DNA of 42,736 bases from a virus. The notes under the pieces are model-generated. The model did not search any database and was not told the DNA's origin. It saw only the letters and a program-made list of their open reading frames with translations. Of the stretch, positions 1 to 42,736 are shown piece by piece (position 1 is the stretch's first letter; each line of letters starts with the position of its first letter). Both the position numbers and the translations under genes were made by a program. Where the stretch lies: positions 1 through 42,736 of the IMG/VR virus record IMGVR_UViG_3300043424_000325; one strand, 5' to 3'.

Positions 1-205
1 GCATTAGCAACATTCATCATGACGCCAACCGCTTGATTGAGCATGCCGATATATGGTGCCACTGCATCACGCATCGGACCACCAATCGTCAACTGGAATG
101 CCTCGAGTGATCCTTGCAAATTATTCATCTGAAAGTCGAAGCCCTTATTGACTGCTTCAGCCTGCTCGGTCACACCATTTGCTTTACTGACTGAATCCGC
201 AAATG
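1..205. repeat. Terminal direct repeat, left copy (circular assembly overlap)
   Basis: Bases 1-205 reappear at 42532-42736 with one difference, A at 78 against G at 42609. The repeat lies wholly inside the tape measure gene, and joining the copies gives one uninterrupted reading frame. This is what an assembler leaves at the ends of a circular or circularly permuted molecule; the unique map is then 42531 bp. A genuine short terminal repeat in the virion cannot be excluded, but its placement inside a coding sequence makes it unlikely. Confidence 0.93.
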
Positions 206-1373
206 CGTCAAATCCCTCAACTCCCATGCCGGCAAGCGTAACTACCGTGTTCATAGCGTCAGCGCCGAAAATGGTTTGCATATACTGAATTTTTTGCTCG
301 TCGGTCAAGTCCTTCGTGGCAGTCTCAAGCGTACCAACAATCTCCTGCATAGACAGCAGCTCGCCATTTGCAAAGAAGGCGTTTTGCGTCATGCCTGCCA
401 TGGTTTTTTCGATTTGCGAGGCTGATAGCCCCTTTTCGGTCTTGAGGAATTCGCGCACCTGCTGGTCAAGTGAGCCCATTTCGGTGGATAGCGGAGCCAC
501 GCCATTGTCCTTAAGGAACTTCATCATCGCCTCGGTGTCACCGGTTACAAGCCCGAGGTCACGCATTGCATCGAACGCGGGAGTTGATGCGGGTTGCAGG
601 CGTGTGAGGAAGTTCTTGAGCGACGTGCCAGCCTCTTGTGCTGAGCTGAATGCCGGACTGATGGCTCCCATGGTAACTGCGAAATCCTCATAATCGAGGC
701 CAATTGCATTCGCCACACCGCCTGCCTGCGCCATACCTGCAGCGAGGTCAGCAACGTCAACGGTTGACGAATTGGCAACCTTTGTCATGAGATCCATGGA
801 CGTGGCCATGAAGTTTGTTTTTTCAGCTGCGCTTGCCGTCACTGGCACAAACTGCCCAAGCTGTTTAGCTACGATGTCAGCCGACTGCTCGAGCCCAAGG
901 CCGGCAGCGGCTGCGAAGTTTAACGTATCACGGAGACCACCAGCCGCCACGACGGTTGGGTCGATACCACCCTTTACGAGTGCCGTTGCCGCTTGCACTG
1001 TCTCCATAGTCGAGACGGGAAGCTCTTTGCCGAGGTCAACGAATAACTTTTCAAAGTCCTTGATTTCGCTTTCGGGGATTGAGGCAGCCGCGGCAAACTG
1101 ATTCATGTTGCCTTCAAACTCGCCTGCGAGTTTGACGGAATCAACGCCGAACCCAATCAGCGCTTGTCCTGCATTTGCGAGTTGCTCGGTGACAAGCCCA
1201 CCAACCTTCTCGAATGCTCCACGGACAACGGACGACCATCCCTCAAACTTTCCCGTCGAGGATTGAGTGTCATTAGCGAATTTTTGCGTGGCGTTGTTTG
1301 CGCGGTTGACGTTAGACTCATATGCTTCTACGCCTTCGGCAACAAGCTTAATACCAGCCTCTGATACTGCCAT
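1..1373 (-). CDS. Tail tape measure protein, N-terminal part (continues across the join at 41388-42531)
   Basis: The ATG at 1371-1373 is preceded by GGAGGG, spaced 6 nt. The frame runs open to the left edge for 457 codons and continues in the right-hand copy of the repeat to 41388, giving a protein of about 838 residues. The N-terminal half matches the TP901-type tape measure core: an Ala/Gly-rich helical region with phrases such as TMETVQAATALVKGGIDP, GMAQAGGVANAIGLDYEDF and IFGADAMNTV. The protein fills the tail tube, sets tail length and leaves ahead of the DNA at infection. It follows the tail chaperone genes, the standard siphovirus order. The join splits the gene only on paper. Confidence 0.93.
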   Translation of the reverse strand, partial: MAVSEAGIKLVAEGVEAYESNVNRANNATQKFANDTQSSTGKFEGWSSVVRGAFEKVGGLVTEQLANAGQALIGFGVDSVKLAGEFEGNMNQFAAAASIPESEIKDFEKLFVDLGKELPVSTMETVQAATALVKGGIDPTVVAAGGLRDTLNFAAAAGLGLEQSADIVAKQLGQFVPVTASAAEKTNFMATSMDLMTKVANSSTVDVADLAAGMAQAGGVANAIGLDYEDFAVTMGAISPAFSSAQEAGTSLKNFLTRLQPASTPAFDAMRDLGLVTGDTEAMMKFLKDNGVAPLSTEMGSLDQQVREFLKTEKGLSASQIEKTMAGMTQNAFFANGELLSMQEIVGTLETATKDLTDEQKIQYMQTIFGADAMNTVVTLAGMGVEGFDAFADSVSKANGVTEQAEAVNKGFDFQMNNLQGSLEAFQLTIGGPMRDAVAPYIGMLNQAVGVMMNVAN

Positions 1374-1390
1374 CTGCCACCCTCCCTATC

Positions 1391-1595
1391 CTAGCGTTTG
1401 CGCTTAGACCTACGCTGGGATTCTTTATACTGCTCGTGCGCCTCGACTGCCTCGATGCGATGGATCGTCTCGTAGTGTGCGATGACGCCCGCCTGCTGAA
1501 AGTCCTCGAGCGCTAAGAACTCGCTCCAGTTATATCCAGCCCAGCGCGCCGCCTCTCGGTAGTGGAGCTCGGCAGCATAGTTAATCTTTCCCTTG
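1391..1595 (-). CDS. Tail assembly chaperone C-terminal extension (gpT-like), reached by +1 frameshift
   Basis: This frame runs about 65 codons past the end of the preceding chaperone gene, ends in a basic tail (QRRSKRKR), and stops 17 nt before the tape measure start. It has no ATG, GTG with a Shine-Dalgarno, or other usable start of its own after the overlap. It lies +1 (equivalently -2) from the upstream frame. In many tailed phages two chaperone ORFs between tail tube and tape measure genes are joined by programmed frameshifting to make a minor gpGT-like fusion that loads the tape measure protein. Position, lack of a start and frame relation all fit. The exact slip codon is inferred. Confidence 0.72.
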
Positions 1596-2123
1596 GGCAC
1601 TCGGTGCGTCCATATCGACGATCCCCGGTACTCGGCCTTGAAACAATTGGCGATAGAACGCCACCTGACCTTCCTGTGGCATCGAGCGCCCGAAAATTTC
1701 AAACATCAACTTAGCCATATCATCATTACTTGATGCAACGATATTGAGCACCCAAAACTCTTTTGGATTCTCCTCTACCTCGAGACCAAACGCTTTGTAT
1801 TGCGCCATGGTCTCGCCAATATCATCAGGCGGACTATCGACAATGCCAATAGTTGCCATAAATTTCATAATCTTAATAGCGAAAAGTGTCTGCACATCAG
1901 ATTGCCACTGCTCAAGCGCAGCGATATAGCCCTCATCTGCTGTGTTCTCGATGTCCTTCGTGGAACCATCAGCCACGATGACCGACTGCACGGGTGGCGT
2001 CGGCTTTTTGTCCATGAGCTCCTGCTCGGCGACGAAGCGCAAACGGGTCATCACCTCAGCACGTTGGCGCTGAATGCGTACAGTATAGCCACTGATTGGA
2101 AGTTTAATTGAGGGATAATCCAC
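1581..2123 (-). CDS. Tail assembly chaperone (gpG-like)
   Basis: I start this at GTG 2121-2123, which sits 5 nt after AGGAG; the longer open frame begins upstream with a TTG that lacks such a site. The product is about 180 residues, acidic and helical in its C-terminal half, with no membrane segment. It lies between the tail tube gene and the tape measure gene, the position of lambda G. Its 3' end overlaps an out-of-frame extension that has no start codon. This is the major, unshifted chaperone product, expected to coat the tape measure protein during tail assembly. Assignment rests on position and the frameshift arrangement, since I see no strong sequence motif. Confidence 0.75.
   Translation of the reverse strand: MDYPSIKLPISGYTVRIQRQRAEVMTRLRFVAEQELMDKKPTPPVQSVIVADGSTKDIENTADEGYIAALEQWQSDVQTLFAIKIMKFMATIGIVDSPPDDIGETMAQYKAFGLEVEENPKEFWVLNIVASSNDDMAKLMFEIFGRSMPQEGQVAFYRQLFQGRVPGIVDMDAPSAQGKD
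1584..1595 (-). promoter_or_regulatory. Candidate +1 programmed frameshift site
   Basis: The message reads CAA GGG AAA GAT TAA just before the zero-frame stop (1581-1583). A +1 slip lets tRNA-Gly move from GGG to GGA or tRNA-Lys from AAA to AAG, entering the downstream frame (AAG, GGA, AAG, ATT). Both re-pairings are nearly cognate. An upstream GCC-to-CCC slip is possible but needs a mismatch. The site is inferred from sequence only. Confidence 0.5.
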
Positions 2124-2154
2124 GATATCTCCTATTCGTGTGTAGTGCTCCAAG

Positions 2155-2210
2155 TGCGGGTGGCAGGGTCGGAGCGGGACCTTTTCCCATCGTCATAGTA
2201 GCCACCCGCA
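2155..2210 (-). other. Hairpin between tail tube and chaperone genes
   Basis: TGCGGGTGGC at 2155-2164 pairs perfectly with GCCACCCGCA at 2201-2210, and the loop contains a smaller GGTC/GACC stem. There is no U-run after it. A stem of this kind after an abundant structural gene could dampen read-through or protect the 3' end of the tail tube message. Either role is inference. Confidence 0.55.
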
Positions 2211-2219
2211 TCATCCGCT

Positions 2220-3743
2220 TTAGATGATGTTTGCCGAAGCCGTCAAGAGAATACCATCAGCGCCACCCGTGGCCGTGCCAGCGATACCGAGGTAGTTCGC
2301 TGCGATACCGTGTGGTGCGTAGATTGGAGCTGCCAATCGGTGAATGTTTGAGAACGTTGGCCAGTTCTGGATGCGTGGTGCGCCCGAGTTTGGTCCTGCC
2401 CATGAGAAGCCGCCATCAATCGTAGTAGCGATATAGGCAACATTCGAAGCGACGTAGGCAATCCAGATGACCTCACGAGTGGCTGCAACAATGTCACCCA
2501 CATTACCTGTACCCGCGCCCGGGAATGCCACGGTTGCCCATGAGGCGCCGTAGTCCACGGTCTTGTAGACGTTACCATCAGCCGAACCAACATACCACAA
2601 GCGATCCTCGATGACCTGAACCGCACGTACGTTTGATGCACTTGGTGCAGTCGCAGTGACCCATGAGATGCCACCATTGCGTGAGTAGCGTACAGCACCA
2701 GTCTGGCCAGTGGCGACGATGGTACCCTCGCCCGTGCCATGGATGCGCAACAGGGTCGTAGGAGCGCCACTATCAACGGCCGTTGGTGGGATCGTGATAT
2801 CAGTGGTCTTGTAGATGACCGTGGTATCGACGAACCAGATGGCGTTCGGTGACTCGACCCACACATCACGCATAGCAACAGGGAGCGTGACTGACTGCCA
2901 CGTCGTGGGCGCGCCCGTGTCAGTGTTGAGTGCCGTGTAGAACAGCGTGGTTGCATCGGTACCAACAAAGAGAATGTTGTTCACAATATCGATGAATCGT
3001 GGCTCGGCAGTTGTGCCGATACCCGTGATGGTGGCGTTGCTCCACGTCTGCCCGCCATCGAGTGAGTAGACGACCTGTGATGGTGCGCTTGGACTGGCCA
3101 CGTTGGCACGCGTGACAGCGTAGATGAACTTCGAGCCATCGTTCTCGGCACCGCACGCTTTGCAGTTGATGGCCGTGCCGTACACGATATCAAGGACATC
3201 GGCAACAATTGCCGTACCAGCTTCCTCGCCAAAGCTCATCTCGCCCACTGGATAGATTGCCTCGCCCGTGGCTTCGATACCGTCGGTAAGCGCCTCATCG
3301 CCATCCATTGACATACGTGCGCCGAGGTCAACCGTGCCAACGTTCTTAAAGCCCGAGTACACGAGTACATAGCCATTCCAGCCGCGGTTGAAGTCGGAGA
3401 GGTCGTTACAGCGCCCATGCACCTCGTAGAGGTTATACTCACAGCGTGGCGCCAACAACTGACGAGGGATGCCACCCATCTTCTCATGGAAGTTAATCGT
3501 CACGCTTGGGAGCTCAGGAGCTGCCGACTGCGTGCCCACCAAGCGGTAGTTCTGCGCTCGTCGTGGGTCTGGTTGGTAGATGGGGTCGATAGAGCCGACT
3601 GCCTGTGGCAAGCTCCCGCCCTCGATGGTGCCGTACTGCGCACCAAGGCCGAACAAATAGGTTTGAGTCCCGGGGCCACCATGTTGGATGAACGCCCGGG
3701 TCATACCCTGCGTGTAAATCTCATTGCGATCAAGTGTCGTCAT
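2220..3743 (-). CDS. Major tail (tube) protein fused to an Asp-box beta-propeller
   Basis: The 507-residue product starts at ATG 3741-3743 after GGGAG. Residues 1 to about 190 (unrelated to the propeller) sit in the expected place for the tail tube protein, directly before the chaperone pair. From about residue 195 the protein carries repeated beta-strand units with four Asp-boxes: SLDGGQTW (227-234), SRNGGISW (354-361), TVDYGASW (395-402) and TIDGGFSW (441-448). These are typical of sialidase/BNR and sortilin-type propellers. Tube proteins are usually 150-250 residues, so the propeller probably projects from the tube surface, where it could bind glycans. No sialidase active-site arginine triad can be assigned by eye. 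It could instead be a separate tail adhesin, with the tube gene elsewhere. Confidence 0.72.
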   Translation of the reverse strand: MTTLDRNEIYTQGMTRAFIQHGGPGTQTYLFGLGAQYGTIEGGSLPQAVGSIDPIYQPDPRRAQNYRLVGTQSAAPELPSVTINFHEKMGGIPRQLLAPRCEYNLYEVHGRCNDLSDFNRGWNGYVLVYSGFKNVGTVDLGARMSMDGDEALTDGIEATGEAIYPVGEMSFGEEAGTAIVADVLDIVYGTAINCKACGAENDGSKFIYAVTRANVASPSAPSQVVYSLDGGQTWSNATITGIGTTAEPRFIDIVNNILFVGTDATTLFYTALNTDTGAPTTWQSVTLPVAMRDVWVESPNAIWFVDTTVIYKTTDITIPPTAVDSGAPTTLLRIHGTGEGTIVATGQTGAVRYSRNGGISWVTATAPSASNVRAVQVIEDRLWYVGSADGNVYKTVDYGASWATVAFPGAGTGNVGDIVAATREVIWIAYVASNVAYIATTIDGGFSWAGPNSGAPRIQNWPTFSNIHRLAAPIYAPHGIAANYLGIAGTATGGADGILLTASANII

Positions 3744-3753
3744 GAGTGTCTCC

Positions 3754-4995
3754 CTATGCTAAGAATCCGGGCGTGACTCGCAGGTTTTGCAGAGTGCGCC
3801 ATGCGTATATGTGACCCCGCCGACTCCCGAATGGATTGCTCACGTCCACGGGAACCGAATACAACTCATTGGTCGCTCCCACCCTCGAGAGGTCGGTCTG
3901 CCACTCTGACAACTCCTTGTTGGATGGCTGACATGCACAGATAGGACGAGCGAGATTCGCCGCCGATAGCTGCGCAATCGCCATGTCCACTTGGGCGCTG
4001 TCCCGACCTGCATGATAGCGAATCAGAACACGATCAGGCGGTCGGCAGTTGCTGAAGTCTACACGACCCGTCCATGTCCCTGAAGTGCTATCATACACAC
4101 CCTGCCCGAGATAGACGATACCTGCATCTGCATCCCGAATCCCGACGCGGCCTATAGCATACGCGAGTGCGGCGGGGTCGGGTGTGACCGTGTTAATTGT
4201 GAATGTTGCCCATGGGGGGATGGGCGTACTCTCCCAAATGAACACGGCCTGTGCAGTATCGAGCGTGGTTCCAGTCGGATCGCAGTAACGCCGTGCCACA
4301 TCGACAGTCGATGCAAACGGGCTTCCTGCGGTCGGTGGCAGTATCGTAGGGTCAAGTGAATCTGGCTTCGGTATCGTATACAGGATAGGCCGAACCAGAT
4401 TGTAGGTGTCTATGCGAATTGTGGCCGTTGTGCTCGCAATCGACGCCTCACGGATAGGAATCGATGGTGTGTCGGGATAGAGCACGTCAGCTGCCACAAA
4501 GGTAATGTGCAGCTGGTCGGCCGTTGTTCCGCTTGGCACTGTGGCCGTGATGGTTGCAGTCTCAAAGAGCCCATCGCCATCCTCATCACTATAGACAATC
4601 GGCGCATTGACGGCCGTGGTGATATGGTCGTACCCGATGGCGTTTACATGTCCATCAGGCAATCGCACGTTCATCCACTCGCCCTGTAGGTCAAGGGCTG
4701 TCCAGCGTGTGAGCGCCTTATTACCCATGCGTGGCCACTCGAGGGTTGTGGTCTTGAATGTCGGCCGTGCAGGAAAGTTCGCCTGCTGATTCCACTGTGC
4801 TTCCGCCTCGGCGATCGATCGCCGAATCTCAGTGCGTCCAGCACGGTCGGCAACCTGCCATGCGTACTCATACACCAGCCCATTGCACGAGCTCTGGATT
4901 GGGATGAGTGAGTTTGCGCCTTTTGTGGCTAGCTGCATGCTATGCCATGGGTGCATCTGCATGTACTGGAGCCACCGTGCGAGTGAGAGTGTCAT
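3754..4995 (-). CDS. Putative virion structural protein, tail or neck, 413 residues
   Basis: I do not recognise a family. The protein has no signal peptide or membrane span. The middle (about residues 110-330) is rich in Thr, Pro and beta-strand-like stretches, including an acidic loop YSDEDGDGLFE that resembles a calcium-binding loop. The C-terminal 100 residues contain helices and CACQPSNKEL. It lies between the capsid decoration cassette and the tail tube gene. A tail completion, neck or minor tail role fits the location. Start at ATG 4993-4995, after AGGT-type pairing. Confidence 0.5.
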   Translation of the reverse strand: MTLSLARWLQYMQMHPWHSMQLATKGANSLIPIQSSCNGLVYEYAWQVADRAGRTEIRRSIAEAEAQWNQQANFPARPTFKTTTLEWPRMGNKALTRWTALDLQGEWMNVRLPDGHVNAIGYDHITTAVNAPIVYSDEDGDGLFETATITATVPSGTTADQLHITFVAADVLYPDTPSIPIREASIASTTATIRIDTYNLVRPILYTIPKPDSLDPTILPPTAGSPFASTVDVARRYCDPTGTTLDTAQAVFIWESTPIPPWATFTINTVTPDPAALAYAIGRVGIRDADAGIVYLGQGVYDSTSGTWTGRVDFSNCRPPDRVLIRYHAGRDSAQVDMAIAQLSAANLARPICACQPSNKELSEWQTDLSRVGATNELYSVPVDVSNPFGSRRGHIYAWRTLQNLRVTPGFLA

Positions 4996-5265
4996 CTACC
5001 TACTCCATCGAATCGCAAGCGTGGTGAATCCCGCACCTGCGAATACGCGCCAATCAAGCATCGCTATCGCTAGTATACCGCCCGCCCAAAAAGAAATACA
5101 GATAGGGCACTGCACACCGACCGATAGCCAATGGCTACTGCCAAAGCGTGAAATGATAGCGCCTCGAAAGTGGGCGAACGCATCCATCGGACCATCCATC
5201 CACGCAATGTCCGTCGATATGCGGTAGATGATAAGCCACAGTGCGATATGGGTGATTATTTCCAT
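4996..5265 (-). CDS. DUF1360-like small membrane protein
   Basis: The 89-residue product begins with a hydrophobic helix (MEIITHIALWLIIYRIS) and has a second one near residues 58-75. Between them lies CPICISFWAG, matching the CxxCxxFWxG signature I associate with DUF1360 proteins of phages. ATG 5263-5265 follows GGGAGGCAG and overlaps the end of the glycosyltransferase gene by 10 nt. It probably sits in the host inner membrane. Function is unknown; DUF1360 genes are often found near structural genes. Confidence 0.62.
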   Translation of the reverse strand: MEIITHIALWLIIYRISTDIAWMDGPMDAFAHFRGAIISRFGSSHWLSVGVQCPICISFWAGGILAIAMLDWRVFAGAGFTTLAIRWSR

Positions 5266-5870
5266 CCTGCCTCCCGTCGTTGGCGAAAGAGTCGCCGATC
5301 ATGGTCATCTGGTGGGATGTCGGCGTGCGCCTCATCAGGTTGATTACCCATGACCACGTGGTTGTGATAGAGCACAGCCCACGGCTCTTTGTAGAATGTG
5401 CGCTGCTCGATGGCACGGGCGCAAATCTCGGTATCGCCATAATTGTGCTTATACCATGTTGGCCAACCACCAAGGCTTCGAATGTAGTGCATCGATGTCA
5501 GGAAGTGGCAGGCGTGATTGACGTCGTGTCCGTCTCCATTAAACCCGACAACGAGCGAATTTCCGAGGCGCTGTTGCGCTATCTGGAACCATCGCCACAT
5601 CGGCAGGACATCATTTGCCACGTTGGCCACCACGGCCTCATCTGGCAACTCACGGGTAGCGAGATCCATTGCTTGCCAGTAGCTTAAGCGCTCTTGTGTG
5701 GCGATGACCCCACGTGCGCCAACGCTTGCACACGCACGCACGACAACGGCCGACTCTTGCCCTGCAACCGCAATCACGGTAATCGGTAGCCCTGCCATCG
5801 CGCGGAGGCGCGGCACGAGTGCCTCTGTCTGCTCGAGGCGTTTATGGCACGGCAGGACAGCGTACAGCAT
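5256..5870 (-). CDS. Small glycosyltransferase, GT-A type
   Basis: The 204-residue protein starts with a Rossmann-like beta strand (LYAVLPCHKR) and later has ANVANDVLP in the usual metal-binding DxD neighbourhood. NYGDTEICARAIEQ follows, a helix typical of family 2-like transferases. It is shorter than full GT2 enzymes and lacks a membrane anchor. It stands next to another GT2 gene between capsid and tail genes. The pair may build a short glycan on virion proteins; the acceptor is unknown. The canonical DxD is not clear here, so this copy could have altered specificity or be weak in catalysis. Confidence 0.68.
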   Translation of the reverse strand: MLYAVLPCHKRLEQTEALVPRLRAMAGLPITVIAVAGQESAVVVRACASVGARGVIATQERLSYWQAMDLATRELPDEAVVANVANDVLPMWRWFQIAQQRLGNSLVVGFNGDGHDVNHACHFLTSMHYIRSLGGWPTWYKHNYGDTEICARAIEQRTFYKEPWAVLYHNHVVMGNQPDEAHADIPPDDHDRRLFRQRREAGWK

Positions 5871-5872
5871 GA

Positions 5873-6988
5873 TTAGGCCTTCTTTGGCGCACGAAGCGTA
5901 GTCTTGGTGGTTGTGGTCGTAGCTTGGACTTCTGCCACAGGCTCAACAACTGGCTCGATTACCTCAACTGCATTAATCACCTCGGCAAGCTCGGCAGGTG
6001 CAGGTGGTGGCGTGTATGGCGTTTCAGGCATGACCACACGGAACGTGCCGAAGGCGAGGAAGTATGCCACATCCTCGGCAGGGACATTCAGGTAGCGTAC
6101 AGACGCATTGCGCCCGGCCTTGTAGGTGCGCTTGCTCACAGGGTGCTGCAGGATAAATGACCCTTGCTGGTCGCCGATATACTCAAGTGTTTGCATGCCG
6201 TCCATAGCTGGCACCTCTCCTAATGTTGCGACTGCGGTTTTAAATGCCGTCTTTGGTGATGATCCACAACAGGCCATAGCGACTTCCCCTTTCTCATTTT
6301 GGTATGGCGCAATAACTCTGTCCATCAACTCTTGCCCACCTGCCACATCGGCATGGTGAACGATTGAGTGCTGAACCTGATACACGAAAATGGGGCCACG
6401 ATAGTATGCGCCACAGTAGCCTGCGATGGCGAGGCGCAAGTACAGCGTCCAATCTTCCCACCCGGGTGCACGCTCATCAAATCCGCCGACCGCTCGCACG
6501 GCATCGAGAGGAATCAAGCATGTAATCGGATGGATGTTGAACTTGGCATAGAGTTTTTGGTCGTAGTCTGGTGGGCGTTGGTGGCGTGTGCCTGCATAAT
6601 GCGAGCTGAAGGTGTACGCCTTGTCGTGCGATGCATGGCCACGCATGAGCACCTCGACGCCCTTGGGGAGTAGGTAGTCATCCGCATCGAGGAATATCAC
6701 GAACGCACCAGTAGCGTGTGCGATGCCGTCGTTACGGGCGCACGCTGGTCGATTGAGCGTCGTAGTGCGCCCAAAATTGCGACTCTTGATGACTTTCACG
6801 CGTGGGTCGACATAGTCACCAATCGCCACGGGCCCGTCATCAACCACGATGACCTCGAGGTTGGGGTATGTCTGCCACACGCACGACGCGACGGCCACAC
6901 CAACGTACTGATGGTGTGAGCCGCCGCAGGGGATGACGATTGATACCGTGGGTAATCCCGACATTGCGTCGGGAGAGATCCGCTCCAT
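5873..6988 (-). CDS. Family 2 glycosyltransferase with extra C-terminal domain
   Basis: Residues 12-230 form a GT2 domain: VSIVIPCGG at the N terminus, VIVVDDGP for the nucleotide, IFLDADDYLLP as the DxD motif, then GGFDERAPGWEDWTLYLRL as the acceptor loop and catalytic base region. Residues about 235-335 make a separate domain, beginning with AMACCGS and containing GSFILQHPVSKRTYKAG. It ends in a Pro/Val/Thr-rich tail and basic APKKA. The tail domain may dock the enzyme on the capsid or be structural. ATG 6986-6988 follows GGAGGGAGAG. The gene is immediately downstream of the major capsid gene, suggesting late expression and glycosylation of virion proteins. Confidence 0.82.
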   Translation of the reverse strand: MERISPDAMSGLPTVSIVIPCGGSHHQYVGVAVASCVWQTYPNLEVIVVDDGPVAIGDYVDPRVKVIKSRNFGRTTTLNRPACARNDGIAHATGAFVIFLDADDYLLPKGVEVLMRGHASHDKAYTFSSHYAGTRHQRPPDYDQKLYAKFNIHPITCLIPLDAVRAVGGFDERAPGWEDWTLYLRLAIAGYCGAYYRGPIFVYQVQHSIVHHADVAGGQELMDRVIAPYQNEKGEVAMACCGSSPKTAFKTAVATLGEVPAMDGMQTLEYIGDQQGSFILQHPVSKRTYKAGRNASVRYLNVPAEDVAYFLAFGTFRVVMPETPYTPPPAPAELAEVINAVEVIEPVVEPVAEVQATTTTTKTTLRAPKKA

Positions 6989-7003
6989 CTCTCCCTCCTA
7001 TCC

Positions 7004-8446
7004 TTAAGCGATTGGGCTTTGGAACTGCTGGCCAACGAATGAAGTGCTGCCACCGTTCTCGAAGAAGCTGGTTCCGGGTTGCCACTCGCGCTCATGCACG
7101 TACACGTTGTACTGCAGGTTGTCGATGCGGGCTGCGAGGAATGGCGTGCGGAGAATCACACGCTTGCGAGTGCGCATCTGAATCTGCTGACAGAAGCCAT
7201 TGGGGGCGAGCATGACGGTCACGAAGCGACCATCGGATGACACCTTGAAGTTCTGACCAGCGAATGCGCCTGCCAACTGACCGCCCAAGCCGTACTGATT
7301 GCGGTAGTTGAAGTACTCCATGTACAGCAATTGACCCATACCGCCGCCTGCGAGAGGCAAGAGGTAGGCATCGCTGATGAAGTTGCCGTTGCCGCTGTTG
7401 GTCTCGTCGAGGGTGTTGTCGATGATGACGGGCACCTGCACGCCATCGATCAGCAGGAACATGCCGCGGCGCATCTCGTCGCGCAACGTAGCCTGTGCGC
7501 TGGTATCGACAAAGCCCGTGGCGCTTGAGCCACTTGGAGCTGCCGTGTAACAGCGGTAGGTGAGGTATGCGCATGGCCAGATATCGGTCAAGGCGAGAAA
7601 CAACTGATAGCGCATGACCCATGCGTACTGCACGTCGCCGAACATGATGTCATCGGCCAACTTGATGCGTGAGCGGTATGCCTCAACGAAGTTGCGCACG
7701 ACCGTGCCCGCGTTGTTCTGGATGATAATGCTGTTGGCGTCCATCACGAGTGAGTCAGCAGCCGAACAAGCGGTACCACTGATGGCATCACGGTAGCCCG
7801 TGTTCACCATTCGCTGGAGACCGTTGAACTGCAAGGTGCCGCCCGAGTTGCCGACGGTGTTGGCTGGATTACCCGTCCAGATTTGGCGAGCGTAGCGACG
7901 GCTGAAGCCATTGGCCAACTCTACCATCTCCTTAGCGATGGCCGAACGAAAGATTTCGTTCACTTGCATTGGCACCGTTTGTGTTGCAACCTCGGTCGCA
8001 AATGGGTTGTTCATCAACTGCAAGTCAATCGGCGAGGCGCTGTTCACCAGCTCGCCGAGGTTGTCCATGCGAATCGACTTTGAGTTCATGGTGAACTCGC
8101 CGAACGGCCACACCTGCTGACAGAACTTGAGGCTTCCTGGGGTAGCAGCCTCATCTGAACATGGGGTGGTTGGATCATTGCCGCTGTCGTCGGTCTGGCC
8201 AGTGATGATACCGTACACCTCTTGCATGTAGGTGCTGGACTTGACGTGGCCGTTGCGCTCGAGGAATTGCTCGACGCCCTTCGGTGGCACGTAGGTGGTT
8301 GGCACCAACGGATTGAGGCCGGGGGTATTGAACAAAGCATTGTTACCAGTTGGCGCAATGCCAGTGGTGGCGGATGAGGCTTTGTACCGCTCTTGGACGA
8401 GTTGGTCGAGGACCTTCATCTGCTCGTTGGTCAGCTGTGTGGTCAT
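7004..8446 (-). CDS. Major capsid protein
   Basis: The 480-residue product follows the scaffold gene and precedes the glycosyltransferases. It has no signal or membrane span. The N-terminal 100 residues are Gly/Pro/Asn-rich, then come long alternating strands and helices, and the C-terminal half carries ML-type strands (FVTVMLAPNGFCQQIQMRTR) ending in FVGQQFQSPIA. Size, position, and the strong AGGAGATACTACCC leader before ATG 8444-8446 fit an HK97-fold shell protein. The assignment is mostly by context, since HK97-fold proteins diverge too far for motif recognition. Confidence 0.85.
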   Translation of the reverse strand: MTTQLTNEQMKVLDQLVQERYKASSATTGIAPTGNNALFNTPGLNPLVPTTYVPPKGVEQFLERNGHVKSSTYMQEVYGIITGQTDDSGNDPTTPCSDEAATPGSLKFCQQVWPFGEFTMNSKSIRMDNLGELVNSASPIDLQLMNNPFATEVATQTVPMQVNEIFRSAIAKEMVELANGFSRRYARQIWTGNPANTVGNSGGTLQFNGLQRMVNTGYRDAISGTACSAADSLVMDANSIIIQNNAGTVVRNFVEAYRSRIKLADDIMFGDVQYAWVMRYQLFLALTDIWPCAYLTYRCYTAAPSGSSATGFVDTSAQATLRDEMRRGMFLLIDGVQVPVIIDNTLDETNSGNGNFISDAYLLPLAGGGMGQLLYMEYFNYRNQYGLGGQLAGAFAGQNFKVSSDGRFVTVMLAPNGFCQQIQMRTRKRVILRTPFLAARIDNLQYNVYVHEREWQPGTSFFENGGSTSFVGQQFQSPIA

Positions 8447-8464
8447 GGGTAGTATCTCCTATCC

Positions 8465-9139
8465 CTAACGGAAAAGATTCATATCGGCCAATGCACGATA
8501 TGCGTCGTGGTACTGTGGGTCGAGGCCTGCAGGAACGTCGGCCGATTTCGTGGTTGCGCTTTGACCAAGCACGTTGTTACCAGCCTCTGATGGGCGGTAC
8601 GGCTTACCAGCGACAGCCTCGAGTGCCTCAAGACGCTTGCTGACTTCCTTGATGGTCTTGACCATCTCCTCGAGTGCGGCAACCTGTGCTTCGGCGTGAG
8701 CGATGGCACTATCGTCCTTCTCGCGCTTCCCCATGTAGCCCTTGAGCTCTTCGCTCATTTCTTTCATGGTGCCACTAATCATCTCGGCGACGGCCTTCGC
8801 AATGGCTTTGATTTCGGCTTCGGACAAGAGTGATTCCTCGTCGCCGCCTTCCTCTTCGTCCATCTCCTCAGTCTCTTCGACCACGGTCTCCTCGGCCATC
8901 TCCTCGCCCTCGGCTTTTTCCTGCTTTAGGGTTTCGTCGGTTGGCATGGTGTTCCCCTTCATATCCCATGACCCAAGGATCGCCGCAATCTCATCAGCGG
9001 TCGGGACGTCCAACCCCTTATAGCTCACGCCTTGCATCTGGGCTTCCTTTTCGCGCGTCTGCATGGTCGAGATAAGTCGTTCAGCAACCGACTCTCCTAC
9101 CAAGTCCGACAACGCCTTCTTCTTCTCGGCAGTTAGCAT
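8465..9139 (-). CDS. Scaffold-like protein
   Basis: I start at ATG 9137-9139, preceded by GGAGGAGATTCC, rather than the in-frame ATG 33 nt upstream. The 224-residue product is strongly acidic in the middle (runs of E and D around residues 85-110), then helical and coiled-coil-like (residues 115-185, with AEAQVAALEEMVKTIKEV). No Cys is seen. These are common properties of phage scaffolding proteins, and the gene lies between the protease and major capsid genes. It should line the procapsid and be removed by the upstream protease. A promoter-like element lies just upstream. Confidence 0.75.
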   Translation of the reverse strand: MLTAEKKKALSDLVGESVAERLISTMQTREKEAQMQGVSYKGLDVPTADEIAAILGSWDMKGNTMPTDETLKQEKAEGEEMAEETVVEETEEMDEEEGGDEESLLSEAEIKAIAKAVAEMISGTMKEMSEELKGYMGKREKDDSAIAHAEAQVAALEEMVKTIKEVSKRLEALEAVAGKPYRPSEAGNNVLGQSATTKSADVPAGLDPQYHDAYRALADMNLFR

Positions 9140-9161
9140 GGAATCTCCTCCCCCTGCATGT

Positions 9162-9190
9162 ATCATACGCATGCGCGATATGTGCTACAA
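9162..9190 (-). promoter_or_regulatory. Possible sigma70-like promoter for scaffold and capsid genes
   Basis: Reading leftward, TTGTAG (9185-9190) and TATGAT (9162-9167) are separated by 17 bp. The -10 matches five of six consensus bases, the -35 only three. It lies 22 bp before the scaffold start in one of the few non-coding gaps of the late region. An extra promoter here would boost the two most abundant head proteins. Confidence 0.4.
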
Positions 9191-9198
9191 TAACCCAC

Positions 9199-9228
9199 GA
9201 CCGCGCCATCCCTCTTCGAGGCGCGGTC
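9199..9228. terminator. Perfect 9-bp hairpin upstream of scaffold gene
   Basis: GACCGCGCC (9199-9207) pairs with GGCGCGGTC (9220-9228). The run of T follows only on the plus strand (9235-9240), so as an intrinsic terminator it would stop rightward transcripts. In the leftward late message the stem has an A-run before it and no U-run after it, so there it would act as an attenuator or stability element at most. Confidence 0.45.
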
Positions 9229-9238
9229 GCTGCATTTT

Positions 9239-9670
9239 TTATGCCTCGTACATATCAGACCCAACAACCCCATCAATCGATGCCGTGGCAGCTGTTGGTC
9301 GAGCATGGCGGTAAGTCAAAATCTGATTGCGCCCACTCCCACGAAAGTTTGGCAGATTCCACACGAACCACAGTTGGCCACGGATGACATAGAGCGTTCC
9401 GTGGCAGTCCTGTCGAAAGATGATTTGTTGCCATGGCGATCGGGCGGTCTCCCGTTGCCACACACGAATACCGAATGGGCCACCGGCAGTGAGACGACTC
9501 ATCGATGTCGCCCACTCACGGCCGTATGCATCCCACACATCAGCGGTGAGCGTAGCGGTGTACGTGCCACCCGGGATGTTGAGCAGGACATCAGGGCCAA
9601 CGATGGCGGCTTGCGCTTGGACTTGCGACGGGATGTTGAGCGCCGCCTTAACTCGGTGAATGAGACTCAT
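9239..9670 (-). CDS. Hypothetical head or head-tail joining protein, 143 residues
   Basis: ATG 9668-9670 follows AGGAGGCATCT. The product has a short N-terminal helix and then mostly beta-strand-like sequence with many aromatic residues (YVIRGQLWFVWNLPNFRG). It has no membrane span. It sits between the protease and scaffold genes. A capsid decoration or head-completion role is possible from position, but I recognise no family. Confidence 0.5.
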   Translation of the reverse strand: MSLIHRVKAALNIPSQVQAQAAIVGPDVLLNIPGGTYTATLTADVWDAYGREWATSMSRLTAGGPFGIRVWQRETARSPWQQIIFRQDCHGTLYVIRGQLWFVWNLPNFRGSGRNQILTYRHARPTAATASIDGVVGSDMYEA

Positions 9671-9679
9671 AGATGCCTC

Positions 9680-12340
9680 CTATTGCGAGTACTGTGCGAT
9701 AAGTGTCGATGCGACATCATCTGGAACTCCATCTGCTGACCACTTTTTCCCGACTACATCGTAGAAGAGCTTTCCGCTAGATGGAATACGTGGATCGTTG
9801 ATGTATAGTCGCTTGCGCGTGCCAGATGAATCAGACCAGATGCTTCCGCCATTTTTCATGATTCGTTGCGCATCGCTACCGTAATATCCCTTAAGTTCCG
9901 GCATGCCCAAACGTAAATTTAATCCAGTATCTCGATTAAATCGATTAATCACTGCGTTTGCCTGCGCAGTATTCAGTGACATGTGATTTTTTCCATAGTA
10001 TATAGGCGTATCTGAGATGGGTATGACAGTTGACTGATTTGCCAAATACGCAGTGCCATCCGGACCAATTGCGATTCTCATTGGCTGATTCGATGAGTTT
10101 ATGGGACCCAAGCTCCAAGCCTCATCAGGTGCCCTGACTGAATCTGTACGCGCCTTGATGTCAATCTCCTCAATCCCACTGCCAGTATCAATAACTTTTC
10201 GCCCCTGTCGCAAGTTAGTTCTGAATATCAGGTCTCCATTCTCATCCGTAGCAGACTGAATCTGCTCTAAAGTAGAGTACTGCCCAACTTGCCCCTGCGC
10301 ACGCTTCGCCGCACGCTCGGCGGCACGTTGTGCAACCTCTGCACGGCGCTCTGCGACGCGCTTCTCCAGCTCCACACGTGATGCTGATTTTGCCGCATCA
10401 CGAGCCTCAGTGACGGACTTCCCCTCGGCCTTTGCTGCGCTATATGCCGCTTGATATGCCGCACGTCGAGCAGTCTTGCGCCCGTGCGATTTCTGGTCGT
10501 GTTTGCCGTGCTTGTATGATACGGACTTAGTGGCAGTCACCTCGTCACCTACCATATCGAATCCCGTCATTGGATTTGCCGCACGTCCGGGTGGAGTGAT
10601 TGACCGCTCGAAGATGCGGATGTTCTCGAACACGCCATCGCCATCAGGCTCGGTTTTGGGATGTTCGAAGCCAATTGACACCTGCCATCCCTTGCCCTTC
10701 TGCATGAGTGCCTCGGCCACAGCGTCATTGGTCACGATGCCACTTTCTACCAAGTACTTGCCGTCGTCGCTCAATGCCTGATAGTCAGTGGTGCCGATAT
10801 CCAGCCCGGGCACGTGCCAGAAGCGGAGCGGGCCATACTCACCTGATGCCTGTGCTTTCTCAAGTGCACCCTTGAGCGCCTTGGTGGACACAATCTCCTT
10901 GTCTCGATCGCGATAGGCCGTGGAGCTGATGGCCACCCAACGATAGCCGTCTTTCGATTTGTACACGGTCATCTGTGCAGGTGCACTTGCACTTGCCGAT
11001 TTGGTTGTGGCGGACTTGACTCGCCATTTTCCACCACGAGAGCGATACCACGTCGATGCAAAGGCGTTTGCGTAGCGTGATGGGTAGACACTATAGCGAC
11101 GCTTGGCTGCAGCAATTGCCCGCTTCCAGAGGTCGGGATTGGTCGGAATGTTCTCCTTGACCGTCATAGCATCAAGCTGTCGTGCAATCTTATTCGCCCA
11201 TGCCTTGCCAGCGTCGCCACCCCAGAGGAGATGAGCGATATACCCATTGGTTGGGTTGGCAGGATCACCCCAGCCCGGCCGCTTATCGACAGCATGCCGT
11301 GCAAAGAAGCTCGCCATGCGCTTGATGGTACTGTCACTCACTCGTGTGCCATTGCTCAGGTCACGTGCCCGAGCGATGCCAACGGCCGTACCACCACGCC
11401 CAAACTGCGAGCGCAACTCGAGGCCACGCTTTGCCGCCTGTCGCACGCCATCTGGTGGACTATGGCCATCGGCTTTGGTAGTCTTAGTGCTACGTAGCTT
11501 CTCAATCTCATCCCGGAGTGCAATTGCCGCATCGCCATCAGTCTCACGCTCAAGGCGCTGTTCAAGCTGGGTGATGCGCTTGGTACGTGCTACGGCTTCA
11601 CGCTTTTTCTTGGCAGCATCCGCCTTGCCACCACCACCGCCTCCTCGTTTCTTCTTCTCCTCGGCTTCTTGCCGTTTCGCCTCGCGCTTGGCTTCAGCCT
11701 CTGCACGCTTATCATCACGCTCCTGCTGTCGTGCCTCACGCTCGGCGCGTTTGGCGGCTGCACGGTCGAGCGTCTGTTGCGCCTTGTCAGCATCGCCAGC
11801 TTCAGCGGCTGACGTTACCTGTTTGCCAAGTGAGGACACATAGATTTTGTCGCCGACTTTTTCCATGAGGCCTTTATCGAGAAGGCGTTGGACTGATGGA
11901 TCGCTGGCATCTTGTGCAGCATCAGTGTTGAGGAGTTCGTAGTCCCCTGCATCGAATCCGACTTTATCTAGCGTGGTCATCGCATTGTCGCGCGCCTCGG
12001 TGGCTCGCTCGGCTGACCGCTGTGCTGCGGTTTTCTTGGGCGCCTTGCCACCGCCACCCTTCTTGGGCTTGGCGAATCCCTCGACGCGTTTTTTGGCCTG
12101 CTCGACTTTGTCGATACCGCCACCCGGCTTCTCGGCGAATTTTCCCGACGCATCGCGCACAAACTCACGCTCGGCCTTGTATGACGTCATGTACTCATCC
12201 ATGGCCGCCTTCATGCCGAGTTTCTTGGAGAGGCGCGTGAACTTGCGCTTGCCACCGGGCGTTTCGCGTGCCCACTGCCGTGCAAAATCTTGATTCGTGG
12301 CAAATGCCCACTTCCACTGTGCCTGTGATCGGAATGGCAT
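9680..12340 (-). CDS. Very large capsid maturation protease with extra domains, 886 residues
   Basis: Domains in order: an N-terminal basic helical segment beginning MPFRSQAQWKWAFA; Gly/Lys-rich linkers; an Ala/Glu/Arg-rich coiled coil (about 180-290); and a conserved block around 305-385 with FGRGGTAVGIARARDLSNG and GYIAHLLWGGDAG. Then comes a prohead-protease-like domain (about 455-600). It has RFWHVPG (His near 509), VSIGFEH (Ser near 555) and ERSITPPGRAANP, typical of XkdF/HK97 proteases. After KHGKHDQKSHGRK follow another Ala/Arg helix and an unrecognised C-terminal domain (about 690-886). Phage proteases are usually 200-350 residues. The codons for the last domain (9680-10250) are visibly richer in A+T than the rest, suggesting a later acquisition. 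The protease should cut scaffold and capsid protein. Confidence 0.75.
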   Translation of the reverse strand: MPFRSQAQWKWAFATNQDFARQWARETPGGKRKFTRLSKKLGMKAAMDEYMTSYKAEREFVRDASGKFAEKPGGGIDKVEQAKKRVEGFAKPKKGGGGKAPKKTAAQRSAERATEARDNAMTTLDKVGFDAGDYELLNTDAAQDASDPSVQRLLDKGLMEKVGDKIYVSSLGKQVTSAAEAGDADKAQQTLDRAAAKRAEREARQQERDDKRAEAEAKREAKRQEAEEKKKRGGGGGGKADAAKKKREAVARTKRITQLEQRLERETDGDAAIALRDEIEKLRSTKTTKADGHSPPDGVRQAAKRGLELRSQFGRGGTAVGIARARDLSNGTRVSDSTIKRMASFFARHAVDKRPGWGDPANPTNGYIAHLLWGGDAGKAWANKIARQLDAMTVKENIPTNPDLWKRAIAAAKRRYSVYPSRYANAFASTWYRSRGGKWRVKSATTKSASASAPAQMTVYKSKDGYRWVAISSTAYRDRDKEIVSTKALKGALEKAQASGEYGPLRFWHVPGLDIGTTDYQALSDDGKYLVESGIVTNDAVAEALMQKGKGWQVSIGFEHPKTEPDGDGVFENIRIFERSITPPGRAANPMTGFDMVGDEVTATKSVSYKHGKHDQKSHGRKTARRAAYQAAYSAAKAEGKSVTEARDAAKSASRVELEKRVAERRAEVAQRAAERAAKRAQGQVGQYSTLEQIQSATDENGDLIFRTNLRQGRKVIDTGSGIEEIDIKARTDSVRAPDEAWSLGPINSSNQPMRIAIGPDGTAYLANQSTVIPISDTPIYYGKNHMSLNTAQANAVINRFNRDTGLNLRLGMPELKGYYGSDAQRIMKNGGSIWSDSSGTRKRLYINDPRIPSSGKLFYDVVGKKWSADGVPDDVASTLIAQYSQ

Positions 12341-12840
12341 TAGATGTTCCTCCCCATGTTGCTCACTTCAGCGTCGATAGCACGCTGGACGATGTCACCG
12401 AGCTCTCTATCCCATTTCACTTTGGCGGCGTCTGTCCACTTGCGCGGCTTTGTACCCGGGTGCCGTACCTGCTTACGGAATACAATCGGACCCGATACCC
12501 TGCCCTTGTTTGAGCCAAGGTAGCCCGGGCGAGTCTTAGCCTTATACGAGCCTTGGCCTCCCCACTGGAAACGTAGTCGCTTGGCTCGCTTCGGGCGGAT
12601 GATATGTGGCTTGGTGCCATCATCGAGCATTGACCACACGCTGTCATCAGTCGAGATAATCCACTCAGCAGCCGATACCTCGGTGGCCTTAAATTCGGGT
12701 TGATGCTTCCATGTCTTGGTGGTGGTCATGAAATCGACGATGACATTCTCGGATGCGTTTTTCATGCCATTACGCAGGCCTCGGATCAAGCGCTTTGCAT
12801 CCAACTTTGGCGGTACGATGACCGTCATCTTTGCGCCCAT
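12340..12840 (-). CDS. HK97 gp10-like head-tail / neck protein
   Basis: The start is ATG 12838-12840 after GGAGGTATAGC; the long upstream in-frame stretch is out-of-frame shadow of the MuF-like gene. The 166-residue product has DDGTKPHIIRPKRAKRLRF followed by HPGTKPRKWTDA, matching the GTxPHxIxPK...LRF...HPGTxP pattern of HK97 gp10-like proteins. These form part of the head-tail interface or tail terminator. Its stop overlaps the protease start (TAATG). Confidence 0.75.
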   Translation of the reverse strand: MGAKMTVIVPPKLDAKRLIRGLRNGMKNASENVIVDFMTTTKTWKHQPEFKATEVSAAEWIISTDDSVWSMLDDGTKPHIIRPKRAKRLRFQWGGQGSYKAKTRPGYLGSNKGRVSGPIVFRKQVRHPGTKPRKWTDAAKVKWDRELGDIVQRAIDAEVSNMGRNI

Positions 12841-12841
12841 G

Positions 12842-13414
12842 CTATACCTCCAGTCCGCGTATCTCAAATGGCGCCCATCTCGAGGCGCGCACGATGCATG
12901 TCTGGCATGAGTCCTCGGCATGGCGCTCCCAGTAGCAGTCATAGTCGCCACGCTCACGGTCAATCACGACGATGCGCCACTTGCACTTACAGTTGCCCAT
13001 GCACTGTGTACCCTGCGCTGGCATCGCAGGGAGCGGCAAGAACTCGGTGCGACCCTTCCAGTACGGCTCTTTGATGCCATTGGCATACGAGACCGCACGT
13101 GCTGCCTCTTTTCGCTTGAACTCACGCTCACTCACCACCTTGAGGTAGAATCCGTCAAAGTACGATAGTTGCATATTGAGGGAATAGCGCAGGACGCCCA
13201 ACAGCTCGGGTGTGAGCTCACTCACTCCCGACCCGAGAAGTCCGCTTGCCGTGTGGTAGCGTACGATCTCACGCTTCATGTCCTCATGCCATCGCTGGAC
13301 GGATTCGAGGTCGGTGATATTCCCCTCACCATCCACGCCCTCACGCATCATGCGCGCGGTACGCCCTGCGAGGTAGAGTGCGAATCGTGCGATGAGTTGC
13401 TCGAGCTTGTTCAT
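12842..13414 (-). CDS. MuF-like minor head protein, short form
   Basis: The 190-residue protein is helical in the first two thirds. It ends with PLPAMPAQGTQCMGNCKCKW and EDSCQTCIVRASRWAPFEIRG, a cysteine-rich signature of the C terminus of MuF-type head morphogenesis proteins. Full MuF-like proteins are often longer, so this may be a compact version. It overlaps the portal gene by ATGA coupling (13411-13414). It probably sits inside the head near the portal. Confidence 0.7.
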   Translation of the reverse strand: MNKLEQLIARFALYLAGRTARMMREGVDGEGNITDLESVQRWHEDMKREIVRYHTASGLLGSGVSELTPELLGVLRYSLNMQLSYFDGFYLKVVSEREFKRKEAARAVSYANGIKEPYWKGRTEFLPLPAMPAQGTQCMGNCKCKWRIVVIDRERGDYDCYWERHAEDSCQTCIVRASRWAPFEIRGLEV

Positions 13415-14994
13415 GATGTCAGCTTCTCCAGCAGTCGCAGTGCGCTCTTGAGCTCATCGTCTATCATGCGGTCAAGCTCATTCCCACTCGGTGCACGGCC
13501 AGTTGGTGGCTCGCCTTGATAGAAGAGGTCAGCGTCACTGCCAAGTGCTTGCACGGTTTGCTTGAGTCGCACGAGTGCCTTTTCGGCATCGGTCGGCGCT
13601 TGTGCCGTGGCCTGTGCTTCGGCCGATGTTTGCGCTTGTGCCTCGGCTTGTGTTTGGTCAGCAATCTGTGCAGCCTGTGCGGTCGTCTCAATATTCTCGC
13701 TATCGGTTACTACGCCACCTGCCGTGGAGTCTGTGGCGAGGAATTCGCGCGGGAGGTAGCCATCGTCCACGAGGACATTGAGCGCCTGTGCAGCGCTGAT
13801 GACCTGTAGCTCGATGAGGGGCTTGAGTGCGCCTGCCCAAGCGGACAGAGTTTCCGCTTTCTCCTTGCGGTCCTTCTGGTCGCTCTCGGCAAAGTAGAAA
13901 CTTACTGCATCGGGGAATACGTTGTGTGTGATTGCGTTGGCGAATTGCTTACGGAATGAGGATAACCCTCGCCCTTCGGCCGCTTGCGCAAGTACGACTG
14001 ACTGTTGGCCAGTGCCGAGCCCTTGCCCTGAGAGTGGTTGAATCTCACCCACGAAGATGCCAAGTGCATTTGCATAGCGCAGGTAGGCGTCGGTTCGCTC
14101 AGTCGCCGCATCGAATCCATCAGGAATCTCTGCAAGCGGGATCGTGGCGATGCTTGGCGTCTCATTCCGAATCATTGGGATGATGGTCGAGCCATTGTAG
14201 ACTACGTAGCCCTTCTGGTCCTGCATGGCGGCGCTAGAGTTGAGTGCCTGTCCAAGCTGGTCGCTCGTGATGCCATTGACGATATGGATAGCAAGATTGC
14301 GACGGCCTGACACCTTCTCACGCACGTACGTCTCAATAGCAGTCAGCTTGAGGATGGTCTCGAATGATCGACGTGCTGCACTGATACCCATGCCGTAGTG
14401 CTCGGTGCGTGGTGATGGCGTGTCGGCGAGCATCAACACATCATCGGCGCGCATCACGTGCTGACGGCCACGCATATCCACATAGATGAGCGGGAACTTC
14501 GGGTCGCCTGTGCGGTAGCATCGGAGGCTGTCGAGATGCATGAGGCCGACGACCCTTGACCCTGCCGCGCTGGACGAGCGCACGATCTCGACAAATGCTC
14601 CATTGTCAGTAGTGAGATAATCCCGCAACACCTTGGCCAGACCTGCCGTATAGTTGCCGTCCAGATTGAGCATCAGCTCTTGCGCTTGCTTGATGCGGCG
14701 TGAGCTTTCGGTCGTGTCGGAAATCTCAAACCCGATGGCGGTTTGCTTGGAGATGGCTGTCGATACCGCACTCGACCACATGTTCTCGATCATAGGCGTT
14801 TCGGACAGGATGGCGTCGGCCGCCTTGGTGCCATAGGGTGGCAGTCCTGTTGCGCCTTTAATCCCCTCGAGGAGACCAGCGCCGAGGAATTGCCCCCACG
14901 TTGATGGCCCGACTACTACGGTAAATCCGCCGCTCTGAGTGACACGCTGGCCATCATCACGTGTCACACTTTTCTTGATTGCGTCATCGGTCAT
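13411..14994 (-). CDS. Portal protein
   Basis: The 527-residue product lies after the terminase genes, as usual. It has a typical portal pattern: an N-terminal segment with GLPPYGTKAADAILSETPMIENMWSSAV, a beta-rich stem region with MRGRQHVMRADDVLMLADTP, long helices (GISAARRSFETILKLTAIETYVREK), and a C-terminal run of Ala/Gln (residues about 445-480) that is low complexity. Portals form the dodecameric DNA gate at one capsid vertex and dock TerL. The Q/A-rich C terminus would lie inside the capsid. ATG 14992-14994 follows AGGATAGTAT. Confidence 0.85.
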   Translation of the reverse strand: MTDDAIKKSVTRDDGQRVTQSGGFTVVVGPSTWGQFLGAGLLEGIKGATGLPPYGTKAADAILSETPMIENMWSSAVSTAISKQTAIGFEISDTTESSRRIKQAQELMLNLDGNYTAGLAKVLRDYLTTDNGAFVEIVRSSSAAGSRVVGLMHLDSLRCYRTGDPKFPLIYVDMRGRQHVMRADDVLMLADTPSPRTEHYGMGISAARRSFETILKLTAIETYVREKVSGRRNLAIHIVNGITSDQLGQALNSSAAMQDQKGYVVYNGSTIIPMIRNETPSIATIPLAEIPDGFDAATERTDAYLRYANALGIFVGEIQPLSGQGLGTGQQSVVLAQAAEGRGLSSFRKQFANAITHNVFPDAVSFYFAESDQKDRKEKAETLSAWAGALKPLIELQVISAAQALNVLVDDGYLPREFLATDSTAGGVVTDSENIETTAQAAQIADQTQAEAQAQTSAEAQATAQAPTDAEKALVRLKQTVQALGSDADLFYQGEPPTGRAPSGNELDRMIDDELKSALRLLEKLTS

Positions 14995-14997
14995 ATA

Positions 14998-15177
14998 CTA
15001 TCCTTGTGCTGGCAGATAATAGGCTCGTGGGATATCGAAATCCCAATCACGACGTATGGTGGCAGTGCGGATGATTTCCTTACTGATGCGACGGGCGGCA
15101 CGGCTTGCGATGGTCCGTGCGTTTCGGTAGCGCCGATTGGCTCGGCAGTGTCTGCAGAGACAGGAGAGCATCTGCAT
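14998..15177 (-). CDS. Small basic protein between TerL and portal, 59 residues
   Basis: ATG 15175-15177 follows GGAGCACTT, and the stop (14998-15000) lies 3 nt before the portal start. The product begins MQMLSCLCRHCRANRRYRNA and is strongly Arg-rich, with four Cys in the first dozen residues (C6, C8, C11), then a DWDFDIPRAYYLP end. The Cys cluster hints at metal binding, but only three Cys are obvious. It fills the only gap between TerL and portal exactly, which argues that it is real. Function unknown. Confidence 0.68.
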   Translation of the reverse strand: MQMLSCLCRHCRANRRYRNARTIASRAARRISKEIIRTATIRRDWDFDIPRAYYLPAQG

Positions 15178-15188
15178 AAGTGCTCCTA

Positions 15189-16535
15189 CTAGTACAGATT
15201 TAAACCAAGCGCAGCATGTGCCGCCATGGATAATGCTACAACGCTATCAATCTTATTGCTAGTATCCCTCTTGACGATACGAAGCCGATGACCCGTTTCA
15301 TCCACTTTCGCATTCGCGTTCATTAAATGCTGACGTACTATAGTATGCTCGCCATTGTGGACCAATCGGCGTGTCATGATGAGCTGACGGAGTGCAGCGT
15401 CCGACTCGAGGCGTCGTGCCTGCTGACTGAATGGCTCGCACCACACAGCATCACTTAGGCGTTGTGCGAGGTAGTGCGCTTGGTATGGATCGTAGGCAAT
15501 CTGCACCACGTTGTACTGCTTGATGATGGCGCGAATGTCCTGCTCGATTTGGCTGTAGTCGAGTGGTGTGCCGTTTGGCTCCCACACCTTGACCATGCGA
15601 AGTGCGAGCATCTGGTCAGCCTGTGCACCGTAGCGACCAACACCCACGAGCGCGAAGGTGTCACCCGAGATAGCGGCGTCCATGCCAAGCACGATAGGCT
15701 GACGTGGTGAGAGTGGCGGGAGTGATTCCTCGATACACCCATCCCACATGCTGATTGAGCCGAGGAAGGATTCATCGTCATCGGCGTACACCCACTCGCC
15801 GAGGCGTAGGCGTGCGTAGCGTGTACCGGTGAGTGCGTCCAACGTGGCCAGCGTGCGTCGGCCTTGGTCTGTCCAGTCGGCGCCATCGTGCAGGCTCGGG
15901 TTGTCCTCGTGGCGTGATGTGTGTATCTGCAGTTGGCCGGATCGTGCACGCTCGAGTATCCAGTGCTCGGGGTCTTTTGGGTTGGCGTCGCCGAATGCCA
16001 TCGGGTATGGCGTGACCGCACCACGGCCGGTCGTGCGGGTCGTGATGGTCTCCCACTCTTCCTTGGATAGCTCCTCGCACTGATTGACGTAGATGCCGTC
16101 AAACTCTCCTGACAGAATCTTGTCGGGATTGTCCATACCTGCCGTATTGACCACCGACCCATTGGGATAGACCCACAGGTAGGGACGCGTGCCGCCAAAC
16201 TCCTCGGGCTTGGTGCCATGCGCACGGATGACCCGCTTCCACGAGCGCACGGCCGTAGTGGTGAGGGATTCGGCCGTTTTACGCATAATGACCCACCGAC
16301 TGCCCGGGTAGGCTTGTGCCATCTGGTGAAGCTTGTAGAGTGCGGCGAATGTTTTTCCCGTCTCACTCGGGCCCGAGATGATCCACTCGCGCGCCGTGGT
16401 TGACTGAATCGCCTCGGCTGCGCCACGGAACGTGAGCCCGGGCTTGGCACGTCGGCGTCGCTCTAGCTCAAGCTTGGCCAGCAGTGCAATCTTACTGGCG
16501 TTCGAGCTGACTGATGAGGTTGTTGAGCTCGTCAT
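15189..16535 (-). CDS. terL: Terminase large subunit
   Basis: The ATPase half carries Walker A GPSETGKT (about residues 55-62) and a Walker B-like strand GIYVNQCEEL with the catalytic Glu (about 137-146). The nuclease half starts with VLGMDAAISGDTFALVG, supplying an RNase H-fold Asp, and later has IAYDPYQAHYLAQRL and a late conserved Asp in NKIDSVVALSMAAHAAL. Length (448) is usual. I start at ATG 16533-16535, 7 nt after GGGG, overlapping terS by 44 nt. It drives DNA packaging and cuts the concatemer. Confidence 0.92.
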   Translation of the reverse strand: MTSSTTSSVSSNASKIALLAKLELERRRRAKPGLTFRGAAEAIQSTTAREWIISGPSETGKTFAALYKLHQMAQAYPGSRWVIMRKTAESLTTTAVRSWKRVIRAHGTKPEEFGGTRPYLWVYPNGSVVNTAGMDNPDKILSGEFDGIYVNQCEELSKEEWETITTRTTGRGAVTPYPMAFGDANPKDPEHWILERARSGQLQIHTSRHEDNPSLHDGADWTDQGRRTLATLDALTGTRYARLRLGEWVYADDDESFLGSISMWDGCIEESLPPLSPRQPIVLGMDAAISGDTFALVGVGRYGAQADQMLALRMVKVWEPNGTPLDYSQIEQDIRAIIKQYNVVQIAYDPYQAHYLAQRLSDAVWCEPFSQQARRLESDAALRQLIMTRRLVHNGEHTIVRQHLMNANAKVDETGHRLRIVKRDTSNKIDSVVALSMAAHAALGLNLY

Positions 16536-16938
16536 CACTCATCCCCTGAATCTGTTCTGGTGTCACGCTGACACTAATCTGCTTGGACGTCTGCACGGTA
16601 TCGAGGCCTAACAGCTTCGACCGTCGCTCCATGATTTTGAGCAATTGCTCGACGGCCTTAAGGTTGCCCGATTTGAAGTCCGTGTACACCGACACCCACA
16701 TCTCGTCGAGGCGTGCTTGCTCGAGGCTGACCTCATAGGCTCGCATCTCGAGGGATTGTTCAAGGTAGGCGTCGAACACCTTTTTAAGGTCTTTGGCGAT
16801 GGTCTGGTGGCTGGTGCCGAGCTCCTTGGCAATCTCACGGTATGACAATCCAAGCTTGCGTAGCTCGAACGCTCGGTGTGCTCGTTGGGCGGTCATCGTC
16901 GAGCCCTTGGCCGACTGCCGTTGCTTTCGTGTGGCCAT
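16492..16938 (-). CDS. terS: Terminase small subunit
   Basis: ATG 16936-16938 follows GGAGGATAT. The 148-residue product has an N-terminal HTH (ELRKLGLSYREIAKELGTSHQTIAKDLKKVF), a central helical oligomerisation region (YLEQSLEMRAYEVSLEQARLD...), and a C-terminal segment with ERRSKLLGLDTVQ, a frequent TerS phrase. It recognises the packaging site and stimulates TerL. It is placed directly upstream of terL. Confidence 0.87.
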   Translation of the reverse strand: MATRKQRQSAKGSTMTAQRAHRAFELRKLGLSYREIAKELGTSHQTIAKDLKKVFDAYLEQSLEMRAYEVSLEQARLDEMWVSVYTDFKSGNLKAVEQLLKIMERRSKLLGLDTVQTSKQISVSVTPEQIQGMSDDELNNLISQLERQ

Positions 16939-16971
16939 ATATCCTCCATCTAACAAGGAATCCTTGTTGGT

Positions 16972-17451
16972 TCAATCGTCAGCTTGCTGATAGCCATCCC
17001 ATATCTGCTGAGCATTAATCGTTTGATTTGCACCTAATCTCCGTAGCTCGTATAGCACGGCACTGTCGTCATCTATTACGATGGGATAATGCCCGGGATA
17101 GCGCTCTAACGCACGCAGGTACATGTCAATTTTAACCAGCACATTGGGACGGGTATCCTCATCAGAGCGCATAAGAAGCTCATCATAGTGTATGCCGCTT
17201 TTCCAAAGCCACCTTTGAGGTGAGCCATTACGAGCCAACCAGCGTTCGGTTACCACTCGATTTGATTCTCTTCGTCCGGTGAAAATTACGGTTCGGCTGC
17301 ATAACTTTTGCTGACGTTGAAATTCGGTAATAACTTCTATTCGGGGACTGGCCTTGGCAAACAACATGTGCCACTCATGGTCGGTGGTTGGGCGACGAAA
17401 ATTATTGTGTCGAAAACATAACGTTCCATCGATGTCGCAAAACAAAATCAT
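16972..17451 (-). CDS. HAD-superfamily phosphatase (PseT/PNK 3'-phosphatase-like)
   Basis: The 159-residue enzyme has all four HAD motifs: FCDIDGTLCF (nucleophile Asp and acid Asp, residues about 4-12), VIFTGRRESN (motif II), VLVKIDMYLRAL (motif III Lys), and YPIVIDDDSAVLYELRRLG (motif IV). The arrangement resembles the phosphatase half of T4 polynucleotide kinase, without a kinase domain. It could trim nucleic-acid 3' ends or act on a nucleotide. ATG 17449-17451 overlaps the methyltransferase stop by 4 nt. No partner ligase is seen. Confidence 0.78.
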   Translation of the reverse strand: MILFCDIDGTLCFRHNNFRRPTTDHEWHMLFAKASPRIEVITEFQRQQKLCSRTVIFTGRRESNRVVTERWLARNGSPQRWLWKSGIHYDELLMRSDEDTRPNVLVKIDMYLRALERYPGHYPIVIDDDSAVLYELRRLGANQTINAQQIWDGYQQADD

Positions 17452-18635
17452 AACAACTCCATCGGGTTCTGATTCAGATAGTGCTGAATGCGACGTTCGG
17501 CAATGTCGACGTACTCGGCGGTGATGTCAATACCGACAAAGCGCATGCCCTCGAGTATGGCAGCGCACCCGGTTGAGCCACTGCCCATGAACGGATCGAG
17601 CACGACGCCACCCTTTGGGGTAACGAGGCGGACGAGGTGGCGCATAAGGGTGATGGGTTTGACGGTGGGGTGGTGGTTGGCACGTTCGCCAGCTGGTGCA
17701 TCCAACCCTGCCTCGCGCTCAGCCCTCGACGCTTTGGCGATGTAGAAGAATCGCGAGGCGCCGCCGGAGTCGTCGTGGCCGTGTGCTGTATGTGCGTAAT
17801 TTTTACCCTTGCTGAACGACTTAAACTCGCCGTTATGCCGTGGCGTTGCCTTGCTCACACTGTGCCCACTCTGCTCATCCAGCGCTTCGGCGGCGTGTTC
17901 GTCGAGGATGACGTTGGCGGGCCAGCGGCCGAGGGGTGATGATTCTTGCGGTATACGCTTTTTGTTAGACCACATGCCAGAATCTGCAACGCCATCACGA
18001 CTCCACGCCTCACCCGTCGCCACCCTGCTCCCATCAATGTTGAGCGCACCGACTCCCCACGTCAAGACATTGTCGGCGACGGTGCCGGTCAGTGGCTTAC
18101 GGGCGAGCACTGCCGGTTCGTGGGCGGGCTTGATGGCAGTGCCCCAGCCGTGCCACTGCTGTGCCTCGGGCGTGGCGGGAGCGGTGATGGGTGGGTTGTA
18201 ATCTCCTTTGATGATTTGAGATTTTCCACCACCATGGCGTGTTGCCTTGCCCACCACTTCCCGCTCTGTACCCGCCTGCTTATCAATCGCCTTGCTGACA
18301 TCAAGCGACTTCGGGAATCCCGTAGCATAAAGCCACAGTATTGAATCCCGAATCTCAAAGCCGGCATCCTCAATCGCCACGGTCATGCGGTGATACGTCC
18401 GTGTGCCACCAAATGCAATCAAGTGCCCACCTGGCTTGAGCACTCGCAGACACTCCGCCCACAGCGTCGTATCGTACGCAATCCCCGATGCATCCCAGCG
18501 CTTGCCCATGAAGCCAAGTTCGTACGGTGGGTCGCACACGACGCTGTCAACGCTGTTGTCGGCCATCGTTTTCAGCACGGTGCGATTGTCGCCGTGGTGG
18601 AGTTGGTAGCGGTTCATTTTGTTTTCACTTTTCAT
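17448..18635 (-). CDS. DNA methyltransferase (N4-cytosine / N6-adenine family)
   Basis: I choose ATG 18633-18635, nine nt after GGAG; a second start six codons on is possible. CDPPYELGF (catalytic DPPY, about residue 35) precedes the C-terminal VLDPFMGSGSTGCAAI SAM-binding motif and FVGIDITAEYVDIAERRI, so the order is the beta-class one. The target-recognition region of about 200 residues between them contains NHHPTVKPITLMRHL near its end. No restriction endonuclease gene accompanies it. It may protect phage DNA from host restriction. DPPY is compatible with either 6mA or 4mC. Confidence 0.87.
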   Translation of the reverse strand: MKSENKMNRYQLHHGDNRTVLKTMADNSVDSVVCDPPYELGFMGKRWDASGIAYDTTLWAECLRVLKPGGHLIAFGGTRTYHRMTVAIEDAGFEIRDSILWLYATGFPKSLDVSKAIDKQAGTEREVVGKATRHGGGKSQIIKGDYNPPITAPATPEAQQWHGWGTAIKPAHEPAVLARKPLTGTVADNVLTWGVGALNIDGSRVATGEAWSRDGVADSGMWSNKKRIPQESSPLGRWPANVILDEHAAEALDEQSGHSVSKATPRHNGEFKSFSKGKNYAHTAHGHDDSGGASRFFYIAKASRAEREAGLDAPAGERANHHPTVKPITLMRHLVRLVTPKGGVVLDPFMGSGSTGCAAILEGMRFVGIDITAEYVDIAERRIQHYLNQNPMELL

Positions 18636-18657
18636 CGTCAACGCTCCAATATCGTCA

Positions 18658-19689
18658 TCAATTTGAGTACACATCTTGCGGTCGCCGTCCTGTCTGCTGT
18701 CGTCGTGCTCGATCGCCCATGAGCTCCTGATACGTGACGGCCTCTCGCTTGATACGATGCGCTATATCGAGTAACCCATTGGCCATGCACCAATCAACTA
18801 CCTCACTCCGTAAATACGCATAGCGAGTGTGGCATCGAGGGAATCCCTTGCGTTGTCGATAGTGCCCAATCATCCCTCTCGTGATGTACTGCTCTATCTC
18901 GGTGCCCTGAATGTAGACGCTCTCCCACGCCTCGCGGATGTCCTGCAGCCAATCGCACTTGATGCTCTTGGGGATTGTCTCACCGTAGGTGTAGTAGTGC
19001 CGATACACATCGGGCAGGTAGTAGTACGATTCATGGGCGAGGTCGCGCCGAATCCCTACGAGCATTGGCTTGGGTGTTGCGCCACGCTTGCGCTGATGAT
19101 GAAAGCTGGTTTGCCCAATCCACGGATCAATGGATTGCATCTCGCCTTGCGTTATCCAGCGTGGGCGCACGGCATCGTAAAGCTTGCCCATGCGGTGATT
19201 CATGGGCGCACGGTCGAATCGTAGGATGTGGCCACGCTCAAGCCACGCAAGCACGGCATCCATATCAAACGCCCGCCACATACCTCGTAGGCCGTAGCGC
19301 ATCGGTAGACTAGGGAGTGGGTCGTCACTTCGCTGCATCATGGATTGGATCATACGGAGAGAGCACCCAAGCTCTTCGGCAAGCTCATCAATCGTGGTGT
19401 GCATGTCACGCACGTCGATAGTGATACCAAGCCTATTAGCCATGCATCGCACGGTGTTGGGTGTTTTGCGGAGCTTTTTTGCGATTCTGGCGAAGCTGAT
19501 AGTATGGGCGTACTTTTTGAGGTACTCAACCTCATGGCGCTTCCATGTCCGCCATACGGTGAGGCCATATGCATCACGGTATTTGCGCACACTCGCACTA
19601 CTCACGCCAAGGATACGTGCAGCGACCTTAGTGTTATTGCCGTCGAGTGCCCGTTCTAATGCGTCCTTGTCGATGTCCAGCTTGGGCAT
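18658..19689 (-). CDS. Multi-HTH DNA-binding protein, paralogue A
   Basis: The 343-residue protein has several DNA-binding-like modules in series: an HTH (KVAARILGVSSASVRKYRDAYGL, about 25-47); a Myb/SANT-like helix set (EYLKKYAHTISFARIAKKLR, then VRCMANRLG, about 55-92); and a MerR/excisionase-like HTH (TIDELAEELGCSLRMIQSMM, about 100-125). Next come LAWLERGHILRFDR, further winged-helix-like segments with YYYLPDVYRHYYTYG, and another C-terminal HTH-like unit. The same order and phrases recur in the gene at 25845-26879. No nuclease motif is visible. A regulator of phage transcription or a DNA-organising protein is possible. ATG 19689 is chosen for ribosome-site spacing; 19698 is an alternative. 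Confidence 0.65.
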   Translation of the reverse strand: MPKLDIDKDALERALDGNNTKVAARILGVSSASVRKYRDAYGLTVWRTWKRHEVEYLKKYAHTISFARIAKKLRKTPNTVRCMANRLGITIDVRDMHTTIDELAEELGCSLRMIQSMMQRSDDPLPSLPMRYGLRGMWRAFDMDAVLAWLERGHILRFDRAPMNHRMGKLYDAVRPRWITQGEMQSIDPWIGQTSFHHQRKRGATPKPMLVGIRRDLAHESYYYLPDVYRHYYTYGETIPKSIKCDWLQDIREAWESVYIQGTEIEQYITRGMIGHYRQRKGFPRCHTRYAYLRSEVVDWCMANGLLDIAHRIKREAVTYQELMGDRARRQQTGRRPQDVYSN

Positions 19690-20635
19690 GATCGTCATCA
19701 CCCCTTTCTGTGCGCCGCTTCCATGTCAGGTAGTCGGCCGCTTCTCGAATATCTCTGATAAACGTGTGACCCTTGCGTGGGTCGATGACGAGGGCACCCG
19801 CTCCTGAGTGCTGACTCGGTGGCAACCCGAGTTGCCGTGCATAGGTATCATACCGCTTATACGTCCCCGTGAGTAGTGCGAGTCTATCACGCTCTCGCAC
19901 AGTGAACTGTCTTGCGAGTGTAGCGATGTGGGTATGACCGCCGACGTACACATCGGCGTCAATGTCCCGTGCTGCGCGTTCCATGCCGTGTGTGGGATTC
20001 AGGATGGATTGCCCACGCCACTTATGACGCACGCACACACGGAGCTGATGTTCGCCTGATGAAACGGTGAAAAGAATCTGTTGTGGGTCGTAGAAGATGG
20101 CCGGGTCGACAAGGTTTTGCAGGAAGTCGATACCCCCAAGGGTATATGTCCAGTTGTCGTGATTGCCTGCCACCACGATGATGAGCTTGTCGCCGAGGAT
20201 AGACAGCCACCGCCGTAGAAGTGCCCATTCATCATCAAAGTCTACCGCCTGACCACGCTGGAGGCCTGCCATTTTGGGGATGATCCAGTTGTCGATACCG
20301 TCGCCATGGAATATCGCATACATCCCCGGGGTGTCACGTATCACCTCTGCATCAAGGCGCGCTTGTCGGTAGTCGGTGTGCGGGCTGCCAAAGTGCAAAT
20401 CACTAAGAAACGCGAGACCATACGGTTCATCAGGGAGTTCGACCTCGTGATGTGGTGTGATGATAGACTTGCCCTCGAGGCGACTCCATACATCATCGAT
20501 GCGCTGAATTCCTTGGGCAACATGCTCGGCATATGCGATGGCCTCATCCTCGGTATTGAAGCTTATCCAGCGCCGAATCCCTGCATCATCGTACGCCTTG
20601 ATGCGCCAACGGTTGCCGTGACGGTAGATTTTCAT
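19634..20635 (-). CDS. Calcineurin-like metallophosphoesterase with N-terminal AP2-like domain
   Basis: The start is ATG 20633-20635 after AAGGGGAAATC; the upstream extension is shadow of the dCTP deaminase gene. Residues 1-40 (KIYRHGNRWRIKAYDDAG...FNTEDEAIAYAEHV) look like the AP2/arm-type DNA-binding fold. Residues about 75-300 carry the metallophosphoesterase motifs in order: AFLSDLHFGS, IFHGDGIDNW, VVAGNHDNW, and VYVGGHTHIA. These would bind two metals and hydrolyse a phosphodiester or nucleotide. The DNA-binding-like head suggests a nucleic-acid substrate. Its end overlaps the next gene by 56 nt. Confidence 0.82.
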   Translation of the reverse strand: MKIYRHGNRWRIKAYDDAGIRRWISFNTEDEAIAYAEHVAQGIQRIDDVWSRLEGKSIITPHHEVELPDEPYGLAFLSDLHFGSPHTDYRQARLDAEVIRDTPGMYAIFHGDGIDNWIIPKMAGLQRGQAVDFDDEWALLRRWLSILGDKLIIVVAGNHDNWTYTLGGIDFLQNLVDPAIFYDPQQILFTVSSGEHQLRVCVRHKWRGQSILNPTHGMERAARDIDADVYVGGHTHIATLARQFTVRERDRLALLTGTYKRYDTYARQLGLPPSQHSGAGALVIDPRKGHTFIRDIREAADYLTWKRRTERGDDDHAQAGHRQGRIRTGTRRQ

Positions 20636-20645
20636 GATTTCCCCT

Positions 20646-21224
20646 TTAGAGTTTGGGGAGGGTGATACCTGTCTGTCCTTGGTATTTGCCCGCGCGGTCG
20701 GCGTATGACGTGACAGGATCATCCCCCACGTAAAATAGACACTGTGCGATGCCCTCATTGGCATAGAGCGTGATTGGGCATGGCGTGGAGTTATACAGCT
20801 CGATGGTGACGTGACCCTCCCACCCGGGCTCGAGTGGCGTGACGTTGACGAACAGGCCACAACGTGCATAGGTCGATTTGCCGATGACATGCACGATGCA
20901 GTCGCGCGGAATGCGGAAGTACTCCACACTACGGCAGAGCAGGAACCCGTGCGGCTGGATATGAATCGATGGCGACGTTTGTGTCACCATCATGCCGTTC
21001 AGTCCGCCACGCTTGACATCAATCACTGGCCGAGTGATGCCACGTGAGAAGTGTGGCAGGTACATCCACTCATCCGCCACACGCATATCGTAGCCGAAGC
21101 TAGACACACCGTAGCTCACGACGCGCTTGCCATCAGGCGTCATGCGCACTTGCGACGATTCGAACGGCTCAATCATGCCGTGCTTGGTGGCTTGCTCAAT
21201 AATCCATTCGTCATTCTGAATCAT
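20646..21224 (-). CDS. dcd: dCTP deaminase
   Basis: The 192-residue enzyme shows SYGVSSFGYDMRV near the N terminus, VIGKSTYARCGLFVNVTPLEPGWEGHVTIEL (the RSSxAR-like and catalytic Glu region, here GKSTYAR), and NEGIAQCLFY near the C terminus with GKYQGQTGITLPKL at the end. It converts dCTP to dUTP, feeding dTMP synthesis, and pairs logically with the phage ThyX. It overlaps the methyltransferase stop by ATGA. Length is usual for the family. Confidence 0.9.
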   Translation of the reverse strand: MIQNDEWIIEQATKHGMIEPFESSQVRMTPDGKRVVSYGVSSFGYDMRVADEWMYLPHFSRGITRPVIDVKRGGLNGMMVTQTSPSIHIQPHGFLLCRSVEYFRIPRDCIVHVIGKSTYARCGLFVNVTPLEPGWEGHVTIELYNSTPCPITLYANEGIAQCLFYVGDDPVTSYADRAGKYQGQTGITLPKL

Positions 21225-21784
21225 GATCCGATTTCCTTTTTGTCTGTTTCAATTGTCGGTACCATCTGGATATACCATGCAGCGTAGGTATCATCATCTC
21301 CCTCACTCGTGCGAATGTCCGACCATCCTACGAACCACCCCTTGGACGGCAGTGTGCGCAACCAGTCGGTCAGCTGCGACGGGTGGACGTTGGCATAGTA
21401 CTCGCCCGGCTTGAGCGTGGGCGCACCGTCGGCGCTGTGCGTTTGGCGCGTTGGCCCTGCGCACGTGATGACCATCAGACATCCGTGTGGGTGGGCGTGG
21501 TTGAGCATGGCGTCGAGGAGAGGAGTGGGCAGAGTGTGCTCGAGGACTTCGGTTGAGATGATGAGCGGATAGATACCAATCCCTGCACGCTTGGCCGCCT
21601 CATGGTCACGAATATCGACTACCACGTCAACGCATGACCCGGGCACGATGTCCACGCCCGTGTAGGGGAGATATTGGCCAAATACGCTTCGTGCACTGCC
21701 GTTGATGTTGATACTTCCTACCTCGAGCGTTGGGCCTTTGAGGAAGTGCTGGTAGCGTTGGTAAACAATTTTGAGCCAACTCAT
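21221..21784 (-). CDS. SAM-dependent methyltransferase, class I
   Basis: I start at ATG 21782-21784 (MSWLKIVYQR); the earlier in-frame ATG lies within the amidase gene. The 187-residue product has a motif I strand GPTLEVGSININGS, an acidic loop YTGVDIVPGSCVDVVVDI, and IISTEVLEHT (motif IV-like) followed by HPHGCLMVITCAGP. These are typical of small-molecule, protein or sugar methyltransferases rather than DNA enzymes. It might modify a nucleotide or glycan; the substrate is unknown. The ribosome site is weak, so translational coupling to the amidase is likely. Confidence 0.75.
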   Translation of the reverse strand: MSWLKIVYQRYQHFLKGPTLEVGSININGSARSVFGQYLPYTGVDIVPGSCVDVVVDIRDHEAAKRAGIGIYPLIISTEVLEHTLPTPLLDAMLNHAHPHGCLMVITCAGPTRQTHSADGAPTLKPGEYYANVHPSQLTDWLRTLPSKGWFVGWSDIRTSEGDDDTYAAWYIQMVPTIETDKKEIGS

Positions 21785-21791
21785 CGCAGTA

Positions 21792-22352
21792 TCATGCACG
21801 ACGCATCCTCCACTGCACACCATCGAGCACCCAGTTGAAGCGATCGACGATGGCTTGACCCGGGCATGACGTATCAGGAACGCACTCACGGTGATAGAGC
21901 AGCGTTTGGCGGTTGGGCGTGATGCCCTTCCAGCTCATCAGCTCATGCACGGCACCGATGACGAGTGAGGTCGTGGCGTCGCTCCATGGCTGATTCGAGT
22001 AATTGCCGACTACCTCAATCCCCCACGTCGTGCTATTGCACTCACGCGCATGGACGCCAACCATATTGAGTGGCGTAAGCTGGAAGATGCCATCATTGGC
22101 AGGGTTGGGCGATCCTGCACAGATAAAGAGGTGCGGGCCAGCCTTCCACTTATGATGGAAGCGATAGAATCGGGCAAGAGACTCAATTGACTCGAGGCCC
22201 TTCCACGTGGACGGGATGGGCGAAGCGGTGTGATGCAGGACAATCCCTTGCGCCCATGGCACGATGTTGGGATTGTGCTTACGGAGATGCGCACGGAACG
22301 CCTCGACGGTACGCCACTGCATCGGTGCGTATGCGAAATCAGGTACGGTCAT
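21792..22352 (-). CDS. N-acetylmuramoyl-L-alanine amidase (endolysin)
   Basis: I start at ATG 22350-22352 (MTVPDFAYAP), just after the holin stop. The 186-residue enzyme has an Amidase_2/PGRP fold: IVLHHTASP (first zinc His), TTWGIEVVGNY (the conserved Glu), and LLYHRECVPDTSCPG (second His and Cys ligand). It cleaves the bond between muramic acid and the peptide stem. No cell-wall binding domain or signal peptide is visible, so it should rely on the adjacent holin for release. Confidence 0.9.
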   Translation of the reverse strand: MTVPDFAYAPMQWRTVEAFRAHLRKHNPNIVPWAQGIVLHHTASPIPSTWKGLESIESLARFYRFHHKWKAGPHLFICAGSPNPANDGIFQLTPLNMVGVHARECNSTTWGIEVVGNYSNQPWSDATTSLVIGAVHELMSWKGITPNRQTLLYHRECVPDTSCPGQAIVDRFNWVLDGVQWRMRRA

Positions 22353-22353
22353 A

Positions 22354-22611
22354 CTAGGCTCGTTTCTGTAGCTCGGTGACACCGACGGCTGCACCCGCGG
22401 CGAGAATGCCTGCGAGCACACTGGTGGCGAGCGTTTGGCTGTTGATGGGTACACCTGCCGAGAGATCGAGCAGGACGGCCGTGATGATGCCGAACACGGT
22501 ACTGGTAAATGGTGGCACCCACGGTTTGAGCTCGGGATAAGCCATCTTGGTCATATCGACAAGTACTTTAACAATTGTTACGATGGCGAGGGTTTTGGTC
22601 GTGATATCCAT
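22354..22611 (-). CDS. Holin, two membrane segments
   Basis: The 85-residue protein has hydrophobic segments at about 37-52 (TVFGIITAVLLDLSAG) and 58-78 (TLATSVLAGILAAGAAVGV), an N terminus with a weaker amphipathic helix, and a short basic tail (LQKRA). The stop is followed at once by the amidase start. Size and place are those of a class II-type holin that opens the inner membrane at lysis time. Confidence 0.82.
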   Translation of the reverse strand: MDITTKTLAIVTIVKVLVDMTKMAYPELKPWVPPFTSTVFGIITAVLLDLSAGVPINSQTLATSVLAGILAAGAAVGVTELQKRA

Positions 22612-22620
22612 GATACGCTC

Positions 22621-22839
22621 CTACATGAAATAGCGGAGAACGACTTGGAGGACGGCCAGTCCGCCAATACCCATCCAGACGTTGCGCTCGAGGTTGCGGA
22701 GGCGATCCTCGTGATTATCGATGCGTACTCTCAGGTCGAGGACGATATCATCAACGCGCGAGGTGAGATGCTTGAGCGTTTCGTGCATTCGGATGACCGT
22801 ATCGCGGAGGTCGCGAAACTCTGAGCTATCTGGATTCAT
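22621..22839 (-). CDS. XhlA-like coiled-coil membrane protein (lysis accessory)
   Basis: The 72-residue product has a coiled coil (about 8-52, LRDTVIRMHETLKHL...RIDNHEDRLRNLERNV) followed by one C-terminal membrane helix (VWMGIGGLAVLQVVLRYFM). That is the architecture of XhlA/haemolysin-type lysis proteins. It precedes the holin by 9 nt. It likely assists the holin or sets lysis timing. ATG 22837-22839 follows GGAG. Confidence 0.72.
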   Translation of the reverse strand: MNPDSSEFRDLRDTVIRMHETLKHLTSRVDDIVLDLRVRIDNHEDRLRNLERNVWMGIGGLAVLQVVLRYFM

Positions 22840-22953
22840 GGCATGGGTACTCCACTAAAACCTATCCTACCTCTATCGTACACAATATGCGCGATTCTGC
22901 ATAGTATGGTATACTCATACCACTTCTGCTTTAGCGGATGTGACCAATAGCGG

Positions 22954-22997
22954 CACGAATCCCCCAGCGTACGACATGAGCGCCAGGGGGATTCGTG
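22954..22997 (-). other. Perfect 12-bp hairpin downstream of small ORF
   Basis: CACGAATCCCCC (22954-22965) pairs with GGGGGATTCGTG (22986-22997) around a 20-nt loop. There is no U-run on either side. Leftward it is preceded by CCAGATACA, as is the terminator 230 bp upstream, so the two may be duplicated elements. It could be a factor-independent pause, a processing site or a protein-binding RNA. Confidence 0.5.
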
Positions 22998-23039
22998 TAT
23001 CTGGTATACTGTGTATGAGCGAAGTGTGATTCGTGCAGA

Positions 23040-23168
23040 TCATGTGGAGAGTTGGCCGGGTGCCAGCGATGCGCTTGAGTAGGGATGGCTTCCGATGGGT
23101 GGCGCACTCCACACTGCAGCAGTAGAACGCTCTGTCTTGCCAGCTAAACGGTAATGCACGTATGCCAT
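23040..23168 (-). CDS. Possible 42-residue protein
   Basis: ATG 23166-23168 has AAGGG about 8 nt upstream, and the frame closes with TGA at 23040-23042. The product begins MAYVHYRLAGKTERSTAAVW and contains PPIGSHPYSS, with no membrane span or recognisable motif. It lies between two GC-rich hairpins. Support is only a start, ribosome site and reasonable codon choice, so it may not be expressed. Confidence 0.35.
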   Translation of the reverse strand: MAYVHYRLAGKTERSTAAVWSAPPIGSHPYSSASLAPGQLST

Positions 23169-23202
23169 CACACGACCCTTGGGGATGCCGTGCGCATAGA
23201 GA

Positions 23203-23228
23203 AACCCCCGACCGATTGGCCGGGGGTT
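23203..23228 (-). terminator. Rho-independent terminator ending the early leftward operon
   Basis: Leftward, AACCCCCG and CGGGGGTT form an 8-bp stem, extended inward by GCC/GGT, followed by UUUCUCU. It lies 13 nt after the stop of the gene at 23242. The A-rich complement also gives some symmetry, but the best U-tract is on the minus-strand transcript. Confidence 0.75.
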
Positions 23229-23241
23229 CTATGTATCTGGA

Positions 23242-23451
23242 TTAGTGGAGCGGATTTTGTGACTCCCACTCGACGATGTAGTAGTCGAGTTCATCACGAT
23301 GCAATGTACACGCTGGCCACTGCTTGCGGATTTCGTCAATCACATCGCTAGCGAGGGCTGACCGCACGTCGAAAATGTGGTCATGGATGTGCGTGATGGT
23401 TTCGAACACTTTCTCGCGGATGGCGATCTCCTGCTGGGCTTGATACGTCAT
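23242..23451 (-). CDS. Hypothetical protein, 69 residues
   Basis: ATG 23449-23451 overlaps the previous stop (TAATG) and follows GGAGGTGCGGTA. The product is helical and acidic with several His (ETITHIHDHIFDVRSA) and a C-terminal ELDYYIVEWESQN. I recognise no family. It is the last gene before the terminator. Confidence 0.65.
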   Translation of the reverse strand: MTYQAQQEIAIREKVFETITHIHDHIFDVRSALASDVIDEIRKQWPACTLHRDELDYYIVEWESQNPLH

Positions 23452-23798
23452 TACCGCACCTCCTGCTTGACCCACTCGATGTCGGGGCGGCGCACTTTGA
23501 TCGCGCGGTTGCCGAGAAGCTTGGCGACAGCTGCACGAGCATCTGCGAAGCCCTTGGCGGGCGTTGGGAGATCAACCCCGCTGATGTAGCGAGCGATGGC
23601 CAAGCCGTCGATGACCACGTCGCCAATCCAGTACTTACCGCCTTCGCTCTTGGAGACGCGGAACTCGAGGTTAGTGAAGCCCGCCTGCTTGACACTCCCA
23701 ACCCACTTGTCGGGGTTAAGTGAGCGCAGCTCGTAGGATAAGCTAATCAGGTATTGCAGGGCGTAGAATTTTGCGACGGCCGGGGTTTTAGTCTTCAT
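23451..23798 (-). CDS. Hypothetical protein, 115 residues
   Basis: The product begins MKTKTPAVAKFYALQYLISL and has a mixed alpha/beta appearance with GKYWIGDVVIDGLAIARYI and a basic C-terminal third (NRAIKVRRPDIEWVKQE). I recognise no family. It is preceded by the same 22-nt leader that precedes the gene at 30213, although the proteins are unrelated by eye. Confidence 0.65.
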   Translation of the reverse strand: MKTKTPAVAKFYALQYLISLSYELRSLNPDKWVGSVKQAGFTNLEFRVSKSEGGKYWIGDVVIDGLAIARYISGVDLPTPAKGFADARAAVAKLLGNRAIKVRRPDIEWVKQEVR

Positions 23799-23820
23799 GG
23801 TGTGTACTCCTCTTCAGTAC
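23796..23820 (-). repeat. Leader repeat, copy 1 (GAAGAGGAG module)
   Basis: Reading leftward, this 25-bp stretch is GTACTGAAGAGGAGTACA, then CACC and the start codon ATG. It is identical to 30555-30579. A diverged copy (CTGAAGAGGAGCACCGACATG) ends at 24241. It contains the ribosome site GAGGAG. Confidence 0.9.
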
Positions 23821-23834
23821 AATCGACTCATCAG

Positions 23835-23851
23835 CACCGGTCGAACCGGTG
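23835..23851. other. Intergenic 7-bp hairpin
   Basis: CACCGGT and ACCGGTG flank the three-base loop CGA, in the 91-bp gap between the genes at 23890 and 23798. No U-run follows. It may be a pause or stability element within the early operon. Confidence 0.5.
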
Positions 23852-23889
23852 GACAGAGTGAGTGGTGAGTTCACCCCGTTTCGTCGTGA

Positions 23890-24243
23890 TTAGGCGCGAT
23901 CGGCGACGGCCGCGAACGTGTCGCGAATCCAGCGGTACTCTGCGATGTTGCCGTAGACCTCTGGCTCCTCGGCGAGGTCGGTGGTCATCTCGTTAGCGTT
24001 GGCGCGCATTTGCTGGCTATCCATAATCCCGAGATTCACGCCAATCCAGTAGTTGACCACGTCGACAATCATCGCATCGGTCACTGCCTCGCCATACTCG
24101 CTGGTGCAGTCCTCGTGGAGGCTGTCGCGGACGGTCTGAGCGACTTCGCTAGCAGTGTTCCAGCTCACAGCGGTGACGCTCTGGTGAATCTCGTCAATCA
24201 TGGTCATCATGGCGGCTGGGGTGATTGTCATCGGCTTGCTCAT
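23890..24243 (-). CDS. Hypothetical acidic protein, 117 residues
   Basis: The start is ATG 24241-24243, directly after the GAAGAGGAG leader. The product is helical, Met-rich and acidic (TITPAAMMTMIDEIHQSV, EEPEVYGNIAEYRWIRDTF). I recognise no family. It is the first gene after a strong early promoter (24296-24324), so it should be well expressed. Confidence 0.68.
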   Translation of the reverse strand: MSKPMTITPAAMMTMIDEIHQSVTAVSWNTASEVAQTVRDSLHEDCTSEYGEAVTDAMIVDVVNYWIGVNLGIMDSQQMRANANEMTTDLAEEPEVYGNIAEYRWIRDTFAAVADRA

Positions 24244-24295
24244 GTCGGTGCTCCTCTTCAGCATCGGGAGGTTACTCGTCGAACCTCATGACACT

Positions 24296-24324
24296 AGTAT
24301 ATATACTATAGTATGATTTGTCAA
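24296..24324 (-). promoter_or_regulatory. Strong sigma70-type early promoter
   Basis: Leftward, TTGACA (24319-24324) and TATACT (24296-24301) are spaced exactly 17 bp. A second promoter with identical boxes and spacing lies at 30598-30626. It reads into the gene at 23890 through a leader of about 45 nt. Confidence 0.85.
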
Positions 24325-24330
24325 GCGAAT

Positions 24331-24609
24331 TTATTGACCAATTTCGGATGAGTTTTTGAGCCGCCGAAACCATGCGTGAATTCGCTCTTGAGTCACATAT
24401 CCCGCTCGCGCCCACGCATCTGCTGTGGGGAATGCGATAGCGTCGCGGTCGATGATGCGCCCGTCGATAAGATACTCTATCTCGACTTCCTGCCAGTCGG
24501 CGCGGTATACGTCGGCCTTGTAGTCAGAGTTTTCATCTGGCACACGTGCGATGAATGAGCGATCGCCAAATGGTATTTGTGGCTTAGGTTGTGGTTGACG
24601 TTTAGGCAT
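24331..24609 (-). CDS. Hypothetical protein, 92 residues
   Basis: I start at ATG 24607-24609 (MPKRQPQPKPQIPFGDRSF), 9 nt after GGAG, rather than the in-frame ATG five codons earlier. The N terminus is Pro/Gln/Lys-rich; the rest is acidic with EVEIEYLIDGRIIDRDA and a helix ERIHAWFRRLKNSSE. I recognise no family. It ends just before the promoter at 24296-24324. Confidence 0.6.
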   Translation of the reverse strand: MPKRQPQPKPQIPFGDRSFIARVPDENSDYKADVYRADWQEVEIEYLIDGRIIDRDAIAFPTADAWARAGYVTQERIHAWFRRLKNSSEIGQ

Positions 24610-24856
24610 GCTGACTATCTCCATATATCATGCGTGCGTGCTGATAGATTTCTTGAATGTGTGGCGTGAGATAGTGCCACTTGTAATGCACTGGATATAT
24701 CACCGTACCGCCATTGGGATGTGGCTCTTCAATCATGGCTTCCCACATGCCATCGATTGTATATATTGGTGCGCCTCGCCTCCATGATGCGCACAATGCG
24801 ATGACCATAGAGGCTGCCGCCTCTTCAATGAGTGCACTAGATGACGTGGTAATCAT
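24602..24856 (-). CDS. Hypothetical protein, 84 residues
   Basis: The start overlaps the upstream stop by ATGA. The product has an Ala-rich helix (SSSALIEEAAASMVIALCASW) and a central TIDGMWEAMIEEPHPNGG. I recognise no family. Tight coupling to both neighbours supports it being real. Confidence 0.6.
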   Translation of the reverse strand: MITTSSSALIEEAAASMVIALCASWRRGAPIYTIDGMWEAMIEEPHPNGGTVIYPVHYKWHYLTPHIQEIYQHARMIYGDSQHA

Positions 24857-25092
24857 GCGCGAACCTTACGTGAGTGCACGATGCGACGCGCCTTTCGCTT
24901 GCGCTCGCCTAGGCGTAGCAGGTACACGAGGCTTGAATGTTTTAGTCCATCGAATAGGATATAGTCATCAGGGATGCTCGCAAAAAATACCGAGTATGCT
25001 CTGACAGATTCATCATGCATCTTCTGTAAATCGCCTAAAAGCCTACTGATTGCATCGCTATCCGGCCTGCTGTTATCATAGCTAAGGTACAT
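24853..25092 (-). CDS. Hypothetical protein, 79 residues
   Basis: I favour ATG 25090-25092 (MYLSYDNSRPDSDAISRLL), which follows AAGGGGAGCTAGT. An alternative, ATG 25165-25167, would overlap the thyX end by 11 nt and add 25 residues. Between the two starts lies a near-duplicate of the ribosome site, GGGGAGCTGGTGTGTAT. The C terminus is strongly basic (RLGERKRKARRIVHSRKVRA), suggesting nucleic-acid contact. Family unknown. Confidence 0.58.
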   Translation of the reverse strand: MYLSYDNSRPDSDAISRLLGDLQKMHDESVRAYSVFFASIPDDYILFDGLKHSSLVYLLRLGERKRKARRIVHSRKVRA

Positions 25093-25156
25093 ACTAGCTC
25101 CCCTTTGATATACACACCAGCTCCCCTCAATATACGCACTAGTCCTCAATGCAAAT

Positions 25157-25861
25157 TCACTTTTCATTAGCCTCTTTGAGTGCATCCCACGATACTCCGT
25201 AGTATTGTGAGCAAATGTGGTCAAGCACTGCTGCATACTGACGGATCTCTCGCTGTGCATCCGGTTTATTACGGAGGCGCACAAAATGGTACAAAGCCTG
25301 CTCTGTGGCAGTCCACATGAACCGAGTGTACAGACTCATAGGCAGAATCATGCGTGCCTGCTCTTTGGCTATACCTGCCGCAATCATTCGCTGATACATA
25401 GTCGTCAGTGATTCCATGGCACCAATGGCCCAGCCGCGATAATACTCAGAGTCGTCACTCACGGTGTCCGTTGATCCCTGTTTGCTGCTCTTGGATTGCA
25501 TGTAGAACGCAGGTGGGATGTAGAACTTGTCGTACTCCACATACCTGCCGCTTATCTCGTTCCATCCGGTATCCACAAACGAGTATGGACCACCGACCAC
25601 ATGCTTGTACCACTGGCGCGCAACGAACTCAGGGCACTGCACGATGATACTGATAGGCGAGTGACGAAATGGCGACGTGTGCTCCTCACGCGCCAAAAAG
25701 GCAATTAGTTTTTGTGACGGCTTCTCAGAATCCTCATTCCCATAGCTCACTCGTGCCGCCTGTGCCACCTTGTCCGATGGATCACGCAGCATAGCGTCAT
25801 GGAAGATGATGAATCCGTACTGGCCGTCAACGTCGAATTTGTCGTCAAGATTTAGTGGCAT
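25157..25861 (-). CDS. thyX: Flavin-dependent thymidylate synthase
   Basis: I start at ATG 25859-25861 after AAAGGAAAAACC. The 234-residue enzyme has HTSPFRH (about 61-67), QWYKHVVGG and WNEISGRY (about 83-107), then the C-terminal helix set (EQARMILPMSLYTRFMWTATEQALYHFVRLR, about 175-205) that includes the substrate-binding Arg. It makes dTMP from dUMP using FAD and folate. The textbook RHRxxxxxxxS signature appears as KHVVGGPYS, an altered form. It works with the phage dCTP deaminase. Confidence 0.9.
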   Translation of the reverse strand: MPLNLDDKFDVDGQYGFIIFHDAMLRDPSDKVAQAARVSYGNEDSEKPSQKLIAFLAREEHTSPFRHSPISIIVQCPEFVARQWYKHVVGGPYSFVDTGWNEISGRYVEYDKFYIPPAFYMQSKSSKQGSTDTVSDDSEYYRGWAIGAMESLTTMYQRMIAAGIAKEQARMILPMSLYTRFMWTATEQALYHFVRLRNKPDAQREIRQYAAVLDHICSQYYGVSWDALKEANEK

Positions 25862-26879
25862 GGTTTTTCCTTTCATAGTCTGCCATCATCTCCCGCCATG
25901 ATATCGGCACCTCTCGAAACGCGCGTGCGAGATCGTGCTTGCCGTGCGCCTGGAGTGCTGCACATATATCAGCGCGCTTTGCGTAAAACTTGTTCGTCGT
26001 AGTGAGGTGTGGCACGACTCTCCTGCTAAAGAATCCAGCGCCAACATGCGCAATCACATCAGACTTTAGCATGAACTCCGTGTCCCATGCCGCCTTGATG
26101 GCGAGGAACCGAGGCGACGACCATGGCACGATGCGATTGCCATACCGATATGCATACTCGAAAACCTCATCCTTCAGGTAGATGTGCTGGTTAATCGGTT
26201 TGATGGTGATGAGCTGAAGGTTGCCATAATTGTCTCGCATGTCCCGAAGCGCTTCCCCGATTGGCTGACACTCACGATACACATCGGCACTGCTGATAGT
26301 CCTCGCATCCCACTCATCATACATGCGCCACAGCTCACGCGCAATTTTAGTGCGATCGAAGGCGAGGATATGGCCAGCCTTGAGCCATTCACGGAACTCG
26401 AATTCGTCTATCTGGACATACCGACCTTTACGGATGATTGGAATCGGGAATGCTGAATCGGTGTAGCGACGTACCAAATTCACCACGTTGATGCCAAGCA
26501 TGAGTGCCACTTCATCCCGTCGCAGGAGATGACGCTCGGGCTCATAGGTTGCGCCGATACGATGCGCACGGTGGAATATGCTCGCCTCACTCCGCTTGAG
26601 CTTGCGTGCGATGGCCTTGGGTGACTTGGAGTGGTAGTGCTTGATGATGTACTCATCCTCCTCGATGCGCCATTGACGCCGACGGTAGGCGCGACGCTTG
26701 GCCGATGCGGATGGAGCGACATTGCTATCAATCGCTGGTGGAGTCAGCCCAAGGCGCTTGATGTGGCGGTAGAGCGTTGTTTTGCCGATACCGATTTCAT
26801 CCGCAATTTGCGGGAGTGGCTTTTTGTGCCACTTGGATGTGACGATGTCGAGGAACTCGTCACGCCATACGATTCTCAT
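25845..26879 (-). CDS. Multi-HTH DNA-binding protein, paralogue B
   Basis: The 344-residue protein has an N-terminal resolvase-like HTH (LPQIADEIGIGKTTLYRHIKRLGL, about 22-45), a basic linker, then a Myb/SANT-like set (EEDEYIIKHYHSKSPKAIAR, then FHRAHRIG, about 72-110). An excisionase-like HTH follows (RRDEVALMLGINVVNLVRRY, about 119-138), then REWLKAGHILAFDR, IYLKDEVFEYAYRYG and a C-terminal HTH-like unit. It shares order and phrases (WLxxGHILxFDR, LYD/MYDE, YLxDV/YRYG) with the product of 18658-19689. No catalytic motif is visible. It is coupled to the next gene (ATGA, 26876-26879). A phage regulator is the simplest guess. Confidence 0.65.
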   Translation of the reverse strand: MRIVWRDEFLDIVTSKWHKKPLPQIADEIGIGKTTLYRHIKRLGLTPPAIDSNVAPSASAKRRAYRRRQWRIEEDEYIIKHYHSKSPKAIARKLKRSEASIFHRAHRIGATYEPERHLLRRDEVALMLGINVVNLVRRYTDSAFPIPIIRKGRYVQIDEFEFREWLKAGHILAFDRTKIARELWRMYDEWDARTISSADVYRECQPIGEALRDMRDNYGNLQLITIKPINQHIYLKDEVFEYAYRYGNRIVPWSSPRFLAIKAAWDTEFMLKSDVIAHVGAGFFSRRVVPHLTTTNKFYAKRADICAALQAHGKHDLARAFREVPISWREMMADYERKNHATKS

Positions 26880-27457
26880 TGCGTCACTCGCTTCAAGATA
26901 TCGAACGTCTCAATGATATATGGATAGCGCACATAAAACTTGAATCGACTTGGGATAACCTCGGCGATCCAATCATCGATGCTTGTGCCGTGCTCTTGGC
27001 TCATGGCGAACCAGTCGCAGCACATCTCGGCGATATCGACATCCGTCATATCATCAGGCGTTCTATGATACTCGGGGTGGTGTGGATTGTAGAGCACATG
27101 ATGCTGGATAGCCATATCGATAGCGCGCTGGAGACTCTCATCGGCCATGAATGCCGTTACACGCATGTCCTGCTCACCCTGTGCTCGCCATGTCGTGCGG
27201 TAGTAACGCCATACATATGGTGTATACTCTGGCTCACGCTTCTTGCTCCAATCGTGGATGTCATGACGTTGCATAATTTCAGCAGCAAGGTCTTCATGGC
27301 TTGCCGTGTAGTAATGATGCGAGAGAAGCTTCATATTCGCCTGCACGCGTTTCACGTGCTCCGAATGGATCGTGTGGAAGTTCTCTTCCATCTCCCCCCA
27401 AAGCTGCGGCATGTATATCGGTACATTCCGCCAATTGCTGCAAATTCGTTCAGTCAT
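26876..27457 (-). CDS. DUF5662-like protein (HD-like, possible phosphohydrolase)
   Basis: The 193-residue protein has HSEHVKRVQANM, RHDIHDWSKKREPEYTPY, HHVLYNPHHPEYH and MTDVDIAEMCCDWFAMSQE. This order of His/Asp pairs matches a phage family I know as DUF5662 and looks like an HD-type metal site. The substrate is unknown. Overlaps of 4 nt on both sides place it firmly in the early operon. Confidence 0.72.
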   Translation of the reverse strand: MTERICSNWRNVPIYMPQLWGEMEENFHTIHSEHVKRVQANMKLLSHHYYTASHEDLAAEIMQRHDIHDWSKKREPEYTPYVWRYYRTTWRAQGEQDMRVTAFMADESLQRAIDMAIQHHVLYNPHHPEYHRTPDDMTDVDIAEMCCDWFAMSQEHGTSIDDWIAEVIPSRFKFYVRYPYIIETFDILKRVTQ

Positions 27458-27741
27458 GATGATTCATTCTCCTCTTTTACTTCTGCCGTTGGTACCCAAT
27501 CGGCAAACATTTTTAAAACCTCTCGAATGTGACTAATTCGCTCTATGGCAAATTTCTCTAGCTGTGTCCGCTTTGGCTTGCGCTTAAACGTGCACTCACC
27601 GATGAAAAAATGCCGCCCATCCTCATGATATATCCATGCCGAGTATTTCCATCCATCGCGGTCAGCACCATCGAGCTCGATAGATACGTGATAGTCATCA
27701 AGCTTATTTGTCTCAAGCATGGCTATAAACGATGGAGTCAT
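27454..27741 (-). CDS. Hypothetical protein, 95 residues
   Basis: The start is ATG 27739-27741 (MTPSFIAMLETN), overlapping the upstream stop, with GAGGCGGTGCG before it. The product has a beta-rich middle (YHVSIELDGADRDGWKYSAWIYH) and a basic then acidic C terminus. I recognise no family. Confidence 0.6.
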   Translation of the reverse strand: MTPSFIAMLETNKLDDYHVSIELDGADRDGWKYSAWIYHEDGRHFFIGECTFKRKPKRTQLEKFAIERISHIREVLKMFADWVPTAEVKEENESS

Positions 27742-28133
27742 CGCACCGCCTCGCCCCAGCAGTGTTCGGACGCTGACCAATGCCATGCGCCTCGACCATC
27801 GTCCCACAGATACTCGAACATTGCGTACTGAATTGCGGGCGGTGCGACCTGCGGTGATGGGTAGCGGTACAGGAACTCCATAGGCGTCATACCGAGCTTG
27901 GCTGCGAACGGTCGAATCACCCAGAAATCATCGGTCGACCACACCCAGTAGTCGTTGATTTGCCATGCACCACCATCGGTGCTGCCGTCGAGGTTGTCGT
28001 TATATGCTGTCCATGATCCGGTGCCGAGCGTCACGGTATCACCGCTCTCGCACATGGCGATGGCAACAGCCTCAGGGCGAACTTGGACGCATTGTCCTTG
28101 GAGGCAAAGCCAGACTAATACGGTTTCAAGCAT
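27738..28133 (-). CDS. Lysozyme-like (transglycosylase / Rpf-type) protein
   Basis: The 131-residue product begins with a short hydrophobic stretch (MLETVLVWLCLQGQCV). It then has AIAMCESGDT, a catalytic-Glu context of lytic transglycosylases, followed by DGSTDGGAWQINDYWVW, which matches the GGxxQIN part of SLT/Rpf-like lysozyme folds. Four Cys could form disulphides, which fits an exported protein. It lies in the early region, away from the holin-amidase cassette, so it may be a virion-associated or periplasmic enzyme. ATG 28131-28133 follows AAAGGAGATTATC. Confidence 0.65.
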   Translation of the reverse strand: MLETVLVWLCLQGQCVQVRPEAVAIAMCESGDTVTLGTGSWTAYNDNLDGSTDGGAWQINDYWVWSTDDFWVIRPFAAKLGMTPMEFLYRYPSPQVAPPAIQYAMFEYLWDDGRGAWHWSASEHCWGEAVR

Positions 28134-28144
28134 GATAATCTCCT

Positions 28145-28492
28145 TTAAAACATCTCACACTGCACAACCTCGGGCTCTCGCAGGTCAATCACAAGCGGCT
28201 TGAGCTGTCCCGGGTATGTGCATGGTTGCAGATACGTCGCTTTTTTGTCGAGGCGCCATGCGATTTGATGGCTGACTCCCACCTTCTCGCACGTGCCGTC
28301 TGGATACATGATGCACGCGTACGTGCTGTATGCGCCATTCGGCTGCTCGAATGTCACATCAACCCATCGCAGGTCGGTGCGATACACTAGCCACACATGC
28401 AGAAGCCACTTCGGCGCAGGGCCACGATCAACTGCCCAAAGCGGAATCTCATCAGGCCAGCGCTGGATGTTGAGTGTGGATAGGTCGAGCAT
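28145..28492 (-). CDS. Hypothetical protein, 115 residues
   Basis: ATG 28490-28492 follows AGAGGTAAGTA. The product is Trp- and Tyr-rich with a beta-sheet look (KWLLHVWLVYRTDLRWVDVTF) and no membrane segment. It ends PEVVQCEMF. I recognise no family. Confidence 0.62.
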   Translation of the reverse strand: MLDLSTLNIQRWPDEIPLWAVDRGPAPKWLLHVWLVYRTDLRWVDVTFEQPNGAYSTYACIMYPDGTCEKVGVSHQIAWRLDKKATYLQPCTYPGQLKPLVIDLREPEVVQCEMF

Positions 28493-28501
28493 TACTTACC
28501 T

Positions 28502-28843
28502 CTATCTATAATCTGCATCTGGGCCGTATATACTAATGAACACTATGGAAACTGCATCCATGCAATCACGCAGAGATCGCTTGCCATCCTCTGTTGGACG
28601 TGCGATATAATCCCCCATGCCGCTTTTGAGAATGAACGGCGATATAACCTCCCATGTCCATGATTTTGTCTTATAGCAAGGAACGATTCTTCCCTGTAAT
28701 CCCTTGTAATCACATAGGTAAAAATATTCTGGAGCACTCATATATATTTGACGCTCATTCAAGTGCCATTCAGTCTGAAAGTCATTTCCAGTCAGGTTAT
28801 GTGTAATTATCAATTGCTTGATGTTTTGATTATCACCTTGCAT
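28502..28843 (-). CDS. Hypothetical protein, 113 residues
   Basis: I start at ATG 28841-28843 (MQGDNQNIKQLIITHNLTG), after AAGGAGGGGAGTG and overlapping the upstream stop by one base; the longer frame is shadow of the membrane gene. The product is mixed alpha/beta with YFYLCDYKGLQGRIVPCYKT. Base composition is more A+T-rich than neighbours. Family unknown. Confidence 0.6.
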   Translation of the reverse strand: MQGDNQNIKQLIITHNLTGNDFQTEWHLNERQIYMSAPEYFYLCDYKGLQGRIVPCYKTKSWTWEVISPFILKSGMGDYIARPTEDGKRSLRDCMDAVSIVFISIYGPDADYR

Positions 28844-29031
28844 CACTCCCCTCCTTGGCGCATCATCCCACCCACAACGAGCAGGATGAACAGCATGCCG
28901 AGATATGACCACTGATTGACGGCGATTGCGCCCGGCATAATCGCATCGAGCGCGAGGAGGATGAGTAGCGGGATGGCAAGCATCCACGCTACTACAACCA
29001 TGATCATGATGATGAGGACAGATGCTCTCAT
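28843..29031 (-). CDS. Small membrane protein, 62 residues
   Basis: Two hydrophobic helices are clear: about 4-28 (VLIIMIMVVVAWMLAIPLLI) and 40-57 (WSYLGMLFILLVVGGMM). The start overlaps the upstream stop (ATGA, 29028-29031). It should insert in the host inner membrane. Role unknown. Confidence 0.68.
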   Translation of the reverse strand: MRASVLIIMIMVVVAWMLAIPLLILLALDAIMPGAIAVNQWSYLGMLFILLVVGGMMRQGGE

Positions 29032-29363
29032 GGTAGCAACTCCAATTCACGCATCACTTCTGCAATGGGCTGTTGAATATCATATGGTTGAATTTTCAGA
29101 AAGCTATTCAAAACCAATTGCTCAGAATTCCATATCCCGATATCAAACTCAAAGCATTCGCCCGCGCGGTTCTTCATGTCGATGACCACATTGCGCATAG
29201 CACCATGGACACCGTTGCGATATACACGTCCATATACCCAGTGGTCGTCTTTTGCGTATAATGTCTGTGATGCTGGACGATAATCAAACGAAAAATACTC
29301 AATCGTCAGATTTTTTGGCAATGCACGTTGTAATTGCCAATTCAAATCATATCGAAGATTCAT
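29028..29363 (-). CDS. Hypothetical protein, 111 residues
   Basis: I choose ATG 29361-29363 after GGGAGTGAAGTG; a GTG immediately upstream is an alternative. The product is mostly beta-like (NLTIEYFSFDYRPASQTLYA, VVIDMKNRAGECFEFDIG), without membrane span or known motif. It is coupled to the recombination gene by a one-base overlap. Confidence 0.62.
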   Translation of the reverse strand: MNLRYDLNWQLQRALPKNLTIEYFSFDYRPASQTLYAKDDHWVYGRVYRNGVHGAMRNVVIDMKNRAGECFEFDIGIWNSEQLVLNSFLKIQPYDIQQPIAEVMRELELLP

Positions 29364-30016
29364 CACTTCACTCCCATCTCTGCAGCCGTCGCCATGACTT
29401 CCTCGTGGAGCTGGTCCAAGTCCTCATCAGGCGTGGCCTGCACGGCCTGCTGTGCGCTCTTGATTTCTCCATCCATCCAGCGGTAGAAGGCACGAAGCTC
29501 ATCGACAGACATGTCCACGATTTTGCGGAACTTGGGGAAGCTATCAGGCTTGATGCCGTAGGCTTGGCACTCTGCGATCATCTCACGCACGGCTGACCGT
29601 CCGAGCTCGAGCTTCTCCTTGTGCGATTGAGCCGTGGCCCGCTCTTGCTCGAGCTGTGCATCCTCTTCTTCGCGTGCGTGTGCCTCTTGCACTTCCTCTG
29701 CACTGGCGATGGCTTTGTCGACATGGTAGCCCAAGAACGCGAGTGCACGGCCAATAGCTGACGATTCGGCATCCTCGAATGGGTGGGTCTTTTGGGCGCC
29801 TGCCGTGGCATTCAGGCGAAAGCTAGCGATTGCCGTAGCCATGCGGCCATCGTTCAAAGTGATAGTCGCACGCACGTAGCCGAACACATCAGACCCCGCG
29901 AACAAGATTGGGTCGGTCGTAACCACTGAAAGGATGTCCTTCTTGGCCGATTGGATGCGCTGATTCACGCCGATGTAGTTTGCGTAGCGGTCGCCACCTT
30001 GCTTTTGGTACGTCAT
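29363..30016 (-). CDS. RAD52/ERF-like single-strand annealing protein
   Basis: In the 217-residue product, residues about 15-105 have GYVRATITLNDGRMATAIAS followed by THPFEDAESSAIGRALAFLGY. The latter matches the E-[ST]-S-A-[IV]-G-R-A-L-A motif of ERF and RAD52-like phage recombinases. The C-terminal half is a Glu/Ala-rich helix and then a basic-acidic helical tail. It would anneal single strands during replication-linked recombination, with the VRR-NUC nuclease as a possible partner. ATGA overlap with the gene at 30013. Confidence 0.75.
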   Translation of the reverse strand: MTYQKQGGDRYANYIGVNQRIQSAKKDILSVVTTDPILFAGSDVFGYVRATITLNDGRMATAIASFRLNATAGAQKTHPFEDAESSAIGRALAFLGYHVDKAIASAEEVQEAHAREEEDAQLEQERATAQSHKEKLELGRSAVREMIAECQAYGIKPDSFPKFRKIVDMSVDELRAFYRWMDGEIKSAQQAVQATPDEDLDQLHEEVMATAAEMGVK

Positions 30017-30207
30017 TTCGTTTGCTCCTTGGCAGCAGTCAACTGCTTATCGATCATCTGGATAACTGTGCGGATGGCGTCGCCCTTGGTTGGGCGTGAA
30101 CCGTTTACCGACATGAGCGCCATGATGCGCTCGAGGGCCTTGTGCTCTTGATCGTAGAGTACGACGGATAGGACTTTGGGGTTATCCCCCTTCTTGGCTT
30201 GAGCCAT
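30013..30207 (-). CDS. Small ribbon-helix-helix-like protein
   Basis: The 64-residue product has a beta strand (KVLSVVLYDQEHKALERIM) followed by two helices split by GSRPTKGDAIRTVIQMIDKQL, the layout of Arc/MetJ-type DNA-binding proteins. It could regulate its own operon. It lies one promoter downstream of 30.6 kb. Confidence 0.6.
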   Translation of the reverse strand: MAQAKKGDNPKVLSVVLYDQEHKALERIMALMSVNGSRPTKGDAIRTVIQMIDKQLTAAKEQTK

Positions 30208-30212
30208 GATAC

Positions 30213-30557
30213 TTACACTCCTGTTTCAACGTTCCAGCCACGATGGCGGAACGTGGTCGAGGGGACTTCTCCCTCGAAGCGGATAGCGCCCAAGGCTGTT
30301 GAGCGCTCGAGTTGACGCACGATGCCGTGGTAGTCCTGCACGACACTCCACAGCTCGACGTAGCGGGCATCTGGCAGGCCGCACAGCTTGGCGACGGCCT
30401 TGCAGCGTGCGGTAGCGCGTGTGCTCTTGCGCCACTCCCCCGAAGCCCACACGACGTAGCATGCGGCCTCGAAGATTTCGGTGACGGTGGATTGTGCGGT
30501 CAGGTGGGTTGCTTTGCGCCAGATGGGCGCGGATGTGGGGATGTTGATGACGGCCAT
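30213..30557 (-). CDS. Hypothetical protein, 114 residues
   Basis: The product begins MAVINIPTSAPIWRKATHLT and contains YVVWASGEWRKSTRATARCKAVAKLCGLPDARYVELW. It is basic in the middle and has no membrane span. It is the first gene after the early promoter at 30598-30626 and uses the GAAGAGGAG leader. Family unknown. Confidence 0.65.
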   Translation of the reverse strand: MAVINIPTSAPIWRKATHLTAQSTVTEIFEAACYVVWASGEWRKSTRATARCKAVAKLCGLPDARYVELWSVVQDYHGIVRQLERSTALGAIRFEGEVPSTTFRHRGWNVETGV

Positions 30558-30579
30558 GGTGTGTACTCCTCTTCAGTAC
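30555..30579 (-). repeat. Leader repeat, copy 2 (GAAGAGGAG module)
   Basis: The 25 bp are identical to 23796-23820 on the same strand, from the start codon back through GAGGAG to GTACTGA. Here it sits 18 bp after a TTGACA/TATACT promoter, so promoter and leader travel together. Confidence 0.9.
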
Positions 30580-30597
30580 ATAATTGAGCCTGCGGTT

Positions 30598-30626
30598 AGT
30601 ATACTATAATACCCCTATCATGTCAA
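30598..30626 (-). promoter_or_regulatory. Strong sigma70-type early promoter
   Basis: Leftward, TTGACA (30621-30626) and TATACT (30598-30603) are 17 bp apart, identical in boxes and spacing to 24296-24324. It drives the genes from 30557 leftward, including the annealing protein. The gap 30580-30671 contains nothing else that I can identify. Confidence 0.85.
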
Positions 30627-30671
30627 ATAAGACAGGATAGCGATATCAATTTCGTGACGCCACGAAAATGG

Positions 30672-31328
30672 TTATACGAATTTGAAGTGCACTGATACTG
30701 AGTAGTACCCGTTTGAGCTTCCATGCCATCGAATCGTGGCGATATTGCCGATATTGGTGCCGAGGCGATAGAATGTCCACAGTTCATCACCATGCACATC
30801 CTCACTGTAGTTTGTAACAACCTCAGCAATCACCAGTGGTTTTCCGATGAGCGCGTCAAGGTCGCCTACGACGCTCTCGATTTCTACTACTTCGCAGCAA
30901 TCTTGACCATGATACATCGAGACCCGCTGGCCATCGTGTCGAGTGAAGATAATCTCCTCATCACCAACGCGCTGGATATTGGTGATCGTAAATCCGAGAA
31001 GGTCTGGCACGGCGTACCGTGCGTCATGCTGCTCGTCACTGTATTCGATTTCAATGCCGTCAAATTGCAGCGGCGTCTGCCCAAAGTTGTATCCAGCATC
31101 AGCGAGCGTGGTGAACAGCGAGATGTCCATGCGCTTGAAATACGTGCGGTAGTGATACAGTACATCGTGCCAATTTTCAGCCTCGATTGCCTCTGCGACA
31201 AGTAGAGTATAAAACTCGCGCTTCAGGTCTGATAGCTGTTTTTCAATTGCCGATTGCTGGTCGCTCAAAATAAATCGCTTCAATTCGAGCGCTTGCATTT
31301 GCTGTTGAATTTCCATGAGCTTACTCAT
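30672..31328 (-). CDS. DUF7448-like protein with N-terminal coiled coil
   Basis: I start at ATG 31326-31328 in the repeated leader; a GTG three codons earlier is possible. Residues 1-45 form a coiled coil (MEIQQQMQALELKRF...). The C-terminal part has CCEVVEIESVVGDLDALIG, then DELWTFYRLGTNIG and IRWHGSSNGYYSVSV. These match the pattern C-E-S-V-xx-I, DELWTFY and WxGSSNGYYS of a phage family known as DUF7448. Function unknown. Confidence 0.72.
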   Translation of the reverse strand: MSKLMEIQQQMQALELKRFILSDQQSAIEKQLSDLKREFYTLLVAEAIEAENWHDVLYHYRTYFKRMDISLFTTLADAGYNFGQTPLQFDGIEIEYSDEQHDARYAVPDLLGFTITNIQRVGDEEIIFTRHDGQRVSMYHGQDCCEVVEIESVVGDLDALIGKPLVIAEVVTNYSEDVHGDELWTFYRLGTNIGNIATIRWHGSSNGYYSVSVHFKFV

Positions 31329-31355
31329 CTCATCCACTCCTTCATATCACGCCAG
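31326..31355 (-). repeat. 30-bp translation leader repeat, copy 1
   Basis: Leftward it reads CTGGCGTGATATGAAGG, then AGTGGATGAG and ATG. Two further copies at 31473-31502 and 31831-31860 differ at about three bases. Each copy ends with the start codon of a gene and contains its ribosome site. Confidence 0.85.
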
Positions 31356-31475
31356 AAAAATAAAATAAATTAATACAATTGACGCTATTCTAATGTGCCA
31401 TCCAACTGGAAATAAGCCAATAAGAAAAAACACTATGGTAATTATGAATGTACTTACTGGATTCCAATCACCCAT
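31347..31475 (-). CDS. Small membrane protein, 42 residues
   Basis: ATG 31473-31475 ends leader copy 2; TGA at 31347-31349. The product starts MGDWNPVSTFIITIVFFLIG and has a second hydrophobic segment (RIASIVLIYFIFLA), so two membrane helices. The DNA is very A+T-rich. Role unknown. Confidence 0.66.
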   Translation of the reverse strand: MGDWNPVSTFIITIVFFLIGLFPVGWHIRIASIVLIYFIFLA

Positions 31476-31502
31476 CTCATCCACCCCTTCGTATCACCCC
31501 AG
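31473..31502 (-). repeat. 30-bp translation leader repeat, copy 2
   Basis: Leftward it reads CTGGGGTGATACGAAGG, then GGTGGATGAG and ATG. It precedes the 42-residue membrane protein. Confidence 0.85.
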
Positions 31503-31523
31503 TCCGACATTGCCGGGTTGGGG
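31497..31523 (-). other. Hairpin overlapping leader repeat copy 2
   Basis: CCCCA (31497-31501) and TGGGG (31519-31523) with inner CCG/CGG form a short stem just upstream of the ribosome site. A similar, better stem precedes copy 3. It may set translation or mRNA stability. Confidence 0.45.
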
Positions 31524-31536
31524 TTGTGTTGGATTA

Positions 31537-31833
31537 CTATTCTTTGGTATCAAAGTGCATTTCTAGCACAGCGACTGCATTTCCGTGAATTACACGCTCA
31601 TATGCAATGAATTTTCCATACAGCCGCGGTTTTATTAACCCCTGATACCGCTTACCATACCAGCGCATATACTCTACTGCCATCGCTGAAAGATTCTCAA
31701 TGCCCTCTATGTATAGAGTGCTTGCAGGAGACAAGTCGCTTGGGGTTAATCCAATGTGCGTCTCGATCACATACTTGATATCTACTGCATTGAACTCGCG
31801 CAATTGTTCTTTTACGAACTGCGACAATTCCAT
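31537..31833 (-). CDS. Hypothetical protein, 98 residues
   Basis: I use ATG 31831-31833 in leader copy 3; the GTG three codons earlier is too close to the ribosome site. The product begins MELSQFVKEQLREFNAVDIK, is alpha/beta with EYMRWYGKRYQGLIKPRLYG, and has no membrane span. Family unknown. Confidence 0.62.
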   Translation of the reverse strand: MELSQFVKEQLREFNAVDIKYVIETHIGLTPSDLSPASTLYIEGIENLSAMAVEYMRWYGKRYQGLIKPRLYGKFIAYERVIHGNAVAVLEMHFDTKE

Positions 31834-31860
31834 CTCATCCACCCCTTCGTATCACTCCAG
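31831..31860 (-). repeat. 30-bp translation leader repeat, copy 3
   Basis: Leftward it reads CTGGAGTGATACGAAGG, then GGTGGATGAG and ATG. The first bases form the right arm of the hairpin at 31853-31884. Confidence 0.85.
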
Positions 31861-31884
31861 CCCGATCACTGCCGAGCTGGAGTG
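31853..31884 (-). other. 12-bp hairpin ahead of leader repeat copy 3
   Basis: CACTCCAGCCCG (31853-31864) pairs with CGAGCTGGAGTG (31873-31884), with one G-U pair, around an 8-nt loop. It lies between the stop at 31895 and the ribosome site of the next gene. It lacks a U-run. Confidence 0.6.
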
Positions 31885-31894
31885 GATTATTCTA

Positions 31895-32077
31895 CTAAGC
31901 CCCATCCTCACGCATGATGCGCCGCTCGATGCGTGCCATCATGGCCAAGTGCTCGGCAATGCGCTGACTATAGGCGAGTGCGATTGCCCGATCTCCCCGA
32001 GCCGAGGCGCGGGTGTGGTTGTCCCGTAGTCGTGCCAATTCCACACGTGCGATTGCATACTCATCTCGTGCGCTCAT
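31895..32077 (-). CDS. Small helical protein, 60 residues
   Basis: I start at ATG 32075-32077 (MSARDEYAIARVELARLRDN), with GAGGTCACT before it and an ATGA overlap with the upstream stop. The product is an Arg/Ala-rich amphipathic helix pair (RIAEHLAMMARIERRIMRED), basic, and possibly DNA- or protein-binding. Family unknown. Confidence 0.6.
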   Translation of the reverse strand: MSARDEYAIARVELARLRDNHTRASARGDRAIALAYSQRIAEHLAMMARIERRIMREDGA

Positions 32078-32403
32078 AGTGACCTCGCCCATGCAAGCCA
32101 CTTCTCCATGCGCTGGTGTGGCGTCTGGAAGTCGGCAGCAATCCCTGTCGCATCGGTGAACTCGAGCGCGTGATAGAGCTGGTGCGCGTGCGTGGAGGTT
32201 GGCAGATATGCGAACAGTGCCTGACGCGCCTTGACGGCCTGTTCAATCGTGTCACACTGTAGGCGCACAATCTCCATGCCGTCGTAGCGCACCTCGAGGC
32301 TCGTGATGCCGTGGAGGACGAGCCACTTGCCACACATCCAGCGCTCGTGGCCGTGCCAGCTCGAAAGCTTCTCGACCGTTGGCAAATCAAACATTCCCTG
32401 CAT
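32074..32403 (-). CDS. Hypothetical protein, 109 residues
   Basis: Two adjacent ATGs (32404-32406 and 32401-32403) follow AAGGAGGGTG; I use the second because of spacing. The product starts MQGMFDLPTVEKLSSWHGHE and has CGKWLVLHGITSLEVRYDGM and a helical C terminus. I recognise no family. Confidence 0.6.
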   Translation of the reverse strand: MQGMFDLPTVEKLSSWHGHERWMCGKWLVLHGITSLEVRYDGMEIVRLQCDTIEQAVKARQALFAYLPTSTHAHQLYHALEFTDATGIAADFQTPHQRMEKWLAWARSL

Positions 32404-32575
32404 CATCACCCTCCTTGCAATCGTCGGCCTCTTGCGCTGCGGCCTGCGCTTGATGCATCTCACGGAGCGCCATAACCGTGAGCTCTTTGGTGGTCTTGTT
32501 TGGGTACTCGAGGCGTAACACCGACACGAGTAGCGCCAAGTCGGCCACGAATGCGTTGCGTGCGTCGTCGGTCAC
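32387..32575 (-). CDS. Hypothetical protein, 62 residues
   Basis: The start overlaps the upstream stop (ATGA, 32572-32575). The product is helical (MTDDARNAFVADLALLVSVL, KELTVMALREMHQAQAAAQE) and acidic at its end. No family recognised. Confidence 0.6.
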   Translation of the reverse strand: MTDDARNAFVADLALLVSVLRLEYPNKTTKELTVMALREMHQAQAAAQEADDCKEGDDAGNV

Positions 32576-32754
32576 TTCCGCTCCTCCTTAATCGCCTCGA
32601 TTGCCTCATTCCATCCGCGGTTGTAGGCATCGGTCATCATACGGTGGTGCCAGTCGTTCGACTGCTTGACCTCAGCGTGCCACACTTGGATGAGTGGAAT
32701 CCCTGCCGAGATGATGACTACCAACGTGCCAAAGAAAAACATCCACATGTCCAT
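32572..32754 (-). CDS. Small membrane protein, 60 residues
   Basis: One N-terminal membrane helix (MDMWMFFFGTLVVIISAGIP) is followed by a soluble helical tail with HHRMMTDAYNRGWNEAIEAI. ATG 32752-32754 follows AAAGGAAAAGATT. Role unknown. Confidence 0.65.
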   Translation of the reverse strand: MDMWMFFFGTLVVIISAGIPLIQVWHAEVKQSNDWHHRMMTDAYNRGWNEAIEAIKEERK

Positions 32755-32772
32755 AATCTTTTCCTTTCAACG

Positions 32773-32805
32773 ATGGCGGGCGACGCTCGAGTGAACGCCG
32801 CCCAT
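32773..32805 (-). other. Imperfect intergenic hairpin
   Basis: GGCGGGCG (32775-32782) can pair with CGCCGCC (32796-32802) with one bulged base, in the 59-bp gap after the gene at 32814. No U-run follows. The gap contains nothing else apart from the ribosome site. Confidence 0.35.
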
Positions 32806-32813
32806 TGTTATCA

Positions 32814-33128
32814 TTACTTATCCAGCGGTATGCGGGCATATATTGCCCATCGACGTGCGTAGCGATCGGATGGGCCATCTGACCACACATTCTCCATCAC
32901 GATGTATGTACGGCCATTCTCTACCACTTTATCACCAGCTTGTGCTGCTGGCCATTCTCGTACAGTCATTGTGCGGTCGCCCCAAATACGTTCAGGATTG
33001 GCCACATCGGAAAAATTGAGGTCATGCCAGCCTTGGTTTATTTCAACCTCGTACCCCATCGCCTCAAGCCCTTTTGCATATACCTCCCTCTCGAAATTTG
33101 TCAACTTTGCAAAAATCTCTGCCTTCAT
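32814..33128 (-). CDS. Hypothetical protein, 104 residues
   Basis: I start at ATG 33126-33128 (MKAEIFAKLTNFEREVYAKG) rather than the in-frame ATG ten codons earlier, which overlaps the previous gene. The N-terminal 50 residues are helical with ENFEREVY-like phrasing, and the rest is beta-rich with GDKVVENGRTYIVMENVW. No family recognised. Confidence 0.6.
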   Translation of the reverse strand: MKAEIFAKLTNFEREVYAKGLEAMGYEVEINQGWHDLNFSDVANPERIWGDRTMTVREWPAAQAGDKVVENGRTYIVMENVWSDGPSDRYARRWAIYARIPLDK

Positions 33129-33144
33129 TCCTGTTGCCCCTTTC

Positions 33145-33519
33145 CTACTTTGCGCCAACGATGCGAAGTGATTCCTTGCGCGGCTTTTCCTTTTTGCACA
33201 ACATGATGCGCATGGCGATGGCTATTTTCTCTTTCTCGCCATCGACTGACAGCTCCTGCACAAGCTTGTCTAATAAATCGCCGTCGTATGACACTGTCAC
33301 TCCAGCTGGCACGACCTGTACGCTGCCGACATGGTCAATCTTTGCCTTACCACCGAGATCCTTGGCGAGAATCTCGATACGTGCCCGCACCTCGGCTTTG
33401 TTGTACTCGATAGCCTTAATCTCGGACTCAATCTCGAAGTACTCATTGAGCGCACTGTGCAGCTCGTCCATGGCGGCCGGATTGTACGCTTGTACGTCTA
33501 CATTCATCTCATCTGGCAT
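33145..33519 (-). CDS. Conserved-looking phage protein with coiled coil, 124 residues
   Basis: The product has a coiled coil at about 17-55 (ELHSALNEYFEIESEIKAIE, then AEVRARIEILAKDLGGK), followed by a small beta section (IDHVGSVQVVPAGVTVSYDG) and a basic tail. This resembles small early proteins of the Gp157 kind, but the match is by shape only. The start abuts the previous stop (TAAATG). Confidence 0.6.
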   Translation of the reverse strand: MPDEMNVDVQAYNPAAMDELHSALNEYFEIESEIKAIEYNKAEVRARIEILAKDLGGKAKIDHVGSVQVVPAGVTVSYDGDLLDKLVQELSVDGEKEKIAIAMRIMLCKKEKPRKESLRIVGAK

Positions 33520-33627
33520 TTACTTACCGCCTTTCAACTTGTTTTTGATGACCACATAGGTATACGTCAGCAGGGCCCACGCAATCGTTCCGCTCAAGAA
33601 AATCCAGAAGTCTGTGTAGTCGTACAT
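33520..33627 (-). CDS. Tiny membrane protein, 35 residues
   Basis: ATG 33625-33627 follows AAGAGGAATGAT and the stop TAA (33520-33522) touches the next start. The sequence is MYDYTDFWIFLSGTIAWALL, then TYTYVVIKNKLKGGK: one membrane helix and a basic end. Exact fit between neighbours supports it. Role unknown. Confidence 0.66.
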   Translation of the reverse strand: MYDYTDFWIFLSGTIAWALLTYTYVVIKNKLKGGK

Positions 33628-33628
33628 A

Positions 33629-33829
33629 TCATTCCTCTTCGTTTCTATCAATCCGATGTTCAGACCGTCGCAACCGCCGTAGTCGTAGCAAAAATGCCAC
33701 CTCGACCACGAGCTCCTGCTCCTTCTTCCACTGGTCGAGCCCTATCCCGATGATGTACCGCGGATTCTCTCGCACCCATCGCAGCTCCCTGCGCTTGTAC
33801 TCCAGCTCCTTGTCGAGGTCAGTCTCCAT
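33629..33829 (-). CDS. Small basic-acidic helical protein, 66 residues
   Basis: ATG 33827-33829 follows GGGGG and overlaps the upstream gene by 11 nt; the longer frame is shadow. The product begins METDLDKELEYKRRELRWVR and ends with RLRRLRRSEHRIDRNEEE. Probably all helix. Family unknown. Confidence 0.58.
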   Translation of the reverse strand: METDLDKELEYKRRELRWVRENPRYIIGIGLDQWKKEQELVVEVAFLLRLRRLRRSEHRIDRNEEE

Positions 33830-34124
33830 ACAACCCCCTGTGCGCCTCTTCAACCCGTACCACAATGTCATACACATCGCGGAACATTTGCGGGATTGAT
33901 GATGGCGACCCCTTGAACTTCCCCACGTACATCCAGCGGTCGCCTCGCTGGATCTGGCACGAATCCTCGTTCCTGTGAGCGTCCCTTGACACCTTGACCT
34001 CGAACACCACGGGGATGCGCGCCTGTCGTGCGTAGTCATTCGCCGCCATAATCGCGCGTTGGGTCGCCCGACCCTCGATAGCAGTTATCTCATGCCGTCG
34101 AGATAACGTGATTTTCGCTTTCAT
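33819..34124 (-). CDS. First gene of the leftward early operon, hypothetical, 101 residues
   Basis: The start is ATG 34122-34124 (MKAKITLSRRHEITAIEGRA) after AGGAGGTGTG. The product is alpha/beta with VVFEVKVSRDAHR and DRWMYVGKFKGSPSS. Being first after the divergent promoter, it is likely expressed at once on infection. Such genes often attack host functions, but nothing in the sequence shows this. Confidence 0.62.
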   Translation of the reverse strand: MKAKITLSRRHEITAIEGRATQRAIMAANDYARQARIPVVFEVKVSRDAHRNEDSCQIQRGDRWMYVGKFKGSPSSIPQMFRDVYDIVVRVEEAHRGLYGD

Positions 34125-34151
34125 CACACCTCCTGTCTGTATGATGGCGTC

Positions 34152-34180
34152 ATGGTAACACACATACACAACACTGTCAA
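34152..34180 (-). promoter_or_regulatory. Leftward promoter of the divergent region
   Basis: Leftward, TTGACA (34175-34180), a 17-bp spacer ending in TGT, and TACCAT (34152-34157). The TG before the -10 makes it an extended -10 promoter. The gap 34125-34248 holds this, the opposite promoter and ribosome sites. Confidence 0.68.
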
Positions 34181-34210
34181 CACACAAGTATTACATCATT
34201 TGCAATTATG

Positions 34211-34219
34211 TGTTATGAT
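34211..34219 (+). promoter_or_regulatory. Rightward extended -10 promoter of the replication operon
   Basis: TGTTATGAT matches TGnTATAAT except for one base. No good -35 lies 17 bp upstream. It is placed 30 bp before the first rightward start codon. Confidence 0.5.
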
Positions 34220-34248
34220 AATGTTGGTCAATGTGAAAGGAGCGACCT

Positions 34249-34371
34249 ATGACTATTCGAGATGTGGCAATCGCCATTGGTGGATGCATCGGCGGACTTG
34301 TGATTGGCGCGGCGACACTCATGCTTGCCGTGGCCGTACGGAATGCAGGGGGTCGGCGATGGCGCGGGTAG
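34249..34371 (+). CDS. Tiny membrane protein, 40 residues
   Basis: ATG 34249-34251 follows AAAGGAGCGACCT, a strong site. The product MTIRDVAIAIGGCIGGLVIG continues as AATLMLAVAV and a basic end RNAGGRRWRG. It has one Gly-rich membrane helix. It overlaps the nuclease gene by 13 nt. Role unknown. Confidence 0.65.
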   Translation: MTIRDVAIAIGGCIGGLVIGAATLMLAVAVRNAGGRRWRG

Positions 34372-34868
34372 CGTGGAACGAATCAGCAATGCAATCGCAC
34401 CTGTTTAGCTGGATTGATGGCATGGCACTTGAGTACCCGTTCATGCGCCTCGCATTTCATCCAGCAAACGGAGGTCATCGGCATATCAGTACTGCCGAGC
34501 GACTCAAGCGTGAGGGTGTACGGCCGGGCGTGCCTGATGTGATGATCCCTGTGGCTATCTGTGATAGCGATGGTGATGGTCATCTTTATCACGGCATGGC
34601 ACTCGAGCTCAAGGTTGGCAATAACAAGCTCACTCACACACAAGCGTGGTATATGAACGAGCTTGTAAATCGTGGGTGGAAATGTGTGGTCGTGCGAGAC
34701 TTCTACGAGGTTGCAGCGTGGCATATCGCACGAGCATATGACATGCCTTATGCGCTTGCTGATTATGCGGCCGTGAATCAGAGTAAGTGGTCTGGCGTGA
34801 TGAATAATTGGACGAAAGCACAGTGGGACGAAGCCACTAAGGGAGGATATGATGTCCGCAACGGATAA
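34359..34868 (+). CDS. VRR-NUC nuclease
   Basis: I start at ATG 34359-34361 (MARVAWNESAMQSHLFSWID) after GGGGG. The 169-residue protein has EGVRPGVPDVMIPV and MALELKVGNNKLTHTQAWYM, giving the GxPD...ExK...Q set of the VRR-NUC branch of PD-(D/E)xK nucleases, then CVVVRDFYEVAAW. In phages such enzymes resolve branched DNA or work beside recombinases. It opens the replication operon. Confidence 0.82.
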   Translation: MARVAWNESAMQSHLFSWIDGMALEYPFMRLAFHPANGGHRHISTAERLKREGVRPGVPDVMIPVAICDSDGDGHLYHGMALELKVGNNKLTHTQAWYMNELVNRGWKCVVVRDFYEVAAWHIARAYDMPYALADYAAVNQSKWSGVMNNWTKAQWDEATKGGYDVRNG

Positions 34869-35055
34869 TACAACTATCGTCGGTGTACGCATCGACAAGG
34901 GATTACTAAAGCGCGTGGAGGACGCCACGCGAGACATGGGGAAAATCATCCCGACATTCAGCCGTACACAGATGATTCACCTCTTGCTCATCAAGGGCCT
35001 CGAGGCGCACGAGCAAGAATCACGACAAGACCAATCAGAATCAAAGCGAGGGTAG
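34852..35055 (+). CDS. Ribbon-helix-helix-like DNA-binding protein
   Basis: I use the second of two adjacent ATGs, five nt after GGGAGG. The 67-residue product has TIVGVRIDKGLLKRVEDATR, a strand-helix, then PTFSRTQMIHLLLIKGLEAH, a turn-helix, as in Arc/CopG regulators. It overlaps the nuclease gene by 17 nt. It may autoregulate the divergent promoters. Confidence 0.65.
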   Translation: MSATDNTTIVGVRIDKGLLKRVEDATRDMGKIIPTFSRTQMIHLLLIKGLEAHEQESRQDQSESKRG

Positions 35056-35056
35056 T

Positions 35057-35944
35057 ATGTCATGGCACGCCGTTCCAAATGTCATAGTGGATGAGCTCAT
35101 GGCCAAGGTATCACCAGCTGCATACAAGGTGCATGCAGTCATCGTGCGCCAAACCATTGGGTGGCATCGCACCGAGGACACCATCTCGATTAGTCAGTTT
35201 ATCCAGATGACTGGCCTATCAAAGAACTCGGTGATCCGCGCACTGCGTGAGCTGGTAGAGTGCGACGCCGTCATTCGCCGTGAGCAGACTGTGAATGGCG
35301 TGTCAGTCTACACTTATCGCATCACGCATGGTAGTGCAGAAATTGAACAGGGTAGTTCAAATTTGGGTAGTGCAAAATCTGAACAGGGTAGTTCAGAAAT
35401 TGAACCACCTAGTGCCAAAATTGAACCGGTAGGTAGTTCAAATTTTGAACAGGGGGTAGTGCCAAATTTGAACACACAAAAGAAAGATATAAACAAAAGA
35501 GAAACAAAGAAGATTACAACACGCCACGATGTGGCGGTTGAACCACCAAGTGACGTGCCACAGAAAAAGCAATCATCAAAAGCCGACACTCGAGATGATC
35601 GCCTTGACAGCTGGCAAATCATGACCTATCGTGAACTGGCCAGACTCACCCCACCCCACGCCATCCGTGATAGGATGATTGCTGAGGTCACCGAGCAACA
35701 GCGATGGTGGCAGGTTGTCCAAGAGTGGATTGGCAAAGGTTGGAGTCCACGGAATATCGCAGGGATGTTAGACTACTATCGGAATAATGGCCGCACACAT
35801 GAGCGAAGAGAGGGACGCCATGACGAACCACGACGAGACATTGCAGAAGAGCAACGCGCAATGGAAGAGTATTTCGAGCGCAACAAGAAATGGCTCGACC
35901 CCGAGTACCGAGAGGCTTGGATCAACGGAACCAATACTTACTGA
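35057..35944 (+). CDS. Replication initiator, lambda O-type
   Basis: The 295-residue product has an N-terminal winged helix (about 1-90) with VSPAAYKVHAVIVRQTIGWH, DTISISQFIQMTGLSKNSVI and VYTYRITHG, the pattern of phage replication protein O. Residues about 92-140 are a repetitive S/E/G linker encoded by the iteron DNA. The C-terminal half has PPHAIRDRMIAEVTEQQRWW and GKGWSPRNIAGMLDYY, a DnaD/O-like helicase-loader contact region. It should bind the origin inside its own gene and pass the host helicase in through the downstream loader. Confidence 0.85.
   Translation: MSWHAVPNVIVDELMAKVSPAAYKVHAVIVRQTIGWHRTEDTISISQFIQMTGLSKNSVIRALRELVECDAVIRREQTVNGVSVYTYRITHGSAEIEQGSSNLGSAKSEQGSSEIEPPSAKIEPVGSSNFEQGVVPNLNTQKKDINKRETKKITTRHDVAVEPPSDVPQKKQSSKADTRDDRLDSWQIMTYRELARLTPPHAIRDRMIAEVTEQQRWWQVVQEWIGKGWSPRNIAGMLDYYRNNGRTHERREGRHDEPRRDIAEEQRAMEEYFERNKKWLDPEYREAWINGTNTY
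35330..35475 (+). repeat. Replication origin: seven iterons inside the initiator gene
   Basis: Seven copies of GGTAGTkCAnAAwTTGAAC start at 35330, 35351 (short, 15 bp), 35366, 35387, 35408 (CCTAGT variant), 35432 and 35455, mostly 21 bp apart. Several have an internal dyad (TTCAAATTTTGAA in copy six). They encode the low-complexity linker of the protein. This mirrors the lambda origin, where O-binding iterons lie within O. Confidence 0.85.
35476..35520 (+). other. A-rich tract next to iterons (possible unwinding element)
   Basis: Right after the last iteron, about 45 bp contain roughly two thirds A on the plus strand (AAAAGAAAGATATAAACAAA and following). In lambda an A-rich region flanks the iterons on one side and melts when O binds. 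The same role is inferred here. Confidence 0.7.
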
Positions 35945-36752
35945 CCTCGACAAAATCGGCGTAACGCATCCAAACATGACGAACCGCGAACGCCTCGAGG
36001 CTTCATCGGTATACTGGCGTGAGCGCTACAAGCTTATCCGCGCTGGCAAGGCGCCCAAGGGAGTCATCCCCCAGCCTGTCGGTAACTGTTCGATTTGCGC
36101 CGACGCTGGATGGTACATGCGTGGCAAGGAGCTCACCAAGTGCGAGTGCGGCTACGCTGGTCCAAGTCCTGCCCAAAAGCGCCTGAATCGTGAGCTGGAT
36201 GTCCTCTCGCATAAAACCTTTGAGACTTTCAATCTCGAGCGCCCCTATAAGGACGTCGAGGGACGCACAGGAGGCTTTCAGCGCAACATGGTGGGTGTCA
36301 CCTACCATAAGGCGAAAGCATGGGCGCAGAAGCCCGTACAGTGGCTTTACATCTACGGTGATCCCGGGTGTGGCAAGTCGCACCTCGCTGCGGCGATTGC
36401 CAACCACTTGGGCGCGAGTGGGTGGGAGGTCATCTACCGAAGCGTTCCCGCCATGATTGACTATATGCGAGACGCCATGAAGTCGGGGTCACTTGAGTCG
36501 GTGTATGACATGATTGAACGTGCGGACTGTGTCGTATTCGATGACATCGGCGCCGAATCACAGACCGATTGGGCGCAGGCTGTCCTCTTCCGACTGCTGG
36601 ATAGTCGTATCGACAAGCCGACGGTCATCACATCGAACATCGATAGCCACCAGCATCGGTATCACGGACGCATCGTAGATCGGTTAAGCGCAAGCACACG
36701 TGCATGGATAGCCGCCACGAGCTACCGTGAGCTGAAGCGCCTCGAGGACTAA
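35820..36752 (+). CDS. DnaC-like helicase loader ATPase
   Basis: ATG 35820-35822 follows GAGAGGGACGCC and lies inside the initiator gene (125-nt overlap). A later ATG at 35976 lacks a ribosome site. The 310-residue protein has a possible zinc knot (CSICADAGWY...CECG, Cys at about 90, 93, 108, 110), Walker A GDPGCGKS (about 180-187), Walker B CVVFDDIGAE (about 237-246) and a sensor segment TVITSNI. It should load the host replicative helicase onto the origin. No phage helicase is present. Confidence 0.87.
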   Translation: MTNHDETLQKSNAQWKSISSATRNGSTPSTERLGSTEPILTDLDKIGVTHPNMTNRERLEASSVYWRERYKLIRAGKAPKGVIPQPVGNCSICADAGWYMRGKELTKCECGYAGPSPAQKRLNRELDVLSHKTFETFNLERPYKDVEGRTGGFQRNMVGVTYHKAKAWAQKPVQWLYIYGDPGCGKSHLAAAIANHLGASGWEVIYRSVPAMIDYMRDAMKSGSLESVYDMIERADCVVFDDIGAESQTDWAQAVLFRLLDSRIDKPTVITSNIDSHQHRYHGRIVDRLSASTRAWIAATSYRELKRLED

Positions 36753-37087
36753 CTCTCAAGGAGTGGTGAATTTTCCATACTGTCATCGGGCGGCGTTGGC
36801 CACGTGGACTGATTCCACACCAACGTCGCCATCATATCTCGCAGGGATTGCCGATATTGCCTCCACGCGCCCTTCTGCGACGTCGAAAGCGGTGCATCCG
36901 GTAGTTGAGTCCAGTCGCACGAAAACAAGAGCGCATTTCGGTGTTTTCGCACGCTGTCGAGTGCATCCTCGAGTGGCGGTGATTCTACCAGCTCGGCGCC
37001 GTCGGGGAGTGTGTCGTACTGCTCGCCATATTCATCGGCGTACATGGTGGTGAGGGTTTCGGTTTGATAGATGCGGTAGATGAGCAT
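36749..37087 (-). CDS. Tail assembly chaperone-like protein (phage tail APC family)
   Basis: ATG 37085-37087 follows GAGGTCTAGC. The 112-residue product has LLFSCDWTQLPDAPLSTSQK followed by GAWRQYRQSLRDM and WPTPPDD, the signature of small phage tail fibre assembly-chaperone-type proteins (DWTQLPDxPLS...AWxxYRQxLRD). It is the last leftward late gene and meets the helicase loader gene tail to tail, overlapping by four bases. Confidence 0.8.
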   Translation of the reverse strand: MLIYRIYQTETLTTMYADEYGEQYDTLPDGAELVESPPLEDALDSVRKHRNALLFSCDWTQLPDAPLSTSQKGAWRQYRQSLRDMMATLVWNQSTWPTPPDDSMENSPLLES

Positions 37088-37088
37088 G

Positions 37089-37580
37089 CTAGACCTCGGC
37101 CTGATTGGTGAGCTGGACGATATGGAGGATGGGGGACTGCTGCGGCTGTCCTTCTGCCACTACATTGACATTGACGTTTGCGGACGGCAGTAGGTTAAAT
37201 CCGATGTTTTGAGAGCGTGTGCAGTACAGGGTGGCTATTCCAGTAAATGCGGTACGATCAACATCGCCAATCATTGATATCCATGCCGCGTTATTCCCTG
37301 CTTGAATGATACGCAATACACAGTCATTAAGTGCTACCGATACTTGGAAGTTTAGCGAAAATAGGTACCATCCATCAGATGGGATAGTAACATTCGCGCC
37401 CGCCCACGTCATCCCCTGCCCACGAATGCGTGACTGCCAGACTATCGTTGTACCCGCTGTCGTGATTGCCTGCACGGCCGTGCGAGTCAGCGTCAGGCCA
37501 GCGTCCGGGATTTCATCATTGATTTGCGCTACTGTCCGCTGGAGCTGGACGATATCACGCACGATTTCTCGACTCGTCAT
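37089..37580 (-). CDS. Tail tip protein with C1q/jelly-roll-like domain
   Basis: The 163-residue product has an N-terminal helix with REIVRDIVQLQRTVAQINDE, likely a trimeric coiled coil, then a beta-rich domain (about 45-160) with SDGWYLFSLNFQVSV and IATLYCTRSQNIGFNLLPSA. The GxYxFxxxF pattern is typical of C1q/TNF-like receptor-binding heads. It follows the hub gene, so it may be the receptor-binding tip. It is far smaller than usual tail fibres. Confidence 0.65.
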   Translation of the reverse strand: MTSREIVRDIVQLQRTVAQINDEIPDAGLTLTRTAVQAITTAGTTIVWQSRIRGQGMTWAGANVTIPSDGWYLFSLNFQVSVALNDCVLRIIQAGNNAAWISMIGDVDRTAFTGIATLYCTRSQNIGFNLLPSANVNVNVVAEGQPQQSPILHIVQLTNQAEV

Positions 37581-38677
37581 TGTGTTAACCTCGCTCGCTC
37601 CACGCCCGTTGTGCCTGTGAGAGTGACCTCTACCACATCGAGGCGCATGTCTAGGTTTTTGCGGAGATACTTCACACGGAGATAGTCGCCGACATCATAG
37701 TGTATACCACGCACCGTGTTGGGTGATTGTGTGAGATCGCATGAAAATTCGGTGATGATACGATGCTTGCGGAGTGCAGCTCGAGCGACATTGATGATTT
37801 GATTATCGCGCGCATTGGTGTCCTCGGCAAACAACTCGTTATATCCAATGATTGACGAGTTGACGCGATTCGTGTCGATTTGGATATTGAGCGACCGCGC
37901 CTTGCCCGTCCCACGACCTGCAGCGATGACAGCGGACTTACGGTCAATCGCATTTTCACTCAGCACGACATTTTGCACGTTGGCCAGCTCTGGAGAGAGG
38001 ACGAGGGTGCGTCGACGATCCACGCCTGCAAAGTCAAGGTGCGCATCAAATCGCCACGTCTGACCATTACTACGCACAAGCCCAACCGCCCAACGCCCTT
38101 GCGTGAATGATGCTTCTGCCATTTTTTTGAGGATATCGAATACGTTTTCGCGACTGCACGTAATGTTAAGTGACGGGCCGCCGCTCTTGTAGTTAATCTG
38201 AAATCCTGCTGGATAGTATGGAAGTGTCAGTACATCGCGCTCAGGATTGATTCCAATAAAATTCGCCTCAAAAACATCACACATGATATTAAGCACAGGC
38301 CCAGCGTAAATTGCACCTACTCGTGATGGCGTGTCCTGTAGGCCAGCATAGTATGCATTGATGCGTCGTGTGAGCAAGTGCTGCAGAGATGGCGCGGTAA
38401 CTTTAATCGTGTCGTCAGTCGTGTCCCAGTCGAGGATGAAATACTCCATATCGCCATCGAGCGTGTATGTCAGGCCATTCACCGACCGCCATATCTGGAT
38501 GCGCCAATCGGGATTAGATACCTTAAGCATATCCTCGTACTTGCGTCGTGGGAGCACCATCTCGCACACGCCAATCTCACCATCCGCACGGAGGACATAG
38601 CGGCAGGACTGAAAGTCACGCGGGATGGCTTGCGTCACGCCTGTATCATCACAGATGCGTACCTTATAGCGAATCAT
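37577..38677 (-). CDS. Tail hub protein, ReqiPepy6 Gp37-like
   Basis: The 366-residue protein begins MIRYKVRICDDTGVTQAIPR and has YVLRADGEIGVCEMVLPRRK, then DGDMEYFILDWDTTDDTIKV, and a later GRGTGKARS and VGDYLRVKY. These are the beta-barrel and jellyfish-like parts of siphovirus hub proteins related to Gp37 of ReqiPepy6. It should close the tube end and bind the tip. Overlap ATGA with the previous gene. Confidence 0.78.
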   Translation of the reverse strand: MIRYKVRICDDTGVTQAIPRDFQSCRYVLRADGEIGVCEMVLPRRKYEDMLKVSNPDWRIQIWRSVNGLTYTLDGDMEYFILDWDTTDDTIKVTAPSLQHLLTRRINAYYAGLQDTPSRVGAIYAGPVLNIMCDVFEANFIGINPERDVLTLPYYPAGFQINYKSGGPSLNITCSRENVFDILKKMAEASFTQGRWAVGLVRSNGQTWRFDAHLDFAGVDRRRTLVLSPELANVQNVVLSENAIDRKSAVIAAGRGTGKARSLNIQIDTNRVNSSIIGYNELFAEDTNARDNQIINVARAALRKHRIITEFSCDLTQSPNTVRGIHYDVGDYLRVKYLRKNLDMRLDVVEVTLTGTTGVERARLTQ

Positions 38678-41391
38678 TGCTTGTTCACTCCATCGAAGAG
38701 GCTCTGGAATGTCTGACGCCAGTAGACATCGATTTGCGTATTCGATGTCAGTGTAGCCATAATCATGGCCATAGACACGACGCCCGGCCGAATCGTAAAG
38801 TCGGCAAATACGCCTGCGAGATTGAGGACGCGAATCAGATTGCCAAATGTCGCCGATGTAATCGTGCCGTACTTTGGCCTGATTGTCACGAGATCGTATG
38901 CGACAAAATCGGTGTCGATTGGGGTTGAAAAGGCGGCCGTTCTATCGGTGAATATCATGAGTTTGTCATCTCGCACGTTGACGACTGCATGTACCTGCAC
39001 GGGGCTTGATACATCGCCAAATACCATGCGAATCGTTGGATATGACTGGACTGTTGACGAGTTAGTAGAGTGGATAACTTCACTGAATAGGTCGCTAAGA
39101 GCATTGATACTTCCTACCATCAGCGTGCCGTCAGATAGCGTAGCGCCACAGTATCGAGGTGTCCCTAGTGCTCCTGCAATTGGGATCCACGACGATCCGC
39201 CAAGTGCAGTCCCATTCCAGTAGGACATGCTTGCCATGATTGTCTCGGTAGAGGTGATTGCAACCGGTATCCAGCTTGGTGCGCCAACAAAAATCCCACC
39301 CTTATATCCAAAAATGGAATTTTTTCCCGGGAATGCGACTGGAAGTGCAAACGCATTTGTGAATCCGGGAAATGGCATTAGTCCGGTGGCAGATGTGTAG
39401 TATCCGAGATACTGAATAGTACTAGAAAATTCCCCTCCAAATACCAGTGTTCCATCTGCGTCAACGTATACATCAAATACGGTGTTATTGAGGGTGCTCG
39501 GTGACGGATCAAGGCCGGTAATAGCCGCGGTTTGCCGATTGATTTGCGCCAGTCGACCAGTAGACACGCCGGGGAATGTGGTAGTAAATGACCCGCCAAC
39601 GTAGAGTATGTCTGATGTAGAAGTATAGGTGATGCAAAATGCAGTGCCATTAAATCCGACGCTAAATGCCACCCATGCTCCTGTACTTGACCGCCATCGT
39701 GCGATGCGATTTGCCGTAATGGCCCCGGGAGCAGTCGTGAATGCGCCTACTGCATATACCTGCTGCTCACTGCCAGCGGTGACGATTTCAATGTCATGCA
39801 CGATCCCATTGAAGTTTCCTGTGGATGTATATGCAGACCCATTATGTGTAGTGAGATAATTCCCTATCGCTCCAGTGAACTCACCACCTATCCATGCAGT
39901 ACCAAAAATGTCAAATTCAATAATGTTTACTGCCGCATTGAGTGTTGCTCCAGGTACTGCGGAAAAGGCATTCGTGCTTGGATTGTAAATGCAGATGTAT
40001 GGCAGTGATTGACCCGTGAGGCTTTGTGTAAACGTTCCACCAATCCACACTCGCCCATCAGGTGCTTGAGCGATTGTACGAACTGCACCATTGAGTCCAG
40101 TAGCAACATTTTCAAGCATTAGCGTTTTTGCATCGGTGTCAAACTGTGACACCCGAGACACAGACCCAGACGAAACGTAATTTCCGCCCATACGAAGCGC
40201 CTCGTCATGCCCATAGAAGTACGGATCGTGCATCTGTACTGAGATGTCGATATTGACCGTAAGTGCATCGGTCACGAGCACATTGAGTCCACCCGAGAAT
40301 GCGCCACGGAACGTCATCGGCACGCCAATTGATTCCCGTCCATTGAGATGCTGAAAGATGAATGTGCGATCCTGCCGATTCACATAGAGGTCACGACTCA
40401 ACAGCGCTTGCAGTCGCTGCACCTTACGAGCTAGCTCTGTGTTAGTTGCCCCTGCAAGCTGACCGATGAATGTGACTGTGCGCACAGGATTGATGATGTC
40501 CTGCAGTGCACCGCCATCCTGTGAGCCAAACCCAATAGCCTGCACCTGTGGCTGATTGATACTTGCCTCGGCAACGCCGATAATCTCCAGTCCGAACTCG
40601 TCCTGCAAATTGTAGATGCGCCCGCCCGATGCTGTCGTGGCATAGCGTACCGAGCGTGAGCGGTGTGGTGCGCCCTGCCATGCGTACTCATATACTCCTG
40701 TCGAGTCATCAATCGTGCCCTCGGTGTCACCATCGAAGTAGGTGGTAGCGTGCATGCTTGATACCGTAAGACCGATGTCCGTGTCAGGTGATGCGACCTG
40801 CTCAAACTGCACAGCATCGATGTATGCACTTCCGCCTGCCCACGATCCAGCGACTGACGATTTCTCAATCACGAACGTGGCCGTAGAGCTGGTGACACTT
40901 GAGAGGAACACAAGTTCGACCCGTTGCCATTGCCCCTCGATGAGCGTAAACGTTTTTTGGGCAACAACTGTTGCACCATTGAGCACACGCGTGGTGTAGG
41001 TGCGCCTATTCGAGCCCGATGCGCCATAGATGTAGAAGCTCAGTGCAAAGTGGCGTGATTGCGTGAGCGTGATGGCGCTATAGGTGAGTGAGATGAAGTC
41101 GCCAGATGCGCTTGGGCTAGCCGCATAAAATGCATTTGCACCTGACCAGACGGGATTGCCTGCTCTGATGTACAATCCGATATCTGCATCAGTATATGTG
41201 ATACCGCCAAGTCGATATGCTACAGTCCATCCGACAAATGGCCCTGAATATACTGGATCGTACAGCTCAAAACTTGGATTCATCACCTGATTGATAGCCT
41301 CGGATGGCATTACAATCGAGAGCGCACCCGAGCACGGATTGTAATAGCCTGCTCCCGAGGCATCTGGTACTTGATTGATTTGACGGATCAT
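38674..41391 (-). CDS. Dit-like distal tail protein with carbohydrate-binding and beta-propeller domains, 905 residues
   Basis: Residues about 30-200 resemble a carbohydrate-binding beta-sandwich (INQVMNPSFELYDPVYSG, RHFALSFYIYG, YIDAVQFEQV). Residues about 240-400 look Dit-like (LARKVQRLQALLSRDLYVNR, FIFQHLNGRESIGVPMTFRG, VQMHDPYFYGH). The rest (about 400-870) is a propeller or Kelch-like repeat set with recurring VGGxFT/IGGEFT units (WIGGTFT, WIGGEFT, VGAFTT, VGGSFT, FGGEFS). Dit proteins are usually 200-300 residues, so the extra domains likely make host contacts. Start ATG 41389-41391 after GAGAGGGAGTGT. Confidence 0.72.
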   Translation of the reverse strand: MIRQINQVPDASGAGYYNPCSGALSIVMPSEAINQVMNPSFELYDPVYSGPFVGWTVAYRLGGITYTDADIGLYIRAGNPVWSGANAFYAASPSASGDFISLTYSAITLTQSRHFALSFYIYGASGSNRRTYTTRVLNGATVVAQKTFTLIEGQWQRVELVFLSSVTSSTATFVIEKSSVAGSWAGGSAYIDAVQFEQVASPDTDIGLTVSSMHATTYFDGDTEGTIDDSTGVYEYAWQGAPHRSRSVRYATTASGGRIYNLQDEFGLEIIGVAEASINQPQVQAIGFGSQDGGALQDIINPVRTVTFIGQLAGATNTELARKVQRLQALLSRDLYVNRQDRTFIFQHLNGRESIGVPMTFRGAFSGGLNVLVTDALTVNIDISVQMHDPYFYGHDEALRMGGNYVSSGSVSRVSQFDTDAKTLMLENVATGLNGAVRTIAQAPDGRVWIGGTFTQSLTGQSLPYICIYNPSTNAFSAVPGATLNAAVNIIEFDIFGTAWIGGEFTGAIGNYLTTHNGSAYTSTGNFNGIVHDIEIVTAGSEQQVYAVGAFTTAPGAITANRIARWRSSTGAWVAFSVGFNGTAFCITYTSTSDILYVGGSFTTTFPGVSTGRLAQINRQTAAITGLDPSPSTLNNTVFDVYVDADGTLVFGGEFSSTIQYLGYYTSATGLMPFPGFTNAFALPVAFPGKNSIFGYKGGIFVGAPSWIPVAITSTETIMASMSYWNGTALGGSSWIPIAGALGTPRYCGATLSDGTLMVGSINALSDLFSEVIHSTNSSTVQSYPTIRMVFGDVSSPVQVHAVVNVRDDKLMIFTDRTAAFSTPIDTDFVAYDLVTIRPKYGTITSATFGNLIRVLNLAGVFADFTIRPGVVSMAMIMATLTSNTQIDVYWRQTFQSLFDGVNKQ

Positions 41392-42736
41392 ACACTCCCT
41401 CTCATCAGGTTATATGAGCGCACGATGACGGTTGGAGAGGCCGTCGTGCTTACGCCTAAGCTATAGTTATTCGTGATGTTGGTTGTGCCACCACCGCCAG
41501 CCGCCGCCATCATCGGCGCACGGGCTGCCATCACCAAATCCTGCGATGACTCGAGTACGTCGCGCGTGGACTTATCCATACCAATCGACATACCCTCGCC
41601 AATCCACTCACCCATCTCGGTGGTAACCTTGGATGGTGAACCGAAGAGAAAGCCCACATTGAGCTTCTTCTTAATCTCATCGACGAGGTTGCCAGCGGCG
41701 GCAATGACGTCAGCGATTTTGGCGTTGATGCCGTTGATGAGGCCTTGCACGATGTCCTTGCCAAATCCGAGTGCGGCGGTCACCATTCCATCAAACTGAT
41801 CCTTAATATCAACAATAAATGTTGTTACTTGAATCATGGCGGATATTATCGCTGTCTTGATTGAAATCACGATTCCATTCCATGTCTCACTGGCAAGGGC
41901 GCTTAATCCACTAAATGCGTTGGTCGTATCACCTCGAATGTAGTTGACGAGACCTTTGATGATTTCAGTAACAAATGGTAGTACAGTTGAAATAACAGAT
42001 CCTATTGATTTGATAACCCAATCAATGGTTGGCCATAAATTATTAAAATCTTCAACCAAATCATTCCATGCGAGCAACACCAATTCAATGCCAAGTGATA
42101 CTACTGCACCAAGCAAATCAACTATCGAATTAATTGCCGAGACAACCACAGGGCTTGCAAATGTATCAACGATTGCCTGAGCAATTGGCCCAAGCGATTC
42201 AAGCATGATACCGATGATTTCAGTGGCTCGAGTGATAATTGGCTGAATTACTGTCGCCATATGACTGACAATATCAATCACCGCAAATACTAGATTCATC
42301 ACCGAGGATAAGATCATATTGAACGATTCGCCAGTGAAAAATTCGACAAGCATACCGCCAACATCTGTGAATGCCGATGTAATCATGTCAATGACTGGTT
42401 GTAGTTGATACATCAGCTCGCCGTAAATCATCATCAAAGTATCAGTAGTACTACCAAGTGTGTTGAAGTAATTGATAACTTCTTGAATTGGTCCTGGCAA
42501 TGCTGCAAACGCCTCTTTATCGCCCATGAGTGCATTAGCAACATTCATCATGACGCCAACCGCTTGATTGAGCATGCCGATATATGGTGCCACTGCATCA
42601 CGCATCGGGCCACCAATCGTCAACTGGAATGCCTCGAGTGATCCTTGCAAATTATTCATCTGAAAGTCGAAGCCCTTATTGACTGCTTCAGCCTGCTCGG
42701 TCACACCATTTGCTTTACTGACTGAATCCGCAAATG
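41388..42736 (-). CDS. Tail tape measure protein, C-terminal part (partial at right edge)
   Basis: This frame is open to the right edge and continues in the left copy of the repeat to the start at 1373. The C-terminal part has hydrophobic segments (LVFAVIDIVSHMATVIQPII, ALGFGKDIVQGLINGINAKI), FLFGSPSKVTTEMGEWIGEG, a common tape measure phrase, and a Gly-rich end with TTNITNNYSLGV. The stop overlaps the Dit-like start (ATGA). Confidence 0.92.
   Translation of the reverse strand, partial: FADSVSKANGVTEQAEAVNKGFDFQMNNLQGSLEAFQLTIGGPMRDAVAPYIGMLNQAVGVMMNVANALMGDKEAFAALPGPIQEVINYFNTLGSTTDTLMMIYGELMYQLQPVIDMITSAFTDVGGMLVEFFTGESFNMILSSVMNLVFAVIDIVSHMATVIQPIITRATEIIGIMLESLGPIAQAIVDTFASPVVVSAINSIVDLLGAVVSLGIELVLLAWNDLVEDFNNLWPTIDWVIKSIGSVISTVLPFVTEIIKGLVNYIRGDTTNAFSGLSALASETWNGIVISIKTAIISAMIQVTTFIVDIKDQFDGMVTAALGFGKDIVQGLINGINAKIADVIAAAGNLVDEIKKKLNVGFLFGSPSKVTTEMGEWIGEGMSIGMDKSTRDVLESSQDLVMAARAPMMAAAGGGGTTNITNNYSLGVSTTASPTVIVRSYNLMRGSV
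42532..42736. repeat. Terminal direct repeat, right copy
   Basis: Copy of 1-205 with one substitution (42609 G, 78 A). See the left copy. The single difference may be a read error or a polymorphism in the sampled population. Confidence 0.93.

Follow-up and report, generated by a model that had tools for sequence, protein, structure and literature searches.

A gene for an O-type replication initiator in the environmental phage genome IMGVR_UViG_3300043424_000325 (positions 1 to 42,736, the whole stretch of 42,736 nucleotides being referred to here as the window) carries in its interior a series of dyad repeats and an A-rich tract. The question that this locus raises is whether these elements are a replication origin within the initiator gene, as in phage lambda, or whether they control the gene or serve the protein that it encodes. 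Judged by its sequence, the iteron array with the A-rich tract is very probably the replication origin of the phage, of the lambda O type. The features concerned are as follows.

34849..35055, + strand: small probable regulator gene just upstream of O (phrog_4738 transcriptional repressor, E=1.6e-5)
35057..35944, + strand: O-type replication initiator gene, 295 amino acids (Phage_rep_O PF04492 and phrog_678)
35078..35323, + strand: winged-helix DNA-binding domain, residues 8-89 (AlphaFold2 prediction, PDB matches)
35330..35348, + strand: iteron 1, sequence GGTAGTGCAGAAATTGAAC
35351..35365, + strand: iteron 2, truncated to 15 bp, right dyad half absent (from the sequence and the array finder)
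35366..35384, + strand: iteron 3
35387..35405, + strand: iteron 4
35408..35426, + strand: iteron 5
35432..35450, + strand: iteron 6, near-perfect dyad GTTCAAATTTTGAAC
35455..35473, + strand: terminal iteron 7, spaced 23 bp from iteron 6, in a changed reading frame
35474..35515, + strand: A-rich putative DNA-unwinding element, opening with ACACAAAAGA next to iteron 7, the arrangement found in lambda
35513..35514, no strand: sharp boundary, relative to contig L004, between a conserved DNA-binding-domain/origin module and a diverged C-terminal part
35787..36752, + strand: DnaC-like AAA+ helicase-loader gene (phrog_50; the start is the first ATG of the open reading frame, and the true start may be further in)

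The initiator, the loader and the plan shared with lambda

The O gene matches the Phage_rep_O family (PF04492) with E=2.4e-10 and 41.2 bits, above the curated cut-off of 28.7, and phrog_678 (replication initiation O-like) with E=6.5e-22. The AlphaFold2 model of its N-terminus has pLDDT values of about 84-95 over residues 11-90, with structural elements in the order H-H-E-H-H-E-E, and the best PDB matches of this domain, with weak E-values, are winged-helix proteins, mostly transcription regulators; a search of the PDB by sequence with either the window O protein or lambda O gave no meaningful match. Residues 93-199 are predicted with low confidence to be disordered, and the C-terminal part is predicted with moderate confidence to be helical. 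The loader gene matches phrog_50 (DnaC-like helicase loader, E=5.9e-41) as well as the IstB_IS21 and Bac_DnaA ATPase domains; the profile libraries used do not identify it as a homologue of lambda P but as DnaC-like instead. The initiator/loader module lies in a cluster of + strand genes, and the downstream tail genes are on the - strand. Scans of the window for promoters and terminators gave only chance-level results, Rfam gave no match, and the region from 34 to 37 kb has no DNA similarity to annotated phages.

Lambda ori consists of four 18-bp iterons (annotated at 39034, 39054, 39078 and 39101, with spacings of 20, 24 and 23) and a 38-40 bp AT-rich tract inside gene O. Common to lambda and the window are a PF04492 initiator, dyad iterons within its gene, a loader gene downstream, an A-rich tract right after the last iteron, a last spacing of 23 bp, and ACACAAAAGA in the same register: in both, ACACAAAAGA begins right where the terminal 18-mer ends, and beyond it comes A-rich sequence with another CAAAAGA, which in the window is 17 nt from the first. 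Of the 42 nt of the A-rich tract of the window, 28 are A and 4 are T (A+T 32/42). The tract begins immediately after the last iteron; an earlier note on this DNA had observed an A-rich tract adjacent to the repeats. The two origins differ in that the iterons are unrelated (window GGTAGTGCAAAATTTGAAC, lambda ATCCCTCAAAACGAGGGA), that the window has six full copies and one truncated copy whereas lambda has four, that the loader is DnaC-like rather than P, and that the two O proteins have only 19% identity over their alignment. The proposal of the earlier note that a lambda-type origin with a different repeat sequence lies in an O-like gene thus agrees with the Phage_rep_O match, the predicted winged helix ahead of the array, the dyads within the gene, the A-rich tract, the loader gene, and the register of 23 bp and ACACAAAAGA. 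The window origin appears to be ordinary in kind; its assignment to the known, lambda type of system is well supported. Origins of the Stx phages P27 and 933W resemble that of the window in having more than four iterons (six each, and more than four lengthen the O linker; PMC7466680), but their iterons are nearly identical to those of lambda, and those of the window are not. The closest annotated relatives of the window DNA-binding domain are the O genes of Acinetobacter, Pasteurella and Shewanella phages (L005-L011), which have the same plan and a terminal spacing of 23 bp, with ACACAA or ACACAC after the last iteron, but have other iteron sequences and are about 26-45% identical in the part that matches.

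In lambda, O dimers on the iterons bend the DNA, the adjacent A+T-rich region of about 40 bp opens on supercoiled DNA, and O and P contact the opened strand before DnaB is loaded (PMC5043065). By analogy, the N-terminal winged helix of the window O-like protein would bind the dyad iterons midway in its own gene, probably as dimers; the O-bound array would wrap and strain the DNA; the adjoining A-rich tract would melt, in a register fixed by the last pair of iterons 23 bp apart; and the C-terminal domain of O, with the DnaC-like loader in the role of P, would load DnaB, the helicase of the host, onto the strand thus exposed. Activation by transcription of the + strand would likewise be expected from lambda.

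An alternative is that the array is an operator through which the O-like protein represses its own gene, replication starting elsewhere. The similarity of the predicted winged helix to transcription regulators and the small probable repressor gene directly upstream are compatible with autoregulation, but seven sites in the middle of the gene, an A-rich tract in lambda-like register and a helicase-loader gene downstream speak against an operator in place of an origin, as does the plan, which is the same as that of lambda ori, for which origin function is established (PMC5043065). Repression could also coexist with origin function, and autoregulation in place of an origin is improbable.

The iteron array

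The array (35330-35473) within the initiator gene comprises six full iterons of 19 bp and one truncated copy of 15 bp, which start at 35330, 35351, 35366, 35387, 35408, 35432 and 35455, with spacings of 21, 15, 21, 21, 24 and 23. The consensus forms a dyad, GTTC...GAAC, which is clearest in copy 6, where both arms are complementary around a single central base; the dyads of the other copies are imperfect, and copy 5 starts with CC instead of GG. The seven dyad repeats of about 21 bp are where the earlier note had placed them, and the second copy (35351-35365) is cut to 15 bp, as stated there; the right half of its dyad is missing. Tandem Repeats Finder ranks the array far ahead of any other repeat of the window (score 79-83, compared to at most 39 elsewhere). 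A tile score for array strength, built on 18-mer copies, is 42 for the array and at most 25 for window tiles away from it; the second-best repeat tiles, with that score of 25, are at 8681-9030. No further iteron-like sites were found elsewhere in the window when up to three mismatches were allowed.

The array encodes residues 92-139 of the O protein and the A-rich tract encodes residues 140-153 approximately, both within the linker predicted to be disordered. Another explanation of the repeats is that they serve the protein, as a low-complexity S/E/G linker grown by slippage without any function as DNA; the predicted disorder of residues 93-199 speaks for it, as does the fact that five of the six iteron spacings are multiples of three. 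However, 300 synonymous recodings of the array peptide, drawn from the codon usage of the phage itself, have a mean tile score of 18.7 and a maximum of 26, compared to 42 for the real array, so that the peptide repeat does not explain the DNA repeat; 300 codon shuffles of the array reach at most 21. The earlier note had assigned all of the repeats to an S/E/G linker, which is correct for copies 1-6, but copy 7 retains the DNA sequence in a changed frame and is read as VVPNLN instead of GSSNFEQ. The array score above that of every recoding, together with the frame change of copy 7, indicates selection on the DNA and not on the peptide.

A comparison with the nearest relative, contig L004 (IMGVR_UViG_3300046779_002061, 41466 bases), which carries the same array, also bears on a purely protein-serving role. 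All four differences between the two contigs in the 144-nt array are in the truncated copy or in spacers and none is in the six full iterons; the amino-acid changes in this stretch likewise spare the full iterons and affect one spacer and the truncated copy. The A-rich tract has no differences over 35474-35513. A linker without DNA function is accordingly very improbable. Least probable of all is an iteron-plasmid-like origin of the Rep/iteron theta type rather than the lambda kind, since although iterons about two helical turns apart beside an A+T-rich tract are known there too (PMC5043065), such an origin has direct-repeat iterons bound by monomers of a Rep-family initiator, and in the window the initiator belongs to Phage_rep_O and the sites are dyad-symmetric and inside the initiator gene.

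With the lambda-type origin retained as the preferred reading, the comparison with L004 further reveals a division within the O gene. Residues 1-152 (the DNA-binding domain, the array and the A-rich tract) are 99% identical between the two proteins and the remainder, from residue 153 to the end, is 44% identical, and the blastn block stops at window position 35513 (L004 position 5457). Thus, the origin and the DNA-binding domain move or persist as a unit, apart from the C-terminal/loader half. This sharp switch, which coincides with the end of the tract, suggests recombination between an origin module and a C-terminal/loader module.

Terminal spacing and the CAAAAGA motif in O-type genes

The survey drew 377 loci out of phage records, viral contigs and genomes, of which 372 have a recognizable O-type gene; at 70% protein identity these are represented by a set of 96. 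Arrays within the gene, each stronger than 20 codon shuffles, are present in 79 of the 96, and the other 17 Phage_rep_O genes have no detectable array, so that family membership alone is no proof of an origin. The sample is uneven and the loci are related by descent, and the numbers that follow are therefore contrasts rather than clean probabilities. The array finder misfires on some relatives (e.g. L257, L291, L295) by locking onto CAAAAGA repeats; these arrays were retained when spacings and motifs were counted, and their effect there is mostly noise.

A spacing of 23-24 bp separates the terminal pair of iterons in 56 of 79 arrays but only 36 of 197 internal pairs. The longer spacing of copies six and seven in the window (24 and 23 bp), which the earlier note had pointed out, is real, but slippage, offered there as its origin, is ruled out as the main cause by the conservation of the terminal spacing across the family: 23-24 bp is the usual last spacing, and that of the window is thus a conserved design and not just a trace of slippage. 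The motif CAAAAGA starts no more than 12 nt from the terminal iteron in 41 of 79 arrays. At internal iterons the count is 12 of 276, and shuffled tails give 1.1 on average. The last iteron often continues directly into (AC)ACAAAAGA. The 41 terminal motifs are spread over all three reading frames (28/7/6), and CAAAAGA is present in 49 tails, compared to a mean of 20.1 tails and a maximum of 31 after synonymous redrawing by the codon usage of each locus with the proteins kept; the use of all three frames and the excess over synonymous redraws indicate that the motif is kept at the DNA level, with the protein explaining part of it. Recurrences of CAAAAGA in the tails are mostly 13-15 bp apart. 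The usual terminal spacing, the run of the last iteron into (AC)ACAAAAGA and this tendency of the motif to recur are features of lambda as well. Even in the 11 loci whose GC content exceeds 55%, the 42-nt tail is on average 34% GC and 59% A. Downstream of the terminal iteron, the A-rich tracts of L099, L101, L227, L291, L295 and other relatives contain CAAAAGANACTATTA-like units in tandem, spaced 13-15 bp apart and in differing frames.

The iteron sequences differ widely among arrays and co-vary with the DNA-binding domain of the initiator. In a Mantel test of iteron similarity against DNA-binding-domain similarity, applied to the 69 arrays that remained after consensus sequences resembling the CAAAAGA motif were dropped, rho is 0.418, and the best of 2000 permutations is 0.196; such a correlation is expected if O binds the iterons.

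From a complete environmental phage genome, the window contributes a clear origin of the lambda type whose iteron sequence is unrelated, and with the 78 other arrays it separates what is fixed (the last two iterons 23-24 bp apart and ACACAAAAGA opening the unwinding tract) from what is free (iteron sequence, iteron number and upstream spacing). According to PMC7466680 (citing Dodson 1986; Wickner and McKenney 1987), the minimum for unwinding in lambda is the two A/T-proximal iterons plus the AT-rich region, and replication in vitro needs no iterons but the two beside that region. What is conserved in the surveyed origins coincides with this minimum. The fixed spacing and ACACAAAAGA provide a simple rule for locating origins in phage genomes, and ACACAAAAGA is a testable sequence for the poorly defined step of melting and helicase loading. 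It is proposed, tentatively and as somewhat less than an even prospect, that ACACAAAAGA, fixed relative to the terminal iteron and recurring as CAAAAGA about every 13-15 bp, is a conserved element common to the O-type origins of lambda, of environmental phages and of prophages in several bacterial phyla. The element might be recognized in single-stranded form by O or by the loader, or might position the helicase, while the pair of iteron and DNA-binding domain would diverge freely. If this is true, the shared ACACAAAAGA/CAAAAGA element is a phage counterpart of the DnaA-trio, and origin specificity is divided into two separate layers. ACACAAAAGA could be either a recognized sequence or the favoured spelling of an easily melted, helically phased tract. 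What appears to be new is the comparison over 96 O-type genes, and within it the putatively conserved motif of the unwinding element is of most interest. The open-access literature that was searched, which does not include an older comparison of lambdoid origins by Moore et al. (1979; cited in PMC5043065), describes neither the terminal spacing common to these arrays nor the ACACAAAAGA motif, an absence that does not prove novelty.

Genome map, host and other genes

The ends of the contig (1-205 and 42532-42736) repeat each other directly over 205 nt, one mismatch aside, and the tape-measure reading frame runs on across their junction; the contig is therefore a complete circular map of about 42.53 kb. 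The GC-skew, a check proposed in the earlier note and one that bears on whether bidirectional theta replication would start here, has its detrended minimum near the module, at 34197 and thus some 1.2 kb from the array, with a range that is not significant (block permutation 0.17). The suggestion that the host group differs from that of lambda found no evidence: the nearest annotated O genes are gammaproteobacterial, whereas the loader is Firmicutes-like, resembling those of Streptococcus, Staphylococcus and Lactococcus phages. An exonuclease-like protein (19634-20929) has only weak matches, to Pseudomonas and Caldibacillus phages, and another large window protein that was searched for clues to the host has no match.

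Two different proteins encoded on the - strand (18658-19701 and 25845-26879) both match phrog_323 (D5-like regulator) in their N-terminal parts. Also on the - strand are genes for a DNA methyltransferase (17448-18674), the exonuclease-like protein (19634-20929) and a dCTP-deaminase-like protein (20646-21224), by which the phage may modify its own DNA or nucleotide pool.
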